DNA of 64,000 bases from a bacterium HR11 (GTDB lineage: Bacteria; Acidobacteriota; HRBIN11), in assembly GCA_002898535.1 (NCBI GenBank), contig BEHN01000010.1:1-64000 (forward strand), written 5' to 3'. The notes below the pieces were generated by a model. It was given only the letters and a program-made list of their open reading frames with translations. It was not told the origin of the DNA and made no database searches. The translations under genes and the position numbers were made by a program. Below, piece by piece: positions 1 through 64,000 of the stretch. Positions within the stretch are counted from its first letter, which is position 1. Each line of letters begins with the position of its first letter.

Positions 1-45
1 CCACGTCCGCCATCGGCCTGCTTCGTCGGGTTCAGAAGGGGTGGA

Positions 46-73
46 GTAGGGGCAACCGGCCGGTTGCCCCTAC
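46..73. repeat. Perfect 28-bp palindrome (GGGGCAACCGG/CCGGTTGCCCC type)
   Basis: The 14 bases 46-59 are the exact reverse complement of 60-73. A diverged relative with the same CCGGCCGG core and a CGCCCCTAC flank lies at 51164-51191, and hairpins of similar style (GGGGCAGGC...GCCTGCCCC) lie at 56019-56041 and 56085-56101. It looks like a dispersed palindromic repeat family. Confidence 0.8.
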
Positions 74-269
74 GGCGGCGGAACGGGGCCGACCCCGGTT
101 TACGAGCACCCGGTCGATGAAGCAGGAAGTGGCCGGTCGTCTATGGAACCCGCGCAGGTGAAATAGATGACTATGTGTCACGGAACGGTTCAACCTGACC
201 CGTTTGCTGGGACCGGTCCTGGAGTTCCAGGAAGGCCCCTTTCGGGGCCCCCTTGGTCGTGACCCTCAC

Positions 270-310
270 GGCCGACCGAGCCCTTCGGGTCCACGGCCGG
301 TCTTTTTCCG
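270..310 (+). terminator. Possible intrinsic terminator
   Basis: A GGCCG...CGGCC outer stem with an inner GACC/GGTC stem and a TTCG loop is followed by GGTCTTTTT. On the plus strand it could end a gene that enters from the left. The stem has internal bulges, so this is tentative. Confidence 0.35.
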
Positions 311-401
311 CAGACCCGCCGTCCGGGTAGGGCCGGAGCCCTTTCAGGCCCCTCCGGTCTGGACGGGGGTCCGGGTCGGCCGGTCGTATTCGGCCTCGGC
401 T

Positions 402-620
402 CTACTCCTCCGAGTAGAAGGTTTGGACCCGGATGCGGCCCTCGTCGTCGTAAACATAGAGCTCGCCAGGTTCCTCGTCCCGGGTGCGCTTGTGGGAGCC
501 GTCGCAGAAGGGTTTGTTTTTAGAGAGTCCGCAGGCGCACAGGTAAATCGGCCACTGTTGCACGTCCTCGGGTTTCAGGACGTAGGGGCGTTTCCGGTCA
601 TGACGCACGAGTCGAGCCAT
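402..620 (-). CDS. CDGSH iron-sulfur domain protein
   Basis: This 72-residue protein carries the CDGSH signature [16 protein letters not shown], with three cysteines and one histidine that in this family bind a 2Fe-2S cluster. The length is normal for a bacterial single-domain CDGSH protein. The ATG at 620 is preceded by a near-perfect Shine-Dalgarno (AGGAGG). Family members carry or transfer electrons or clusters in the cytoplasm; no partner gene here indicates a specific role. It lies downstream of, and on the same strand as, the PolX gene with about 130 bp between them, so co-transcription is possible but unproven. Confidence 0.9.
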
Positions 621-752
621 GACGAACCTCCTTCACCGAGTCCGGGGGGCGGTCGAAGATGCAGGCATGAAGAAGACGGGCCAAGATGCGAGATAGGAAT
701 GCGGAATGAGACGTCCAGGCTCCGCCCGACTGCCGAACTCCCGAATTATACG

Positions 753-2525
753 TCAGGCCCGCCGGCGGCGTTTCTGCCGGAGGAGTTCCAGGAGTTCCAG
801 GACGGGCCGCGTGTTGGCCACGTCGGCGGCCGTCAGCCATCCCTTCCGGGCGATCCCGACGCCGTAGACGTAATCGCCGAGGTCCGATTTCCGGTGAGTA
901 TCGGGGTCGATACTGAACCGGACGCCCATCCGACGGGCCCGCTCCAGGTGGGTCCAGTCCAGGTCGAGGCGGTAGGGGTTGGCGTTGATCTCGATGAGGG
1001 TCCCCGTCTCGGCGGCGACTTCCAGGATGCGGTCCAGGTCGACCTCGTAGCCCTTCCGGCCCAGGAGGAGGCGGCCCGTGGGGTGGCCCAGGATGGTCGT
1101 ACACGGATGCCGCATGGCCCGGACGATGCGTTCGGTCATCTCGGCCCGGGGCATCTGGAAGCGGCTGTGGACGGAGGCGACGACGAAGTCCAGGCGCTCC
1201 AGGAGGTCGTCGTCCAAGTCGAGGCGGCCGTCCGGGAGGATATCGACCTCCATGCCCCGCAGGATGCGGACCTCCGGGATGCGGCGTTGGACTTCTTCCA
1301 TCTCGGCCCACTGGTGCAGGAGGCGGTCCGGGTCGAGGCCGTTGGCGTAGTAGGCGGCCGGCGAGTGGTCGCTGATGCCGACGTACTCGAGGCCCAGGTC
1401 CCGGGCCGTCTCCACGATTTCCTGGAGGCTGTCGGCGCCGTCGCTGTAATGCGTGTGCACGTGGAGGACGCCCCGGACGTCGCTCGGCTCGATAAGCCGC
1501 GGGACGTCGCCCCGAGCGGCCCGCTCGATTTCGTCCTGACCCTCCCGGACTTCGGGCGGGAGCCAGGCCAGGCCCAGACGTTCAAAGATCGGCTCGTCCC
1601 CATATACGCCGTCCGCCGTCCCGGTCGATGGGAGCGACAGGGGGACACCATCCTTCTGAAGACGGAGTCCCACCCAGGCATAGCCCTGCCGGGTCGTCCA
1701 GGCCTGAAAGGCCTGATTGTGTTCCCGGCTCCCCGTGTAGTATCGCACGGCCCACGGCCAGTCCTCGGCCGGGACCCACGTGAGGACGACCGGCAGGCCG
1801 ACCGAGGGGACGCGAAGCCACCACGTCGGGTCCTGAAACTCGACGACGTCGAGACGTACGGGAGCCTGGTCCAAGCCGAGGCCAGACGGATCCGACGGCG
1901 GCACACCCTGGAGGAGCAGATTCACGTTCCCCACGACGGGGCACCACCGGCGAACGCTCCCGACCAGCCGGACCGGCCCCGGCCACCGCTGGCGGAAGAA
2001 GGCCTCGATCGCCCGGGCCAGGGGATAGACCTTGCCGAGGAGGAAGCGGCCCGAGGCGGCGCGGTAAAGCTCCAAGCCCTGCCGGATCGTCTCAATGGTC
2101 CGGGGTCCGAAGCCCTCGATGAGCTGGAGGCGGTTTTCCTGGAGGGCATACTCGAGGTCGGCGACCGTGCGGATGTCCAGCTTCTCATAGAGGAGGCGGA
2201 CCCGCTGGGGGCCCAGGCCCGGGATCTCCAGGAGCTCCAAGAGGCCCGGCGGCGTCTTGGCCCGGAGTTCCCGGAGGAGGGCCGGCGGCTCGCCCGTCTC
2301 GTAGTACTCCCGGATGACCTTGGCCGTCGAACTTCCGATCCCCCGGACCGACTGGAGGCGCCCCGTGCGGATAAGTTCGTCGAGGGGTTCTCGGGTCCGG
2401 GTCAGAGCCCGGGCCGCATTCTCGTAGGCCCGGACCTTAAAGACGTTTTCGCCTTGGAGGGCCAGGAGTGTAGCGATCTCTTCCAGGACCTCGGCGACGG
2501 CCTTCTTATCCGGGCGGGCGGGCAT
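753..2525 (-). CDS. PolX-family protein: HhH region, degenerate polymerase domain, intact PHP domain
   Basis: A 590-residue protein with the architecture of bacterial PolX. Residues about 1-150 hold the 8-kDa-like domain and helix-hairpin-helix motifs (RGIGSSTAK, IPGLGPQR, EGFGPRT). The nucleotidyltransferase region follows (VGSVRRWCPVVGNVNLL) with the conserved FTGS-like patch YYTGSREHN. The C-terminal half is a PHP phosphoesterase with its metal ligands visible: HVHTHYSDG, GISDHSP, GMEVDI, ASVHS, GHPTG, DTHR. The usual catalytic GD[IL]D is GNVN here, and the third catalytic Asp position (VDLR in typical PolX) reads VVLT. DNA synthesis is therefore unlikely, while the PHP nuclease/phosphatase should work. 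The ATG at 2525 has GGAGG upstream and overlaps the preceding gene by 20 bp, suggesting translational coupling with the YprB-like nuclease. Confidence 0.9.
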   Translation of the reverse strand: MPARPDKKAVAEVLEEIATLLALQGENVFKVRAYENAARALTRTREPLDELIRTGRLQSVRGIGSSTAKVIREYYETGEPPALLRELRAKTPPGLLELLEIPGLGPQRVRLLYEKLDIRTVADLEYALQENRLQLIEGFGPRTIETIRQGLELYRAASGRFLLGKVYPLARAIEAFFRQRWPGPVRLVGSVRRWCPVVGNVNLLLQGVPPSDPSGLGLDQAPVRLDVVEFQDPTWWLRVPSVGLPVVLTWVPAEDWPWAVRYYTGSREHNQAFQAWTTRQGYAWVGLRLQKDGVPLSLPSTGTADGVYGDEPIFERLGLAWLPPEVREGQDEIERAARGDVPRLIEPSDVRGVLHVHTHYSDGADSLQEIVETARDLGLEYVGISDHSPAAYYANGLDPDRLLHQWAEMEEVQRRIPEVRILRGMEVDILPDGRLDLDDDLLERLDFVVASVHSRFQMPRAEMTERIVRAMRHPCTTILGHPTGRLLLGRKGYEVDLDRILEVAAETGTLIEINANPYRLDLDWTHLERARRMGVRFSIDPDTHRKSDLGDYVYGVGIARKGWLTAADVANTRPVLELLELLRQKRRRRA

Positions 2526-3363
2526 GCCAGGGCCTCCGGTGCCGGATCTCGTAGACGATCGAGCGGTCCACGGGCGGGGGCGTTAGCCTCGGGAGGTCCG
2601 GCCGGAAGGGCGGGAACGGGTACTCTAACTGCTGAACGATACGGTTGTAGATAAAGGCCGCCAGGAAGGGGAGGCGGGCGACGTCCTCGAAGTTGTAGCG
2701 GATGAGGGCCTTCAGGGCCCGGTCGTCCCCTTCCCGGTGCCGCTCCCAGAGCTGGACGGCCAGCCAGCCCCCCATCCCGTCCAGGCCGGCGCCCCGCCGC
2801 CATCCGAACATGCGCTCCAGTTTTTTCAGGCCCTGGGGAAGGCCGACGAGTTTGAACATGGGCTGGAGGTCCAGATGGGCAAAGGGCCTCTTCCAGTGCG
2901 GATACGTTTGCTCCAGCATCTGAAGGTCGAAGCCCTGGCCGCCGAAGGAGATCATCAGGCGGACCGACTCCAGGATTCGAGGCACTTCGTGAAGGTTCTG
3001 GCCGGCGACGAAGACCCGATAGTCGTGGTCCAGTAGAATCCCAGCCAAGGTCATGCGGTAGTGACCCGGCCGGACCTGATAAGCCTCCACGTCGACGAAG
3101 GCCGTCCACGGCCAGAAGTCCGGGATCAGGCGCCACCGCTCGGTCGGCGGCAGGACCCGTTCAAACCACCGGGCGTCCCGCTCATGGTAAGCCCGCTGAG
3201 CCTGCAGGAGCCGACGGCGCCAGCGGGCCTTCTGACGGGGTTGGGCGGGTAGATCGGGAAGGGCATCCAGGAGGGCATCCCAGGACAGGTAGCCGGCCTG
3301 CCAAAGGGCCCGCTCCTGGTCCGGCGTCATCCCCTGCAAGAAAATGAACGACCGGCTGAGCAT
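2506..3363 (-). CDS. YprB-like RNase H-fold 3'-5' exonuclease (DEDD type)
   Basis: A 285-residue protein. The centre and C-terminal part show the ribonuclease H-like pattern of YprB-type proteins: FVDVEAY (D-x-E), ISFGGQGFDLQML, HLDLQPMF and YNFEDVARL, which supply the acidic metal ligands of DEDD exonucleases. The N-terminal 80 residues are basic and helical and may contact nucleic acid. It is the first gene of a two-gene unit whose second gene, the PolX/PHP protein, starts inside its 3' end. Together they suggest a small DNA repair or end-processing operon. The ATG at 3363 has AGGGGC about eight bases upstream. Confidence 0.82.
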   Translation of the reverse strand: MLSRSFIFLQGMTPDQERALWQAGYLSWDALLDALPDLPAQPRQKARWRRRLLQAQRAYHERDARWFERVLPPTERWRLIPDFWPWTAFVDVEAYQVRPGHYRMTLAGILLDHDYRVFVAGQNLHEVPRILESVRLMISFGGQGFDLQMLEQTYPHWKRPFAHLDLQPMFKLVGLPQGLKKLERMFGWRRGAGLDGMGGWLAVQLWERHREGDDRALKALIRYNFEDVARLPFLAAFIYNRIVQQLEYPFPPFRPDLPRLTPPPVDRSIVYEIRHRRPWHARPPG

Positions 3364-4153
3364 ACAAAAGCCCCTGCGGGCATTTCATCGGATCAAACTA
3401 CGCCATCTGCCGGAGAGTTGCAAATCCCTACCCATCCGGGTAACTGTTCCATTTTTGGTGGGCGAATCGGTCAGATATGTGGGCCTGGAGCGGTTTTTCT
3501 TGGAATCCGCCCCCGGTCCGAGCCGTAGCCAGCTGGGATGAGCTTTTCCGCCCTTTCAACCACCGGTTTTGGAACAGTCACCCCATCCGGTCTGCCTCTC
3601 CCCGGTGTTTAAGCGGCTAAACAGGGGTGTCGACGTGGATAAACACGTGGAGGATCTGAGGGTCCGGGGCCATACCCAGTCGGTCCGACGTCATTTTCAC
3701 GGACCGACGGACCGAACGGCGCCGTTGCGGTAAGGGTCATCCCGGTGTGGGCTTCTCAGTGGCACGGAGTTTGCTAAAAAGAATCAAGCGTTCCGTCGGC
3801 CGAGACGGCGAGTGCGCACGACGACGTTTCCGGCGGCGGCTGGCCGCACGCCGAGACCCCCATGCGGGTGGGCGGGAGGCGTCTATCCGAAGGTGGTGGC
3901 CATCGAGTCCCGGCGGTGGCGGCGGGGGAGGGCCCGCGGGCGAAGCGGGACGATCTATCCAGCGGTGCAGGGGGCTGGATATGGGGTGTGAGGGGACCTG
4001 AGCAAGATGGAAGTGGATGTCGGCGAGGACTCGGAAGGATACCTCAATCCCCAAGCCTCTTGAGTCCGCGTCTTGGATGCTTCCACCCACCTGGATGGCA
4101 CGGGCCTTGCAATACACCCGGCCTTAGAGACTCCCTATCTGGAGCAGCCTTCC
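3364..4153. other. 790-bp gene-free divergent region
   Basis: The region lies between the divergent nuclease and YifB genes. No reading frame with family support is visible. It contains the 142-bp MITE-like element at 3440-3581 and a small hairpin near 3610-3625 (GTTTA...TAAAC); promoters for both flanking operons presumably lie here but I cannot place them. Confidence 0.6.
3440..3581. mobile_element. 142-bp MITE-like element with 9-bp target duplication
   Basis: The left end reads GTAACTGTTCCATTTTTGG and the reverse complement of the right end reads GTGACTGTTCCAAAACCGG, giving imperfect terminal inverted repeats of about 22 bp. The element is flanked on both sides by the exact 9-bp direct repeat CCCATCCGG (3431-3439 and 3582-3590), a typical target-site duplication. 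The interior does not code. It is probably a non-autonomous relative of an insertion sequence that makes 9-bp duplications. Confidence 0.75.
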
Positions 4154-5701
4154 ATGCCGGTCGTTCATAGCGCCGCCCTCGTCGGGATCACGGCCCGCCC
4201 CGTCGTCGTCGAGGTCTCCCTCCGGGGCGGCCTCCCCCGGATGACGATCGTCGGCCTGCCCGACACGGCCGTCCGAGAAAGCAAAGAGCGGGTTATCAGC
4301 GCCATCATTCAGAGCCGGTTTTTCCTGCCCCAGGACGTCATCATCGTGAACCTGGCCCCGGCGGACCTGAAAAAGGAGGGCGCCGCCTTCGACCTCCCCA
4401 TCGCCCTGGGCATCCTGGCGGCGGCCGACCTGATTCCCGTTGAAAGCCTTCAGAACACGGTCGTCCTCGGGGAGCTCTCGTTGAACGGCGAGGTCCGGCC
4501 CGTCCGGGGCGTCCTTCCCGTCGCCCTGGACATGAGCCATCGGGGCTTCCGGCGCCTGATCGTCCCCGAGGCGAACGCCCCGGAAGCGGCCGTCGTCGGA
4601 CGGATCGAGGTCTTTCCCGTCCGGCATCTGCTCCAGGCCTTTTACTTCCTGCGCGGCGACCAAGCCCTCTCGCCCTTTCGGTATGAACCCGACCCGTCCG
4701 AAGGGCGACCCCCGACCCGACTCGACATGGCCGACGTGCGGGGCCATGCCTATGTCAAGCGAGCCCTCGAGGTCGCCGCCGCCGGGGGCCACAACGTCAT
4801 CATGATCGGTCCTCCCGGGTCCGGCAAGACGATGCTGGCCCAGCGGGTCGCTTCGATCCTGCCGCCGATGACCCGGGAAGAGGCCATCGAGGTGACCCGC
4901 GTCCACAGCGTCGCCGGCTGTCTCGACGGTCAGGGCCTCGTCACGACCCGGCCGTTCCGGAGTCCCCACCACTCCATCTCCGTCGCCGGTCTCATCGGCG
5001 GCGGGACCTACCCCCGACCCGGCGAGGCCAGCCTGGCCCACCACGGCGTCCTGTTCTTGGACGAGCTCCCCGAATTCCCCCGGTCGGCTCTGGAGGTCCT
5101 GCGGCAACCGATGGAGACGGGCGTCGTGACGATCGCCCGGGCGGCGACGTCCGTCACGTATCCGGCCCGCTTCATGCTCGTGGCGGCCATGAATCCATGC
5201 CCCTGCGGGCACTACGGGAACCCCCTCCGGGCCTGCCGCTGTTCGCCGGCTCAGATTCACCGCTACCTGCAACGCATTTCAGGCCCGCTCCTGGACCGCA
5301 TCGACATCCAGGTCGAGGTCCCCATGCTGGCGCCGGAAGAAATCGACCGGGTCCCGGACGGGGAGCCGTCGGCCCGCATCCAGGAGCGGGTCGTCCGGGC
5401 CCGGGCCGTCCAGTGGCGGCGTTTTCGGGTCGAAGGAGAGGCATCGGAGGAAACGAGCTCGAGCGTCTTCTGCAACGCCCAGATGACGCCGGCCCACATC
5501 GACCGCTTCTGCCCGATGAGTCCGGACGCCCGCCGTCTCGTCCGGTCGGCCATGCGGCAGTGGAGCCTGAGCGCCCGGGCGTTCCATCGCATCCTTAAGG
5601 TCGCCCGGACGATCGCCGACCTCGAGGGGGCCGATGCGATCGAGGCCCGCCACGTCGCCGAAGCCATCCAGTACCGTATCCTGGACCGACGTCCCGAATA
5701 G
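4154..5701 (+). CDS. YifB/ComM-family Mg-chelatase-like AAA ATPase
   Basis: From the ATG at 4154 (GGAG eight to ten bases upstream) the product is 515 residues, the usual size for YifB/ComM. The N-terminal ChlI-like domain begins MPVVHSAALVGI and contains IVGLPDTAVRESKERV. The AAA module has Walker A GPPGSGKT (about residue 219), Walker B GVLFLDELPEF (about 298) and the cysteine-rich MNPCPCGHYGN...CRCSP segment, followed by the C-terminal Mg_chelatase_C domain. ComM homologues are helicases that promote branch migration during integration of transformed DNA. An upstream in-frame ATG at 4073 would add 27 residues not typical of the family. It converges on the rhomboid gene with a 22-bp gap. 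Confidence 0.93.
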   Translation: MPVVHSAALVGITARPVVVEVSLRGGLPRMTIVGLPDTAVRESKERVISAIIQSRFFLPQDVIIVNLAPADLKKEGAAFDLPIALGILAAADLIPVESLQNTVVLGELSLNGEVRPVRGVLPVALDMSHRGFRRLIVPEANAPEAAVVGRIEVFPVRHLLQAFYFLRGDQALSPFRYEPDPSEGRPPTRLDMADVRGHAYVKRALEVAAAGGHNVIMIGPPGSGKTMLAQRVASILPPMTREEAIEVTRVHSVAGCLDGQGLVTTRPFRSPHHSISVAGLIGGGTYPRPGEASLAHHGVLFLDELPEFPRSALEVLRQPMETGVVTIARAATSVTYPARFMLVAAMNPCPCGHYGNPLRACRCSPAQIHRYLQRISGPLLDRIDIQVEVPMLAPEEIDRVPDGEPSARIQERVVRARAVQWRRFRVEGEASEETSSSVFCNAQMTPAHIDRFCPMSPDARRLVRSAMRQWSLSARAFHRILKVARTIADLEGADAIEARHVAEAIQYRILDRRPE

Positions 5702-5723
5702 GAACGACGAGACGTCTGCGCGC

Positions 5724-6938
5724 CTACCTCCGGCGTTCCCAGAGCCAAAAAGCGGTGCCGGCGGCGACCCCGCCCAGATGGCCCAGGTAGGAGACGGAAC
5801 CCACCCCGGCTATTTGCATCAGGGCACCCAGCAGTTGCCCCGCCACCCATAGGGCAAACCACAGCCAGACCGATAGGCTGATAACCCATACCGGCCGCCA
5901 CCAAAGCCAAAACAGGACCTTCAGGCGAGCGCGGGGAAACCGGAGGACATAAAAGGTGAGAATTCCCGAGATCCCGCCGCTGGCCCCGATGAGGGGGACT
6001 TGGCTCCTGGGCTCCCCCAACCAGTGTAAGAAGTTCCCTGCCAGAGTCGCCGCCAGGATCAAAGCCGCATAGCGCCTCGGACCCAGGGCGTCCTCGACGT
6101 TGTCTCCAAACAGCAAAAGGAAGTACAGGTTGCCGACCAGGTGGAGGAGGCTCCCATGAAGGAAAAAGGCCGTCAGCCACGTCAGGCCCCCATACCGGAA
6201 GGCCTCCGCCGGGATGAAGCCCAGCATCCGGACGCTCGCCTCCCCGTAGACCCACGCCAGTACGCTGATGAAGACGACCAAGATGCTCAGCCCCCACGTC
6301 ACCCAGGGCCGACGGACCCGTTCGGGGGCTCGATCCTCGACGGGTAGCCCCAGGATCAGGAGGACCCACTCCCGGAAGCCTTCCGGTTCACTCGCTTCCA
6401 CGAACCCCGAGTAGGCGTCATGACCCGTGATGACGGGCCGACGGTGCCGGGCCAGCCGTTCGGATACTTCTGAAAACGACGTGTTCAGGGCGTCCTGAAG
6501 TTCCTGGGCATCGAACCAGACGAAGCGGCACCGCCGACATACCTCCAGGGGGAGGTATACGTCGGCGATGACTCCGACCTCGACCATGGGTCGGTGACAG
6601 ACCATGCAGGGCCGCCCCGCCGTCGGCGAGTCCGGTCGGGCCTTCTCCGTCAACTGCTGAACCAGCTCGACGGCCCCAAAGGTATGTTCCAGGACGGCCA
6701 TGCTCACGGCCCGGCCCCGACACGCCGGACAGCCCCACACGAGACCGCCCCGTTCCTGGAGACGATGGAGCCGTCGCCGACACGCCGGACAGGCCCACAC
6801 TGTCCACCCCTTAGTACGGTATGGAGATTCAGGAGTCTGGGACTCGGAAACCGACCATCTCCAAAGTCCCGACCCTGAAGCGGCCGACACCCGTTTATGA
6901 TAAGCAGATAGGCGGTGGACAGATAGGTAGGCCCCCAT
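5724..6938 (-). CDS. Rhomboid-family intramembrane serine protease with N-terminal zinc ribbons
   Basis: The C-terminal half is a rhomboid: HLVGN (H266, N270), catalytic serine in GASGG (S320), catalytic histidine in LGHLGG (H387), within about six membrane segments. The N-terminal half is soluble and carries four CxxC pairs (C50/C53, C70/C73, C111/C114, C134/C137), consistent with two zinc ribbons, the first two pairs being near-repeats (VWACPACR, VWGCPACR). Numbering is from the ATG at 6938; that start lies only 27 bp from the divergent DUF885 gene and its first residues are encoded by repeat-like DNA, so a GTG at 6800, directly before the first CPAC, is a serious alternative (358 residues). 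Confidence 0.88.
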   Translation of the reverse strand: MGAYLSVHRLSAYHKRVSAASGSGLWRWSVSESQTPESPYRTKGWTVWACPACRRRLHRLQERGGLVWGCPACRGRAVSMAVLEHTFGAVELVQQLTEKARPDSPTAGRPCMVCHRPMVEVGVIADVYLPLEVCRRCRFVWFDAQELQDALNTSFSEVSERLARHRRPVITGHDAYSGFVEASEPEGFREWVLLILGLPVEDRAPERVRRPWVTWGLSILVVFISVLAWVYGEASVRMLGFIPAEAFRYGGLTWLTAFFLHGSLLHLVGNLYFLLLFGDNVEDALGPRRYAALILAATLAGNFLHWLGEPRSQVPLIGASGGISGILTFYVLRFPRARLKVLFWLWWRPVWVISLSVWLWFALWVAGQLLGALMQIAGVGSVSYLGHLGGVAAGTAFWLWERRR

Positions 6939-6965
6939 TGCCTATCTGCCCGTTTGGAGGCGACC

Positions 6966-8756
6966 ATGCCGCAAGGACTCATGTTGTTCGCAGGGCTGAG
7001 CTTGATCTTCGTCTTCGGTGCGGCCGTCCGGCCGTCGCCGAATGCGGCGACCCGGGCCCTCCACCGACTTTTCCAGGAAGACTGGGAATTCACCCTCCGG
7101 GAAGACCCCCTCTTCGCGACTCGGGTCGGGGACCACCGTTATGACGACCGCCTGCCGTCGGTGACGGTCGCCGACTTCGAGCGCCAACTGGCCTGGCATC
7201 GGGAAGCCCTCCGGCGGCTTCAGGCCATCCCCCGGGACGCCCTCCGCCCGGCCGACCGGCTGAACTACGACATTTTCGAGCGTCTCAAGCGGAACCTCAT
7301 CGAGGAATACGAGTACCGGGCTTACTTCCTCCCCATCAGCCATATTTCGGGCTTCCACATCGAGTTTCCCGAGCTCCCCCGCAACGTCCCGCTTCAGACG
7401 GTCCGGGATTACGAAAACTACATCGCCCGTCTGCGGGCCTTCCGGACCTACACGGACCAGCACATCGAGCTCCTGCGGACGGGCCTCCGGGCCGGCTATG
7501 CCCTGCCTCGGCACATCGTCGAGTTCATCGAGCCGACGCTCCGACCCCACATCGTCGAAGACCCTGAACAGAGCACGCTGTTCGAGCCCTTCCGGTCCTT
7601 CCCGCCGACGGTCCCCGAAAGCGAGCGGCCCCGCCTGACGGAGGCCGGCCGGACGGCCATCCGGGACTCGGTCGTCCCGGCTTACAGGGAGTTTCTGGAA
7701 TTCATCCGGCGGGAGTACCTGCCGAAGGCCCGGGCGACCATCGCCGCCTCGGACCTCCCGAACGGGGCGGCCTTCTACCGGCACCGCATCCGCCAGGAGA
7801 CGACCCTCGACCTGCCGCCCGAGGAAATCCACCGCATCGGCCTCGAGGAGGTCCGCCGCATCCGGGGCGAGATGGAAGCCATCCTCCGCAAGGTCGGCTT
7901 TCAGGGGGACCTGAAGGCGTTCCTGGAATTCCTCCGGACGGACCCCCGCTTTTACGTCGACACGCCGGAACAGCTCTTGAAGGAAGTCAGCTACGTCCTG
8001 AAGCGGATGGACGGGGAACTGCCCCGGCTCTTTCGGACGCTCCCCCGGACGCCGTATGGGATCCGGCCCGTGCCCGACTATTTAGCCCCCCGGACGACGA
8101 CGGCCTACTACATGCCGCCGCCGGGCGACGGCTCCCGGGCCGGCTTCTACTACGTCAACACCTACAACCTCAAAAGCCGGCCCCTCTATGAGATCGAGGC
8201 TCTTTCCCTCCACGAGGCCGTCCCGGGCCATCACCTGCAGATCGCCCTCCAGCAGGAACTGCAGGACCTCCCGCCCTTCCGGCGTTTCATGGGCTTCACG
8301 GCCTTCGTCGAGGGCTGGGCCCTGTACGCCGAGCGGCTCGGCCTCGAGGTCGGCTTCTATCAAGATCCTTACAGCGACTTCGGACGGCTGAGCTTCGAGA
8401 TGTGGCGGGCCTGCCGGCTCGTCGTCGATACGGGCATCCACGCCCTCGGCTGGTCCCGCCCGCAGGCCATCGACTTCATGGCCGAGAACACGGCCCTGAC
8501 GTTGCACAACATCGAGGCCGAGGTCGACCGCTACATCGTCTGGCCCGGCCAAGCCCTGGCGTACAAGATGGGGGAGCTGAAGATTCGGGAACTCCGCCGG
8601 CGGGCCGAGGCGGCCCTGGGGTCGGCGTTCGACGTCCGGGAGTTCCACGACGTCGTCCTGCGGAACGGGGCCATCCCCCTGGACGTCCTCGAGGGGATCG
8701 TCGACGACTACATCCGAGCCAAGCAGGCCCCGCCCCGGAAGACCTCCCGCCGCTGA
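6966..8756 (+). CDS. Secreted DUF885-family hydrolase
   Basis: From the ATG at 6966, with GGAGG five bases upstream, the product is 596 residues. It starts with a hydrophobic signal-like segment (LMLFAGLSLIFVFGAA). The rest matches DUF885 proteins: a helical body, the metal-site motif LHEAVPGHH at about residue 416, and FVEGWALYAERLG shortly after. These motifs resemble gluzincin metallopeptidases, so a periplasmic metallopeptidase role is likely, but the substrate is unknown. A TTG in frame at 6954 is less likely because it lies before the ribosome binding site. The next gene, the PIN toxin, converges 17 bp downstream. Confidence 0.88.
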   Translation: MPQGLMLFAGLSLIFVFGAAVRPSPNAATRALHRLFQEDWEFTLREDPLFATRVGDHRYDDRLPSVTVADFERQLAWHREALRRLQAIPRDALRPADRLNYDIFERLKRNLIEEYEYRAYFLPISHISGFHIEFPELPRNVPLQTVRDYENYIARLRAFRTYTDQHIELLRTGLRAGYALPRHIVEFIEPTLRPHIVEDPEQSTLFEPFRSFPPTVPESERPRLTEAGRTAIRDSVVPAYREFLEFIRREYLPKARATIAASDLPNGAAFYRHRIRQETTLDLPPEEIHRIGLEEVRRIRGEMEAILRKVGFQGDLKAFLEFLRTDPRFYVDTPEQLLKEVSYVLKRMDGELPRLFRTLPRTPYGIRPVPDYLAPRTTTAYYMPPPGDGSRAGFYYVNTYNLKSRPLYEIEALSLHEAVPGHHLQIALQQELQDLPPFRRFMGFTAFVEGWALYAERLGLEVGFYQDPYSDFGRLSFEMWRACRLVVDTGIHALGWSRPQAIDFMAENTALTLHNIEAEVDRYIVWPGQALAYKMGELKIRELRRRAEAALGSAFDVREFHDVVLRNGAIPLDVLEGIVDDYIRAKQAPPRKTSRR

Positions 8757-8772
8757 AGCCGGCCTGTCGTCC

Positions 8773-9177
8773 TCAAGGCGGCTCCCACTCGACGGGGAGC
8801 CGTTGGAAATCAAGGTCAAAGGAGCACACCTTCTCGCCCGCTCGAGCTGCCTGGACTGCCAGCAGAGCATCGGCGATATCGACGCCTTGTCGTTGGACGA
8901 GTTCTAACGCCTGCAACAACCGTTGCCGCCCGACGGCCCGGATGCCTGGGGCCCGGAGGAAGTCTATCAAGACCTCGGCGACCTGCCGAGACGGATGCCC
9001 GTAAAAGGACCGTAAGACCCAAAAGGCCTCGGCGACGACGATCTCGGCCACGACCAGCGTGATTTCTCCCCGGTCGGCCCGCCGCATCAGGTCCGTCGCC
9101 CGTCGGGCCATGTCCGGGGGATCACCGGTGACGTGGCGAACGATGACGTTGGCGTCGACCCACAACCGAGTCCCCAC
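8773..9177 (-). CDS. PIN-domain ribonuclease, toxin of a VapBC-like pair
   Basis: A 134-residue PIN domain. The acidic residues expected at the metal site are visible: D8 (WVDANVIVR), E45/E50 (AEIVVAEAF), D100/D103 (GVDIADALL) and D121/D123 (SFDLDF). VapC-type PIN proteins cleave RNA, often tRNA. The start is a GTG at 9177 (or a TTG four codons later); either places it inside the 3' end of the AbrB-like antitoxin gene, a common arrangement for toxin-antitoxin pairs. The overlap with a GTG start is about 56 bp, larger than usual. Confidence 0.88.
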   Translation of the reverse strand: MGTRLWVDANVIVRHVTGDPPDMARRATDLMRRADRGEITLVVAEIVVAEAFWVLRSFYGHPSRQVAEVLIDFLRAPGIRAVGRQRLLQALELVQRQGVDIADALLAVQAARAGEKVCSFDLDFQRLPVEWEPP

Positions 9178-9427
9178 GACTCATCGACTCCCCCAGCCGG
9201 CGCCCGACTTTCTCTCGGACGGCGGTCACTCCTGGAAATGGGCGGGTAGGCTGGAGCACCCCGGCCAGTTCGGGAAGTCGCCGACGGCGCACCGGCTGAA
9301 TGAGGGCCGTCCGGTCCGGCTGAACCTCGAAGAGAAGTTCGTCGCCGACCTGGATGCCTAAAGCCCGCCGAACCTGAGCGGGGATCGTCACTTGGCCCTT
9401 GGTGGTGACTCGAGCCGTCGCTCGCAT
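9122..9427 (-). CDS. AbrB/SpoVT-family antitoxin
   Basis: A 101-residue protein whose first 45 residues are a typical AbrB-type swapped-hairpin DNA-binding domain (ARVTTKGQVTIPAQVRRALG...GDELLFEV). The C-terminal arginine-rich part is probably the toxin-binding segment. A GAGGAG sequence lies nine bases before the ATG at 9427. It is the first gene of the pair with the PIN toxin and would be expected to repress its own promoter, as AbrB-type antitoxins do. Confidence 0.87.
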   Translation of the reverse strand: MRATARVTTKGQVTIPAQVRRALGIQVGDELLFEVQPDRTALIQPVRRRRLPELAGVLQPTRPFPGVTAVREKVGRRLGESMSRGDSVVGRRQRHRSPRHR

Positions 9428-9555
9428 AAAGGCGTCTCCTCAATGCCTTACTTCAAGGTAAGTAAGGAATACACACGAGTCAAGTCATGAGGCCGAATCC
9501 TACGTCTCGTTGCCACTCCTGATGGGTCTGATGGAGAAGAAAGACGCCCGTGAAG

Positions 9556-9623
9556 GTAGCGAATGGCGAGTAGCGAGTGGCGAATGGCGAAATGGCGAGT
9601 GGCGAGTAGCGAATGGCGAGTAG
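9556..9623. repeat. Degenerate tandem array, period 7 (GCGARTR)
   Basis: Consecutive units read GCGAATG, GCGAGTA, GCGAGTG, GCGAATG, (one 8-bp unit), GCGAGTG, GCGAGTA, GCGAATG, GCGAGTA. Positions 5 and 7 alternate between A and G while the rest is fixed. A second array of the same unit lies at 9729-9757, and the reverse complement of the same family occurs at 49871-49912. Confidence 0.88.
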
Positions 9624-9785
9624 ACTTGACGTTTCCCGGCGCTGTGCGAAAATGGCGAATAGCGAAGGGTCAATCCCCGGGGGGCGTCGAGCCGCCGTCC
9701 CGTATGCGAGCCAGCCAAGCTCAAGAGGGCGAGTAGCGAGTGGCGAATGGCGAGTACGGGGCGGTCCCCGGGGAGGCGTCCTGTG

Positions 9786-9838
9786 GCTCATGGGTCATAG
9801 CTCATGGCTCATGGTCCCATGAGCCATCGGCCATGAGC
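9786..9838. repeat. Period-7 array in inverted arrangement (GCTCATG)
   Basis: Units GCTCATG, GGTCATA, GCTCATG, GCTCATG are followed directly by inverted copies (CATGAGC twice around CATCGGC), so the segment can fold as a long hairpin in several registers. Confidence 0.8.
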
Positions 9839-10091
9839 CGATAGAGGGCGCTACAGGCGAAAGCGGGCGCAGGCCCGCGGGCCGGGTTCGAGCCGTGCCC
9901 GGCGTCGGGGATAGGTCGGGCCGTAGGGCGGCTTCTCTCGGGCGAGAGGGCCGTCCTGCGTCTGACCGAAAAAGGTTGGGTCGTGGAGGCCGACCCCCCG
10001 GGGGCGGGGTCGCCTCGCAAGGTCTCCCGACGCGGCCGAAATCCAAGCCTTCCGGGGTCCGGGAATCAAAGACCATGGAAGGTGAAACGGC

Positions 10092-11693
10092 TTACTGCTC
10101 CGGGATGCCCGCCGTCTCGAAGAGCTGGGCGACCGGGACGATGCGGATGCGCTCCCTCGGGATGTCCAGCCAGTAGTAGGCCCAGGCCGCATCCCGCTGA
10201 AGGGTCGGGAGCTTGTCGGCCGGGACCATGTAGACCTTCCGACCGCCTTCTTCCCGGACGGGGATCTGGTAGTCTTCCGGACGTTTGCCCCAGGCGGGTC
10301 CATTTTGGGCGATGGCCTCGGCGAGCTTGGGGGCGACCTTCTCGTCGGTCACGACGACATACTTGAGGTCCCGGGCCTGCAAGTACTTGCGGATGGCCGC
10401 GTTGACCTGCTCGCACGTCACGGCCTCGATTCGGGCCAGGTAGGCGTCCAGGTACCCGGGGTCCAGGCCGTAGAAGAGGTCGTCCAGGCGGTAGCCCAGC
10501 ATGCGGTCGATCGTCTCGGCCAGGTTCAGGTGGAGGACCCGAGCTTTGTTCTTGGCGAGCTCGCATTGTTCTTCCGTGAGGCCCGTGCGGATGAAGTGCT
10601 CCAGCTCCCAGGTCAGGGCCTTCATGATGTGAACGGCGTAGTCGTGGGCGACGGGTCGGATCCAGATGCTGAAGTACTGGTACCGCCGGGGCGTGTTCGT
10701 CGGCGGGAACAGAAAGAAGGGCCGGCCTTCGAAGTGCTCGATGTACGAGTAGTCCCCGTAATTGTAGCCCCGCTCCTCCCGGATGACCTGGTAGAGATGG
10801 GAGAAGCTGTCCCGGTGGGTCCCGAACCAGACGTTGGCCACATACAGCGGCCAGTAGTCCGGATGGGCCCGGGTGATGGGGATGGGGAAGCCGGCGTGCA
10901 GGCCCGTCGAGAGGGCGCTGGGGAGGGCGATGATGAGGACCTCTCGGCCCTGGGGCGGGGGCGGCGGGTCGATCGAACGCGGCGGCAGGGGGTCAGCTTG
11001 GACGGAGCCGGGCTGTTGCCAGACCGATTCGAGCCGACGGATGACGGCCGGGTCGGCGCTACTGACCCCGACGATGACGTTGTCGGGCCGATAGTACGTC
11101 GCGTAGAAACGCCGGACGGCCTCGGGCGTCACCTGCCGGAGACCCTGGGCCGTGCCGATGACGGGATGGGCATACGACGTGCCGGCGTGGATGACGGCGT
11201 CCATCGCCACCAGGCCGACCAGCTCGATCTGCTCGAAGCGGAGCGACTGAAGTTCCTGGAGGGCTTCGGCCCGGACCCGCTCGAGCTCCCGTTCGGCAAA
11301 GAGCGGCTGGCGGAACATCGGCGTCAAGACCTCTCGGACGTAACGGTCCAAGACCTCCCGGGGGACCGTCATCGAGAAGGTCGTCGTCTCCTTCGAGACT
11401 CGAACCTCGGGGAAGGCGCCGCTTCCCCAGGGGCGGGTGATCTCGGCCAGGCGGTCCTTCGTGACGGGGTTTTGGGGGTCCCCAAAGCCCCCATCGATGA
11501 GGAGCCGTCCCGTCAGGTAGGCCAGGCCTTCGAGGCCCGCGGGGTCCATCGCCGAGCCGGCCTTCACCATGACCCGGATCTTCAGGAGAGCCGACGGGGA
11601 GCGCAGGGAGACGATGCGGGGAAGCGGCTCGGCCGCCACGGCCAGGGTAAAGACAAAGCCCACGAGGGTCGTGATCAGCCACATCCGATGCAT
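10092..11693 (-). CDS. M16-family peptidase-like protein lacking the HxxEH site (periplasmic)
   Basis: From the ATG at 11693 (GGAG upstream) the product is about 533 residues. It begins with a signal peptide (MWLITTLVGFVFTLAVAAE). The body follows the two-lobe M16 fold, including RFYATYYRPDNVIVGV and the C-terminal lobe with REERGYNYGDYSY. At the place of the zinc motif it reads GLAYLTGRLL, without HxxEH, so it should be catalytically inactive. Such proteins pair with an active M16 subunit, which is exactly the upstream gene on the same strand. The two are separated by a MITE-like element that ends 20 bp before this start. An ATG at 11711 is an alternative start. Confidence 0.88.
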   Translation of the reverse strand: MHRMWLITTLVGFVFTLAVAAEPLPRIVSLRSPSALLKIRVMVKAGSAMDPAGLEGLAYLTGRLLIDGGFGDPQNPVTKDRLAEITRPWGSGAFPEVRVSKETTTFSMTVPREVLDRYVREVLTPMFRQPLFAERELERVRAEALQELQSLRFEQIELVGLVAMDAVIHAGTSYAHPVIGTAQGLRQVTPEAVRRFYATYYRPDNVIVGVSSADPAVIRRLESVWQQPGSVQADPLPPRSIDPPPPPQGREVLIIALPSALSTGLHAGFPIPITRAHPDYWPLYVANVWFGTHRDSFSHLYQVIREERGYNYGDYSYIEHFEGRPFFLFPPTNTPRRYQYFSIWIRPVAHDYAVHIMKALTWELEHFIRTGLTEEQCELAKNKARVLHLNLAETIDRMLGYRLDDLFYGLDPGYLDAYLARIEAVTCEQVNAAIRKYLQARDLKYVVVTDEKVAPKLAEAIAQNGPAWGKRPEDYQIPVREEGGRKVYMVPADKLPTLQRDAAWAYYWLDIPRERIRIVPVAQLFETAGIPEQ

Positions 11694-11713
11694 CGCAGGA
11701 CTCCATCCCATGA

Positions 11714-12030
11714 CAGAGCCGTTCGGTTGGGAGAAATGCTGTTCCCATCAGGGAAAGCGATGGCCCGGCGATCTCGATTTTTCAAGCTTCTTAAGGATGA
11801 CACCGCCATCACTGGCGGTGTTCGGATGGGATAGACGCCACCATCACTGGCGGCGCCCAGACAGGGGAACACCGGCATAACTGCCGGTGTTCCGAGAATA
11901 GACGCCAGTCTCCCGACCTGCCCATCTGCCGACCTGCCGACTGCCCATCTGCCGAATGCTTGAAAAATCGTGCTTCCCGGGCGTTGGGAAAGGCCGTTCC
12001 GACGCCATTCCCACGAATCGAAGGGCTACG
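11714..12030. mobile_element. MITE-like element copy A (TIR CAGAGCCGTTCGGTT)
   Basis: The left end starts CAGAGCCGTTCGGTTGGGAG. The right end, reverse-complemented, gives the same subterminal sequence as the left ends of copies B and D (GTGGGAATGGCGTC...CCCGGGAAGCACGATTTTTC), with the outer TIR partly decayed. Its left 110 bp matches, inverted, the right end of copy D. It separates the two M16 genes. Confidence 0.78.
11802..11888 (-). repeat. Three-unit array of covarying palindromes
   Basis: Units of 18 bp at 11802-11819, 11837-11854 and 11871-11888. Read on the minus strand their loops are GTGA, GTGA and GTTA, flanked by stems ACCGCCA/TGGCGGT, GCCGCCA/TGGTGGC (one G-T pair) and ACCGGCA/TGCCGGT. 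Confidence 0.82.
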
Positions 12031-12101
12031 TCAAGACGGATGAGTCCGACAGGTCTTCCCGTCATGCGTTCCCGAGACCTGGGGCCTGGCGCCCAGGAAC
12101 C

Positions 12102-13559
12102 CTACTTTTTCTCATACGCCAGCGTCAGGACGACCCGGTTTTCGGGCACGAAGTGCGCCTGCGCAAACCGGTCGATATCTTCGGGCGTGAGCCGCTGGAC
12201 CGAGTCGAGGAGCTTCTCGAACACGGCCGGGTCCCGGTCGAAGCGATAGTACCAGGCAAACGTCTGAGCGATGACGGCCGGACTCGACAGGGAAGCCAGG
12301 AAATCGTATCGGTACTTGCTTTTGATCGTCTCGAGCTGGGACCGGGCGTCCTTCTGCTGGGAGAAGTGCTTCAGTTCGTCGATGCCGGCGATGATGTCCT
12401 GGATGACCTCATCGAAGTAGGCCGGGCCCCGCTGGGCGAACTTGTCTTTATAGAGCTGAGCGCTCACGATGAGGACCCGGGGGTCGAAACTCTCGAAGCC
12501 CTGGGTACCCTCCTCGAACTGGAGGCTACTGACGGTCTGCTTCTCGTAACGGAGTTTCTTGTACAGGGGGGCCGCTTCGGACACAAGGAGCTCCTGGAGG
12601 AGTTCGGCGACGGCGCTCTCGGTCGTCCCGGGCCGGAAGGCCGGCATCCGGTAAGCGACCCACACGAGGGGCGCCACGTCGGCGTCCCACGGGATGTGCT
12701 CCCGCTGTTCCTTTCGGGGCGGCTCGCCCGTCGGCTTCACCTCGGGGACGGGCTTCGGCGTCCAGTCCCGGTAGTAGCGTTCGACGAGGGGAAAGACGTC
12801 CCGGGCCCGTACGTCGCCGGCGATGATGAGCACGCAATTGTTGGGTCGGTAGTAAGTGTCATAGAACTTCCGGGCGGCCTCATAGTGATTCGGCATGGCC
12901 AAGACGTCCTCGTAGTAGCCGATGGTCGTGTGGCCATACGGGTGGTGGGGAAACATCAGGGCCACCAGGCGTTCCTCCAGCTTCAGGGACGGAAAGGAGG
13001 CCAGGCGGCGGTACTCCCCGAGGACGGCGCCCGTCTCGGTCTTGAAGATTTCCTCCGTGAAGTCCAGGGCCTTGAAACGGGAGGATTCGAGTTCGATCAG
13101 GCCCGGGAGCGACTCGACAGCCGTCTTGCGGCCCGTCAGATTCGACGTGAAGGTCAGGGGATGGTAGTACGTCACGTCGAACCACGTCCAGGCGTTGTTG
13201 TGGGCCCCGAGCTTCTCGACGAGGTCCTGGTACCCGCCGTCCCGACCCTGAAAGCGGTGGCGGAACAGGATGTGCTCGAAGAGGTGAGCCAACCCCGTCT
13301 TGCCGGGCTCCGTCTCGTTGCGGGAGCCGGCCAGGACGAGGGTGTTATAACTCAGGACGTTCTTGAATTCGGGCGTCTCGATGACGATGACGTCCAGTCC
13401 GTTCGGGAGGGTCCGTTTATGGATAGGGTAGGGGACCGCCTTCGACTTCGGCCGGGCCTGGGCCGCCGCCAGCGTCAGGAGCACCGCCAGGCCCAGGGCC
13501 GCCAGGATGAACGTCCCGCGGGGGGTCCCGGCGGATAAGTCCGATAGAAAGAGCCTCAT
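12102..13559 (-). CDS. M16-family zinc peptidase (periplasmic, active subunit)
   Basis: From the ATG at 13559, with GGAG upstream, the product is about 485 residues. A signal segment (TFILAALGLAVLLTLAAAQA) is followed by the M16 N-terminal lobe, NGLDVIVIE, and the inverted zinc motif HLFEH (H92, E95, H96) with the distal glutamate region ETGAVLGEYRR. The C-terminal lobe contains RKFYDTYYRPNNCVLIIAGD. It is the catalytic partner expected for the HxxEH-less M16 protein encoded next on the same strand. Periplasmic M16 pairs of this kind degrade peptides; the specific substrate is not evident. Confidence 0.92.
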   Translation of the reverse strand: MRLFLSDLSAGTPRGTFILAALGLAVLLTLAAAQARPKSKAVPYPIHKRTLPNGLDVIVIETPEFKNVLSYNTLVLAGSRNETEPGKTGLAHLFEHILFRHRFQGRDGGYQDLVEKLGAHNNAWTWFDVTYYHPLTFTSNLTGRKTAVESLPGLIELESSRFKALDFTEEIFKTETGAVLGEYRRLASFPSLKLEERLVALMFPHHPYGHTTIGYYEDVLAMPNHYEAARKFYDTYYRPNNCVLIIAGDVRARDVFPLVERYYRDWTPKPVPEVKPTGEPPRKEQREHIPWDADVAPLVWVAYRMPAFRPGTTESAVAELLQELLVSEAAPLYKKLRYEKQTVSSLQFEEGTQGFESFDPRVLIVSAQLYKDKFAQRGPAYFDEVIQDIIAGIDELKHFSQQKDARSQLETIKSKYRYDFLASLSSPAVIAQTFAWYYRFDRDPAVFEKLLDSVQRLTPEDIDRFAQAHFVPENRVVLTLAYEKK

Positions 13560-13805
13560 GGTCCGTATCTCCGACAAAGAGTCTCGACCTTCGGGACGGC
13601 CCAAGACGATGGCCTGCCTATCATAATGGAACCCTCAGCTCGTGTAAATCGTAGGCACGGGTCCGGGCCCCTGACCTGCATACCCGGCGGTTGAGCGCCG
13701 AACCCCCGGACTGGACTCGCTCCCTGACGTACGGGGCCTCATCCTGCATCTTGCACCCCGTATTTCCCGTGACCCCGCTCTGGCGAGCGGGGCTTGGAGG
13801 CTCGT

Positions 13806-13857
13806 CCTGCATCTTGCATCCTGTATCTTGCATCTTGTATCCTGCATCCCGCATCGT
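13806..13857. repeat. Degenerate tandem array, period 7 (TGCATCY)
   Basis: Units TGCATCT, TGCATCC, TGTATCT, TGCATCT, TGTATCC, TGCATCC, CGCATCG follow one another without interruption just before the TonB receptor gene. The same family recurs near 13745-13770, 19135-19165, 30119-30154, 37105-37150 and 42858-42895. It occupies part of the roughly 330-bp gene-free gap 13560-13890, where I see no gene. Confidence 0.85.
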
Positions 13858-13890
13858 CCTGCGTCTCGGAAGGCGCCGGGGAGGTGGCCT

Positions 13891-16800
13891 ATGTGGGGGA
13901 CGGTGGCCGTTCGTCGAGTCATCCTTCTGGTCGGGTGGACGATACTGGTCTATTCGGTGGCGGACGTGTATGGTCAGGCCCGGACGGGGAGCCTCTACGG
14001 ACGGGTCACGGACCCCGAGGGTCAGGCCCTGCCCGGCGTGACGGTGACGCTGACGTCGGCCGTCGTCGGCCGTCTCGTGACCGTGACGGACGCCACCGGG
14101 GACTACTTGTTTCCGGGCTTGCCGCCGGCCCAGGACTATACCGTCCGCTTCGACCTGGCCGGCTTTCGGCCCGTCGTACGGACCGATATCGAGGTCCGGG
14201 TCGGCCTGAACGTCCGGGTCGACGTCCAGATGGCCCCCGGGGCCGAGGCCGCCGTCGTCGTCCGGGGTCAGGTCCCGATGGTCGACGTCAAGAAGGCCGA
14301 GGTGGCGACCCACTTCCCTGATGAGGTCCTGCAACATGCCCCGGTCGCCCGGGACCCGTGGTTCGTCTTGTCGATGGCGCCGGGCGTACTCATCGAGGTT
14401 GAGCGTCTGGATGGGGGTTCGGAGGCCGCCCGGCAGTCCGAATTCGTCGCCCGGGGCGCTGAATGGCACGACAACCAGTGGTACCTGGACGGGCTTCCCA
14501 TCACGGACGTGGCCGTCCCGGGGACGAGCCCGACATACTTTGACTTCGACGCCGTCGAGGAGCTTCAGGTATCGACGGGGGCCGCCGACGTCGAGGCCTT
14601 CACGGGCGGCGTGACGGTCAACCTCGTGACCCGTCGGGGGCAGAACCGGATGTCCGGTGGAGGTCGCTTCCTGTGGGCCAACGACCGGTTTCAGGCCGAC
14701 AACGTGTCGAAGGCTCTCCGCTCGGAGCTGGCCCCGGAGGTCGAAAGCGACCGGATTCGGGACATCAGGGATTACGGCCTCCAGTGGGGCGGCCCCCTCC
14801 GGCGGGACCGTCTGTGGCTCTGGGTCGGCTACGGCGGCCTGGACTATGACCTGATGACCCCGACGGCCGGGGACGCCGAAACGACGGGCGAAGACGAGGC
14901 CGAGACGATCGTCGCCCAGTTTCAGCACGACGTCCGTCACCTGGACCACGGGACGGCCAAGTTGAACGCTCGACTGGGGACCCACATGTTGGAAGTCCTG
15001 GGCCTGGGGTCTTGGAATCACCGGCAGGGTATGGAGGCCGACTTCGAACGGCCGCCTGAGACGACGTACCGTCAGAAGGAGCAGATGCCCCTGGTGAAGG
15101 TCCAAGACGACTGGCTCGTGAACGAGCGTCTGTTCCTGTCGGGCAAGGTCGGATGGAACCAGACGCTGGACCGCCGGGTCCCCCAGGGCGGGACGGACCG
15201 ACCGGGCGTATACGACTACGAGACGGGCATCTGGCACGACAGCTATGCCTGGAGCGACGTTCGATCCCGGAGCCTCAGCGGAAGCCTCCAGGGCCTCTTG
15301 CAGCGGCCCCGATGGCTGGGTCTTCACCACGAGGTCAAGTTCGGCCTGGAATTTCGGGACACGCGGGTCCGCCGGGCCGAGGGCTTTGCGAACGGCCTGG
15401 GGATCGCCTATCTGGACCGGGGCGACCCGGCGGCCGGCGGCGAGGTCTGGCTCGTCCGGGAGGGGCGTACCCGTTCGTTCGTGCGCCGTTGGGGCCTGTA
15501 CGCGCAGGACACCGTCACGTGGGGGCGCCTGACGGGCGTCTTAGGCCTTCGCTGGGACGTTCAGTGGGAGGGCATCTTGGCCTCGACGACACCGGCCCAT
15601 CCCCTGCGGCCGGACTGGCTCCCGGGCGGCTCGACACCCGACCGACGCTTGCCCTTCACGTGGTCGACGATGTCGCCCCGAATGGCCCTGAGCTACGACC
15701 TGCGCGGCCGTGGGACCCTAATCCTGAAGGCCTCGGCGGCCCTCTATCCGTCGGCCCTGGGTGTGGAGGAGTCCCTCGGCCTGTCGCCGACGGGCCGACG
15801 GGAACTGCGCTTCCGGTGGCTCGGCGACGCGAACGAGAACGGCGTCCCGGACCCCGACGAGGTCGACTGGACGGCGCCCGTCTTTTGGGACCACGAGCCG
15901 GGGGACCCGAACCGGGTCGTGAACGCCGTGGCGTCGGGGTATCGTTCGCCGAAGACGCTGGAGTTCACCGTCGGCCTGGAGGGGAGCCTGGGGGATGGCC
16001 TCTGGACGGTCGGGGGGACGGCCTTCTACCGGCGGGCCTGGGATTACGTCTGGGCCTTCCCCTACGACCCCGAGGGCCGGGTGACGGCCGACCCGATTTA
16101 CGCCTGCTGGGTCGAGGCGGGGCGGCTCCCACCCGAATGGGGCGGCTGGCCGTACTACTACTGTACCGTAGATAAGCCGGCCGGCGTCCTGTGGACGAAC
16201 CGACCGGCTTTCCACACGCGCTACCGGGGCGTCGAGTTCCGGGTGACCCGCCGGATGGCCGGCCGCTGGATGGCCTTCGGGTCGGTGACGCTCCAGCAGA
16301 ACGACCAGTTCTTCCGAGACCGCCGGGCCTATGTGGACCCGACCAACGTCGAACAGATGGAGGGAGGCCCTTACTTCATGTCGGGCTGGGAGCCCGACGT
16401 CATGAACAACGTCCGTTGGATGGTCAAGGCCGGAGGCGCCGTCGAGCTCCCGGGCGGCTTCGTCCTGACCGGGACGGTCCTGGCCCGAGACGGCCTCCTG
16501 TACAGCTCGGTCTATCAGGTGCCCCGCGTGTCCAACGGATGGGGCGGCGTCGTGTCCGTCTATACCCATCGTCTGGAGGATAAGCGCCTGCCGACGCTCT
16601 GGCTGGTCCACCTCCGGGTCGAGAAGGGCTTTCGGCTCGGGACCGGACGCCTGGCCGTCTTACTGGACGCCTTCAACGTGACGAACAACGCCGTGGCGAC
16701 GAAGAAATTCGGGTCGGCCAACGTGCCGGACCTCTACGACAAGGTCACCGAGCTCGTCTCGCCCCGGATCTTTCGGTTCGGCCTGCGGTATACCTTGTGA
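13891..16800 (+). CDS. TonB-dependent receptor, Oar-like, with N-terminal carboxypeptidase-regulatory-like domain
   Basis: The ATG at 13891 follows GGGGAGGTGG, giving 969 residues. Order of parts: signal anchor (residues 8-28), a carboxypeptidase-regulatory-like beta domain (GSLYGRVTDPEGQALPGVTVTL...ATGDYLFPGLPP), a plug domain with the typical DNQWYLDGLPITDVAVPG segment, then a long beta-barrel ending FRFGLRYTL. It should be an outer-membrane transporter for a large ligand. The architecture is characteristic of Oar-like receptors, which are especially numerous in Acidobacteriota. No substrate genes are adjacent; a tRNA follows. The N-terminal extension back to 13828 is repeat-encoded and rejected. 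Confidence 0.92.
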   Translation: MWGTVAVRRVILLVGWTILVYSVADVYGQARTGSLYGRVTDPEGQALPGVTVTLTSAVVGRLVTVTDATGDYLFPGLPPAQDYTVRFDLAGFRPVVRTDIEVRVGLNVRVDVQMAPGAEAAVVVRGQVPMVDVKKAEVATHFPDEVLQHAPVARDPWFVLSMAPGVLIEVERLDGGSEAARQSEFVARGAEWHDNQWYLDGLPITDVAVPGTSPTYFDFDAVEELQVSTGAADVEAFTGGVTVNLVTRRGQNRMSGGGRFLWANDRFQADNVSKALRSELAPEVESDRIRDIRDYGLQWGGPLRRDRLWLWVGYGGLDYDLMTPTAGDAETTGEDEAETIVAQFQHDVRHLDHGTAKLNARLGTHMLEVLGLGSWNHRQGMEADFERPPETTYRQKEQMPLVKVQDDWLVNERLFLSGKVGWNQTLDRRVPQGGTDRPGVYDYETGIWHDSYAWSDVRSRSLSGSLQGLLQRPRWLGLHHEVKFGLEFRDTRVRRAEGFANGLGIAYLDRGDPAAGGEVWLVREGRTRSFVRRWGLYAQDTVTWGRLTGVLGLRWDVQWEGILASTTPAHPLRPDWLPGGSTPDRRLPFTWSTMSPRMALSYDLRGRGTLILKASAALYPSALGVEESLGLSPTGRRELRFRWLGDANENGVPDPDEVDWTAPVFWDHEPGDPNRVVNAVASGYRSPKTLEFTVGLEGSLGDGLWTVGGTAFYRRAWDYVWAFPYDPEGRVTADPIYACWVEAGRLPPEWGGWPYYYCTVDKPAGVLWTNRPAFHTRYRGVEFRVTRRMAGRWMAFGSVTLQQNDQFFRDRRAYVDPTNVEQMEGGPYFMSGWEPDVMNNVRWMVKAGGAVELPGGFVLTGTVLARDGLLYSSVYQVPRVSNGWGGVVSVYTHRLEDKRLPTLWLVHLRVEKGFRLGTGRLAVLLDAFNVTNNAVATKKFGSANVPDLYDKVTELVSPRIFRFGLRYTL

Positions 16801-16872
16801 GTCGGCAGTTCGGGAGTTTGGCCGACCTGCCGCGCGCCCGGATTCCCGGACTCCCGAACTGCCGGATCCGAT

Positions 16873-16901
16873 TTGCAAAGGGCGGGGGAACCGGGTAAAC
16901 T
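16873..16901 (+). promoter_or_regulatory. Candidate sigma-70 promoter for tRNA-Val
   Basis: TTGCAA (16873-16878) and TAAACT (16896-16901) are spaced by 17 bp. The tRNA starts 12 bases after the second box, consistent with a start site just upstream of the mature 5' end. Confidence 0.6.
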
Positions 16902-16912
16902 TGTATTAGGAA

Positions 16913-16988
16913 GGGCGATTAGCTCAGATGGTAGAGCGCTGGTTTCACGAACCAGAGGTCAGAGGTTCGAGTCCTCTATCGCCCACCA
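16913..16988 (+). tRNA. tRNA-Val (anticodon CAC)
   Basis: A 76-nt cloverleaf: acceptor stem GGGCGAT/ATCGCCC, D arm with AGCTCAGATGGTAGAGC, anticodon stem CTGGT/ACCAG around loop TTCACGA (anticodon CAC, reading GTG), T arm with GGTTCGAGTCC, and an encoded CCA end. All stems pair. GTG is a frequent codon in GC-rich genomes. Confidence 0.95.
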
Positions 16989-17197
16989 GAATGTGTGTCT
17001 TATTAGATTGGCTCCGCCGGACGCCTTCCACCGTGACCCTGCGTAGGGGTCCCCGCCTTCTCGGCCTCTGAAGACGAGGGGGATGATTTTTTTGCGAATG
17101 GCCGTCGGTACGGCAGAGTATTTTCGCCGGTGGTGGGGCGATCCAGAAGGCCACCATGGCTCCGGCTTGGGGTCCGAAGCTTGATGGGGTGATACAT

Positions 17198-19075
17198 ATG
17201 GCGCTCCAAGAAGAACCCTTGCGGGATATACCCAGTGATGATACGCCATCGACAAATATGGTCTCCTCGGTCCCCGACGGACCGGACGCCGGAGCCCCGC
17301 CCCCGATGGGAGAGGCACCGGCCGTCGAGTCGGCGTCGTCGGAGGACTATACGGCCCTCTTGATGTCCACGGTCGAGCGCCAGCTCACCCCGCCGGAGCC
17401 GGGTCAGATCCTGGCGGGCCGGGTCATCCATATCGGGACCGAACATGCCGTCGTGGACATCGGCTACCGCGTCGAGGGCCTCGTCCCCTTAGAAGAACTG
17501 CACGACGAAGCCGGCCAGCTGGTCGTCGCCGAGGGCGACACGGTCTTTGTCCAGGTCTTGCCGTACGAGCCCGAGCAGGACTACGTGCCCCTCTCGAAAC
17601 GTCAGGCCGACTTCCAGATGGCCTGGGACCGGATCGTCCAGGCCCATCAGGCCGGGACGCCCCTGACGGGGCGGATCGTGCGTCGTCTGAAGGGCGGCTA
17701 CTTCGTGGACCTCGGCGGCGCTCGGGCCTTCCTGCCGGGTTCGCAGGTCGACCTCCGGAAGCCGGAGGACTACGATGCCTGGCTGGGTCAGACGGTCCAA
17801 GTCAAAGTCTTGACGGTCGACCCCCAGAAGCGGACCGTCGTCGTCTCCCGCCGGGCCTTGCTGGAGGAGGCGCGGGAGCGGCGCCGTCAGCAGGTCCTGG
17901 CGCAACTCCGCCCGGGCGTCGTCCTGGAGGGCGTCGTCAAGAACATCACGGATTATGGGGTCTTCGTCGACCTGGGCGGCGTCGACGGCATGATCCATAA
18001 ATCCGACCTGAGCTGGCAGAGGGTCTCGCATCCCTCTGAGGTCGTCCAGATCGGTCAGTCGATCCGGGTGAAGGTCCTGGCTTACGATGAGGCCACGCAG
18101 AGAGTCTCCCTGGGCCTTAAGCAGTTGACGCCGGACCCCTGGACCCGGGCCGTCAAGAATTACGAGGTCGGCCAGACGGTGACGGGGACCGTGACGAACG
18201 TCGTCGACTATGGGGCCTTTGTCGAGATCGAGCCGGGCGTCTCGGGCCTCATCCACGTGTCGGAACTGGCGTGGTCGACCCGGATCCGGCACCCCTCGCA
18301 GGTCCTGAAGGTCGGCGACACGGTTCAGGTCCGCATCATCGACATCGATACGAAGCGGAAGCGGATCTCCCTCAGCCTGAAGGCCGTCCTGCCGAATCCC
18401 GTCGACGAATTCCTGGCAAAGTACCCCCCGGGGTCGGTCGTGACGACGACGGTCGACCGCTTCAACATGCGGGGCGCCATCACGCGGCTGGATGAATTCC
18501 CGGACATCTTGGGCTTCATCCCCCTTCGGGAGATCACTTGGCAGAGGAAACCCCGGCCGCCGTCCGAATACCTCCACCGGGGCCAGGTCGTGACGGCCCA
18601 GGTCCTGCGGGGGCGGCCCGACGTCCTGCGGGTCTATCTGAGCCTGCGGCGGCTTCAACCCAATCCGTGGAAGGAGTTTGCCGAACGCTACGCCGTCGGC
18701 GACGTCGTGCAGGGGACCGTCGTCGAGAAGTTCGAGAACGGCTGTTTCGTCCGGCCCGAGGGCTATCCCGACATCGATGCTCTCCTGCCCCGGGGCCACT
18801 ACGTGCGGCGTCGGCGGGGGAAGGGCGTCGTGACCGAGGAGCCCGAGGTCGGCCAGACGTTGGAATTCAAGATCATCCAGATGGAACCCCGGAAGCGCCG
18901 CATCGTCCTGAGCCTGCGGGAGCTCTACCGGGACCGGATCCGACAGGAACTCGAGATAGCCCGTCAGAAGCGGGAGGCCGACAAGGTCCGCCTGGGGGAC
19001 ATCGTGGCCCAGGAACTGGAGAAGCTTAAGGCCTACACGAAGGGCTCCTCCGGCGAGGGCTCCCAGGGCGCGTGA
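17198..19075 (+). CDS. rpsA: 30S ribosomal protein S1
   Basis: From the ATG at 17198 (TGGGGTGA upstream) the product is 625 residues. Six S1/OB repeats follow an acidic low-complexity N-terminus of about 50 residues. Clear repeat cores include [19 protein letters not shown] (repeat 1), [20 protein letters not shown] (repeat 3) and [19 protein letters not shown] (repeat 4); repeats 2, 5 and 6 are more diverged. The C-terminus is a charged helix. S1 binds mRNA leaders and delivers them to the small subunit. The number of repeats and the match to rpsA rather than a short S1-domain protein make the assignment firm. The start at 17156 adds 14 residues without a ribosome binding site. Confidence 0.94.
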
Positions 19076-19179
19076 CGCTTGTCTTGATGGGCCCATCTGC
19101 ATGTCTTCATCCTGTAGCTTGCATGCCGGAGCCCGCATCCTGTATCCTGCATTCCACCCCGAATTCGGGTCTTCGAACG

Positions 19180-19680
19180 ATGCGCCCCCTATTTACGCCC
19201 TGGCGCAAGAAGTACCTCGAGCGGGTCGACGAGGAGACCCAGACGTGCATCTTCTGCGCGGCGGCCCAGGCGGCCGACCCCCGGGAACGGTGGGTCCTGT
19301 TCCGGGGCCGGTGGAACCTCATCATGTTGAACCTGTATCCGTACTCGAACGGTCATATGATGATCGCGCCCCTGACCCATTGGGCCTCCCCGACGGAGGC
19401 GTCGCCGGAGGCATTGACCGAGATGGCCCTCTGGATCCCCGTCGTCCTGGAGGTCCTTCACGAAGCCTACCGACCGCACGGCTTTAACCTGGGGATGAAC
19501 CTGGGCCGGTGTGCCGGGGCCGGGTTTGCCGACCACTATCACCTCCACGTCTTGCCCCGATGGGAAGGGGACACGAACTTCATGGCGACGGTCGCCGGGA
19601 CCCGCCTGATCCCGGAAGACATCCCGACGACCTTTGACCGGCTCCGGCCCCTCCTGGAGGCCCGTCTCGGTCGGCGGTAG
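19180..19680 (+). CDS. HIT-family hydrolase/phosphorylase (Ap4A-phosphorylase-like)
   Basis: 166 residues from the ATG at 19180. The histidine triad is HYHLHVLPRW at about residues 121-130, with the upstream NLYPYSNGHMMIAP strand typical of HIT proteins and an N-terminal CIFC pair. The PRW ending and CIFC pair resemble the actinobacterial Ap4A phosphorylase branch rather than HinT. These enzymes cleave dinucleoside polyphosphates or nucleoside phosphoramidates. The region before this start (19076-19179) is repeat-rich, and no strong ribosome binding site is visible, so the start is less certain than the family. The acyl-CoA dehydrogenase gene follows after 12 bp. Confidence 0.88.
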   Translation: MRPLFTPWRKKYLERVDEETQTCIFCAAAQAADPRERWVLFRGRWNLIMLNLYPYSNGHMMIAPLTHWASPTEASPEALTEMALWIPVVLEVLHEAYRPHGFNLGMNLGRCAGAGFADHYHLHVLPRWEGDTNFMATVAGTRLIPEDIPTTFDRLRPLLEARLGRR

Positions 19681-19692
19681 GAGGGCGTGGGG

Positions 19693-20853
19693 ATGGAGTT
19701 CGCGTACACGGAAGAGCACCATTTACTGCGGGACACGGTCCGGGCGTTCATGGAGTCGGAGGTCGCGCCCCATGTGGACCGGTGGGACCGGGCGGGCTAC
19801 TTTCCCGACGAGGTCCTCCGACGGCTCGGTGAGTTGGGTCTTCTGGGGGCGTCGGTCCCCGAAGAGTACGGGGGCACGCCCCTGGACGCCCTCGGCCAGG
19901 CCATCGCCGTCGAGGAGATGGCCCGCATATCGGCCTCCGTCGCCATCACGGTCGGCGTCCACGTCGGCCTCGTGTGTCCGATGATCGTTCACTACGGGAC
20001 CCCCGAGGCCCGGGCCCGCTATCTCCCGGCGATGGCCCGGGGCGAGTGGCTCGGGGCCTTTGCCCAGACGGAGCCCGACACGGGCTCGGATGCCGCCGGC
20101 ATCCAGACCCGGGCCGTCCGGAAGGGCGACCGGTACGTCCTGAACGGCGTCAAGGTATGGGTCACCAACGCCGAGAGGGCCCGGGTCCTCGTCGTCCAGG
20201 CCGTGACGGACCCGGCCGCCGGCAAGCGGGGGATCAGCTCCTTCATCGTCGAGACGACCTGGCCCGGCGTCGTCGTCGGTCGCAACGAGGCCAAGCTGGG
20301 CCTCCACAGTTCGGTCACCAACCCGGTCCACCTGGAGGACTGCGAGGTCCCCGTCGAGAACCGCTTGGGGGCCGAGGGTCAGGGCCTCCGGATCGCCCTG
20401 GAGCATCTCAGCGCCAGCCGTATCAGCGTGGCGGCCCAGGCCGTCGGGATCGCCCAGGGAGCCTACGAGCAGGCCCTCCGGTATACGACCCAGCGGCGAA
20501 CCTTCGGAGCCTTTTTGGCCGAACACCAGGCCATTCAGTTCATGCTGGCCGACATGGCGACCGCCATCGAGGCGGCCCGCCTGCTGACCCATCGGGCGGC
20601 GTGGCTCCGGGACCGGGGCCGGCCCTTTACGGCGGCCGCTTCGATGGCCAAGCTGTTCGCTTCGGAGATGTGCCAGCGGGTGACCTATCAGGCCTTGCAG
20701 ATATTCGGCGGGTACGGCTATTCTCGGGAGTACCCCCTGGAGCGGTACTTCCGGGACGCCCGGGTGACGACCATCTATGAGGGCACGTCGGAAATCCAGC
20801 GGGTCATCATCGCCCGGGAGCTCCTGCGGGCCGCCGGGGCGGGGCGGGCATGA
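19693..20853 (+). CDS. Acyl-CoA dehydrogenase
   Basis: 386 residues from the ATG at 19693 (GGAGGG upstream; a GTG at 19687 is possible). The three ACAD domains are complete: the N-terminal helical domain, the FAD/acyl-CoA middle domain with FAQTEPDTGSDAAGIQT and WVTNAERA, and the C-terminal helical domain ending IFGGYGYSREYPLERYFRDA and IYEGTSEIQR. The glutamate in YEGT is the usual catalytic base. It should catalyse FAD-dependent alpha-beta dehydrogenation of an acyl-CoA, passing electrons to ETF. Chain-length specificity cannot be read from this sequence with confidence. Confidence 0.94.
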   Translation: MEFAYTEEHHLLRDTVRAFMESEVAPHVDRWDRAGYFPDEVLRRLGELGLLGASVPEEYGGTPLDALGQAIAVEEMARISASVAITVGVHVGLVCPMIVHYGTPEARARYLPAMARGEWLGAFAQTEPDTGSDAAGIQTRAVRKGDRYVLNGVKVWVTNAERARVLVVQAVTDPAAGKRGISSFIVETTWPGVVVGRNEAKLGLHSSVTNPVHLEDCEVPVENRLGAEGQGLRIALEHLSASRISVAAQAVGIAQGAYEQALRYTTQRRTFGAFLAEHQAIQFMLADMATAIEAARLLTHRAAWLRDRGRPFTAAASMAKLFASEMCQRVTYQALQIFGGYGYSREYPLERYFRDARVTTIYEGTSEIQRVIIARELLRAAGAGRA

Positions 20854-20939
20854 AGGCCCCGGGTTCCAGGTCTCAGGCGCCCGGCTGAAGAGGTTTCTCC
20901 TGGGACCTGACACACCCGAGACCTTGAACTTCATCCTGC

Positions 20940-21452
20940 ATGTGGGAATCGGCGATGCATCGAGTCGAAACGCTGGCGGCGATGGGGCGGACGGCCCGGC
21001 GGGCGGGCGTTCTCTTACTCGGGTGGCTGATCCCGGGGAGCGCCCACTGGGTCCTCGGCCGTCGCATCCAGGCCCTCATCGTATTCGTGACGGTCCACTT
21101 CATGTTTTTCTACGGCCTCTTCATGGGGAGTCCCCTCCATCGGTTCGACCCCGAGGCGCCCGTCCGGTCGACCCTGGAGAAGGCGGCCCAGATGGGCAAC
21201 GGCTTGGCTTACTGGCTGGCCCTCTGGTGGGTCCCCCAAATGGAGACCTGGCCGGACAGCCCCCTGCGGCGGCTGGCCGAGCGGTCGAACTTTGGGCAAG
21301 GGGACATCGTGCACGCCTGGGCGGAAAAGGGATATACCTTTGCCATCTCGTCGGGTCTGCTGAACATCCTGCTCGTGCTTAAGGTGTACGACCGGATGTT
21401 TCGCCCTCAGCCGACGGCTTCCGACCCGGAGACGCCTTCCGATGTGGCGTAG
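20940..21452 (+). CDS. Small polytopic membrane protein (DUF6677-like)
   Basis: 170 residues with a hydrophobic N-terminal segment (AGVLLLGWLIPGSAHWVLG) and further membrane segments around FVTVHFMFFYGLFMG and AISSGLLNILLVLKVYD. The GWLIPGSAHWVLGRR segment resembles the DUF6677 family seen in Acidobacteriota, but I am recalling this rather than measuring it. No catalytic residues stand out. It is the first gene of a tight envelope cluster: the next gene overlaps it by 11 bp. ATG codons at 20940, 20955 and 20982 are all possible starts. Confidence 0.72.
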   Translation: MWESAMHRVETLAAMGRTARRAGVLLLGWLIPGSAHWVLGRRIQALIVFVTVHFMFFYGLFMGSPLHRFDPEAPVRSTLEKAAQMGNGLAYWLALWWVPQMETWPDSPLRRLAERSNFGQGDIVHAWAEKGYTFAISSGLLNILLVLKVYDRMFRPQPTASDPETPSDVA

Positions 21453-21624
21453 CCACTTCCTGAACATGCTGGTGTTCGCCCTGTGCACCTCTATTCTGTT
21501 GGCCTTATACTTTAAGGACGAGCCCCGGGACCAGATTCGGTTCTTCCTGAAGGTGTGGGTCTTCATGGTCGTCGGCGCCCTGGTCGTCGCATGGGTCATG
21601 TACTTTTTAGGAGGGCGGGGATAG
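21442..21624 (+). CDS. 60-residue two-helix membrane protein
   Basis: A very short protein with two predicted membrane helices (FLNMLVFALCTSILLALYF and FLKVWVFMVVGALVVAWVMYF) separated by a charged hinge KDEPRDQIR. It overlaps the upstream membrane gene by 11 bp and ends 4 bp before the VanZ-S55 gene, so it is very likely translated as part of this operon. I do not recognise a family. Confidence 0.68.
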   Translation: MWRSHFLNMLVFALCTSILLALYFKDEPRDQIRFFLKVWVFMVVGALVVAWVMYFLGGRG

Positions 21625-21628
21625 CCGT

Positions 21629-23851
21629 ATGGGTCGGCGGGATTGGACGTGGGTCCGAGTCGATGGGGTCTGGTGGGCGACGGTCGTCGGGACGATCGCC
21701 TTGGCAGTCTTACCGGTTCAACCCCGACCCCTTCACGTGCCGGCCGAGGACAAGCTCTATCACGCCCTCCTGTACGGGTGGGTCGCCTGGACGGCCCTCC
21801 GGTGGGTCCGCCGGCGCTGGCCCCGAGCCCATGCAGTCGGGTGGGCCTGGGTCGCCGCCGGGACGGTCGGCGCCCTGACGGAGGTCCTGCAAGCGTGGGT
21901 CCCCTATCGGTCGATGTCTTTCCTCGACTGGACGGCCGATGCCGTGGGGGCCGCCCTGCTCCTGGGCCTGGTCCGGGGGGCCCAGTACCTCCGGATGGGA
22001 AGCCTGGTCGGCCTGACCCTGCTGGCCGTCGGAGCGTGGAATCTACCGGTGTCCCATGCGACGGACTACTGGCCCGTCGAGGACGTCCGGCCCGGCCTGC
22101 GGGGCGAGGGCCAGACGACCGTCGGGGGCAACCGGACGATCCGCTTTGAGGTCGAGGTCCTGGGCCGTCTCTCGAACGTCCTCCCGGGCCTGGACGTCAT
22201 CATCGTGAAGATCGACGCCCCCGAGTTGGCGAACGCGGGCGTCTTCGCCGGCATGAGCGGGAGCCCCGTTTACATCCAGGGCCGCCTTCTGGGTGCCGTC
22301 GCATACGCCTGGGCCTTCTCGAAGGAGCCCATCGCCGGCGTCGTTCCCTTCGCTTCCATGCAGAAGCTCCAGGCGACGGCCCTGAGCCTGCCCGGTTCGC
22401 CGACGCCGACCCCGACGGCCGACGTCCGGTGGTCCGATTTACGGACGGCCCTGTTCCTGCAGGGTGAAGCCCTGGACGCCTGGTACCGCCAGTACCAGGA
22501 CCAGGTCCGACGGCTCTTCCAGGGCCCCCAAGAGACCGCTGTCCGTGGATGGGTCCCCCTGCCCGGCGTCTGGGCCGGCGACCCCGTGTGGCGACAGGCC
22601 CTCGGCCTGTCGGAGATGGGTACCCTCGCCGGACCGGGCACCGCTTCCAAGGCACCCCCAGCCCCCGATGAACCCCTGGCGCCGGGGACGAGCATCGCCA
22701 TCCCCCTGGTGACGGGCGACCTCCAGCTTGCTTACATCGGCACGCTGACGGCCGTCGAACGGGACCGCATTTACGCTTTCGGCCACCAGATGCTGAACCT
22801 GGGCCGGATCGACTTTCCCCTGTACCGGGCCCGCGTGGTCACCGTCCTGCCCAGCTATCAGAGCTCCCACGTCATCGCCGAGCTGGACCGGCCCCTGGGC
22901 GTCTTAGACGTGGACGTCTGGACGGGCGTCGGGGGCCGGGTCGGACCCCTCCCCGACGGGACGCGGGTCCAGGTCACGGTCCAGAACGAAAGCCAGTCCC
23001 AGACCTTCCGGTATGAGACGATCCGGCACCCCTGGATCGCCCCCTTCCTGGTCGGTCAACTCTCGATGGTCAACCTCCTCCTGTCGCCTCTGGGCGTCCA
23101 TGACGGCCACGTGCGGCTCCAGATGAAGCTCAACCTGGACGGCGGACGGCCCCTCGAGGTCCGGAACGTCTTCGCCGGCATGTCGGCGACGACCCAGCAG
23201 GTGCCCCAATTTATCGCCGGCCTCCTGGCCTTCGTCTGGAATAATCCCTTCGAGAGCGTCCGCATCCCCTCCGTCGAGATCAACCTCCAGCAGTCCCGCC
23301 GGTCTATCCAGGCCCGCCTGACCGAAGTCCGCCTGCTGTCGCAAGACCTGGCACCCGGTGACGAGCTCCCCTTACAGATGACCGTCGTCCCCCGCCAGGC
23401 CGAGCCCATCGTTCAGGCGGCGACCGTCCGCCTGCCGGACGAGTTGGCACCTGGAACATACTGGCTGTACGTCGGCGGCGCCCAGACGCTGAACCAGCTC
23501 GACGCGGCGGGCCTGTACCGGTTCCTGGAATTTTCCAGCTTGAGCGACATCTTGAACATGTTTCGACAGCTACGGCCCAACGACGGCCTTTACATCCGTT
23601 TGGTACGATTGAACCCGACGGTCATCAGCGGGACCCAGCTCCTGCGGAATCTGCCCCTCCAGGTCTACAGTCAGCTCCAGTCCCGGGGTACCCAGGGCCG
23701 GGTCGCGACGGTCCCCTACGAGATCGTCTTGGACCAGCGGGTCGACGTGCCTTACATCGTCGAGGGCCTCGAGCGATTTCCGATTATCGTCCGGGCGCCG
23801 ACCCAGCCCCGGCCAGCCGCACGACCGACATCCTCCGGCGGAGGCAACTGA
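21629..23851 (+). CDS. VanZ-like membrane domain fused to SpoIVB-type (S55) peptidase
   Basis: 740 residues. Residues about 10-120 form a VanZ-like membrane module (DKLYHALLYGWVAW, GALTEVLQAWVPYRSMSFLDW). A second hydrophobic stretch (MGSLVGLTLLAVGAW, from residue 123) resembles the signal peptide of a stand-alone secreted protein. The S55 domain follows, with VFAGMSGSPVYIQGRLLGAV at about 205-224 carrying the catalytic serine motif GMSGSP, and VVPFASM. The C-terminal 350 residues are beta-rich and end in a proline-rich tail. S55 peptidases cleave secreted or membrane regulatory proteins. Separate translation from Met123 is possible. The propeller gene starts 4 bp after the stop. Confidence 0.87.
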   Translation: MGRRDWTWVRVDGVWWATVVGTIALAVLPVQPRPLHVPAEDKLYHALLYGWVAWTALRWVRRRWPRAHAVGWAWVAAGTVGALTEVLQAWVPYRSMSFLDWTADAVGAALLLGLVRGAQYLRMGSLVGLTLLAVGAWNLPVSHATDYWPVEDVRPGLRGEGQTTVGGNRTIRFEVEVLGRLSNVLPGLDVIIVKIDAPELANAGVFAGMSGSPVYIQGRLLGAVAYAWAFSKEPIAGVVPFASMQKLQATALSLPGSPTPTPTADVRWSDLRTALFLQGEALDAWYRQYQDQVRRLFQGPQETAVRGWVPLPGVWAGDPVWRQALGLSEMGTLAGPGTASKAPPAPDEPLAPGTSIAIPLVTGDLQLAYIGTLTAVERDRIYAFGHQMLNLGRIDFPLYRARVVTVLPSYQSSHVIAELDRPLGVLDVDVWTGVGGRVGPLPDGTRVQVTVQNESQSQTFRYETIRHPWIAPFLVGQLSMVNLLLSPLGVHDGHVRLQMKLNLDGGRPLEVRNVFAGMSATTQQVPQFIAGLLAFVWNNPFESVRIPSVEINLQQSRRSIQARLTEVRLLSQDLAPGDELPLQMTVVPRQAEPIVQAATVRLPDELAPGTYWLYVGGAQTLNQLDAAGLYRFLEFSSLSDILNMFRQLRPNDGLYIRLVRLNPTVISGTQLLRNLPLQVYSQLQSRGTQGRVATVPYEIVLDQRVDVPYIVEGLERFPIIVRAPTQPRPAARPTSSGGGN

Positions 23852-23855
23852 GACG

Positions 23856-26216
23856 ATGCAAAGACATTCCGGAATGACGAGTTTCGCATTGCGAGTTTCT
23901 CATTTAAAAATTTTATTTGTGTGGACCGCCTTTCTCGGCCTGATCCCCCTCAGCTTGATGGCCGCCCGACCGAAAGTCTGGGTCGATACCCGCCAGGACG
24001 ACTTCTCGGCCGGTGAGCTGGACGGCGTCCTGGTGTCCAGCGACGGGGAAGTCCGCCTGGCCCTCCGCTTCGAACGGGTCGCCGACTTCAACGAGGCCGT
24101 CGTCTGGGACACGTGGCTGGAAGGCTCGACCCTCTACGTGGCCACGGGCCACAACGGCCGGGTCTACGCCGTCGATACCCGGACCCTGAAGGTCGAAAAG
24201 GTCGTCGACCTCGACGAACCGGAAGCCCAGACCGTCGCCGTCTGGAAGGGGGACCTCTACATCGGCGCCAACCCGGGCGGCCGCCTGTACCGGTGGTCTC
24301 CGACGAAACGGGCCGTCGAACGGGCGTGGGACTCCCAGGAGGCCTACATCTGGGACCTGGCCGTCTGGCGGGGGAACCTTTACATCGCCACCGGGGACCG
24401 GGGGCGTCTGTACCGCATCGGCGCCGACGGCAAGGCCGTCCAGGTCCTGGATACCGAGGACCAGAACCTGGTCCGCCTCTGGGCCGACGACGCGGGCCTC
24501 TACGTCGGGGCGGCCGGCTTGGGAAACGTCTATCGCTTGGACGCCCATGAAAAAGCCGTCGCCGTCTATCCGGCCGAGCGGGCGGAAGTCGCCGCTATCA
24601 CGGGTGGCCTGAAGTCGGCCGGCTGGACCCTCGCCCTGGCGACCATCGGTACGCCCGTCCAGACCCTCCCGCCGGGTCCGACCCCGCCCTCGGCGCCTCC
24701 GCCGACTCAGCCTCCGACGACCGTCACGACGGGAGGCGATGAGGTCACGGTCACGGCCCGTGCCCCCGAGGCGGTCCAGCGGGCGCCGCAACCCTCAGAA
24801 GAGGAACAGGCCCCCGTCCGCCGGACGCCGCCCGTTACTTTCCCCCTCAGCCTGGAGGCCGGCTTTCGGGGTGGGGCCGTCTGGGCGATGGACGACAGCC
24901 TGCGTCTCTTTCCCCTGTGGGCGACCCGGGACTACTGGCTTTACGACATCGTGCCCTTTCAAGGCGAGCTCTGGGTCGCCGTCGGGAGTCCGGCCCGTGT
25001 GATTTCCATCGATGCCCAGCGGCGGGTCAGCTACCAGTCCTCTTTCCAGGAAGAGCAGGTCGTCCGTCTCGTCGTACAGGGCGACAGCCTGTGGGCCGCC
25101 ACGAGCAATCCGGCCCGCCTCTACCGGGCCGCCGGCCGGAGCCCCCAGGAGGGGACCTACACGTCGCCCGTGAAGGACGCTGGCTCGATGGCCCGCTGGG
25201 GGACCCTTCAGTGGCGGGGGACCGTGCGTTCGGGTCGCGCCATCGAGTGCTTCGCCCGCGCGGGCAACACCCGCCGACCCGACGCGACCTGGACGGACTG
25301 GCGGGGTCCCCTCGGACCCGAAAGCAGTCTGGACCTGCCGCCGAGCCGGTACTTCCAGTACCGATGCACGCTCCGGGGCAGTTTCCAGGACAGCCCCCGT
25401 CTCCAGGAGGTCCGGGTCACCTTCCTGCCCCAGAATCAGCCGCCCAAGTTCACGGAAGTCCGCGTCCTGCCGCCCGGGAGCGTGTACCGGGAGGTCCCGC
25501 AGGCCCAGCCGGCCGCCCGCATCGCCGGAGCGCCCCGCTCGACCCTCGATACCCGGCCGCCGGAACCGCCCCTCGAGAGCGCCAATCCGCCGACGACCGG
25601 CGGACCCGCCCGCTCCCCCGGCGGACCCCCGACGGGCCCGGCCTACATGCCCGGCCAGGAGCAGTACAAGTGGGGCATGCAGACCGTCGTCTGGCAGGCC
25701 ACCGACCCGGACGGCGACGACCTGAAGTACGACGTTTACATCCAGCGGGCGGACCAGACGGCCTGGACGCTCCTGAAAAGCGGCCTGGAGTCTTCCGTCT
25801 TCGCCTTCGACACGACGAGCCTCCCCGACGGGTGGTACCGCCTGCGCATCGTCGCCTCCGACGAGGCGGCCAACGTCCCCGGCCAGGGCCTTCGGACCGA
25901 GACCGTCACGCCCCTGTTCCTGGTCGACCACACACCGCCCCGGCTGAGCCTCCTGAAGCGGGAAAAGACGTCCGGCGGCTGGCTCATCCAGGTCCAGGCC
26001 CAGGACGAACTGAGCCCCATCGCCCGGGCCGAGTACGCCCTTCAGCCCGACGAATGGCTCCCCCTGTTCCCCGTGGACCAGATCCTGGACAGCCGTCAGG
26101 AGACGCTGGAACTCCGACTCTCCGGGAATCCCGGCCCCTGGCCCTCCGTGCAGGTCCGGGTCTGCGACGCCGGCCAGAACTGTAGCGTCCTCAGCGTGCC
26201 CCTGACGCCGCCTTAG
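23856..26216 (+). CDS. Secreted beta-propeller protein with C-terminal Ig-like domains
   Basis: 786 residues with an N-terminal signal segment (ILFVWTAFLGLIPLSLMAA). Residues about 60-400 contain repeating propeller blades of the form LYVATGHNGRVYAVD, LYIGANPGGRLYRWS, LYIATGDRGRLYRIG. A low-complexity Pro/Thr linker (about 265-320) interrupts the blades. The C-terminal 300 residues look like Ig/fibronectin-type strands (QTVVWQATDPDGDDLKYDVYIQ). It likely acts in the periplasm or on the cell surface. Four-base spacing from the S55 gene suggests it could be its partner or substrate, which is inference. A degenerate MITE end begins immediately after the TAG stop. Confidence 0.83.
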   Translation: MQRHSGMTSFALRVSHLKILFVWTAFLGLIPLSLMAARPKVWVDTRQDDFSAGELDGVLVSSDGEVRLALRFERVADFNEAVVWDTWLEGSTLYVATGHNGRVYAVDTRTLKVEKVVDLDEPEAQTVAVWKGDLYIGANPGGRLYRWSPTKRAVERAWDSQEAYIWDLAVWRGNLYIATGDRGRLYRIGADGKAVQVLDTEDQNLVRLWADDAGLYVGAAGLGNVYRLDAHEKAVAVYPAERAEVAAITGGLKSAGWTLALATIGTPVQTLPPGPTPPSAPPPTQPPTTVTTGGDEVTVTARAPEAVQRAPQPSEEEQAPVRRTPPVTFPLSLEAGFRGGAVWAMDDSLRLFPLWATRDYWLYDIVPFQGELWVAVGSPARVISIDAQRRVSYQSSFQEEQVVRLVVQGDSLWAATSNPARLYRAAGRSPQEGTYTSPVKDAGSMARWGTLQWRGTVRSGRAIECFARAGNTRRPDATWTDWRGPLGPESSLDLPPSRYFQYRCTLRGSFQDSPRLQEVRVTFLPQNQPPKFTEVRVLPPGSVYREVPQAQPAARIAGAPRSTLDTRPPEPPLESANPPTTGGPARSPGGPPTGPAYMPGQEQYKWGMQTVVWQATDPDGDDLKYDVYIQRADQTAWTLLKSGLESSVFAFDTTSLPDGWYRLRIVASDEAANVPGQGLRTETVTPLFLVDHTPPRLSLLKREKTSGGWLIQVQAQDELSPIARAEYALQPDEWLPLFPVDQILDSRQETLELRLSGNPGPWPSVQVRVCDAGQNCSVLSVPLTPP

Positions 26217-26290
26217 CGGATCCGTTCGGTTCGTAAGAATGGTATCGAGACGGCCTTTCCCACCGCCGAGAGGCACGGTTGTTCAAAGTG
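26217..26290. mobile_element. MITE-like element fragment E
   Basis: Starting on the base after the TAG stop of the propeller gene, CGGATCCGTTCGGTTCGTAA matches the left TIR of copies B and D, followed by the matching subterminal segment (CGGCCTTTCCCACCGCC...GGCACGG). No right end is found; the fragment runs into a period-8 array of AGTGACGA-like units at 26284-26328. Confidence 0.65.
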
Positions 26291-26412
26291 ACGAAGTGAC
26301 AAAGTAACGGAGTGATGAAGTGACGATGGAAGGATGATCCCGACCTGCCCACTGCCGACCTGCCCACCTGCCTATCCTCTTCCCTGTTCGCCATTCGCCA
26401 TATCGGTGTTCG

Positions 26413-26877
26413 ATGCAGGCGAACTCCGCCCCTCCGTCGCTTCGTCCCTCCGTCACTTACGAAGTAACGTGGCCCGTCCTGGTCGCCCTGGCGGCGGCCG
26501 TCCTCACGGCCGGTTTCGGGGCGACCTACGCCCTGTGGGGTCGGGTCCCCGTGCCCCTGCCGGTCTGCCTGCTGTACACTCTGACGGGCATTCCCTGCGC
26601 CACCTGCGGGACGACCCGGGCCTTCCAGGCCCTCGCCCGGGGCCACCTCCTGGAGGCCCTGCGCTACCAGCCTCTCATCATGCTGACGGTCGCCGTCTCG
26701 ACGGCGGCGACCCTGGCCGACCTCGTCGCCTGGTGGGCGACCGGCCGGCAGTGGCTCCCGACGGCCCTCCGCCGCCTGCGGGTCTCGGCCTGGACCGTCG
26801 TCGCCCTGTTCCTCATCAACTGGGTCTATCTCGTCCTCTTCCTGAGCCCCCGCGTCCACCGCTGGCTCACCGGCTGA
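26413..26877 (+). CDS. DUF2752 membrane protein
   Basis: 154 residues with three or four membrane helices. The segment IPCATCGTTRAFQALARGHLLEALRYQP is the diagnostic DUF2752 core (usually CPxCGxTR), with the two cysteines and arginine retained. The family is small, membrane-bound and of unknown function, common in Bacteroidetes, Acidobacteria and relatives. The 195 bp upstream contain repeat tracts rather than an operon partner. It converges with the PAP2 gene across an inverted period-7 array. Confidence 0.83.
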   Translation: MQANSAPPSLRPSVTYEVTWPVLVALAAAVLTAGFGATYALWGRVPVPLPVCLLYTLTGIPCATCGTTRAFQALARGHLLEALRYQPLIMLTVAVSTAATLADLVAWWATGRQWLPTALRRLRVSAWTVVALFLINWVYLVLFLSPRVHRWLTG

Positions 26878-26887
26878 CAGGCTCAAA

Positions 26888-27009
26888 GACCGCAGACCCT
26901 GGACCATAGACCATAGACTACGGACCGCGGACCACCGACCTTTAGGTATGGACTATACCCTTTAATCCTCGGTCTATGGTCCGTGGTCTATGGTCTATGG
27001 TCCAGGGTC
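26888..27009. repeat. Inverted pair of period-7 arrays between convergent genes
   Basis: Left arm 26888-26940: GACCGCA, GACCCTG, GACCATA, GACCATA, GACTACG, GACCGCG, GACCACC, GACC, exactly 7 bp apart. Right arm 26971-27009: GGTCTAT, GGTCCGT, GGTCTAT, GGTCTAT, GGTCCAG, GGTC, the inverted form. The arms can pair across a 30-base loop. The right arm encodes the last residues (DHRP) of the PAP2 protein. It may work as a bidirectional terminator. Confidence 0.85.
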
Positions 27010-27908
27010 TTTTCATAGAGCCAGGGGCCGAGGACGGCGAAGAGGCCCGCCACGGCCAGGCCGGCCAGGGCGTCCACGGCGTAGTGAAAGCGTCCGTAGA
27101 CCGTCCCCAGCGTGAGGGCCGTCCCGAGGGGCAGGAGGCCCCAGAAGACCCGTCGGTCCCACCGGTAGGCGCATAGGACCGTGACCATGGCGGCCGCCAC
27201 GTGGCTACTCGGAAAGGCCGCCCCCCGGGCGGCCCCCCGGGCCAGGACGGCGAGGGCCACGCTCCGGAACCATCCGTGCTGGAGGTCCCCCTCGAGGGTC
27301 GGGTACGTGTAGTGCGGGCCCTCGACGGGAAAGAAGATGAACCACAGGTAGCAGAAATAGAAGGTCGCTATCAGGGTGAACATATACGCCTGGAAGGCCC
27401 GGTACCGGCGGGTCAGGTACAGCGTCAGGCCCAGGGCCGGGATCATCGTGTAGTAGCTGACGTAGCCGAAGTGCAGGAGCTCGGCGACCCAGGGATGGCG
27501 AATCCGCTGGCTAAATGCGAGGACGGGAAAGCCCCGGAAGAGCCACGCCTCCCATCGCAGGACCACGTCGTCGTAATACCGGTCCGTGACGATCCGATTC
27601 AGGACGGCCAGCTCCCGGTAGACGAAGGGCAGGATCATCGCCGGATACCAGGCGTGGAGGAATCGGAGCCATCCCCACGTCTCCGGGGGTCGGCGCAGGA
27701 GGAACCGCCGGACGGCGGCGATGGCGAGGATGCCCGCCCAGTGGAGGCCGCACAGGAAGAGGTGAGTCTCAGACGGCCACCCGTGCCGCCAGTAGATGCC
27801 CGACGTGAAGGCCAGGTAGGCGATGACCAGGCCGTCCACGCCGGGATGCCGCGTCAGGACACCGGCGTCATCCGCCGGAGAGCGGGACCTGGACGGGTCG
27901 TCGGACAT
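26988..27908 (-). CDS. PAP2-superfamily membrane phosphatase/transferase (IPC-synthase-like)
   Basis: 306 residues from the ATG at 27908, with about six membrane helices. The PAP2 catalytic motifs are present: FPSSHVAAA and YGRFHYAVDALAGL, which supply the two histidines and aspartate of the active site. The spacing and the AFPSSHVA wording resemble the PAP2_3/inositol-phosphorylceramide synthase branch. It probably dephosphorylates or transfers a head group on a lipid phosphate in the cytoplasmic membrane. The start lies 41 bp inside the end of the epimerase gene, so the two are co-transcribed. The frame extends to 28166, but that part is antisense-like and not used. Confidence 0.85.
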   Translation of the reverse strand: MSDDPSRSRSPADDAGVLTRHPGVDGLVIAYLAFTSGIYWRHGWPSETHLFLCGLHWAGILAIAAVRRFLLRRPPETWGWLRFLHAWYPAMILPFVYRELAVLNRIVTDRYYDDVVLRWEAWLFRGFPVLAFSQRIRHPWVAELLHFGYVSYYTMIPALGLTLYLTRRYRAFQAYMFTLIATFYFCYLWFIFFPVEGPHYTYPTLEGDLQHGWFRSVALAVLARGAARGAAFPSSHVAAAMVTVLCAYRWDRRVFWGLLPLGTALTLGTVYGRFHYAVDALAGLAVAGLFAVLGPWLYEKTLDHRP

Positions 27909-28914
27909 TCGGTATCCACCCATGGGCGACATACCACTCGATGGTTTCCCGGAATCCGTCGACCAGCGTATACCGGGGACGGAAGCCGGTGTGCTGGACG
28001 AGCTTATCGACCCGGCAGACCCATCGGGGTTCCAGGAGCTCCCGGAGCTTGTCCCGGTCGAAGAATGTGGGCCGACCTCGGAGGGCGCCCCCGGCCTCCA
28101 GCAGGACGGCGGCGACCCAGAGGGCCCATGTCGGGACCGTGACCCGCCGGGGCCGGTCGAACCCATACAGGCGGGTCATCGTCTCGGCCACGTCCCGCCA
28201 CGTGTAAACGGCAGGGTCGGCGATGAAGTATGTCTCTCCGTGGGTCCGCGGGCACTCGTACACGCGGAGGATCCCCGCAACGAGGTCCTTGACGTAAATC
28301 AGGCTGAACCGCCGGTCCGGCGACCCGAGGAAGACGTGCCACCCCCGGGCGGCGATCCGGAAGTAGGGCAGGACGGCCCGGTCGCCGGGCCCGTAGACGA
28401 CGGGCGGCCGCAGGATCGTCCAGGCGACCGACGGCGGGGCCTGCCGGACGTAGATTTCCCCGCGGAGTTTGCTCTCGCCGTACGGTGAGACGGGGCGGGG
28501 CGGCGTCGTCTCGTCGACGGCGTCGGCGTCCCGGGCGGGTCCGACGGCGGCGAGGCTACTGACGTAAATCAGCCGCATGGGTCGGCCCGTCTGGGCGACG
28601 GCCTCGACGAGGCGGGCCGTCCCGTCGGCGTTCACGCGAAAGAATTCCTCGGGCGTGCGGGCCTGCACGAGGCCGGCCAGGTGGATGACGCCGTCGCAGT
28701 CGTCCAGGGCCGCCCGGAGGGACGCCGGGTCTTCCAGGCGGCCGGGGACCCACTCGAGGCCGGGCGGCGACGTCGGCGGCGGGTCCCGTCGGGTCAAGGC
28801 CCGCACGACGTAGCCCCGCGTCGGGAGCGCTTCCAGAAGATGGCGGCCGATGAAGCCCGTACCGCCGGTGACGAAGACCCGTTTCATCCCGAGCCCCACT
28901 GCCCACCCGCTCAT
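27868..28914 (-). CDS. NAD-dependent epimerase/dehydratase (extended SDR)
   Basis: 348 residues. The Rossmann motif is [17 protein letters not shown], then the substrate region and the catalytic pair YGESKLRGE (YxxxK), typical of extended short-chain dehydrogenases acting on nucleotide sugars, sterols or dihydroflavonol-like substrates. The ATG at 28914 overlaps the accB stop as ATGA, which favours that start by translational coupling; Met10 (28887) also fits the usual N-terminus. The neighbouring PAP2 enzyme suggests a membrane lipid or glycolipid substrate, but this is inference. Confidence 0.88.
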
Positions 28915-29507
28915 TCCTCGACGGCCGGGGTCGGGCGGATCGCCATCAGCTGGGCCCCGTACTCGACGGGCGTGCCGTTCTCGACATAGATGGCGACGAC
29001 CTCGCCGTCCACGTCGCTCTGGATTTCGTTCATGATCTTCATCGCCTCGATGATGCAGACCGTCTGGCCCTTGCGGACCCGGCTTCCGACCTCGACAAAC
29101 GGCGGGGCGTCCGGGGACGGCGACCGGTAGAAGGTCCCCACGATGGGGGACCGAATGTAGTGGAGGGGCGTCTCGGCTTCGGACCTTTCCGGGGGCGGCG
29201 CCGGAGCCGGCTTTTCAGCGGTCACGGGCTCGGGCACCGACGTCGGCGCCGGAGTCGCCGGGACCGACGGCGGCGTCGGGGCCGAAGCCGCCGACGTCAG
29301 CCACGGGAGGAACCACGAGGGGACGGACTCGGGCAGATGCCGCGCCGGATTCCCCTGCTGGACGATGCGGATGCGGACGTCCCCCTGACTGTACTCGAAT
29401 TCGCCGACCTTGTGCTCGACGAGGAGCTCGATCAGGCGCCGGATGGCCTCGATGTCGAAGGGCAGACGGCGTCGGGATATACGCTCCGACCTCTTGACGG
29501 CAGGCAT
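28911..29507 (-). CDS. accB: Biotin carboxyl carrier protein of acetyl-CoA carboxylase
   Basis: 198 residues in the usual three-part form: an N-terminal helical region ([23 protein letters not shown]), a Pro/Ala-rich linker (about 55-110), and the biotinyl domain with EAMKIMNEI, where K157 is the biotinylation site. AccB carries the carboxyl group in malonyl-CoA synthesis. It directly follows efp, the common bacterial efp-accB order, but accC is not next; an SDR gene takes that place. The gap to efp is only 2 bp. Confidence 0.94.
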
Positions 29508-29509
29508 CT

Positions 29510-30070
29510 TTACCCCCGCCCGAGATATTCGCCGGTCCGGGTGTCGATGAGGACCTCCTCGCCTTCCTGGATGAACAGGGGGACCTGGACGACGGCGCCC
29601 GTCTCGAGGACGGCGGGTTTGCTTCCCCCGGCGGCCGTGTCGCCCCGCACGCCGGGGTCTGTCCGGACGACCCGGAGCGTGACGGCCTTCGGCAGGACCA
29701 GGCTCAGGGGCCGACCCTCGTAGAGGAACATCGTGACCTCGATGCCCTCCTTCAGGAAGCGGGCGGCGTCCCCGACCTGAGCGGCCGTCGCCAGGACCTG
29801 ATCGTAGGTCTCCAGGTCCATGAAGACGTAATCATCCCCCTGCCGGTACAGGAACTGCATGGGCCGTTCTTCGACGTCGGCGACGTCGACCATGTCGCCG
29901 GCCCGGAAGTTGACGTCCAAGACCTGCCCCGTGGCCATATTCTTGAGGCGCGTCTTGACGAAGGCCTGGCCCTTGCCGGGCTTCACGTGCTGGAACTCGA
30001 CGACTTCCCATACGGCGTTGTTGTACAGGATCTTGAGGCCCGTCTTGAAGTCGTTGGTCGATATCTGCAT
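29510..30070 (-). CDS. efp: Translation elongation factor P
   Basis: 186 residues, normal for EF-P, starting at the ATG at 30070 with GGGGGAG upstream. The N-terminal KOW-like domain has the exposed loop PGKGQAF with lysine (K33) at the tip, the site modified in many bacteria, and ends near [20 protein letters not shown]. Two OB domains follow, ending [20 protein letters not shown] and the conserved [12 protein letters not shown] relieves ribosome stalling at polyproline. Proline-rich linkers in this window (AccB, the S55 and propeller proteins) are plausible clients. No EpmA, EarP or YmfI gene is seen here. Confidence 0.96.
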
Positions 30071-30491
30071 AGGACTCCCCCCATTCGACATCAGGCAGGT
30101 AGGAAGAATACAGGAAGCGAGATGCAGGATGCAAGATGCGAGACGTCTAATGACTGAGCACTTTTGGGGAGGTCGGCAGGTCGGCAGATGGGCAGGTCGG
30201 CATCCCGCCGTCCATCCTCGGAACACCGGCAGTCATGCCGGTGTCCTCCTGTCCTGGCACCGCCAGTCATGGCGGCGTCCCTCCCATCCGAACACCGGCA
30301 GTGATGCCGGTGTCTTCTTTAGAGAGCCAGCAGTCATGCTGGCGTCATCCTCATGAACCGCCAGTCATGGCGGTGTCTACCTTATGGAGCCGGCAGTGAT
30401 GCTGGCGTCAACCTCTTGGGAAAGACGATTTCAAGCATTCGGCAGATAAGCCGATGGGGAACCGTTCGCCATTCGCCCTCCCGAACTGCCG
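30071..30491. other. 420-bp gene-free region between M20 peptidase and efp
   Basis: The region contains a period-7 array (30119-30154), a six-unit covarying palindrome array (30225-30406) and a fragment matching the subterminal part of the MITE-like family (about 30413-30450). The efp promoter should be on its right side but is not obvious. Confidence 0.6.
30225..30406. repeat. Six-unit array of covarying palindromes
   Basis: Units of 18 bp at 30225, 30259, 30294, 30326, 30357 and 30389, spaced 31-35 bp. All have loop GTCA or GTGA. Stems differ but remain paired: ACCGGCA/TGCCGGT, ACCGCCA/TGGCGGC, GCCAGCA/TGCTGGC, GCCGGCA/TGCTGGC (one G-T pair). The unit is preceded by (G)AAC or AGAG and followed by GTC. 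Confidence 0.9.
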
Positions 30492-31667
30492 TTATAGCTC
30501 CCACCAGAGGCCCGCCAGGAAGGCCGTCCGGCGGGGGACCGTCGAGAGGTCGGCCCATTCGTCCGGGGCATGGGCGCCGTCGCCGTCGACGCCCAGGCCG
30601 TCCAAGACGCGGGCGCCGACCTCGGCCGCGTAGGCACTATCGCCGCCGCCCCCGACGCGAACGCCTTCCAGATTCCAGTCCAGCAGGGCGGCGATGGACC
30701 GGGCCCGCTCGAAGGCTTCTCGGGATGCCCGCGCTGTCAGGGGCGGCATGTGGGTCTCAAGCGTCCAGGTGAAGCCTCGGGCCTCGGGCCGTTCCGGGTC
30801 CAGGGGAAGCGCTTGGAAGGCTTTGAGCCATGCCCGCAAGGCCTCCAGGTGGGTCGGGTCGGCGTACCGGACGTCGTAGGTCAGGCGGCACGTGTCGGGA
30901 ATCCGGTTCGTGCGCTGGCCGCCCCGGATTTTGGCCAGCGTCACCCAGAGGCCCTCGTGAGCGACCGTCCAGGCTCGGAGTAGTCCGTGCCATCCCAGGG
31001 CCTGCTCGATGGCGTTGACGCCGCCGGACCGAAGACCCGGATGGCCCGAGCGGCCCCGGAACGAAACCTCCAGGACGGCGACCCCGTATCGCTCGACCTT
31101 GGCGGCCCCGCCGGGGGCGGCCGGCTCCAGGGACAGGACGTAGCGGGCCCGCCGGGCCCATTCCTGAATCCGGGGCCGGGCGCCGGGACTGCCGGCCTCC
31201 TCGTCGGTCGTCCAGAGCCAACCGATGCGGCGGTCGGCCGGGACTTCGCCGAGGTCCCGCATGACCTCGAAGGCGAACATCAGAAGGGCGATGCCGCCCT
31301 TCATGTCGTAGACACCGGGTCCCGTGGCCCGGGTCCCCTCGACCCGAAAGGGGCGCCGCCGGATCTCTCCCTCGGGCCACACCGTGTCGGCGTGGCCGAT
31401 GAACAGGACGTCGAACTCGGCCGGGGCTTCCGGGTCCGGCGGGTACCAGCTCAGGAGGACCGGGGCCGAGGGCGGGGCCTCGAGTTCCTTTGTCTGCAAG
31501 CCCATCGCTTGAATTTCGTCCCGAAGGACCCGGATGAAGGCATGGACCCGGTCGGTCCGCTCCGTCGGCGTCTCGAACTCGACGAACCGACGGAGGCGTT
31601 CGACGAAGCGGTCCATGCGGGCTTCAGCCGCCTGACGGATACGGACGAGTCGCTCCCGAAGTTCCAT
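30492..31667 (-). CDS. M20-family metallopeptidase (carboxypeptidase G2-like)
   Basis: 391 residues from the ATG at 31667. Metal ligands and catalytic residues are visible: FIGHADTVWPEG (H92, D94), VYDMKGG (D121), TTDEEAGS (E156 catalytic, E157 metal) and the dimerisation-domain stretch SFRGRSGHPGLRSGGVNAIE. It should be a zinc amidohydrolase removing C-terminal residues such as glutamate, or acting on N-acyl amino acids. It lies downstream of pgk on the same strand. An 11-unit period-8 array starts only 10 bases before the ATG, so the leader is almost entirely repeat. Confidence 0.9.
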   Translation of the reverse strand: MELRERLVRIRQAAEARMDRFVERLRRFVEFETPTERTDRVHAFIRVLRDEIQAMGLQTKELEAPPSAPVLLSWYPPDPEAPAEFDVLFIGHADTVWPEGEIRRRPFRVEGTRATGPGVYDMKGGIALLMFAFEVMRDLGEVPADRRIGWLWTTDEEAGSPGARPRIQEWARRARYVLSLEPAAPGGAAKVERYGVAVLEVSFRGRSGHPGLRSGGVNAIEQALGWHGLLRAWTVAHEGLWVTLAKIRGGQRTNRIPDTCRLTYDVRYADPTHLEALRAWLKAFQALPLDPERPEARGFTWTLETHMPPLTARASREAFERARSIAALLDWNLEGVRVGGGGDSAYAAEVGARVLDGLGVDGDGAHAPDEWADLSTVPRRTAFLAGLWWEL

Positions 31668-31676
31668 GGGGCTCGG

Positions 31677-31764
31677 CCATTCGGGAATTCGGCAGTTCGG
31701 GAGTTCGGGAGCCCGGGAATTCGGCAGTTCGGCAGATGGGCAGTTCGGCAGATGGGCAGATGGG
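31677..31764. repeat. Degenerate tandem array, period 8 (CAGTTCGG/CAGATGGG), 11 units
   Basis: Units in exact 8-bp register: CCATTCGG, GAATTCGG, CAGTTCGG, GAGTTCGG, GAGCCCGG, GAATTCGG, CAGTTCGG, CAGATGGG, CAGTTCGG, CAGATGGG, CAGATGGG. The last two bases GG are invariant. It forms the 5' leader of the M20 peptidase gene on the minus strand. Confidence 0.9.
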
Positions 31765-31858
31765 TCGAAGGGATTCAAGTGGACGGTCCGGCCGGTAGCT
31801 TCGGAGGCCCACCTCCGCCCCGATTCCCGACCTGCCGATCTGTTCACAGCCCCCGGCG

Positions 31859-33067
31859 CTACAGGGCCCTTCGGAGCAAAGCCGCCAGGCCCGGCAGTTC
31901 GAGGCCGGCCAGAAACTCGAGACTGGCCCCGCCGCCGGTCGAGGCGTGGGTGACCCGGTCCAGGAGACCTTCCTGCTGGAGGACGGCCAGGCTGTCGCCG
32001 CCGCCGACGACGGTGAAGTGGGGATTGGCGGCGACGGCCCGGGCGATGCTCCGGGTCCCCTCGGCGAAGGCCGGCACCTCATAGACGCCCATCGGGCCAT
32101 TCCAGAAGACGGTCCGGGCCGTGGCGATCTCGGCCGCATAGCGGCGGGCCGTCTCGGGCCCGATGTCCACGCCGCACCAGTCCCCAAAAGCCTCGCCGGT
32201 CCGGACGGTCCGGACCTCGGTCGGGTCGTCCGGTCGGCGGGCCAGGACGTGGTCGACGGGGAGATGGAGAGCGACGCCCTGCCGGCGGGCTTGGGCCATC
32301 AGGTCGGCGACGGCCTCGACCTGGTCGGGCTCATAAAGCGACGCCCCGATGTCATGACCCTGGGCCTTCAGGAACGTATAGCTCATCGCACCCCCGATGA
32401 GAAGAGCCTGGACGCGTCCCAGTAGGTTCCAGACGACGGGCAGTTTGTCAGATATCTTGGCCCCGCCCAGGACGGCGACAAAGGGAGACTCCGGCGCCTG
32501 GACCAGGCGGCTCAGGGCCTGGACCTCCCGCTCCATCAGAAGGCCCATCCCGCAGGCCGGGAAGAAGTCCACGACGGCGTGAACGGAGGCGTGCGCCCGG
32601 TGGGCCGCCCCGAAGGCATCGTTGACGTAGACTTCCCCCAGCCGGGCCAGTTGGGCCGCAAAGTCGGGGTCGTCCTTCTCTTCCCCCGGATAGAAGCGCA
32701 GGTTTTCGAGGACCAGTATGCCCCCTGAGGCGAGGGCTTGGCTCGCCCGCTCGACGGCCGGCCCGACGCAGTCGCCGATGAAGGCCACCGGCCGGCTCGT
32801 CAGACGGCGGAGGTGGTCGGCGACCGGTGCCAGGCTGTATCGGGGGTCGGCCTTTCCCTTCGGCCGCCCCAGATGGGAAGCCACGACGATGCGGGCGCCC
32901 CGTTCCGCCAGGTACGCCAGCGTGGGGAGCGTCGCCCGGATGCGGGTGTCGTCGGCGACCCGGCCGTCCTGGAGGGGAACGTTGAAGTCGACCCGGACGA
33001 AGACCCGGCGGCCGGCCACGTCCAGGTCCCGGAGGGTTCGGATGCGGGAAAGGTCTTGTAGACTCAT
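31859..33067 (-). CDS. pgk: Phosphoglycerate kinase
   Basis: 402 residues, the normal size. The N-terminal substrate domain shows RVDFNVPLQDG and ATLPTLAYLAERGARIVVASHLGRPKG; the hinge and C-terminal nucleotide domain show FVAVLGGAKISDKLPV, ALLIGGAMSYTFLKA and the terminal VVGGGDSLAVLQQ...STGGGASLEFLAG. It catalyses the ATP-forming step of glycolysis from 1,3-bisphosphoglycerate. The ATG at 33067 has GGGAGG upstream. gap, its common neighbour, is not in the window. Confidence 0.97.
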   Translation of the reverse strand: MSLQDLSRIRTLRDLDVAGRRVFVRVDFNVPLQDGRVADDTRIRATLPTLAYLAERGARIVVASHLGRPKGKADPRYSLAPVADHLRRLTSRPVAFIGDCVGPAVERASQALASGGILVLENLRFYPGEEKDDPDFAAQLARLGEVYVNDAFGAAHRAHASVHAVVDFFPACGMGLLMEREVQALSRLVQAPESPFVAVLGGAKISDKLPVVWNLLGRVQALLIGGAMSYTFLKAQGHDIGASLYEPDQVEAVADLMAQARRQGVALHLPVDHVLARRPDDPTEVRTVRTGEAFGDWCGVDIGPETARRYAAEIATARTVFWNGPMGVYEVPAFAEGTRSIARAVAANPHFTVVGGGDSLAVLQQEGLLDRVTHASTGGGASLEFLAGLELPGLAALLRRAL

Positions 33068-33213
33068 GAGGGCCTCCCTGACAATTGGGCGATTCGGGAA
33101 TTCGGCAATTCGGCATCAGGCAGTCGCCGGACTCCCGGACGGTCGCGACCCCGCTCGGACGAGCGGGGCTTGGATAAAAACGACCTGCCTACCGAACTCC
33201 CGAATTGCCGATT

Positions 33214-34179
33214 TTACACGAGTACGCCCAGCAGGGGTTGCCAGACCCATGGCGGTTTGAGGGCCGGGAGGGCGTCGTCGGCGGCCCCGACGTCCAGGAC
33301 TTCCAGATCAAAGGGGAAGGCCGCTCGAAGCCGGTCGACCAGGGATTCCGTATGGGGCCCGCTCAGGAAGACCGTCTCCGGGGCGTCGTCCCGATGGAAG
33401 TCCTGGATGTAGGCCCCGATTCGGCGGAGTTCTCGCCCCAACGCCGCCGGTCCGTCGGTCGGACCCGCGTCCGCCTCCGGCGTCAGCGTGTGGGTTCGCT
33501 TCCAGACGAGACGGCGACCCTGAAAATAGGTCGTCGTCAGCCGCTCGCCGTCCCAGTGGATGACCATCCACCGGCGGTCGGCCCAGTCGGGCCGGGGCCC
33601 CACATAATGCCAGATCAGGTTGTCGATGGCGATGTTCTCGGGGACCACCAGGCCCGGTACGACGCCCTGCTGATTCAGCAAGTCTTCCAGACGGTCCAGG
33701 AAGGGCGCCCAGGCGGCCAGGGCGGCGACCGTGGCGACCCGCGCCCGCTTGTCTAAGACCTGCCACAGGACCCGATACGTGTCGAGGGCCAGGGTCGTCT
33801 GACGACGTAGTTGCCAGCGGATCAACTGTTGCTGTTCCTGAAATCGGCGGGGCCAGCCTTCGATGCGGAAGACGAAAAACATCGTGCTGGCATCCGGCAC
33901 GACGAGGCCGACCCGGCGGGGATACTCGGTCTCGGGCAGGACGCGGCCCAACGCTTCGGCCAAGGCCTCGGGGTTTTGGATCTCCAACTGCGCCGGGCGG
34001 ACCTCGAAGGTACCGGTCGGCAGGGCGGCGACCGCCTGATGCCGGACGTGCCACTTGGAGCCGCGCCGTTCCCACCAGAGACACCGGACCCCTTCATACG
34101 TCACGTGGAGGGCCATCGGGGGCACGTAGGCCGACCGCCGCCGGAGGCGCTTCCAGACTGAGAGCGACCGCGTCCCCAA
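33214..34179 (-). CDS. PilM-like actin-fold pilus assembly protein
   Basis: 321 residues, beginning at a TTG at 34179 four bases past the gspE stop (an ATG at 34116 is an alternative). The sequence is diverged but shows the PilM/ComM-like pattern: an initial beta segment (ALHVTYEGVRCLWW), VGLVVPDASTMFFVFRIE, and a second half with WMVIHWDGERLTTTYFQG and TVFLSGPHTESLVDRL, like the phosphate-binding loops of the FtsA/PilM superfamily. In type IV pili PilM sits on the cytoplasmic side and links to PilN. Location directly after gspE/pilB and pilC supports this role; pilN and pilO are not next. Confidence 0.72.
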   Translation of the reverse strand: MGTRSLSVWKRLRRRSAYVPPMALHVTYEGVRCLWWERRGSKWHVRHQAVAALPTGTFEVRPAQLEIQNPEALAEALGRVLPETEYPRRVGLVVPDASTMFFVFRIEGWPRRFQEQQQLIRWQLRRQTTLALDTYRVLWQVLDKRARVATVAALAAWAPFLDRLEDLLNQQGVVPGLVVPENIAIDNLIWHYVGPRPDWADRRWMVIHWDGERLTTTYFQGRRLVWKRTHTLTPEADAGPTDGPAALGRELRRIGAYIQDFHRDDAPETVFLSGPHTESLVDRLRAAFPFDLEVLDVGAADDALPALKPPWVWQPLLGVLV

Positions 34180-34182
34180 GCC

Positions 34183-35790
34183 TCAATCCTCCGCGAAGGT
34201 CACTTTGTTGATCTCGGGGAGCGTCGTGATCCCCTGGAAGACCTTCTCGAGGGCGGCTTGGCGAAGCGGGACCATGCCGGCCTCCCGGGCGACCCGCTTG
34301 AGCTCGGAGGACGCGTAATTCCGGATGAGGACGTCCCGGACCCGGTCGGTGACCTCCAGGAGCTCGCCGATGGCCGTCCGGCCCCGGTAGCCCGTCCCGG
34401 CGCACTCGATACAGCCCCGGCCCTCGTAGAAGCGCACGTTCCGGGCCAGTTCGGGCGAGATGCCGGACTCCCGCAAGTACTCGGGGTCGTACTGGACCTC
34501 CGTCTTGCAGTTCGGACAGATGACCCGGACGAGCCGCTGGGCCAGCACGGCCAGGAGGGCCGACACGAAGTAGTACGGCTCGATGCCCATGTTCAGGAAC
34601 CGCCCGATGACGTCGATGACGTTGTTGGCGTGGACCGTCGTGAAGACGAGATGCCCCGTCAGGGCCGACTGGATGGCGATCTGGGCCGTCTCGGGGTCCC
34701 GGATCTCGCCGACCATGATCTTGTCGGGGTCGTGCCGCAGGATAGACCGCAGGCCCCGGGCAAAGGTCAGGCCCTTCTTCTCGTTGACGGGGACCTGGGT
34801 GACGCCCTCGATCATGTATTCGACGGGGTCTTCGATCGTCACGATCTTGTGCTCGATGCTCTTGATCTCGTTCAGGCAGGCGTACAGGGTCGTCGTCTTG
34901 CCGCTTCCCGTCGGACCCGTCACGAGGAACATCCCATAGGGGGCGTGGATGTACCGCCGGATCTTCCGGATGAGCGTCGGGTTGAAGCCCAGGACGTCCA
35001 GCCGCAGGTCCTTGAAGCTCTCGCTGAGGTACTCCTTGTCTAAGATGCGGATCACGCAGTCTTCGCCGTAAATCGTCGGCATGATGGAGACCCGGAAGTC
35101 GACGGTCTTGCCGTCGACCCGGAGCTTGAAGCGGCCGTCCTGGGGGATGCGCTTCTCGGCGATGTCCAGCTCGGCCATGACCTTGACCCGGGAAATGATG
35201 GCCGTGTGATACCGCTTGTCGATGGGCTCCATCGCATACTGCAGGACGCCGTCGATGCGGTACTTGACGACGACGGCCCGGTCCTGGGTCTCGATATGGA
35301 TGTCGCTGGCCCGCCGCTGGAGGGCGTTGAAGATGATCGAGTCGACCAGCCGGACGACCGGGCTCGTGTCGGTCGTCAGCCGGTCGATGGTCAGGACTTC
35401 CTCGGCCTCTTCTTCTTCCTCGTGGACGACCTGGGCCCGGAAGGTCTGGGTCGCCTCCTCCAGGACCCGCTGGGAGCTCTCGCTCCGCTTCAGGAGGGCT
35501 TCGATGGCCGACGGCGTCGTGAAGACAAATCGGACCTTCGCCCCCAGGCGCCACTCCAGCTCGTCGGCCCGCATGACGAGGCTGGGGTCACAGATGGCGA
35601 TCTCGAGGACGTCGCCCGACCGCCGGTAGGGCACAAAGCGGTAGGCCAGCATGAGTTCAGCCGGGATGGTCCGGAACAGGTCGGCTTGCACGGGCATGGA
35701 CGCCAGGTCCACGAAGGGCAGGCCGTACCGTTCGGCCCACCGCCGGGCCTCGACCCACTCGTCCGTCTCCGTGCGGACGCCTTCCCACAT
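34183..35790 (-). CDS. GspE/PilB-family secretion or pilus assembly ATPase
   Basis: 535 residues from the ATG at 35790 (GGGAGAGG upstream). The N-terminal GspE/MshEN domain (about 1-150) precedes the ATPase core with Walker A GPTGSGKTTT (about residue 295), the Asp box, Walker B VGEIRDPETAQ and the His box TTVHANN. A zinc-binding segment with CPNC and CIEC is typical for GspE/PilB. It powers assembly of type IV pili or a type II secretion pseudopilus. PilC and a PilM-like gene flank it on the same strand, but no pilin gene lies in the window. Confidence 0.93.
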   Translation of the reverse strand: MWEGVRTETDEWVEARRWAERYGLPFVDLASMPVQADLFRTIPAELMLAYRFVPYRRSGDVLEIAICDPSLVMRADELEWRLGAKVRFVFTTPSAIEALLKRSESSQRVLEEATQTFRAQVVHEEEEEAEEVLTIDRLTTDTSPVVRLVDSIIFNALQRRASDIHIETQDRAVVVKYRIDGVLQYAMEPIDKRYHTAIISRVKVMAELDIAEKRIPQDGRFKLRVDGKTVDFRVSIMPTIYGEDCVIRILDKEYLSESFKDLRLDVLGFNPTLIRKIRRYIHAPYGMFLVTGPTGSGKTTTLYACLNEIKSIEHKIVTIEDPVEYMIEGVTQVPVNEKKGLTFARGLRSILRHDPDKIMVGEIRDPETAQIAIQSALTGHLVFTTVHANNVIDVIGRFLNMGIEPYYFVSALLAVLAQRLVRVICPNCKTEVQYDPEYLRESGISPELARNVRFYEGRGCIECAGTGYRGRTAIGELLEVTDRVRDVLIRNYASSELKRVAREAGMVPLRQAALEKVFQGITTLPEINKVTFAED

Positions 35791-35858
35791 ACGATGCCTC
35801 TCCCTTCAGTGAAGGCAGGGTACAACAAATAGGGCAATAAGGCAATACCCAGCACCCA

Positions 35859-37082
35859 TTACATCCGGACGGCCGTCGCCAGGGAGAAGATGGGATAGTA
35901 CACCGAGATCAGGACGAAGGCGACGACGAGGGCCATCAGAATCAGGATCGCCGGCTCGATGAGGCTCGTCAGCCGTCGGAGCTGGGTCGCCAAGTCTTCG
36001 TCGTAGAAGTGAGCGGCGTGTTCGAGCATCTCGTCGAGGGCGCCGGTCTGTTCGCCGACCTGGACCATCTCCAGGAGGAGGTCCGCCCGGAGGCCGGCGG
36101 CTTCCAGGGCCTCATGGAGAGACATGCCTTCCCGGACCCGATTGCGAGCCGTCAGGACTTGATTTCCGATGAAGCGATTCCACACGGCGGCGGCCGTCAC
36201 CTCCAGGGCGTGGACCAGGGGCAGGCCGCTGGACAGGAGCGTCGCCAGGGTATGGGCCAGTTGGCCGATGGCGTAGGTCCACAGGAGTGAGCCGATCCCG
36301 GCGACCCGCAGGAGGAGCCGGTGCCAGTAACGCTCGAAGAGGGGCAGGTGCCGCACGCCCAGTCGCAAGAGGTAGGCCCCGCCGAGGGCCGCCCCGACGA
36401 GGACGGGTAGCCCCCGCCGGACCAGGCCGGCGATGTCGACGACCAGTTGGGTGATCCACGGGAGGTCCGCCCCCATCGAGGCGTAAAAGCTCACAAAGCG
36501 GGGGATGACAAAGGTAAAGAGGACCCCCAGCAGGACCGAGGCCAGCAAGATCAGGATCGCCGGATACGTCAGGGCCGACAGGATTTGACGCCGGGTCTCG
36601 TAAATCAGGCTCTGGTACTGCACAAAGCGCCGCAGGACGGTCTCCAATTGACCGCTCCGCTCCCCGGCCATCAGGTTGGCGACATAGACCCGGGGGACAT
36701 GCTCGGCGAAGTCCCCGAAGGCCTCCGATAGAGACGCTCCCGCCCGGACCCGCTCCCGGACGCCGGCGATGATGAACCGCAGGAGGGGATGCCGCTGACG
36801 GCTTTCCAAGATCTCTAAGCACCGCAAGAGGGGTAGGCCTGCTCGCAAGAGCGTCGCCAGCTCCTGGTTGAAGATCAGGAAGGTGCGTGTCGGCACCCGG
36901 GGGACGCCCGAGGCGAACAGCAGACGCCACCAGTCCCGCCATCGGCGGAGGGGCCGGACCTCGAAGATCCAGTAGCCCTGGCGCTCCAGCTCCCGCCGGG
37001 CGTGGGCCAGGGAGTCGGCGTAGATCGTCTTGGCGACGATGTCGCCCTTGGGGGTCCCGACCCGACAGTAGAATTCCGGCAT
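35859..37082 (-). CDS. PilC/GspF-family inner-membrane platform protein
   Basis: 407 residues. The two T2SSF domains are visible: the first around FLIFNQELATLLRAGLPLLRCLEIL...AFGDFAEHVPRVYVANLMAGERSG, the second around LAHTLATLLSSGLPLVHALEV...EMVQVGEQTGALDEML, with three hydrophobic helices between and at the C-terminus. The N-terminus (FYCRVGTPKGDIVAKTIYA) is the usual PilC start. It forms the inner-membrane platform turned by the GspE/PilB ATPase encoded next. GGAGGATA lies about eight bases before the ATG at 37082. Confidence 0.93.
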   Translation of the reverse strand: MPEFYCRVGTPKGDIVAKTIYADSLAHARRELERQGYWIFEVRPLRRWRDWWRLLFASGVPRVPTRTFLIFNQELATLLRAGLPLLRCLEILESRQRHPLLRFIIAGVRERVRAGASLSEAFGDFAEHVPRVYVANLMAGERSGQLETVLRRFVQYQSLIYETRRQILSALTYPAILILLASVLLGVLFTFVIPRFVSFYASMGADLPWITQLVVDIAGLVRRGLPVLVGAALGGAYLLRLGVRHLPLFERYWHRLLLRVAGIGSLLWTYAIGQLAHTLATLLSSGLPLVHALEVTAAAVWNRFIGNQVLTARNRVREGMSLHEALEAAGLRADLLLEMVQVGEQTGALDEMLEHAAHFYDEDLATQLRRLTSLIEPAILILMALVVAFVLISVYYPIFSLATAVRM

Positions 37083-37184
37083 GGCGGGCTATCCTCCGAG
37101 GAGATGCAAGATACAGGATACAACCCATAGGGGCAAGATGCGGGATGCAAAGCGGTCTCATCACCCCAGGTTCTTAAAAGGAAG

Positions 37185-37222
37185 GGATCCGACGGATCCG
37201 ACCGATCCGTCGGATCCGTCAG
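37185..37222. repeat. Period-9 GATCCG tandem array after the four-helix gene
   Basis: Units such as GATCCGACG, GATCCGACC, GATCCGTCG, GATCCGTCA repeat every 9 bp and end just beyond the stop of the four-helix-bundle gene at 37225. The same units occur in frame inside that gene at 37352-37394, 37589-37630 and 37990-38035. Confidence 0.85.
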
Positions 37223-37224
37223 GG

Positions 37225-38037
37225 TCATACTTCCACGACTCCTTTGCATCGGGGGTAGCCCGAGCAACCCCAAAATTGTCGGCCGGCATTCCTGCCGCTT
37301 TTAGCCGTGCGCAAGACCATCGCTTGGCCGCACCGCGGGCAGGGGGGAATGCGATCCGACCGATCCGTCGGATCGGTCGGATCCGTCAGATCCCTCCTGT
37401 TGCGGAAAGCCAACCGCGCCGCCGCCAGCTGTTCGCTGTAGCCGCCTTCCTCGATAAACCGCTTCTCCAGTGCGGCAATTTGTCGGTCCAGTAGGTAGTT
37501 CGCCTGATGGATCAGACAAATGATGGCATTGGCCCGCACGGCCGGGTCCTCGTGCTCCAGCCACGGCGCATAGAGGGCCCAGCGCGCCTGATCCGTCAGA
37601 TCCGTCCAATCCGACGGACCCGACCGATCCCGCTGAAATCGCAGCGGCACCTCGCGTATGGCGCGCGCCTCCGGCGAATCGGGTGCCCATTGCCGCAGGC
37701 GGCGATGGCGTAAGAAATCCTCGAAATCCAACAGCAACTCCTCCAGGCTGGCACGGGCCACGTTCAGTAGCCGTAATTCTGTCTGAGACGAGGTAGCCGC
37801 CGCACGGCTGGCTTCGGCGATGTTCTGGCGGCCTGAGCGAGCCGCCTGCACCATCTGATCGACCAGACGGGAGCGCGAGTCCAGGAACTTTTCGCAGAAC
37901 CAGTAAGTGGCATCGTAGATCAGCGTGGCTGTCTGAAAGCTGGCGGTGCTACGATAGCCGCCGGCTGGGCGGAGACGCTTTTTCGCCTTGGATTTGGCCG
38001 ATCCGGCCGATCCGTCTGATCCGACCGATCTGCTCAT
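37225..38037 (-). CDS. Four-helix-bundle (S23/IVP-like) protein with topoisomerase-type C4 zinc finger
   Basis: 270 residues from the ATG at 38037, preceded by GAGGAGGGG. Residues about 30-180 match the four-helix-bundle proteins related to the 23S rRNA intervening-sequence protein, in the variant with a suffix domain (TATLIYDATYWFCEKF, LVDQMVQAARSGRQNIAEAS, ARASLEELLLDFEDFLR). The C-terminus is a C4 zinc finger like those at the end of topoisomerase I (CPRCGQAMVL...FWGCSGYPRCKG). Three low-complexity inserts (SVGSDGSAGSAK, SGPSDWTDLTDQ, RRDLTDPTDPTDRSD) are encoded by the period-9 GATCCG repeat. The function is unknown; nucleic-acid binding is suggested by the zinc finger. Confidence 0.85.
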   Translation of the reverse strand: MSRSVGSDGSAGSAKSKAKKRLRPAGGYRSTASFQTATLIYDATYWFCEKFLDSRSRLVDQMVQAARSGRQNIAEASRAAATSSQTELRLLNVARASLEELLLDFEDFLRHRRLRQWAPDSPEARAIREVPLRFQRDRSGPSDWTDLTDQARWALYAPWLEHEDPAVRANAIICLIHQANYLLDRQIAALEKRFIEEGGYSEQLAAARLAFRNRRDLTDPTDPTDRSDRIPPCPRCGQAMVLRTAKSGRNAGRQFWGCSGYPRCKGVVEV

Positions 38038-38367
38038 CTTCCCCTCCTCACGGCGGTGCTTCTTCCCGCATCTTTTGGCAAATCCCGTGCCCATCGGGAG
38101 CCGCCTCCCTGGCATGCCGGACATTCCCGGCTCTCCGTCCCGTCCCCCGACTCCCGGCCTTCCTCCAGGTGTTTATCCCCGTGAACACTTTGTATATTTG
38201 GTTCGACACCTTTCCGGGGGGTCAGGCTCTACGGCCGGCGAAGGCCCGCGCGGCCGCCATGACCGGCGCGCCAGGAAGGGACCCCGGCATCACTGCCGAT
38301 GTCCGGAGGGTGAACGCCGATGTGGGGCCGGACGGCGTAAAGTGCTAAACTTCTATAGAGGGGCTTT
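38038..38367. other. 330-bp gene-free divergent region
   Basis: It lies between the four-helix gene and tamB. No gene is supported. A single palindromic unit of the covarying family (CGGCA TCAC TGCCG) is near 38286-38300; promoters for both sides should lie here. Confidence 0.55.
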
Positions 38368-41300
38368 ATGGGCGGGCGTCGCCGGATATGGTTTCGGGTC
38401 ACGGGATGGGGCCTCTTGGTCGTTCTGGCCGGGGCCGCCGTCGGGGCCTACCTGTGGGCCGCCCGGACGGCCGGGGCGTGGACCCGGACGTTCGCCGAGC
38501 GCTTCCTGCAGGAGACGGCCCGGCAGGACGTGACGATCGGTCGGGCCGGCTGGAATCTCCTGCGTCCGTCGGTGACGTTCGAGGACATCACGTGGTACAC
38601 GCGGGGGCCGCAGGGCCGACAGGCCTTCGCCCACGTCGAGCGGGTCGAGTTCCGCTTCTGGTGGCGGGCCTTGTTCCGTCGGCATCTGGTCATCCGGTCC
38701 ATCGCGGTCGGGGGCGTCCGGATTCAGGCCTACTACGACGCCCGGGGTCGGGCCAACTGGCCGTCGATCTCGATTCCCCGAGAGGCGGTCCGGGGGATTC
38801 GGTTCGTGGACGTGCGGCTCGAGGCCCTGCGGGTCGAACGTCTGGCGTTTTACCTTCGGCATGACGGGATTCCACTTCTCCTGGGCCTCCCCCAAGTCCG
38901 GGCCTACTTGCGCCATCATCCGGCCGGCGGCCACCTGGCCGGTGGGATTCGCATCGAGCAGGGCTTCCTCCGGATGTACGACTACAACCCCTGGTCCTTC
39001 CAGGGCGGACTCCAGGTCCGCCTGAGTCTGGACGGGCCGACCATCGACCAGGCCCATCTCTGGGGCGAGGGCTACCATCTGTGGGGTAGCGGCCGGGTCC
39101 TCGGGTACGGCTCGCCCCAGATGGACCTGACCCTGATCGGCCAGTGGGACGATCGGGTGATTCAGCGAGTCCACAACATCCCCTTCCGGGTCGAGGGCCG
39201 GGGTAGCGCCATCGTGCATTACGACGGGGACTTCTCCCGATTCCGGATGCGGGGCTGGGTCCGGTCCGTCCCCTACCGGATGGGCCGGCAGGTCTTCGAT
39301 GAGGCGGCCGGTCCGGTCTACATGACCCACCACCGACTGAACGTCTACGGTGCTCACGGCCGCCTGACGGGAACGGGCCGGGTCGTCGGGGACTTTCGGG
39401 TCGACCCCCTCTTTGGGGCCAGCCGATTCGGGCTGTTCTTGGCCGTGCAGGGCGCCGACGCCGACCGCTTCGGACAGATGTGGGGCCTTCAGAAAATCCG
39501 CCATACGGCGGCCTGGGGCGGCGCCGGGGCCATCGCATGGCGGGAGCATCAGTTCGACCGCCTGACCGGCTGGATGGTCCTGCGGGCCGAGCCCCGGTCT
39601 GGTCCGGTCCCCGAGCCGGTCCCGATGGATTACCGTCAGCGGCCGTACCTGCGGGACTGGGCCTACCCCGTCGAACTGACGGCCTTGGGCGAGCTGGAGG
39701 GCTATCGGTTCCGGCATCTGATCGCCCGGGGCCGCCTGGGCCGGACGTCGGCCGAGGTCGACGGCTGGGTCGCCTTCGAGGGGCCCCTGGAACTCCGGGT
39801 CCGGGGCCGGACGGACAGCATCTACGAGGTCGACGTCTACTACCATCAGTGGGAGTGGAACCTGTTTCCGGACCTGCGGCCCCAGATTCAGATGTGGGAA
39901 ATGGACGGCCGGGGCGAGTTCGCCGGGACGTTTTCGAATCGCATCCAGGACATCGCCATCGACGGCCGCTTTCGGGGCGAGCGGGTCGTCTACCTGGGCG
40001 TCCTCTGGGGCGACGGCGAGGCCGACGTCCGGTACTGGCACCGGGTCTATCAGTTTCGGAACGTCCGTCTGTGGGACGACTCTTATCGGGCCGAGGCCGA
40101 CGAGGCCTTCCTGTATCTGGGGGAGGTCGGCTTTCAGGTCGACGGGGACTCCTACGCCGAGGTCCGCTTCCTGGGCTATCCCGTCGAGCGGGTCCTGGCC
40201 CCGACGCCCCTGAACTTCATTCCCCTCCGAGGGACCCTCCGGGGACTCCTGACCGTCCGGGGCAACTACCAGCAGGTCGACCTCTGGGGGGACTTGAGCC
40301 TGACGGAGGGCCGTCTGGCGGACCTGGACCTGGATTACGGCATCTTACGGTTCTCGTACGTCAACTTTTTGCTTCGCGTGGACGAGGGCCGTGTCAGCTA
40401 TCGGACGGGCCTCTTTGACTTTGCGGGTCAGTGGCATCGCCTGCGGGAGACGTTTGAGGACTTTCGGGTCCGTGTGCGGGCCCTGCCGCTTCATCGAAGT
40501 CCCCTCGGTCAGCGGTATCAGGTCGCCGGGACGCTCGACCTGTATGCGATCATCGACGGCCCCTGGCGTCAGCCGACCCTGGACGTCCATGGCCATGCCG
40601 AGGGCCTGCACTGGCGGGGCTATCCCCTGGGGGACCTCATGTTCCGGCAGGCCGACGAGGGCCTGGGCCTTCAGGTGTGGCTCTATCAGGGGGACGAAGT
40701 CCGGGGCCACGGCGTCGTCCAGCTCGACGTGGCCGAGGGTCGGGCTGAGGGCACGTGGGCGTGGCGACAGTACCAGGTCCCCTTCGTTTTGGACATGCGG
40801 GTGTCGGGCCAAGCGCGGGGCGAAGCCCGGTGGAACCCCGGCGAACCCTTCCAGGCCCGCGTGACGCTCGATCCCCTCACGGTCGATTACCGCCAGCATC
40901 GTCTGACCGTCGTCACGCCGGAGGCCGTCCGGTGGGATGGGACGCGACTGACTTACGCCGTCCGGCTTCAGGAGAATCCCGATACGGACGTCCGCCTCGA
41001 TGGGTGGCTCCTCCCGCTGGCGGCCGACTTCCCGATGGAGGCCCGCGCCGTCGGTCGGGTCGCCCTCCGCTGGTTGGAGACCCAATGGCCGGGCCTGGAC
41101 GCCCGGGGCCAGGTCCGGGTCGACGCCACGGTCCGTCACGGGTCGTCGCCCCCGTGGCAGGTCGAGGGGACCCTCGAGACCCAGGCGGCATCGTTGTATC
41201 ACCTGGAGTGGCCGGTCCGGGTCGAACGCCTCCAGGCCCGTATCGAGGTCCGCACGCCGGTCTGGCGAGTCGTGGACTTCCAGGCGACGATCGGCGGCGG

Positions 41301-42351
41301 GACGGCCGAAGGGACGGGCCAGGTCCTCTGGACCCCCCCCGGCGACCCCGATTACATCCAGGCGAGCTTCCACCTGAAGGGGGCCAACCTGAGCCTCCAC
41401 CCTTACGGGAACGCCCGGGTCTCCGGGGCCGTCAGTCTGTCGGGCTATCCGACCAGCCAGATGGTTCTGACGGCCGACTGGGCGGTCGACGAGGGAACGC
41501 TGACCTGGGAACCCCAATGGACGGCGCTCCTGGCCCCGCGGCCGACCGAGGCCCCGGCCTTCCCGCGACCGACCGTGACGCCACCACCCGTCGAGACCGG
41601 CCTTTGGAGCCGTCTCCAACTCAACGTGCGGTCCACGACCCTGACGCCCGTACGGGTCCGCGTGGCCCTCGGCTCGACGGGCCTGCAAAGCGAGCTCGTC
41701 TGGAGCCTCCAGGTGACGGGCACGCTCCGCCAGCCCGTCTTCATCGGCGTGGCGACCCTCCGGAACGGTCAGGCTGTCCTCCTGAACCGCCTGTTTGACA
41801 TCCAGGAGGGCCAGATTCAGTTCACGAACCCCCTGGCCGTGCGGCCCGTCGTCCGCATCGTCGGGACCTCCCGCATCCAGAGCTACCTCGTCACGGCCGT
41901 CGTCACCGGCCCGATCGACCAGCTCAGCCTGCAGTTGACCTCGGACCCGCCCCTGAACCCCCGGGCCATCCTGAACCTGTTAGGGGGCCAGACTTACACG
42001 CCCGGTCAGTCGCCCCAGGAGAGTACGACCTTCTTCACGAGCCTGGGGTCCAGCTTCCTGACGAACGTCCTGGCTCAGTCGATCCAGCCCATCGGCCAGG
42101 TCCAGCGCTTCTTCGGCATCGACCGCCTGTCCATCGACCTCAGCCAGCTCGGCCCGGAGGCCCGCCTGGAGCCCCGTCTGACCGTGGGCAAGCAGTTTTC
42201 GCCTAAATGGAGCCTGACGTATTCGATCGGCCTGACGACGACCCAGACCCAGATCCTCCTCCTGGAGTACCTCCTCAACGAGGCCCTCCGGGTCGTCGTC
42301 TCCCGGGACGAGTCGGGTGCCTGGGGCGCCGACCTGCTGTGGCAACCCTGA
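38368..42351 (+). CDS. TamB-like (AsmA/DUF490) envelope protein
   Basis: 1327 residues. A single N-terminal membrane anchor (WGLLVVLAGAAVGAYLWAA) is followed by about 1000 residues of beta-rich, AsmA/TamB-type sequence, and the C-terminal TamB domain: FIGVATLRNGQAVLLNRLFDIQEGQIQFTNP, LTSDPPLNPRAILNLLGG, VGKQFSPKWSLTYSIGL. TamB-like proteins form a long hydrophobic groove spanning the periplasm and are linked to outer-membrane lipid transport and barrel assembly. No TamA/BamA gene is adjacent. The ATG at 38368 has AGAGGGG upstream. Presence implies an outer membrane. Confidence 0.92.
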   Translation: MGGRRRIWFRVTGWGLLVVLAGAAVGAYLWAARTAGAWTRTFAERFLQETARQDVTIGRAGWNLLRPSVTFEDITWYTRGPQGRQAFAHVERVEFRFWWRALFRRHLVIRSIAVGGVRIQAYYDARGRANWPSISIPREAVRGIRFVDVRLEALRVERLAFYLRHDGIPLLLGLPQVRAYLRHHPAGGHLAGGIRIEQGFLRMYDYNPWSFQGGLQVRLSLDGPTIDQAHLWGEGYHLWGSGRVLGYGSPQMDLTLIGQWDDRVIQRVHNIPFRVEGRGSAIVHYDGDFSRFRMRGWVRSVPYRMGRQVFDEAAGPVYMTHHRLNVYGAHGRLTGTGRVVGDFRVDPLFGASRFGLFLAVQGADADRFGQMWGLQKIRHTAAWGGAGAIAWREHQFDRLTGWMVLRAEPRSGPVPEPVPMDYRQRPYLRDWAYPVELTALGELEGYRFRHLIARGRLGRTSAEVDGWVAFEGPLELRVRGRTDSIYEVDVYYHQWEWNLFPDLRPQIQMWEMDGRGEFAGTFSNRIQDIAIDGRFRGERVVYLGVLWGDGEADVRYWHRVYQFRNVRLWDDSYRAEADEAFLYLGEVGFQVDGDSYAEVRFLGYPVERVLAPTPLNFIPLRGTLRGLLTVRGNYQQVDLWGDLSLTEGRLADLDLDYGILRFSYVNFLLRVDEGRVSYRTGLFDFAGQWHRLRETFEDFRVRVRALPLHRSPLGQRYQVAGTLDLYAIIDGPWRQPTLDVHGHAEGLHWRGYPLGDLMFRQADEGLGLQVWLYQGDEVRGHGVVQLDVAEGRAEGTWAWRQYQVPFVLDMRVSGQARGEARWNPGEPFQARVTLDPLTVDYRQHRLTVVTPEAVRWDGTRLTYAVRLQENPDTDVRLDGWLLPLAADFPMEARAVGRVALRWLETQWPGLDARGQVRVDATVRHGSSPPWQVEGTLETQAASLYHLEWPVRVERLQARIEVRTPVWRVVDFQATIGGGTAEGTGQVLWTPPGDPDYIQASFHLKGANLSLHPYGNARVSGAVSLSGYPTSQMVLTADWAVDEGTLTWEPQWTALLAPRPTEAPAFPRPTVTPPPVETGLWSRLQLNVRSTTLTPVRVRVALGSTGLQSELVWSLQVTGTLRQPVFIGVATLRNGQAVLLNRLFDIQEGQIQFTNPLAVRPVVRIVGTSRIQSYLVTAVVTGPIDQLSLQLTSDPPLNPRAILNLLGGQTYTPGQSPQESTTFFTSLGSSFLTNVLAQSIQPIGQVQRFFGIDRLSIDLSQLGPEARLEPRLTVGKQFSPKWSLTYSIGLTTTQTQILLLEYLLNEALRVVVSRDESGAWGADLLWQP

Positions 42352-42408
42352 CGTCAGACCATAGACCATGGACGATGGACCATCGACTTCAGAATCACCT
42401 TGGTTGGG

Positions 42409-42504
42409 CAGATAGGTAGGTCGGCAGGTGGGCAGGTGGGCAGATAGGCAGATGGGCAGGTGGGCAGGTGGGCAGGTGGGCAGATGGGCAGATGGGCAGA
42501 TGGG
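42409..42504. repeat. Degenerate tandem array, period 8 (CAGRTVGG), 12 units
   Basis: Twelve uninterrupted 8-bp units: CAGATAGG, TAGGTCGG, CAGGTGGG x2, CAGATAGG, CAGATGGG, CAGGTGGG x3, CAGATGGG x3. Only positions 1, 4 and 6 vary. Related tracts occur in many gaps of this window (for example 55926-56010 and 62980-63060). Confidence 0.93.
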
Positions 42505-42597
42505 GCACTATTCGCCGTTCGTCCTTCATTTCGGGCGGTAGGGAAGGCCGATCGGGCGCCACTCCCACCAACCGAACGGCTCTGACAAGAGGGGTAA

Positions 42598-42856
42598 CAG
42601 AGCCGTTCGGTTCGTGAGAATGGCGTCAGAACAACCTTTCCCAATGCCCGGGAAGCACGATTTTTCAAGCATCCGGCAGATGGGCAGGTCGGCAGATAGG
42701 CAGATAGAAGCCGGGTGGGTAAGGATCAGCCCCAGGGCTTTTGGGACCATCTGCCCATCTGCCGAACTGCCTATCTGCCAAAGCTTGAAAAACCATTCTT
42801 CCCAAAGGGTCGAAAAAGCCGAATCCATGCGGGTTTTCACCAACCGAACGGCTCTG
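42598..42856. mobile_element. MITE-like element copy B, 259 bp
   Basis: Both ends carry the perfect 15-bp TIR CAGAGCCGTTCGGTT followed by xGTGA. The interior has two inward-facing TTTTTCAAGC motifs around a period-8 core. It has the same length as copy C (46387-46645) and is nearly its exact inverse. A right end of another copy abuts it, 13 bp to the left (end at 42584). Confidence 0.88.
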
Positions 42857-42938
42857 CTATCTTGCATCCCGCATCCCACATCCTGCATCCTATACCTATC
42901 TTGGCCATCCGATGCCGATATACCCGGAGAGGTGAGGC

Positions 42939-43460
42939 ATGGCGTGGACGGCCGTCGACATCCGGAACCAACGATTCCGGTCCCGCTGGCGGGGCTTCGA
43001 CCCCGAGGAGGTCATCCTGTTCCTGAACGTCGTCGCCGACGAGGTCGAGCGGCTGACCCAGACGATCCGCCAGTTGGAGCACGACAACCGCGTCCTGCAG
43101 GATCAACTCGAAGAGTACCGGGAGCGGGAGCGCCACATCCGGAACACCCTGGTCGCCGCCCAGCAGTCGGCCGACCGCATCCGTCAGCAGGCCCAGCAGG
43201 AGGCCGAGCTGATCGTCCGGGAGGCCGAGTTCCGGCGGGACCAGATCCTGACGGCGGCCCAGGCCCAAATTCAGAAGGTCTACCAGGAGATGGAGCAACT
43301 CTGGCTGGAGTACCAGCGCTTTCAGGACCAGGTCCTCGCCGAGGCCCAGGTCCTGATCCGATGGATCCAACAGCGGCGTCAGGAAAAGCCCCCGGCCCGG
43401 GTCGACTTCGTCCCGGCGGCCAAAGGCCCGGCCCGCCCCGGTGAGTCGGGCAAGTCATGA
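42939..43460 (+). CDS. DivIVA-domain protein
   Basis: 173 residues. The N-terminal 45 residues match the DivIVA membrane-binding domain (VDIRNQRFRSRWRGFDPEEVILFLNVVADEVERL), followed by a long coiled coil (about 45-150) rich in Glu, Gln and Arg. DivIVA proteins bind curved membrane and organise division or polar growth; in Gram-negative lineages the role is less clear. GAGAGGTGAGG lies before the ATG. The stop overlaps the hutI start as ATGA, so the two are co-translated although functionally unrelated. Confidence 0.88.
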   Translation: MAWTAVDIRNQRFRSRWRGFDPEEVILFLNVVADEVERLTQTIRQLEHDNRVLQDQLEEYRERERHIRNTLVAAQQSADRIRQQAQQEAELIVREAEFRRDQILTAAQAQIQKVYQEMEQLWLEYQRFQDQVLAEAQVLIRWIQQRRQEKPPARVDFVPAAKGPARPGESGKS

Positions 43461-44758
43461 CGGTCCCTTCGGTGACCTACATCCTCCGGCGTCTGGCCCA
43501 GGTCATCACCTGCGGGGAGGGGCCCTACGCGGGGCGGGTGACGCCCGAACGCCTGGGGGTCGTCGAGCAGGGGAGCATCGTCGTCCACCGGGGCCGCATC
43601 GCCTGGGTCGGCCCCGACCGGGACCTCTCGGCCGAATGGCTCCGGCAGGACACCGTCGAGCTGGACCTCTCGGGCCATATCGCCCTGCCGGGCTTCATCG
43701 ACCCCCACACCCACCTGATTTACGGGGGCGACCGCCTAAATGACTGGATGGAACGCCTCCGGGGTCGGACTTACCTCGAGATTGCCGCCCAGGGCGGCGG
43801 TATCTGGAAGACGGTCCAGGATACCCGGGCGACCCCCGACGAGGAGCTGAAACGCCTCCTGGAGCTCCGGCTGGACCGACTCTTTGCCTTCGGCGTGACG
43901 ACCGTCGAGGTCAAGTCCGGCTACGGCCTTTCGGAAGCCGAGGAAATCCGGCTCCTGCGCTGTCTCCAACAGGTCCAGGCGACCCACCCCATCGGCGTCA
44001 TGCCGACCTTCCTGGGCGCTCACGCTTACCCCCGGGACATGGACCGGGCGGCGTATCTGGACCTCCTGGTCCAACGCCTGATCCCGGAAGTCGTCCGCCA
44101 GGGCCTCTCCCTGTCCATCGACGTGTTTTGCGACATCGGCGCCTTTACCGTCGAGGAGACGCTGTACCTCCTGACGATCGCCCGCCAGCACGGCTTTGTG
44201 GCCATCCACCTCCACGCCGACGAGATGTCCCCCACGGGCCTGCTCGAGGCCATCGACGACTGGAAAAACATCTACTCCGTCGACCACCTCAACCACATGG
44301 ACGCCCGGATGGCCCGCGTCCTGGCCGAGACGGGCGTGGCGGCCGTTCTGCTCCCGACGACCTGCTTTCACCTGCGCCTCCCGACGCCCCCCATCCAGGC
44401 CCTCCTCGAAGCCGGCGCCGTCGTGGCCATCGGGTCGGACCACAACCCGGGGACCCACCCGGGCCTGAATCCCTGGTATGTCTTCTGGCTCGCCTGTGTC
44501 GGGTGGAACCTCCCCGTCGAGCAGGTCCTGGCCGGTATGACCGTCCAGGCCGCTTACAGCCTCCGCATCCACGGCCAGACGGGCCGAATCGCACCGGGCC
44601 TCCGGGCCGACCTGGTCGTCGTCGACGTGCCCCACTACGGCTATCTGCTCTATCAGTGGGACCTCCTGCCCGTCCGGTGGGTCTTCAAAAACGGCCGGCC
44701 CTACCAGATTCGGGAGACGGCCGAGATCCGCTACACCTGGATGTCCCACGAGGAATAG
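43457..44758 (+). CDS. hutI: Imidazolonepropionase
   Basis: 433 residues of the amidohydrolase superfamily. Family motifs are clear: [15 protein letters not shown] (metal HxH), the substrate region [37 protein letters not shown], and [11 protein letters not shown] with the catalytic Asp. It hydrolyses 4-imidazolone-5-propanoate to formiminoglutamate in histidine degradation. Other hut genes are not in the window. It overlaps the DivIVA gene by 4 bp. Confidence 0.94.
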
Positions 44759-44820
44759 CCGGACACGTTTTTTCGGGTGTTTGCGGCGGCCCGATAGGGG
44801 CGCTATATTTAAAGAACCTT

Positions 44821-44843
44821 CCCCCTCCCCATCGGGGTGGGGG
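44821..44843. promoter_or_regulatory. GC-rich hairpin in the AAA gene leader
   Basis: CCCCCTCCCC and GGGGTGGGGG flank an ATC loop, giving nine of ten pairs. It sits about 75 bp before the AAA gene and about 60 bp after hutI. It has no T run, so it could be a leader structure rather than a terminator. Confidence 0.4.
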
Positions 44844-44916
44844 CGGGACCGACCGCTCCGGTACCAGGGCATCAGGGACACGCCCTGTCCTATCCCGAGA
44901 CTGTCTGAGGTCCTCG

Positions 44917-46386
44917 ATGATACCGACGGCTCGCACGCTGGGCGCGCTTCGGAGCGACCCGACCTGGGTCGCTTACTTGGAGCGGGTCCCCTCCGTAAAG
45001 GACGAGATCCGCCGGAACGTGATCGCCCGCCTCCGCTCGGGCGAGACCCTCTTTCCCGGGATTCACGGCTACGACGAGACGGTCCTGCCCCAGATCGTCA
45101 ACGCCCTCCTGGCGAAGCAGAACTTCATCCTCCTGGGCCTCCGGGGCCAAGCCAAGAGCCGCATCATGCGGCAGATCGTCCACCTCCTGGACGAATGGGT
45201 CCCCGTCGTCGAGGGGTGCGAGATCAACGACCATCCGCTCCGGCCCATCTGTCGCCGGTGCCGCCAGCTCGTGCAGGAGGCCGGCGATGACACGCCCATC
45301 GCCTTCATCCATCGGGAACAGCGGTACGTCGAAAAGCTGGCCACGCCGGACGTGACCGTCGCCGACCTCATCGGGGACATCGACCCCATCCGGGCCGCCC
45401 GCGGGGGCCACGTCCTGGCCGACGAGCTGGTCATCCACTTCGGCCTCCTGCCGCGCGCACACCGGGGCATCTTTGCGATGAATGAACTCCCGGACTTGGC
45501 CCCGAAGGTTCAGGTCGCCCTGTTCAACGTCATGCAGGAGGGCGACGTCCAGATCAAGGGCTTTCCGGTCCGGCTCCCCTTAGACGTCCTGCTGATTTTC
45601 ACGGCGAACCCTGAGGACTATACGGCCCGGGGGAAGATCATCACGCCCCTGAAGGACCGCATCGGGGCCGAAATCCGGACCCACTATCCGCTGGACCGAC
45701 GGACGGGCATCGCCATCACCCGCCAGGAGGCCTGGTGGCAACGCCCGACGGACCGCCCCCTGGAGGTCCCCGAATTCATCCTTGAGGTCATCGAGGAGGT
45801 CGCCTTCCAGGCCCGCAAGGACGGTCGCATCGACCAGCGGTCCGGCGTCTCCCAGCGGCTTCCCATCGCGGCCCTGGAACTGGCCGTCAGCAACGCCGAA
45901 CAGCGGGCCTACCGGTCGGGTGAACCCTGGGTCGTACCCCGCATCGCCGACGTCTATGCGGCCGTCCCGGCCATGACGGGCAAGATGGAGCTCGAATACG
46001 AGGGTGAACTCAAGGGGGCCGAGTCCATCGCCGAGTCCCTGATCCGGCAGGCCATCGCCCAGGTCTTCCGGCAATATTACACAGAAGACGAATTTCGAGA
46101 GCTCGTCGAATGGTTCGAGGCCGGCGGCACGCTCATCATTCCCGAATGGGCACCCACGGCCCACATCCTGCCGGTCCTGCGGCGGGTCCCCCAGCTCCTG
46201 GAAAAGGCCGACCGCTTGGCCAAGAAGGCTCAATACGCCGACGCCGTCCGGGTCAGTGCCGCCGAGCTGATCCTCGACGGCCTGTGGGCCCATAAGCGTA
46301 TCAGCCGTCATCCCGAGCGGGGCTACACCCGGGCCGAGGTCCACGTCCCGACCCGGCCGGCCGGACCGCCGAGGAGGGTCAATTAA
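44917..46386 (+). CDS. MoxR/Mg-chelatase-like AAA ATPase
   Basis: 489 residues from the ATG at 44917 (TGAGG upstream). Walker A is GLRGQAKSR (about residue 75) and Walker B is [11 protein letters not shown]; the sensor region is [24 protein letters not shown] short Cys-rich insertion (VVEGCEIN...ICRRCRQL, about 103-120) after the first strand looks like a possible metal site. The C-terminal domain is helical. Such ATPases act with a VWA-domain partner to remodel or load metal into target proteins, and that partner is encoded next. A 259-bp MITE-like element begins on the base after its TAA stop and separates the two genes. The frame back to 44128 overlaps hutI and is rejected. Confidence 0.88.
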
Positions 46387-46645
46387 CAGGGCCGTCCGGT
46401 TGGTGAAAACCCGCATGGATTCGGCTTTTTCGACCCTTTGGGGAGAATGGTTTTTCAAGCTTTGGCAGATAGGCAGTTCGGCAGATGGGCAGATGGTCCC
46501 AAAAGCCCTGGGGTTGATCCTTACCCACCCGGCTTCTATCTGCCTATCTGCCGACCTGCCCATCTGCCGGATGCTTGAAAAATCGTGCTTCCCGGGGGAT
46601 GGGAAAGGTTGTTCTGACGCCATTCTCACGAACTGAACGGCTCTG
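46387..46645. mobile_element. MITE-like element copy C, 259 bp, inserted between AAA and VWA genes
   Basis: The left end CAGGGCCGTCCGGTTGGTGA starts immediately after the TAA stop of the AAA gene. The right end, reverse-complemented, is CAGAGCCGTTCAGTTCGTGA. The body is the near-exact inverse of copy B at 42598-42856, at the same length, including an interior with CAGATGGG-type octamers and GGTCCCAAAAGCCCTGGGG. Confidence 0.88.
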
Positions 46646-46712
46646 TGCCCGAGGGGCACGGTTTTCCAAAAGTGACGGAGTCGGAGAAAAACGGTTTCTA
46701 AGCAGGAGGGCC

Positions 46713-47957
46713 ATGGCCGGTGTTCGTTACACCCGATACCTCGGGGAGCTGGACCTGGAGGAGCTCCTCCAGAACCTGATGGGCGCCCTGGAGGACTACT
46801 TCCTGTTCTCCGGCTTCCCCTTCGGTCGGCGGCGTCGCTCGGACCACACGCTGGCGGACCTGCATGACGCCATCCTGGATGCCCTCCTTCAGGGCGGCGT
46901 CCTGGACGAGGCGACCCTGGAACGCTTGCTTCAGCGGTACCCGGGGACGACGGCCGAACAGCTCGAACAGCTTGTTCAAGAGGTCATGGAGCGGCTCCAG
47001 TCCGAGGGCTACATCACGACCGTCCCGGAACGGGCCTCGGCCCTCCACCCGGAGGGCGTCCCGGACCCGGACTCGCCGCGGGAGCCCGATAAGGTCCGCT
47101 TCGAGCTGACCGACAAGAGTATCGACTTCTTGGGTTACAAGAGCCTCCGCGACTTGCTTCACGCGACGGGCCAGGCCGGCTTTGGGGCCCACGAGACGGT
47201 CCGCCTGACGCCGAACCAGGAGGCTTACACGGAGCCGAAGCCCTACGAGTTCGGCGACACGCTCCAGCTCGACGTCGTCGAGACGCTTCTACACGCTATC
47301 CAACGGCAAGGCCCCCGCCTGCCCCTGGAAATCGGGTATGAAGACCTCCACGTCCTCCAGGGGGAGTACCAGAGTTCCTGTGCGACCGTCCTCATGCTGG
47401 ACTGCTCCCACAGCATGATCCTGTACGGCGAGGACCGCTTCACGCCGGCCAAGAAGGTCGCCCTCGCCCTGGCTCACCTGATTCGGACCCAATTCCCCGG
47501 CGACTCCCTCCACTGCGTCCTCTTTCATGACAGCGCCGAGGAAATTCGACTCCGGGACCTGGCGAAGGCCCGCGTGGGTCCCTTCTATACGAACACCTGT
47601 GAGGGCTTGCGCCTGGCCCGCCGGATCTTGTTAAACCAACGGAAGGAAATGCGGCAGGTCATCATGATCACCGACGGCAAGCCGTCGGCCGTCACGCTCC
47701 CCTCCGGCCACGTCTACAAGAACCCCTACGGCCTGGACCCGATGATCGTCGAGGAGACCCTCAAGGAAGTCGTCCGGTGTCGCAAGGCCGGGATTGCCAT
47801 CAACACCTTCATGCTGACCGACGACCCCCTCCTGGTCCGCTTCGTCCAGAAGGTCACCCAGCTCGCCCGGGGGAAGGCCTACTTCACGACGCCGATGACC
47901 CTGGGCCAGTACGTCCTGATGGACTTCGTGCATCGTAAGGTCAAGCGCGTCCACTGA
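46713..47957 (+). CDS. VWA-domain protein, partner of the AAA ATPase
   Basis: 414 residues from the ATG at 46713, preceded by GCAGGAGGG. The first 200 residues are mainly helical. The C-terminal von Willebrand A domain has a complete MIDAS start (MLDCSHSM: D230, S232, S234) and the later strand QVIMITDGKPSAV. It is the expected partner for the upstream MoxR-like ATPase. The MITE-like insertion in the 326-bp gap may affect their co-transcription. Confidence 0.9.
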   Translation: MAGVRYTRYLGELDLEELLQNLMGALEDYFLFSGFPFGRRRRSDHTLADLHDAILDALLQGGVLDEATLERLLQRYPGTTAEQLEQLVQEVMERLQSEGYITTVPERASALHPEGVPDPDSPREPDKVRFELTDKSIDFLGYKSLRDLLHATGQAGFGAHETVRLTPNQEAYTEPKPYEFGDTLQLDVVETLLHAIQRQGPRLPLEIGYEDLHVLQGEYQSSCATVLMLDCSHSMILYGEDRFTPAKKVALALAHLIRTQFPGDSLHCVLFHDSAEEIRLRDLAKARVGPFYTNTCEGLRLARRILLNQRKEMRQVIMITDGKPSAVTLPSGHVYKNPYGLDPMIVEETLKEVVRCRKAGIAINTFMLTDDPLLVRFVQKVTQLARGKAYFTTPMTLGQYVLMDFVHRKVKRVH

Positions 47958-47970
47958 GGCCGCCGCGACG

Positions 47971-49746
47971 TCACGTCGGGACGGCGACCTGTCGCCGCCA
48001 CAGACGCCGGTAAAGGGCACAGCGCCGCAACAGCTCGTCGTGGGTCCCCTCATCGACGACCCGCCCCTTGTCCATCACGACGATGCGGTCGGCCAGCCGG
48101 AGCATGGACCACCGGTGGCCGATGATGATCATCGTGCAGGTCCCCTTCAGCTCGGCCAAGGCCGCCAGGATGTGGGCCTCTGACTCGCTGTCGAGGGCCG
48201 ACGTGACCTCATCCAAGACGAGCACGCGGGGCCGCCGCACGAGGGCCCGCGCCAGGGCGATCCGCTGGGCCTGGCCGCCCGAGAGGCCCGTCGTCTCCCC
48301 ACCGATGACCGTCCGGTAACCCTCGGGGAGTTGCAGGATGAACTCGTGGGCATGCGCCTGCCGGGCCGCCCGGACGACGTCGGCCTCGGTCGCCGCCGGC
48401 CAGCCGTAGGCGATGTTGTTGAACACGGTGTCCTCAAAGAGGAAGACCTCCTGGGGGACCCACCCGACGTGGGTCCGGAGCTCCCGCAGACGCAGGGTCC
48501 GAACGTCGTGGCCGTCCAGGTAGACGGCCCCCTCCGTTACGTCCATCAGGCGCGGGATCAACTGGGCCAGCGTCGATTTGCCGGCCCCGCTGGGACCGAT
48601 GACGGCGACCGTCTCACCGGCGGCGACCGAGAGGTTTACGTCGATCAGGGCCGGCGTCGACTTGCCCGGATATCGGAAGCCGACGCCCTCGAACCGGAGT
48701 TCGCCCCGCACGACCGGCAGGGTCACGGGGACCGGCGCTTCCGGCAGGCGGAGGTCGTAGAGGAAGACCTGCTCCAGACGGTGGGCCGCCGTGGCCGTCT
48801 GCTGAAGGAGGTCGTTCAGCTTACTCAGGCGCCGCAGGGGCGTGTAGACCATCAGCATGGCCGCCACGAAGGACGTGAAGCCGCCCGGCGTGAGGTCGCC
48901 CTGCCGGATCTGGTAGGCCCCGTACGCGATCAGGCCGAACAGGGCGACGCCCAGACAGACCTCGACGATGGGGGCGTGAAGAGCATTCCAGAAGACCCAC
49001 CGGCGCTGGAGCCGGAGGAGGCCGTCGGTCTTTTGCTCGAACTGCCGTCGCTCCCGGGCCTGGCCCCAGTATGCTTGGACGACCCACAGGCCCTGCAGGA
49101 CCTGATGAAAGTGATGGGTCAGGTCGCCGACGGCCCCGTGAAACTGCTCCGTGACCCGCCGGAGTCGATGGCCGATGACCGCCACGGGGACGACGAGGAG
49201 GGGAACGGCGACCAGGGCGACCAGGGCGAGCCGCCAGTTCAGCCAGAAGATGTACATCGCCACGGCGAGGGCCTTAAAGCCCTCCAGGACGACGTCCGTG
49301 AAGACTTCGGTGACGCCCTGCTGGAGGACCGTCCCGTCGTGGGTCATCCGGCTCGAGAGCTGGCCCGACGGGAACCGCCGGAAGAACAGGGCCGGCTGTT
49401 CGAGGACGTGCAGGAACAGGCGACGGCGCACGTCGTGGACGACCCGGGCCCCGATGGTCCGGCTGACGGCCGTGCTGTAGTACATCGCCAAGGCCCGCAC
49501 GACGTAGATCAACAGGACGGCCCCGGCCAGGGTCGGGAGCCGCCGGAAGTCGAGCCGGATGATCAGCGTGTCCATGACCCACTGGATGAGATACGTCATG
49601 CCGGCGTTGGTCGCCCCGACGAGGGCCATCAGGAGGACGAGGCCGGCCATCGCCCACCGGTAGGGCCGCACGTATCGATACAGGACCCGGAAGTCGTCCC
49701 GCCAGCGTCGTAACGGCGCGACGGCGTGAGGCCGGGGTGACGTCAT
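47971..49746 (-). CDS. ABC exporter, MsbA-like (fused membrane and ATPase domains)
   Basis: 591 residues from the ATG at 49746. Six membrane helices (about 30-320) precede the nucleotide-binding domain: Walker A IGPSGAGKST, signature LSGGQAQRIALARAL, Walker B VLVLDEVTSALDSESE and the H-loop IIIGHRW. It is a homodimeric exporter half, most like MsbA/lipid flippases. No specific substrate is indicated by neighbours. Its leader lies within inverted period-11 repeats at 49760-49870. Confidence 0.92.
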   Translation of the reverse strand: MTSPRPHAVAPLRRWRDDFRVLYRYVRPYRWAMAGLVLLMALVGATNAGMTYLIQWVMDTLIIRLDFRRLPTLAGAVLLIYVVRALAMYYSTAVSRTIGARVVHDVRRRLFLHVLEQPALFFRRFPSGQLSSRMTHDGTVLQQGVTEVFTDVVLEGFKALAVAMYIFWLNWRLALVALVAVPLLVVPVAVIGHRLRRVTEQFHGAVGDLTHHFHQVLQGLWVVQAYWGQARERRQFEQKTDGLLRLQRRWVFWNALHAPIVEVCLGVALFGLIAYGAYQIRQGDLTPGGFTSFVAAMLMVYTPLRRLSKLNDLLQQTATAAHRLEQVFLYDLRLPEAPVPVTLPVVRGELRFEGVGFRYPGKSTPALIDVNLSVAAGETVAVIGPSGAGKSTLAQLIPRLMDVTEGAVYLDGHDVRTLRLRELRTHVGWVPQEVFLFEDTVFNNIAYGWPAATEADVVRAARQAHAHEFILQLPEGYRTVIGGETTGLSGGQAQRIALARALVRRPRVLVLDEVTSALDSESEAHILAALAELKGTCTMIIIGHRWSMLRLADRIVVMDKGRVVDEGTHDELLRRCALYRRLWRRQVAVPT

Positions 49747-49759
49747 TTTTCCGCTCGGG

Positions 49760-49912
49760 TGTAGGGATGCAGTAGAGATGCGGTAGGGATGCCATGGCAT
49801 CCCCACTGCATCCCCATCGCATCCCTACTGCATCCCCACCGCATCTCTCACATCTCTACCGCATCCCCGCTCGCCACTCGCCGCTCGCCATTCGCCATTC
49901 GCTACTCGCTAT
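49760..49912. repeat. Inverted period-11 array followed by period-7 array
   Basis: GGATGC units (left, about 49762-49790) face GCATCCCCACT-type units (about 49797-49868) repeating every 11 bp, so the segment can fold as a hairpin. It then changes to period-7 TCGCCAC, TCGCCGC, TCGCCAT, TCGCCAT, TCGCTAC, TCGCTAT (49871-49912), which runs into the 3' end of the Mut7-C gene. Confidence 0.83.
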
Positions 49913-50394
49913 TCATCGTTCGCCGCACTCCATCGGGCTCGCAGGCCCATCATCCGGCGGTAGTGGGAGCCGGCCCAGTAGATGCGGTCACAGGCGGGAC
50001 ACCGGTAGAATCGTCGATGGTGGCGCCACACGTAGTCGGGCACGACGTGCCGCACGAGGTCCCGCCGGACGGGCTGGATCGGCTCGTTGCAGACGGCGCA
50101 ACGGGCAAACCAGGGGAGGCCGTCGGGGTCCAAGCCCAGGTCTTGGCAAACTTCCGGAAACTGGTCGGCCAGCCGCTCGGAACGCACAAAGAGGGCCGGG
50201 ACGTTCATCCGCCGGGCCCGCTGGTACAGCTGGCGGTCCCGGGTCAGGAGGACCCGTCCTTCTTGGACGGCCCGCCGCAGGAGATGGTCGTCGTCCCATC
50301 CGGGGTCGTAGGCCACGTCCAGACCGGCCAGCCGAAGCCACCGGGCCAGACGGCCCAGCATCACGTCGGCGACCAAGCGGGGCCACGTGTCCAT
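49909..50394 (-). CDS. Mut7-C RNase-domain protein
   Basis: 161 residues from the ATG at 50394. A PIN-like Mut7-C domain occupies residues 5-95, with DVMLGRLARWLRLAGLDVAYD at its start, DDDHLL and VLLTRDRQLYQRA. A zinc ribbon follows (C99/C102 in RCAVCNEP and C132/C135 in RCPACDRIYW), ending GSHYRRM as in the family. These proteins are putative RNases. The last residues (AANDE) are encoded inside a period-7 array, so the 3' end may have been rewritten by repeat invasion. The frame back to 50472 contains a TIR fragment of the MITE-like family and is not used. Confidence 0.87.
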   Translation of the reverse strand: MDTWPRLVADVMLGRLARWLRLAGLDVAYDPGWDDDHLLRRAVQEGRVLLTRDRQLYQRARRMNVPALFVRSERLADQFPEVCQDLGLDPDGLPWFARCAVCNEPIQPVRRDLVRHVVPDYVWRHHRRFYRCPACDRIYWAGSHYRRMMGLRARWSAANDE

Positions 50395-50487
50395 CGGAGA
50401 CCTACCGGCCTGCCCGTGCGGGTAGAGTCTAAGGGAGGCCGTCGGGTCTATCAACAGGGCCGTTCGGACCAAGACCCGGCCGATCGC

Positions 50488-51036
50488 TCATTCCAGGCGG
50501 AACCGGGTCCCGAGGACCCACCGGACCTGCCGCAGGCCCGAGACGACGTCATACCGACCGGTCACGAACAGCCGGACGTCCCGGCCCAACCGGACATCCG
50601 CCCCACCCAGGACGTGAAACCCGCCCCGAGCCCGAGTCTCCTCCGACGTCGGAAATCCGACGACCCGGAACTCGCCCGTCAGGACGTGCACGTCCACGCC
50701 GGCCCCGGCGTACAGACCCCAGGTCCGTCCGACCGGGACGGTGAAGAGGCCCTGCAAGCCTACGTTGAAGTCGCTGAAGACGTCCGACACCAGCACGTCC
50801 GTCCGGTCCGACCGCTCCCAGTACCCGACTTCCGGTTCGACGGCGAACCACGGGGTCAGGGGATACCGAAAGCCGGCCGTGGCCAAGAAACCCCCGGGCG
50901 TGCCCCGGGCCGTCGGGTCGGCCACACCGACCCCGATCCCGAGGAGCCCGGCCGGTGCTTCCGCTCGGGCCATCGCCCCGGTCCCCCAGAGGATCAGAAC
51001 CAGGACGACGCCGAACCGACATAGAAACCGCCGCAT
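50488..51036 (-). CDS. Outer-membrane beta-barrel protein
   Basis: 182 residues with a signal peptide (FLCRFGVVLVLILWGTGAMARA) and alternating beta strands such as GGFLATAGFRYPLTPWFAVEPEVGYW, FNVGLQGLFTVPVGRTWGLYAGAGVDV, and a final strand RQVRWVLGTRFRLE. This is the pattern of small eight-stranded OmpA/OmpW-type barrels. GGGAGG lies before the ATG at 51036. No specific role can be assigned. Confidence 0.82.
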   Translation of the reverse strand: MRRFLCRFGVVLVLILWGTGAMARAEAPAGLLGIGVGVADPTARGTPGGFLATAGFRYPLTPWFAVEPEVGYWERSDRTDVLVSDVFSDFNVGLQGLFTVPVGRTWGLYAGAGVDVHVLTGEFRVVGFPTSEETRARGGFHVLGGADVRLGRDVRLFVTGRYDVVSGLRQVRWVLGTRFRLE

Positions 51037-51163
51037 CGCCTGCCTCCCAGAGAAAAGTCCACCCTTATTATCGTCCCGGCTGGGCCTTTGGGCTCCTTTG
51101 TCCCCCGATGTCCGAACCTTCTGTTCTAATATGATATCTAAATGATTGAAATCTTCCCTTCAG

Positions 51164-51191
51164 TATGGGGTGACCGGCCGGTCGCCCCTAC
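51164..51191. repeat. Near-palindrome of the CCGGCCGG family in the alpha-2-macroglobulin leader
   Basis: TATGGGGTGACCGG/CCGGTCGCCCCTAC is a near-perfect inverted repeat related to the palindrome at 46-73. It ends a few bases before the ribosome binding site of the alpha-2-macroglobulin gene and could pair in its mRNA leader. Confidence 0.65.
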
Positions 51192-51202
51192 CCGGAGGCG
51201 TC

Positions 51203-54200
51203 ATGCTGGGAAAGAGGTCTTATCAGGTCCTCATCCTCGGGGGCTCTGCCCTGCTATGGTGGATATTCGCGCATGGCGCATGGCTCACGCCTCATAGGAC
51301 CATGGCCCGTGACCTACAAGCTATAAGCCACGAGCCCGTCCTTCCGCCCCCGCTGGACACCCAGGTCTTCGGACAGACGCGTTGGCTGGCCCGCTCGGAC
51401 GTCGTCCTGCGGGTCGTCACGACAGACCGACGGGCGGGACGGCCCGTATCGGCCGAGGTCCGGGTCGCCCTCGTCCGGAAGACCGAAGACCGGCAAGGGA
51501 AAGCGGGGACAAGCGGCCCAGAGCGAGTCGTATTTCAGGGCCGGACGGATGCCCGGGGAACGGCCGACGTGCAGTTTCGGGCGCCGTCTCCGCCGGGCCG
51601 GTACCGACTGTCCATCGCCGTCCGGACGCCCATCGGTGACGACCTCATCGAGCGGGACGTCGCCGTCGAGGAGGCCGGTCAGGTCCTCCTCACGACGGAC
51701 AAGCCCATCTATCAGCCGGGCCAGACCGTCCACATCCGGGCTTTGGCCCTCCTCCAGCCCGACGGGCGGGCGGCCGCCGACCGGCCCCTGACCTTCGAGG
51801 TCCGGGACCCCAGGGGCAACCTGGTCTTTCGGAGTCGAGAACGGACCTCCCGATTCGGCGTCGCCGCCGCCCAGTTCCCCATCGCCGACGAGGTGACCCT
51901 GGGAGAATATCGGGTCACGGCGAGGCTCGGGACCGACGAACCGTCGCCGGGGTCCGAGGCCGCGCTCCTGGCCGAAGCCGAACGGACGGTCCGGGTCGAA
52001 CGCTACGTCCTACCGAAGTTCAAGGTGACCGTCGAGACCGACCGGCGGTTCTACCTGCCGGCGGAGACCCTGCGGGGGACGGTGACGGCGGCTTACTTCT
52101 TCGGCAAGCCCGTGAGCCGGGGGCGGGTGACCGTCCGCCTCAGCACGTTTGCGGCCGGATGGCACGACATCGCCGAGCTGGCGGGCACGCTGGACGAAGC
52201 CGGACGCTGGCAGTTTGAGACGCCACTCCCCGAAAGGTGGGTCGGCCTGCCCCTCGAGGGCGGGAACGCCCTGCTTCGCGTGGAAGCGACGGTCACCGAC
52301 GCGGCCGACCACGCCGAGCGGGTCAGCACGACGCTTCCGGTCAGCCCGGAGGCCATCCGTATCGCCGTCGTCCCGGAAAGCCCGACCCTCAAGCCGAATC
52401 TCCCGATGGGGCTCTTTGTCGTCACGACCTATCCGGACGGGACGCCGGCCCCGTGTCGGTTTGAGGTCATAGGGCAGGGGACCGACGGGACGACCACCTT
52501 CACGGCCCGGGGCGAGACGGACGCCCTGGGCATCGGCGAGACGACGGTCCGGCTCGGCGCGGCGAGGGGCGAACGGCGAACGGCAGGGGGTGAGTGGTTC
52601 ATCCCCGAAGGGCTTGAATGGACCCCTCGCGATTCAGAGGAGGCCTCACTCCCTGTGACCGTCCGGGTCATAGCGATGGACGAGCAGGGCCGCCGGGCCG
52701 AAAGGACCGTCCGGCTTTGGCAATCGGCCGGGGAGGAAGCCGTCTTACTCCGGACTGACCGGGCCACGGCCCGTGTCGGCGACGTCCTCCGCCTCGACGT
52801 CCTGGCGACGCCGGCCCGCTCGACCGTCGCCTTCGTCGACGCCATCGTCCATCAGCAGACCGTCTTGACAAAGACCGTGGACCTGCCGGACGGGCGCGGC
52901 CGTCTGACCCTCCCCCTGACGCCCGAACTGGCCGGGACGCTCGTCCTCCATGCGTATCGCATCACGGCCGGCGGGGACGTCGTCCGGGACACCCGCGCCG
53001 TGTTCGTCGAACCGGCCAATGAACTCCGGGTGGACGTCACGACCGATAAGACCACGTACCGCCCCGGCGAACCGGCCCGGGTCCGTCTGGCCGTGGCCGA
53101 CCCGACGGGGAAACCGACGGTCGCCGCCCTGGGCCTGACGGTCGTCGACGAAAGTGTCTTTGCGCTGGCCGGCCTCCAGCCCGGCTTAGAACGGCTTTAT
53201 TTTGCCTTGGAGGCGGAGCTCCTGAAGCCCCGCTATGAGGTCCACGGTTGGGAGCTCCCGTCCCTCTTGCTCCCCCCAGAGCCTGAGGAGTTCGGCCCCT
53301 CCCGGAACCTGGGACCCGGCCCCCGGGACCGCATCGTCCGCGTCCTCCTAACGGCGGCCGCGCCGGTGCCAGAGTACACGTTGAGGGTCAGCACGTACGA
53401 AGAGAAAAAGCGTCAGGTCGAGGCCCGGTGGCGTCAGGTGATGGAAGCGGCCGCCGAGAAGATCCGGAAGGCCCTGGACGTTTACCGGCGCGCCAAGGGT
53501 CGGTACCCCTCGGCCGGGGCGGCCCTGCGGGAGCTGGCGGCGGCCGGTCTCTTGACAGGGGCCGACATTCGGGACCCCCTGGGCCGTCCCTACCGGATTC
53601 GGGCGATATACAAAGATATTTCATATGGATTTATACTCATCAGTGCCGGCTTCGACGGTCAATTCGAGACTTCGGATGACTTGTGGGTCTATGGCCACGG
53701 CGGCAGGGAACGGGTATTCTTCGCCAGACCGATGACTGCGGAAGCGCTCCCGGCCCCCCCGGCGCCCTCGGCCCCGGCCGGCGAGGTCCGCATCCGCCAG
53801 TTCTTCCCCGAGACGCTCTTCGTCCAGCCTCAACTCATCACCGACGAACGGGGTCACGCCCAGGTCGATGTCCCCTTGGCCGACAGCATCACGACCTGGC
53901 GGCTGACCGCCCTGGCGAACTCGGCCGTCGGTCAGATCGGCTCGACGACGGCGCCCATCCGGGTCTTCCAGGACTTCTTTGTAGACATCGACCTACCCGT
54001 GGCCTTCACGCAGGGCGATGAGGTCGCCATGCCGGTCGCCCTGTACAACTACTTGGACCGGTCGCAACGGGTGCGGCTCCGATTGAACCCGGGCGAGGGC
54101 TTCGACCTTCAGGGCGTCGCCGAGAAGGTCGTCACCCTTCAGCCCCACGAGGTCACGGCCGTCCGCTTCCGCCTGCGGGCGGCCCGGCCGGGCACCCACG

Positions 54201-55924
54201 CCGTCACCGTCCACGCCGACGGCGAGGCGATGAGCGATGCGGTCCGGCGGACCGTGACGGTCCGACCCGACGGGAAAGAGGTCTGGCAGACGATCAGCGA
54301 CGCCCTGACGGGTCCGGCCGACCGCACGTTGAAGGTCCACTTTCCTGCCGACTCTATCGAGGGTGCCCGGACCTTGCTGGTCCGGGTCTATCCGAGCGCC
54401 TTCACGCAAGTCTTGGACGGCCTGGAAGGTCTCCTCCGGCTCCCCTCCGGGTGTTTCGAGCAGACTTCGAGCGTGACCTATCCGAACGTCCTGGTCTTGA
54501 GCTATCTCCGACGCATGGGGAAGACCCGGCCCGAGACGGAGATGAAAGCCCGGCACTTCATCACGGTCGGCTATCAGCGGCTCCTGACCTTCGAGGTCCC
54601 CGGGGGCGGCTTTAGCTGGTTTGGCGACCCGCCGGCCCACCAGGTCCTGACGGCTTACGGCCTGTTGGAATTTGCCGACATGCGGCGGGTTCACGACGTC
54701 GACCCGAACTTGCTGGACCGGACGGTCCGGTGGCTCGTCAGCAAGCAAAAGCCGGACGGTTCGTGGGAACCCGACCGGAGCGGCATTCAGGAAGGGGCCT
54801 GGCGTCGCCAGACGGACCTCCTGCGGACGACGGCCTACGTCAGTTGGGCCATCGGCGAGGTCGGCGTCCGGGACGTCGAGCCGGCCCGGGCGGCGCTGGA
54901 ACGCGCCGTCCGGTACCTCGGCGAGCACGCCGACGAGGCCGACGACGGCTACGCCCTGGCCGTGACGCTCAATGCCCTCCTCGGGGCTCGGGACGCCGGC
55001 CTCTCGGTGGACCCCCGGCTCGTCGACCGGGTCGCTCACAGGCTCGCCGGCCTCGCCCGAGAGGCGTCGGACGTCGCCTTTTGGGAGAGCCAGAGCGAGA
55101 CGTTCTTCTGCCTACGCGGGCCGAGCCGCGACCTGGAGACGACCGCCCTGGCCGCCTATGCCCTCCTGCGGCACGGGGGCCATCTACCCCTGGCTCATAA
55201 GGCCCTGACGTACCTGGTCCGAAACAAAGACGCCTTCGGGACCTGGCAGACGACGCAGGCGACGATTTGGGCCCTGAAAGCTTTTCTGGCGGCCATGGAG
55301 CAGGGCGCCGGCGCCGCCGACGGGACGCTCGTCGTGTGGGTAGGCGGCGAGCAGGCCGCCGAATGGCGCATCACGCCGGATACGGCCGACGTCGTCCGGA
55401 CCGTCGATGCGTCCCGGTCGGTCCGACCGGGCGACAACGACGTCGTGGTCAGCTTCCGGGGCCGGGGCCGTCTCCTGTATCAGGTCAGCTCCCGGTTCTA
55501 TCTCCCCTGGGACCGGGTCCCGCCGCCGCCCGAGGAGCCGCTCCAGGTCCGGGTCAGTTACGACCGATCCGAATTGCAGATCCGCGAGACCGTCACCTGT
55601 CAAGTTCGGGTGACGAACCGCCGGCCGGCGACGGCCCAGATGGTCATCGTGGACGTCGGCGTCCCGCCCGGCTTTGAGGTCCTGACCGACGACCTGACGG
55701 CCCTGGTCGAGCGCAAGCACATCCAGAGATTCGAGTTGACGCCCCGGCAGGTCATCTTCTATCTGGACCGCATCGAAGACGGTCGGACCGTCGAGTGGCG
55801 GTTCCGCCTGCGGGCGAAGCTTCCCGTCCGTGCGAAGACGGGGCCGGCGGTCGTCTACGAGTACTACGCTCCCCAGGAGCGGGGCATGGCGGCACCCGCA
55901 CGCCTGGCCGTGAAGGAGAGGTAG
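51203..55924 (+). CDS. Alpha-2-macroglobulin family protein with internal GspG-like domain
   Basis: 1573 residues from the ATG at 51203 (CGGAGG upstream), with a hydrophobic N-terminus (VLILGGSALLWWIFA). Macroglobulin repeats include the MG2-type LTTDKPIYQPGQTVHIRALA. The mid-region VDESVFALAGLQPGLERLYF leads to an unusual insert (about residues 730-845): ALDVYRRAKGRYPS, DPLGRPYRI and SAGFDGQFETSDD, the pattern of a type II pseudopilin (GspG) C-terminal domain, in locally AT-richer DNA. Then come VDVPLADSITTWRLTALA, the thioester region PSGCFEQTSS (Cys about 1085, Gln two after) and the complement-like terpenoid-fold domain. It should trap proteases or protect the envelope in the periplasm. 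No pbpC partner is adjacent. Confidence 0.93.
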   Translation: MLGKRSYQVLILGGSALLWWIFAHGAWLTPHRTMARDLQAISHEPVLPPPLDTQVFGQTRWLARSDVVLRVVTTDRRAGRPVSAEVRVALVRKTEDRQGKAGTSGPERVVFQGRTDARGTADVQFRAPSPPGRYRLSIAVRTPIGDDLIERDVAVEEAGQVLLTTDKPIYQPGQTVHIRALALLQPDGRAAADRPLTFEVRDPRGNLVFRSRERTSRFGVAAAQFPIADEVTLGEYRVTARLGTDEPSPGSEAALLAEAERTVRVERYVLPKFKVTVETDRRFYLPAETLRGTVTAAYFFGKPVSRGRVTVRLSTFAAGWHDIAELAGTLDEAGRWQFETPLPERWVGLPLEGGNALLRVEATVTDAADHAERVSTTLPVSPEAIRIAVVPESPTLKPNLPMGLFVVTTYPDGTPAPCRFEVIGQGTDGTTTFTARGETDALGIGETTVRLGAARGERRTAGGEWFIPEGLEWTPRDSEEASLPVTVRVIAMDEQGRRAERTVRLWQSAGEEAVLLRTDRATARVGDVLRLDVLATPARSTVAFVDAIVHQQTVLTKTVDLPDGRGRLTLPLTPELAGTLVLHAYRITAGGDVVRDTRAVFVEPANELRVDVTTDKTTYRPGEPARVRLAVADPTGKPTVAALGLTVVDESVFALAGLQPGLERLYFALEAELLKPRYEVHGWELPSLLLPPEPEEFGPSRNLGPGPRDRIVRVLLTAAAPVPEYTLRVSTYEEKKRQVEARWRQVMEAAAEKIRKALDVYRRAKGRYPSAGAALRELAAAGLLTGADIRDPLGRPYRIRAIYKDISYGFILISAGFDGQFETSDDLWVYGHGGRERVFFARPMTAEALPAPPAPSAPAGEVRIRQFFPETLFVQPQLITDERGHAQVDVPLADSITTWRLTALANSAVGQIGSTTAPIRVFQDFFVDIDLPVAFTQGDEVAMPVALYNYLDRSQRVRLRLNPGEGFDLQGVAEKVVTLQPHEVTAVRFRLRAARPGTHAVTVHADGEAMSDAVRRTVTVRPDGKEVWQTISDALTGPADRTLKVHFPADSIEGARTLLVRVYPSAFTQVLDGLEGLLRLPSGCFEQTSSVTYPNVLVLSYLRRMGKTRPETEMKARHFITVGYQRLLTFEVPGGGFSWFGDPPAHQVLTAYGLLEFADMRRVHDVDPNLLDRTVRWLVSKQKPDGSWEPDRSGIQEGAWRRQTDLLRTTAYVSWAIGEVGVRDVEPARAALERAVRYLGEHADEADDGYALAVTLNALLGARDAGLSVDPRLVDRVAHRLAGLAREASDVAFWESQSETFFCLRGPSRDLETTALAAYALLRHGGHLPLAHKALTYLVRNKDAFGTWQTTQATIWALKAFLAAMEQGAGAADGTLVVWVGGEQAAEWRITPDTADVVRTVDASRSVRPGDNDVVVSFRGRGRLLYQVSSRFYLPWDRVPPPPEEPLQVRVSYDRSELQIRETVTCQVRVTNRRPATAQMVIVDVGVPPGFEVLTDDLTALVERKHIQRFELTPRQVIFYLDRIEDGRTVEWRFRLRAKLPVRAKTGPAVVYEYYAPQERGMAAPARLAVKER

Positions 55925-56394
55925 GGCAGTCGGCAAATAGGCAGGTGGGCAGATGGGCAGGTCAGCGGTCGGCAAATAGGCAGGTCGGCAGTCGGCAGAT
56001 AGGGAGATGGGGGGGGTAGGGGCAGGCCTTGTGCCTGCCCCGGGACGGAATGACGTGGGGCAGACAGGTGGGGAGATAGGGAGCGCAGGCCTCTGGCCTG
56101 CGGGAAGGCAGACGTCCCGTCGGCCGGCTCTTTGCCCTTTGCCGGCCGTCACGCCGGTACCCCCCTCCCAAGCCGGCCGTCATGCCCTCATCCTCCGAAC
56201 GCCAGCAGTCATGCTGGCGTCCCCCTGTCCGGGCGCCGTCCGTCATGGCGGCGTCATCCTATCCGAACACCGGGAGTTATCCCGGTGTCAACCTTAGAGA
56301 GCCGGGAGTCATCCCGGCATCCACCTCAGGAACAGATGGGCAGTCGGCTGAATCCTTAGGATTGGGGACTGGGGCTTCGATGTGGACTCTGACC
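55925..56394. other. 470-bp gene-free region between alpha-2-macroglobulin and APC permease
   Basis: It holds a CAG(A/G)T(A/G)GG-type octamer tract (55926-56010), two GC-rich hairpins (56019-56041, 56085-56101) and a six-unit covarying palindrome array (56141-56318). No gene is supported. Confidence 0.65.
56141..56318. repeat. Array of about six covarying palindromes
   Basis: Clear 18-bp units: 56141-56158 (GCCGGC..GCCGGT), 56201-56218 (GCCAGC..GCTGGC), 56235-56252 (GCCGTC..GGCGGC, one T-G pair), 56269-56286 (ACCGGG..CCCGGT) and 56301-56318 (GCCGGG..CCCGGC), plus a decayed unit near 56172. Loops are GTCA or GTTA with A or C before them. Confidence 0.87.
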
Positions 56395-57714
56395 CTATCT
56401 CCGTACCTCCCGGCGGCTGGGGCGTCGGCCCAGGACCATCAGCAGGGTCCCGACGGCGATGGCCCCGGCCGTCGTCCCGAGGGCCGCCGTCGGCCGGGAA
56501 GCGACGAGCACGCCGAGCATCAGGGCTGTGCCGCCGAAGGCCGTCCCGACGCCGCCCGGGACCCGTAGGACTGCCGGCCCGTGCCGCCGTCGCAGGACGG
56601 GCACGGCCAGGCACGTCGCCCCGTACACCAGGGTCAGGGCCACGGCGCTCAGCGTCACGAGCCGCTCGTAGGTCCCCGACACGGCGAGGCCTCCGACGAC
56701 CCCGGCATAGAGCAGGATGGAAGCGTAGGGCGTCCGGTACCGCCGGTGGACGGCCGCAAAGACGGCCGGGAACAGCCCGTCCCGGGCCAGAGCATACGTC
56801 AGCCGCGGGTAGCTCAGGGCCGCGCCCAGCATGTTGCCGGCGATGGATACGAGGGCCGTCGCCGCCAGGAGCGACCCGCCCCACGGGCCGAAGACCCGGG
56901 CGCCGGCTTCCGCCAGGGGCCGGTCGGCCGCCGCCAGGTCGGGGACGACCCCGACGCATACGGTCTGGACGAGGACGTAGAGCGCCGCCACGACGGCTAC
57001 CGCCGTCAGGAGCGCCGCCGGGGTCGTCCGACGGGGGTCCCGCGTCTCACCGGCCGGGATGGTGGCGTCCTCGAACCCCATGTAAGCGTAGGCGAGGACC
57101 AGGACGGCCGACGTCCACCGGTGGAGGTCCAGGGCCGACGGGTCCCGGAGAGCCCCGGTCCAGACTCCCCAGTTCACGTAAAACAGGCCGACGCCGACGA
57201 GGGCGACCAGGGGCAGGAGCTTCAGGACCGTCGCCGTGCCGACGGCCCAGGCGCTGTGACGGACGCCCCGAACGTTGAGAACGGCCATCACCCCGACGAA
57301 CGCCATCATCGTCGCCCATCGGGCCCCCCATCCCGACAGGACCGGCGCAAATGTCGCCGCATACGTCACCAGTAAATTCAGGTTGGCGGCGATGGCCGCC
57401 GCGTCGGCCAGCCACCGGAGCCATCCCGTCTGGAACCCGACGAAGGCCCCAAAGGCGGCCCGGGCGTACTCGTAGGGCCCGCCGGTCGTCTCGAATCGGC
57501 TGGCGGCTTCCATGAAGCACAGGACGACCGTCCCGACGACGATGCCGCACAGGACGAAGGCCAGGGGACTCCAGACGCCGACCTCCCGGGCGACGACGGC
57601 CGGCAGGCCGAAGATGCCGGCCCCGACCATCCCGTTGACGGCGAGGGCCGTCAGGTCCCACCGGCCCATCGCCCGGACGAGGCCCCGTTCGATGTCCCCG
57701 GCGGACGCCGGCAT
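56395..57714 (-). CDS. APC-superfamily amino acid permease
   Basis: 439 residues with about twelve membrane helices. The first helix carries the family motif NGMVGAGIFGLPA, and the later segments YEYARAAFGAFVGFQTGW and YAYMGFEDATIPAGE are typical of APC permeases. It should import or exchange an amino acid or related amine at the cytoplasmic membrane. The ATG at 57714 has GGGGGAA upstream. It is monocistronic here; the divergent Cys-rich peptide gene starts 151 bp away. Confidence 0.92.
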   Translation of the reverse strand: MPASAGDIERGLVRAMGRWDLTALAVNGMVGAGIFGLPAVVAREVGVWSPLAFVLCGIVVGTVVLCFMEAASRFETTGGPYEYARAAFGAFVGFQTGWLRWLADAAAIAANLNLLVTYAATFAPVLSGWGARWATMMAFVGVMAVLNVRGVRHSAWAVGTATVLKLLPLVALVGVGLFYVNWGVWTGALRDPSALDLHRWTSAVLVLAYAYMGFEDATIPAGETRDPRRTTPAALLTAVAVVAALYVLVQTVCVGVVPDLAAADRPLAEAGARVFGPWGGSLLAATALVSIAGNMLGAALSYPRLTYALARDGLFPAVFAAVHRRYRTPYASILLYAGVVGGLAVSGTYERLVTLSAVALTLVYGATCLAVPVLRRRHGPAVLRVPGGVGTAFGGTALMLGVLVASRPTAALGTTAGAIAVGTLLMVLGRRPSRREVRR

Positions 57715-57783
57715 GAGTTCCCCCAGGTTCCATGTTCGGTGCAGGGCAAGGTTAGACGCTCTTCCGCCTCGACTCCAATTGCG

Positions 57784-57824
57784 CCCCGGCTACCCCAGGC
57801 GGCCGGGGTCTTGATTTTTTTTGA
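57784..57824 (+). terminator. Leader terminator or attenuator before the Cys-rich peptide gene
   Basis: CCCCGGC (57785-57791) pairs with GCCGGGG around an 11-base loop and is followed by TCTTGATTTTTTTT. No plus-strand gene lies immediately upstream, since the APC gene is divergent. It therefore sits in the leader of the small peptide gene and could be an attenuator, or a terminator protecting against read-through. Confidence 0.5.
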
Positions 57825-57865
57825 ACGATTTAACTTGTAGTGAACTCTAATAGAGGAGGGTGGCT

Positions 57866-58183
57866 ATGCGGTTACGCTGGCTCCTCATCGGGATTTTGGC
57901 ATGGGCGCTGGGCCTATTTTCGGGACCTTCCGGCAGTCGATTTTCACCGAATTCATCCACCGTCGATGTGAAGTCATGCTTGCCTATCAGCAGTTCCTCG
58001 GGGACAGCCGTCGCCGGATGTAGTGCGACGCCCAGCTGTCCGGATTACTGCGTCTCCTGCAGTTGTCCTGCGTCGTCACCATGTGAAGGTTGTCATTGTA
58101 CCCCGGAGATCTGTGACTGTTATGATCCGACCCAGGGTTGCAGAGTTTTCCGAGACTGCTGGGGGTTCTGGTGCTGTGTGTAA
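57866..58183 (+). CDS. Small secreted cysteine-rich protein (MADH light-chain-like motif)
   Basis: 105 residues from the ATG at 57866, with a strong GAGGAGGG eight bases upstream. Residues 1-22 are a signal peptide (LRWLLIGILAWALGLFSG). The mature part has 15 cysteines in about 80 residues, ending EICDCYDPTQGC and FRDCWGFWCCV, and only two tryptophans. From memory, the methylamine dehydrogenase light chain, also small, secreted and Cys-rich, contains CYNPTDG and YRDCCGY in the same order and spacing class; its cofactor is built from two tryptophans. The next gene encodes a secreted propeller-like protein, as the MADH heavy chain is. The similarity is short and the protein shorter than MauA, so function is unproven. 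Base composition is less GC-rich than neighbours. Confidence 0.72.
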   Translation: MRLRWLLIGILAWALGLFSGPSGSRFSPNSSTVDVKSCLPISSSSGTAVAGCSATPSCPDYCVSCSCPASSPCEGCHCTPEICDCYDPTQGCRVFRDCWGFWCCV

Positions 58184-58360
58184 GCTCACCGAGGGGTTTG
58201 GCCCGTGAAAACGGCGTCGGACCGACCTTCGGTTATCGGCTGGGGATCGCTGGTTCTCCAGCCAGGGGGGTCGAACAGCCCGCATTTTCCCGAGCCGAAC
58301 GGTATGGTCCATGGAATACTCTACGAATCCCCGAAACGCAGTGCGTCGTGGAGGTCGGCC

Positions 58361-59461
58361 ATGAGGTCGCTTCGAGGATTGTGTCTTATAGGGATGGGGG
58401 CCCTGATGGTCCTCGTCTTGGGGGGCGGGGTCTTCGAGGCGGTCTTCGCCGAGGCCCCGGCTTGGGCGGAATGGCCGGTCCAGAAGGTCGGAGAGCACCC
58501 CCTCCCCCTGGACCCGGACGAATTGGCTGTCTATCGGACGGTTACTTTGAAAGGAGAGAAGCTATTGGTCGTCGACAACGACCTGGACCTGACGCGGGCG
58601 ACGGTGGCCTACTATAGAGATGGCCGTCTCGTCTGGCAGACTTCCCTTCCCACACCCGTCACGGCGGCTGACGTCTGTCCCGACGGTATCGTCTTTATTA
58701 CCGGCCGGCGGGTCTCTCAAGTCGATGAAGGCGGGCGCCTCCTGCAGGAGTGGACCGTCCCGGGTCAGTTCTATTTGGCTCAAGTCGTCTGCACGGCCGA
58801 CGGCATTTTTGTCGCTTACGTCGCAACCGGTGTGGTCCAGATCCAGCTTTACTCTTCGCGCGGTACGCTCCTCAAGTCCTTGGCGCCGGTACCGGTGGAA
58901 TGGATTCGCACAGCGCGAGCGTTCGTTTGGAGTTTTCGCGGATTTCCGAACTATGCCGGGAAGGCGCTCTTAACGGGTAAGAATCGGGGTGAGTGGTTCA
59001 TCGTGGATGCGCGAGGAGATCGGCCGATGCTGTATTCGCCGTCCGACGACTTCTGGCAAGCCCTGGAGAATCGCCAAATTCGGCGGATCTTTCCCGTGAT
59101 GTGGCAGGGTCGGGAGGCTCTGCTGGTCGGAGTGTCTTACAGCGAACGGCTCCCCCTGGAAGATTACGTGCGAAAGTATGGGGTCCCTCCAGAAAAGGCG
59201 CAAGACCTACGGGACCTACTCAAGGACAAGCCCAACCCGACGGTCCCGGTCTCGTCGGGCCATCAGCTATGGGTCCTGGACCTTCGAGGCCAGCCCTTGG
59301 GTCGGATAGCATATTCGCACGAGATCAATGTCATCTTCCCCACGACGACGGATACCACGGGGAATCGGTTGGTCGTGCTTCAGGAGCCTCTCTGGCCGCC
59401 GAGGAAGCACCGGTACATCTGGCGGGTCTTTGCCCTCGGGGCGGGGTCGGCGGCTTTATGA
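58361..59461 (+). CDS. Secreted beta-propeller-like protein downstream of the Cys-rich peptide
   Basis: 366 residues from the ATG at 58361 (GTGGAGG upstream; the frame opens earlier at 58205). A signal segment (LCLIGMGALMVLVLGGGVFEAVFA) is followed by repeated beta strands such as LLVVDNDLDLTRATVAYY, GIVFITGRRVSQVDEGGRLL, GIFVAYVATGVVQIQLYSSRG and LWVLDLRGQPLGRIAYSHEI, spaced like propeller blades. It is in the same direction as the 15-cysteine protein with a 177-bp gap. A heavy-chain role in a two-subunit periplasmic enzyme is a hypothesis from layout and a weak HEI match. No function can be assigned from sequence alone. Confidence 0.7.
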   Translation: MRSLRGLCLIGMGALMVLVLGGGVFEAVFAEAPAWAEWPVQKVGEHPLPLDPDELAVYRTVTLKGEKLLVVDNDLDLTRATVAYYRDGRLVWQTSLPTPVTAADVCPDGIVFITGRRVSQVDEGGRLLQEWTVPGQFYLAQVVCTADGIFVAYVATGVVQIQLYSSRGTLLKSLAPVPVEWIRTARAFVWSFRGFPNYAGKALLTGKNRGEWFIVDARGDRPMLYSPSDDFWQALENRQIRRIFPVMWQGREALLVGVSYSERLPLEDYVRKYGVPPEKAQDLRDLLKDKPNPTVPVSSGHQLWVLDLRGQPLGRIAYSHEINVIFPTTTDTTGNRLVVLQEPLWPPRKHRYIWRVFALGAGSAAL

Positions 59462-59508
59462 ACGAAGGGAGGGCGTCCCGCTCGCCCCGACCCATCCGGG
59501 TCTGGGGC

Positions 59509-60855
59509 CTATTCTACGATGCGGCGGGCGACCTGGCGGGCCTGGCGGATGCAGTCCGAGAGGCCGACACCCCGATAGCCGGCCCCGGCGACGTGGAGGC
59601 CGGGGTAGCGGGCGACGGCTCCTTCGACGGCCTCGACCCACGTCAGATGCCCGACGGTGTACTGCGGAAGCCCGTCGGTCCACCGCTGGACCCAGACCCG
59701 ATGCGGGACGGCCGGGACGCCGACGAGCTCGACGAACTCCTGCCAGACGGTCCGGGCGAGGGTCTCGTCGTCCATCTCCGTCCAGGGCGTCGGCGTCGAG
59801 CCCGTCAGGAAGACCCGGACCAGATTCCAGCCCGCCGGGGCCCGGCGGGGCCACTTTTGGGAGAGCCACGTGCAGGCCGTGATCCACCGGCGTTCCGCCC
59901 GGGGGACGAGGAAGCCCGTCCCCAGCCAGTCCCAGGTCCCGGGCCAGGCGTAGGCGACGACGGCCACGGGCTCTGAAACGGCCTGACCCAGCAGGTCGGC
60001 CACGTCGGGGGCGGCATCTCGCAAGAGCCGGGCGGCCGCCCGAGGCGGGACGGCCAGGACGAGGTGCCGGGCCTGCCATCGCTCCCGGCCGGCCGTTTCG
60101 ACGACCCATCCCGCCTCGGATCGGTAGACGCCCTCGACGGAAAGGCCCGTCCGGACCTCGACGGAGCTTATGCGTGCCCGAAGCCGTTCGACCAGACCCG
60201 CAAGGCCGCATCGGAGGGACCGAAAGGGCGTTTCGACGGGTCCGGGACGTCTCGACCGGGCTTGGAAAAGCCAGCGCCAGCCCTCGGACCACCGGGTCGC
60301 GGCCTGCGGCAGGGTCGCCCGCAGGCTCAGGCGCTCGATGTCCCCGCCGTACACGCCGGCCAGGAGGGGCTCGACGACCCAGGTCGTGAACTCGGCCCCG
60401 GCCCAGCGGCGGAAGGTCGGTCCGACGGGAACGTCGGCGTCGGGCGGCACCGGGTGAAGGAGGACTTGAAGGGGCATCCCGGCCGCCCGCAGGCGGCCCC
60501 GCCGGGAAATCCAGCGGACGTCCCGCAGAGGGACCCGCCCCGGGACGAGAGCGAATAAGCCAGGTGGAATCGGATAGAAGCGGCCGCCCCGGACGACATA
60601 GGCCGGCACGTTCCGGGCGGCGACGACCTCATCGGCCAGGCCGAGCTCCGTGCACAGGCCCAGGGCTTCCGGCTTCAGCGTGACCATGGCGTCGGGGCCC
60701 ATCTCGACGACGAAGTCGTCCTCGACGACGGTGCGGACCTTGCCGCCCAGACGGTCGTCGGCCTCGACGAGGACGCCCTGGAGCCCTCGTAGGCTCAGCT
60801 CGTAGGCGACCGTCAAACCCGTGATACCGCCGCCGACGACGATGCAGTCCAGCAT
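59509..60855 (-). CDS. Protoporphyrinogen/coproporphyrinogen oxidase (HemY type)
   Basis: 448 residues from the ATG at 60855. The FAD-binding motif VVGGGITGLTVAYELSLRG (residues 6-24) is followed by LEADDRLGGKVRT-like sequence (VEADDRLGGKVRT), the substrate region EMGPDAMVTLKPEA, and a C-terminal FAD-contact segment LHVAGAGYRGVGLSDCI. This is the oxygen-dependent HemY/HemG branch that oxidises (copro)porphyrinogen in heme synthesis. No other hem genes are in the window. The long in-frame extension to 62169 is antisense to the MFS gene and rejected. Confidence 0.92.
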   Translation of the reverse strand: MLDCIVVGGGITGLTVAYELSLRGLQGVLVEADDRLGGKVRTVVEDDFVVEMGPDAMVTLKPEALGLCTELGLADEVVAARNVPAYVVRGGRFYPIPPGLFALVPGRVPLRDVRWISRRGRLRAAGMPLQVLLHPVPPDADVPVGPTFRRWAGAEFTTWVVEPLLAGVYGGDIERLSLRATLPQAATRWSEGWRWLFQARSRRPGPVETPFRSLRCGLAGLVERLRARISSVEVRTGLSVEGVYRSEAGWVVETAGRERWQARHLVLAVPPRAAARLLRDAAPDVADLLGQAVSEPVAVVAYAWPGTWDWLGTGFLVPRAERRWITACTWLSQKWPRRAPAGWNLVRVFLTGSTPTPWTEMDDETLARTVWQEFVELVGVPAVPHRVWVQRWTDGLPQYTVGHLTWVEAVEGAVARYPGLHVAGAGYRGVGLSDCIRQARQVARRIVE

Positions 60856-61007
60856 GGCGTTAAAAAGGGCGAACGGCGAATCGGCAGGGCCGTTCAGCTC
60901 CTGAGAATCCGGATGCCCTCGGCCTTTCCGATCCCCCGGGGAGGCCGATCTGCCGGCATCGGGCAGATCGGCAGTCGGCAGATGGGCAGATGGTTCAGGA
61001 TCCCGCA

Positions 61008-62288
61008 TCACGCTACAGCCCCACCGGACTCCCGAAGACCCGTCTGTCGAAGACCTCGCAGGAGGAGGCCGTTCCAGACCAGGGCGGCCCCGGCGCCCAG
61101 GGCGATCCCGGCCGTCAGGCTCCAGAAGTGGGCGACGGCCCCGGCCAGCAGGGCACCGAAGGGCGTCAGCCCGAAGAACATGAGCGTGTACAGGCTGATG
61201 ACCCGTCCCCGCAGGGCGTCGGGGACATAAGATTGGATCAGGGTATTCACCGTGGCGAACTGAACGACGAAGGTAAATCCTACGACAAACAGGATGACCA
61301 TCGCCAGGGCCGCCTGTCGGGCTAAGGCCAATGTCAGTAAGGCGGCCGGAAATCCCAGCGCCCCGACGGCCAACCACCGGTCCCGACGGGGCGAACGGCT
61401 CCCGGCGGCCACGGTCAAGGCTCCGACGAGGGCGCCCAGGCCGACGGTCGTATGGAGCAGGCCGAAGCCGACGACCTGCAAGCGGAGGGCCTCGACGGCG
61501 TAGGCCGGCAGGAGCGTGATGTAGGAGGCTCCAAACATCGACGAGACGCCGGCCATGATGATGAGCCTTCGGATGAAGACGTCGGACAGGGCGTATCGCA
61601 CACCCTCGACCAACTGACGGCGCCACGGCTCCCCGACGGCTCCGTGCCCGTTGGGGTGTACCTGCATAGGCGTCATCGCCAGCAAAGCCCCGATGACGGC
61701 GAGAAAGCTCAGCCCGTTCAGGGCAAAGCACCAGAAGGCCCCCAGGCTCGCCAGGAGGACGCCGCCCAGGGCCGGGCCGACGACCCGCGAGAGGTTGAAC
61801 ATCAGGGAGTTCAGGGCGATGGCGTTCATCAGCGTGTGGCGGTCGCCCTCGACGAGCTCGGCGACCATCGCATGACGGGTCGGGGCGTCGAAAGAGTTGG
61901 CGATGCCGAGCCATACGGCCAGGACGATCAGGTGCCAGGGCTGAAGGGCCCGCAGGGCCACCAGGAGGGCCAACGTGAAGGCCTGGAGCATCATGACGGT
62001 CTGGACGACGACGAGCAGACGCTGTCGGGGAACCCGGTCGGCGACGACGCCGGCCGGGAGCATGAGCAGGAGCGTCGGGACCGTCCCGGCGAAGGCCAGC
62101 CACCCGAGGGCGATCTTCGAGTGCGTCATCTGGTACATCAGCCAGCTCTGGGCGACGTTCTGGAACCACGTCCCCATCAGGGAGAAGGACTGGCCGATGA
62201 ACCAGAGGCGGTAGTTTCGGTACCGCAGGGCCGAAAACGTCGTGTCGAAGGAGCCCCGGAGTTTCCGATACGGGGACGCGCTTTCCAT
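61008..62288 (-). CDS. MFS exporter (EntS/MFS_3-like)
   Basis: 426 residues with about twelve helices. The N-terminus FSALRYRNYRLWFIGQSFSLMGTWFQNVAQSWLMY is characteristic of the MFS_3 enterobactin-exporter-like group, and the loop 2-3 motif reads LPAGVVADRVPRQRLL. It should export a small molecule across the inner membrane by proton antiport. It lies 152 bp upstream of the protoporphyrinogen oxidase on the same strand; a link to heme is not implied by the sequence. Confidence 0.9.
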   Translation of the reverse strand: MESASPYRKLRGSFDTTFSALRYRNYRLWFIGQSFSLMGTWFQNVAQSWLMYQMTHSKIALGWLAFAGTVPTLLLMLPAGVVADRVPRQRLLVVVQTVMMLQAFTLALLVALRALQPWHLIVLAVWLGIANSFDAPTRHAMVAELVEGDRHTLMNAIALNSLMFNLSRVVGPALGGVLLASLGAFWCFALNGLSFLAVIGALLAMTPMQVHPNGHGAVGEPWRRQLVEGVRYALSDVFIRRLIIMAGVSSMFGASYITLLPAYAVEALRLQVVGFGLLHTTVGLGALVGALTVAAGSRSPRRDRWLAVGALGFPAALLTLALARQAALAMVILFVVGFTFVVQFATVNTLIQSYVPDALRGRVISLYTLMFFGLTPFGALLAGAVAHFWSLTAGIALGAGAALVWNGLLLRGLRQTGLRESGGAVA

Positions 62289-62468
62289 ATTCGACGTCTC
62301 ACGTCACGCGGATAAGCCGGCGATGGAGGGCGGGAAAAAGCTTGGGAGCTTGCGCGTACCGGACTTGGATAATATTCTGTCCGGCGCCTCGCCCCGTCAA
62401 GCCGTGTGCTTGCGGGCCGGGAGAGACGGGCGGGAACGCCTGCGCTTCCCATCCGGGGGATTCGTCGG

Positions 62469-62903
62469 ATGCGACCGGAGCCGCAAGTCTGGGAGTCGGA
62501 TGCGCCCGAAACGACCGAACGGCTGGCCGCCGAGCTGGCCGGCCGGCTGGAGGGCTCGGAGAACCTCCTCCTGGTCGGCGAGCTGGGAAGCGGGAAGACG
62601 ACCTTTGTCCGGGGTCTCGTCCGGGGCCTCGGCGGGGACCCGGCCCTCGTGGCCAGTCCGACGTTCGTGATCGTCCACGTCTACGCGGCCCGTTTTCCCG
62701 TATACCACATCGACCTGTACCGTCTTCAGGGTCTGGCCGACATCCAGCAGGCCGGCGTGCTGGACCTTCTGGAGGAGCCCGGCGTCAAGGCCATCGAGTG
62801 GGCCGAGCGTCTGGACGGATATCCCGTCCCGTCGGCGGTCCTCATCCGCCTGGAGGTCCTGGGCCCTACAGCTCGGCGGATCGTGGTGGAATGGAAAAGG
62901 TAA
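62469..62903 (+). CDS. tsaE: tRNA N6-threonylcarbamoyladenosine biosynthesis ATPase TsaE
   Basis: 144 residues from the ATG at 62469. Walker A is GELGSGKTTF (about residue 38), then the TsaE-specific SPTFVIVHVY and VYHIDLYRL motifs, and the IEWAERL segment. TsaE works with TsaB and TsaD in making t6A37 on ANN-decoding tRNAs; those partners are outside the window. A MITE-like copy begins on the base after its TAA stop. Earlier ATG codons extend the frame to 62406 without family similarity. Confidence 0.94.
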   Translation: MRPEPQVWESDAPETTERLAAELAGRLEGSENLLLVGELGSGKTTFVRGLVRGLGGDPALVASPTFVIVHVYAARFPVYHIDLYRLQGLADIQQAGVLDLLEEPGVKAIEWAERLDGYPVPSAVLIRLEVLGPTARRIVVEWKR

Positions 62904-63288
62904 CAGAGCCGTTCGGTTCATGAGAACGGCGTCAGAACAATCTTTCCCATCCCCCGGAAAGTACGATGTTTCAAGCATTCGGCAGTTGGGTAGGTCGGCA
63001 GATGGGCAGTCGGCAGATAGGCAGATGGGCAGTCGGCAGGTCGGCCGATGGGCCGGTCGGGCGACTGGTGCCTATCCCCGGAACACCGGCCGTCATGCCG
63101 GTGGCTTCCGTAGAGAGCCCGCCGTCCTGCGGGCGTCCTCCTCATGCACCGCCCGTCCTGGCCGGGTCGGTTCCATCTGAACACCGCCAGTCATGGCGGT
63201 GTCATCCTTAACAAGCTTGAAACATCGAGGTCGCCGGGCCATCCTTTTCCCAGATGGGAACCGCATTTCTCCCAACCGAACAGCTCTG
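62904..63288. mobile_element. MITE-like element copy D, about 385 bp, with internal arrays
   Basis: The left TIR CAGAGCCGTTCGGTTCATGA starts right after the tsaE TAA stop. The right TIR, reverse-complemented, is CAGAGCTGTTCGGTTGGGAG and matches the left end of copy A for about 110 bp. Inside are a period-8 tract (62980-63060) and a four-unit palindrome array (63085-63200), showing that the arrays travel as the cargo of this element family. No coding sequence is present between tsaE and the recombinase. Confidence 0.87.
63085..63200. repeat. Four covarying palindromes inside MITE copy D
   Basis: Units ACCGGC..GCCGGT (63085-63102), GCCCGC..GCGGGC (63117-63134), an imperfect ACCGCC..GGCCGGG unit near 63149, and ACCGCC..GGCGGT (63183-63200). 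The loops contain GTCA or GTCC. Confidence 0.83.
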
Positions 63289-63295
63289 ATAAAAA

Positions 63296-64000
63296 ATGAG
63301 CCGAGTCAAGCCGTCGGACCGGTCGAGCCACGAGCGTCTGCACCCGTGGGTCGAGCGCTTCGTCGAGTACCTGCGGGCCGAGCGGGGCTACAGCGAGCAC
63401 ACCGTCGCGGCCTACGTCCACGACCTTCGTCTGCTTCAGGCCTACGTCGCCCACCACGGCGACGCCTGGGAGCATTTGGGTTATGCCGAACTGGTGGGCT
63501 TCGCCGGCTGGCTCGCCGAGCGGGGCTACCGCCTGAGCTCGCTCCTCCGGGTCTTGTCGGCCGTCCGGTCCTTTTTCCGGTTCCTGACCGAGGTCCGGGT
63601 CCTGCCGGAGAATCCGGCCGCCTTCCTGGCCGTCCCGCGTCGGGACCGGCGTCTGCCGGAGGTCCTCAGCGAGGCGGACGTCGACCGCCTCTTGGAGGCG
63701 ATCCCGACCCAAAGTCCCGTCGGGCGTCGGGACCGGGCCATCGTCAGCCTGCTGTATGCGACGGGCCTCCGGGTCTCCGAGCTGGTCCGTCTCCGACTGG
63801 ACGACCTGGACCTGACAGAGGGGCGTCTCCTGTGTCGGGGCAAGGGCGGCCGGGTCCGGTGGCTCCCCATCGGACGGGCGGCCCGGGCAGACCTGGAGGC
63901 GTATCTGACGACCGTGCGGCCCCGGTGGTGCCGTTTCGGCCGGGAGTCCGCCGTTTTCCTCAACCGACGGGGGCGGCCCCTCTCGAGGGTCGCCGTCTGG
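63296..64000 (+). CDS. Tyrosine recombinase XerC/XerD-like (3' end beyond the window)
   Basis: 235 codons are visible and the frame is open at the window edge. The N-terminal SAM-like core-binding domain (VERFVEYLRAERGYSEHTVAAYVHDL, about 18-110) is followed by the catalytic domain with the first arginine in ATGLRVSEL (R159) and the beta-hairpin lysine in GKGGRVRWLPIG (K183). The HxxR and tyrosine motifs lie past the end. It could be the chromosomal XerC/XerD dimer resolvase or a related integrase; the standard Xer wording favours the former. It starts 7 bp after MITE-like copy D, which must therefore supply or disrupt its promoter region. Confidence 0.88.
   Translation, partial: MSRVKPSDRSSHERLHPWVERFVEYLRAERGYSEHTVAAYVHDLRLLQAYVAHHGDAWEHLGYAELVGFAGWLAERGYRLSSLLRVLSAVRSFFRFLTEVRVLPENPAAFLAVPRRDRRLPEVLSEADVDRLLEAIPTQSPVGRRDRAIVSLLYATGLRVSELVRLRLDDLDLTEGRLLCRGKGGRVRWLPIGRAARADLEAYLTTVRPRWCRFGRESAVFLNRRGRPLSRVAVW

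Follow-up and report, generated by a model that had tools for sequence, protein, structure and literature searches.

The closest described systems to the gene pair analysed here are methylamine dehydrogenase (MADH) and the NVEALA peptides. In MADH, a small disulfide-rich light chain, MauA (PF02975), is partnered with a propeller heavy chain, MauB (PF06433), and the formation of the light-chain disulfides is assisted by MauE and MauD. In the Bacteroidetes, NVEALA peptides are encoded next to TolB-like/BF3164 six-bladed propellers. Literature searches for peptide-propeller pairs such as those described below returned nothing.

The window, a 64,000-nucleotide stretch of DNA from the Acidobacteriota bacterium HR11 (genome G000), carries a small gene followed, 177 bp downstream on the same strand, by a gene for a propeller-like protein. 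The pair is on the + strand, between two - strand genes, an APC permease and a PPOX gene (the flanking genes were assigned by reading their ORFs). The initial annotation saw in this pair either a tryptophan-derived-cofactor enzyme related to MADH or a disulfide-rich ligand with its propeller receptor. The features of the locus are as follows:

57854-57859, + strand: Shine-Dalgarno sequence AGGAGG of the small gene, 6 nt ahead of the ATG
57866-58183, + strand: small gene, an orphan, encoding a 105-aa exported protein with 15 cysteines (ORF list and sequence)
57866-57931, + strand: hydrophobic, signal-like N-terminus of the small protein, MRLRWLLIGILAWALGLFSGPS (hydropathy maximum 2.5)
57977-58177, + strand: Cys-dense region of the small protein, residues 38-104, with CxC, CxxC and CC spacings
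58118-58168, + strand: stretch CYDPTQGCRVFRDCWGF (CYDPTQG...FRDCWGF, residues 85-101), MauA-like at the level of shuffled sequences
58184-58360, + strand: intergenic stretch, about 42 bp of which are similar to an inverted-repeat element dispersed in the genus
58350-58354, + strand: Shine-Dalgarno sequence GGAGG of the second gene
58361-59461, + strand: second gene, encoding a 366-aa exported propeller-like protein (ORF, six repeats by eye, weak AF2 model with Foldseek, profile score)
59156-59218, + strand: helical insert in a late blade, LPLEDYVRKYGVPPEKAQDLRDLL region, the best-confidence part of the weak AF2 model
59305-59461, + strand: 3' end of the propeller gene, kept in the congener G001 at 79% amino acid identity, the rest being missing there
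59315-59326, + strand: SHEI tetrapeptide, residues 319-322 of the second protein; the surrounding segment is the best, weak, MauB profile match

The small gene was first described as encoding a secreted 105-residue protein with 15 cysteines and two tryptophans in its mature part, and this holds. The cysteines are at residues 38, 52, 58, 62, 65, 67, 73, 76, 78, 83, 85, 92, 98, 103 and 104, and W99 and W102 are the only tryptophans of the mature part, which has few hydrophobic residues and an odd number of cysteines. Among 2784 short ORFs in about 480 kb of its own genome, this ORF is by far the most Cys-dense, and because it is such an extreme outlier it is not a product of chance. Searches of Pfam (to E <= 10) and NCBIfam gave zero family matches for the small protein, and a PDB sequence search with both proteins returned only insignificant, compositional matches. 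Another exported Cys-rich ORF, of 113 aa with 11 cysteines, is encoded in the same genome (contig C6, 5191-5529, - strand).

The secreted, propeller-like protein claimed to lie downstream was likewise found, with a hydrophobic N-terminus and with SHEI near its end. Its start is best read as the ATG at 58361 rather than that of a longer GTG ORF at 58205, because the ATG is preceded by the GGAGG and opens a hydrophobic N-terminus. Six repeats are readable by eye. Prediction by AF2 with no alignment gave a beta-rich model (pLDDT 50), too weak to decide the fold, for which the Foldseek matches were largely beta-propellers at low TM. Against a six-bladed profile built for this study the protein scored 3.4 bits, above all 300 shuffles and best of 302, but with an E-value of 0.72. 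A Pfam search gave no match to the six-bladed families PF17170 and PF15869, and the only Pfam and NCBIfam hits, DUF4350 (E 0.026) and PQQ_2 (E 0.074), both fell short of the cut-off. The second protein is probably a six-bladed beta-propeller.

The wider phylum was surveyed for similar arrangements. PF17170 six-bladed propellers are present in 70 of 199 phylum genomes, and some of them, in four further families (f36, f48, f54 and f56), are adjoined by exported Cys-dense short ORFs. In 720 kb from two genomes, on contigs picked in the knowledge that they held PF17170 genes and in some cases such ORFs, five of the seven exported Cys-dense short ORFs lay within 300 bp, and on the same strand, of one of seven propeller genes; random placement reached this association in 0 of 200,000 draws. 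The filter for Cys-dense ORFs was written after the first examples had come to light, and the sampling outside propeller-rich regions covered few genomes. A replicate on 20 further regions from nine genomes, mostly 20 kb long and chosen for their propellers, placed three of four Cys-dense ORFs beside propellers (p 0.00015 against positions drawn inside the same regions), one of the three having already been noted in a shorter excerpt of its locus. In one genome of the replicate (G119) two 10-Cys ORFs adjoin a single propeller, while the majority of propellers in the set have no Cys-dense ORF alongside. In these relatives, exported Cys-dense ORFs accompany six-bladed propellers far more often than random placement predicts.

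The neighbours of the relatives' pairs include MauE (L090, E 1e-23) and AhpC-TSA/redoxin proteins (L134 and L136). At the pair loci L095, L102, L057, L118, L119, L196, L090 and L136, from genomes G060, G110, G119 and G193, the ORFs carry 5-13 cysteines, and at some of these loci the neighbour is a MauE, a redoxin or an AraC-type regulator. At a further locus (L124, genome G110), where a 10-Cys exported peptide accompanies a propeller fragment, a radical SAM protein (PF04055; 1511-2308, - strand) is encoded on the opposite strand at a distance of about 0.9 kb; peptide modification is a possible role for it. The Cys-dense peptides of the relatives match no Pfam or NCBIfam family. Homology between them and the window peptide was undetected: with the cysteines kept in place one of nine comparisons fell below p 0.02, which multiple testing can explain, the peptides compared being those of phylum members that are distant and lower in GC.

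The explanation we favour, and to which we give about an even chance of being right, is that the two genes form a unit with two exported products, a lineage-restricted orphan peptide rich in disulfides and a propeller, probably six-bladed, that most likely binds or scaffolds the peptide in the envelope. The two genes would be co-transcribed, and the peptide would be exported and its cysteines oxidised to disulfides outside the cytoplasm, where the propeller product may bind it. The peptide might then be the variable working part (a signal, an antagonist or a surface ligand) and the propeller its holder, receptor or protector. Support comes from the strong Shine-Dalgarno sequences, the hydrophobic N-termini, the 15-Cys outlier, the repeats, weak model and profile score of the second protein, the remnant in the congener G001 described below, and the recurrence of a similar arrangement in other families, at times next to MauE or redoxin-like genes for thiol oxidation. 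Against it stand a window propeller with no six-bladed Pfam match and a profile score that is not significant by its E-value, a peptide with no detectable homology to the others, and the finding that no thiol-redox gene adjoins the pair in the window. If peptide and propeller do cooperate, they represent an envelope system that is uncharacterised so far, in which the Cys-rich peptides change rapidly and the set of genes in some relatives recalls that of MADH.

A broader version of this explanation can be entertained, though we consider it somewhat unlikely. Here, the pairs across the phylum would constitute a general module, so far undescribed: six-bladed propellers would hold exported Cys-dense peptides that evolve fast, and MauE or redoxin proteins would oxidise these peptides. 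Such a module would be assembled like the MADH cluster, from a propeller, a small disulfide-rich subunit, MauE and a MauD-type thioredoxin, without the quinone cofactor, and the window pair would be a stripped-down member. If this were true, MADH could have arisen as a specialised branch of peptide-propeller pairs.

The history of the locus within the genus bears on a different explanation, namely that it is young or decaying and of little importance, comprising fast-evolving orphan genes that are being lost. Searches by tblastn covered the own genome, 60 relatives and 396 genomes of the phylum, as well as plasmids, viral contigs and GTDB contigs. They detected a single relative, a remnant of the propeller gene in G001; the pair is orphan at all search depths. 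In this congener the final ~53 codons of the propeller gene survive at the syntenic site, the greater part of that gene and the whole small gene being absent; the flanking stretches share 87-91% DNA identity with the window, and a dispersed inverted-repeat element of about 115 bp sits at the junction of the missing block. In a second congener, G002, an alpha-2-macroglobulin-like gene is followed directly by PPOX, with neither permease nor pair. The dispersed element, about 110 bp long with inverted terminal repeats, was noted in the window at 42597-42853 and 46391-46646 and at L028 2653-2767, as well as at this junction. A low-complexity intergenic repeat at 60878-60998 of the window has over 40 matches in G001.

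Composition is also atypical. As initially noted, both genes are less GC-rich than their neighbours (56% for the small gene and 61% for the second, versus 67-73%), and the third-position GC is 0.58 and 0.72, respectively, versus 0.85-0.91. The transfer of both genes that had been proposed from such values finds partial support. Because the 3' end is retained in G001 in its syntenic position, the propeller gene most likely predates the split between G000 and G001; its presence is variable within the genus, and it may have been transferred into the genus earlier. Orphan status, atypical third-position GC, the remnant beside a repeat element and the absence of the block in G002 would all suit a young or decaying locus. 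However, in G000 the ORFs, Shine-Dalgarno sequences and export signals are intact, and the G001 remnant is frame-preserved at 79% identity. We regard a young or decaying locus of little importance as unlikely.

Less likely again is that the small gene encodes an exported metallothionein-like, metal-binding protein beside a functionally unrelated propeller. The dense CxC, CxxC and CC spacing, the odd cysteine count and the paucity of hydrophobic residues in the mature part would fit metal binding. However, the CxC count is not above that of shuffled sequences of the same composition (p 0.59), the export-type leader would deliver the protein to an oxidising compartment, and it would stay unexplained why such ORFs accompany propellers in relatives.

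Under the MADH reading, the small protein would be a TTQ (or CTQ) light chain of minimal or divergent form, and the second protein would be the heavy-chain propeller that goes with it. The mau genes that the initial annotation proposed to look for do exist in this genome, as a true MADH in a separate mauB-E-D-A cluster:

G000, contig C27, 20964-24600 (L029, 6965-10600): MADH cluster encoding MauB, MauE, a MauD-like protein, MauA and a cytochrome c, then a multicopper oxidase

The light chain (PF02975, E 7e-49), heavy chain (PF06433, E 3.5e-90) and MauE (E 1e-27) of this cluster are clear matches, the MauD-like protein is a thioredoxin, and alignment shows both TTQ tryptophans preserved in the light chain. 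The cluster was found in one of the 60 genomes searched. No match to MauG/CCP (PF03150) was obtained in G000, a 95% complete genome.

What had suggested MADH was the resemblance of CYDPTQG...FRDCWGF to CYNPTDG...YRDCCGY of MauA, and no similarity to the MauA profile beyond chance was found, an outcome that the initial annotation had named as refuting its idea: against eleven MauA sequences the small protein scores as its own shuffles do (p 0.19, and p 0.19 with the cysteine positions kept), and hhalign gives a probability of at most 1.2%, again at shuffle level (shuffle p 0.17-0.23). There is no PF02975 match in Pfam at E <= 10, and the PF02975 search of the own genome placed only the C27 gene above the cut-off. 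Both TTQ tryptophans, in WVASC and WCFGA contexts, are present in the genome's true MauA and its relatives. W99 and W102 were considered as a TTQ pair and discarded, being three residues apart with neither aligned to a TTQ tryptophan, and the protein ends before the position of the second. In the alignment the small protein does not follow the conserved cysteine pattern of MauA, and the leader MRLRWLLIGILAWALG contains no twin-arginine RR. Descent of the small protein from MauA as a paralogue was rejected, since the similarity is at shuffle level.

The second protein has no PF06433 match in Pfam, and its 1.5 bits against a MauB profile are no better than the 3.4 bits obtained with the six-bladed profile. 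Its MauB score ranks first among 21 propellers (30.1, the next being 28.3) and is above 60 shuffles, and hhalign aligns the region around SHEI to MauB with a probability of 10.8 and a P of 0.0029, equal to the P against the six-bladed profile. At a probability of about 11%, with a signal that is not MauB-specific, a remote tie to MauB is no more than a possibility. The neighbours of the pair are the APC permease and PPOX genes, with neither mauE nor mauD beside it.

In spite of the shared motif, the SHEI segment and the true MADH of the same genome, the MADH reading is therefore very improbable on the shuffle-level MauA score, the missing tryptophan partners, the short protein, the leader, the unmatched families, the gene neighbourhood and the unspecific MauB signal. 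An MADH-type annotation of the pair, tempting as it is, is thereby corrected as unsupported. Of the original interpretation, the enzyme is unsupported, and the disulfide-rich ligand with a propeller is compatible with all findings and strengthened because Cys-dense ORFs recur beside six-bladed propellers in other families.

Compared with the known systems, the pair differs from MADH in its lack of above-chance profile similarity, of TTQ tryptophans and of an RR leader, in its shorter length, in its reversed gene order, with the small gene first, and in having no mauE or mauD alongside. It resembles MADH in that a small Cys-rich exported protein is encoded with an exported, probably propeller, protein, and in one short similar motif. 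With the NVEALA pairs it shares a short exported Cys-rich peptide and, probably, a six-bladed propeller, although neither the window peptide nor those of the relatives match NVEALA or any other Pfam or NCBIfam family. From the pairs of its own phylum it differs in its non-homologous peptide, in a propeller with no PF17170 match and in having no MauE or redoxin neighbours; in those pairs the peptide is found either before or after the propeller, and in the window it comes first. Because the window peptide has no detectable homology to the relatives' peptides, the window pair would join them, provided that its second protein is a propeller, by architecture only. That architecture is a short ORF of ~60-105 aa with many cysteines and in most cases a hydrophobic leader, encoded on the same strand and within ~260 bp of a propeller gene.
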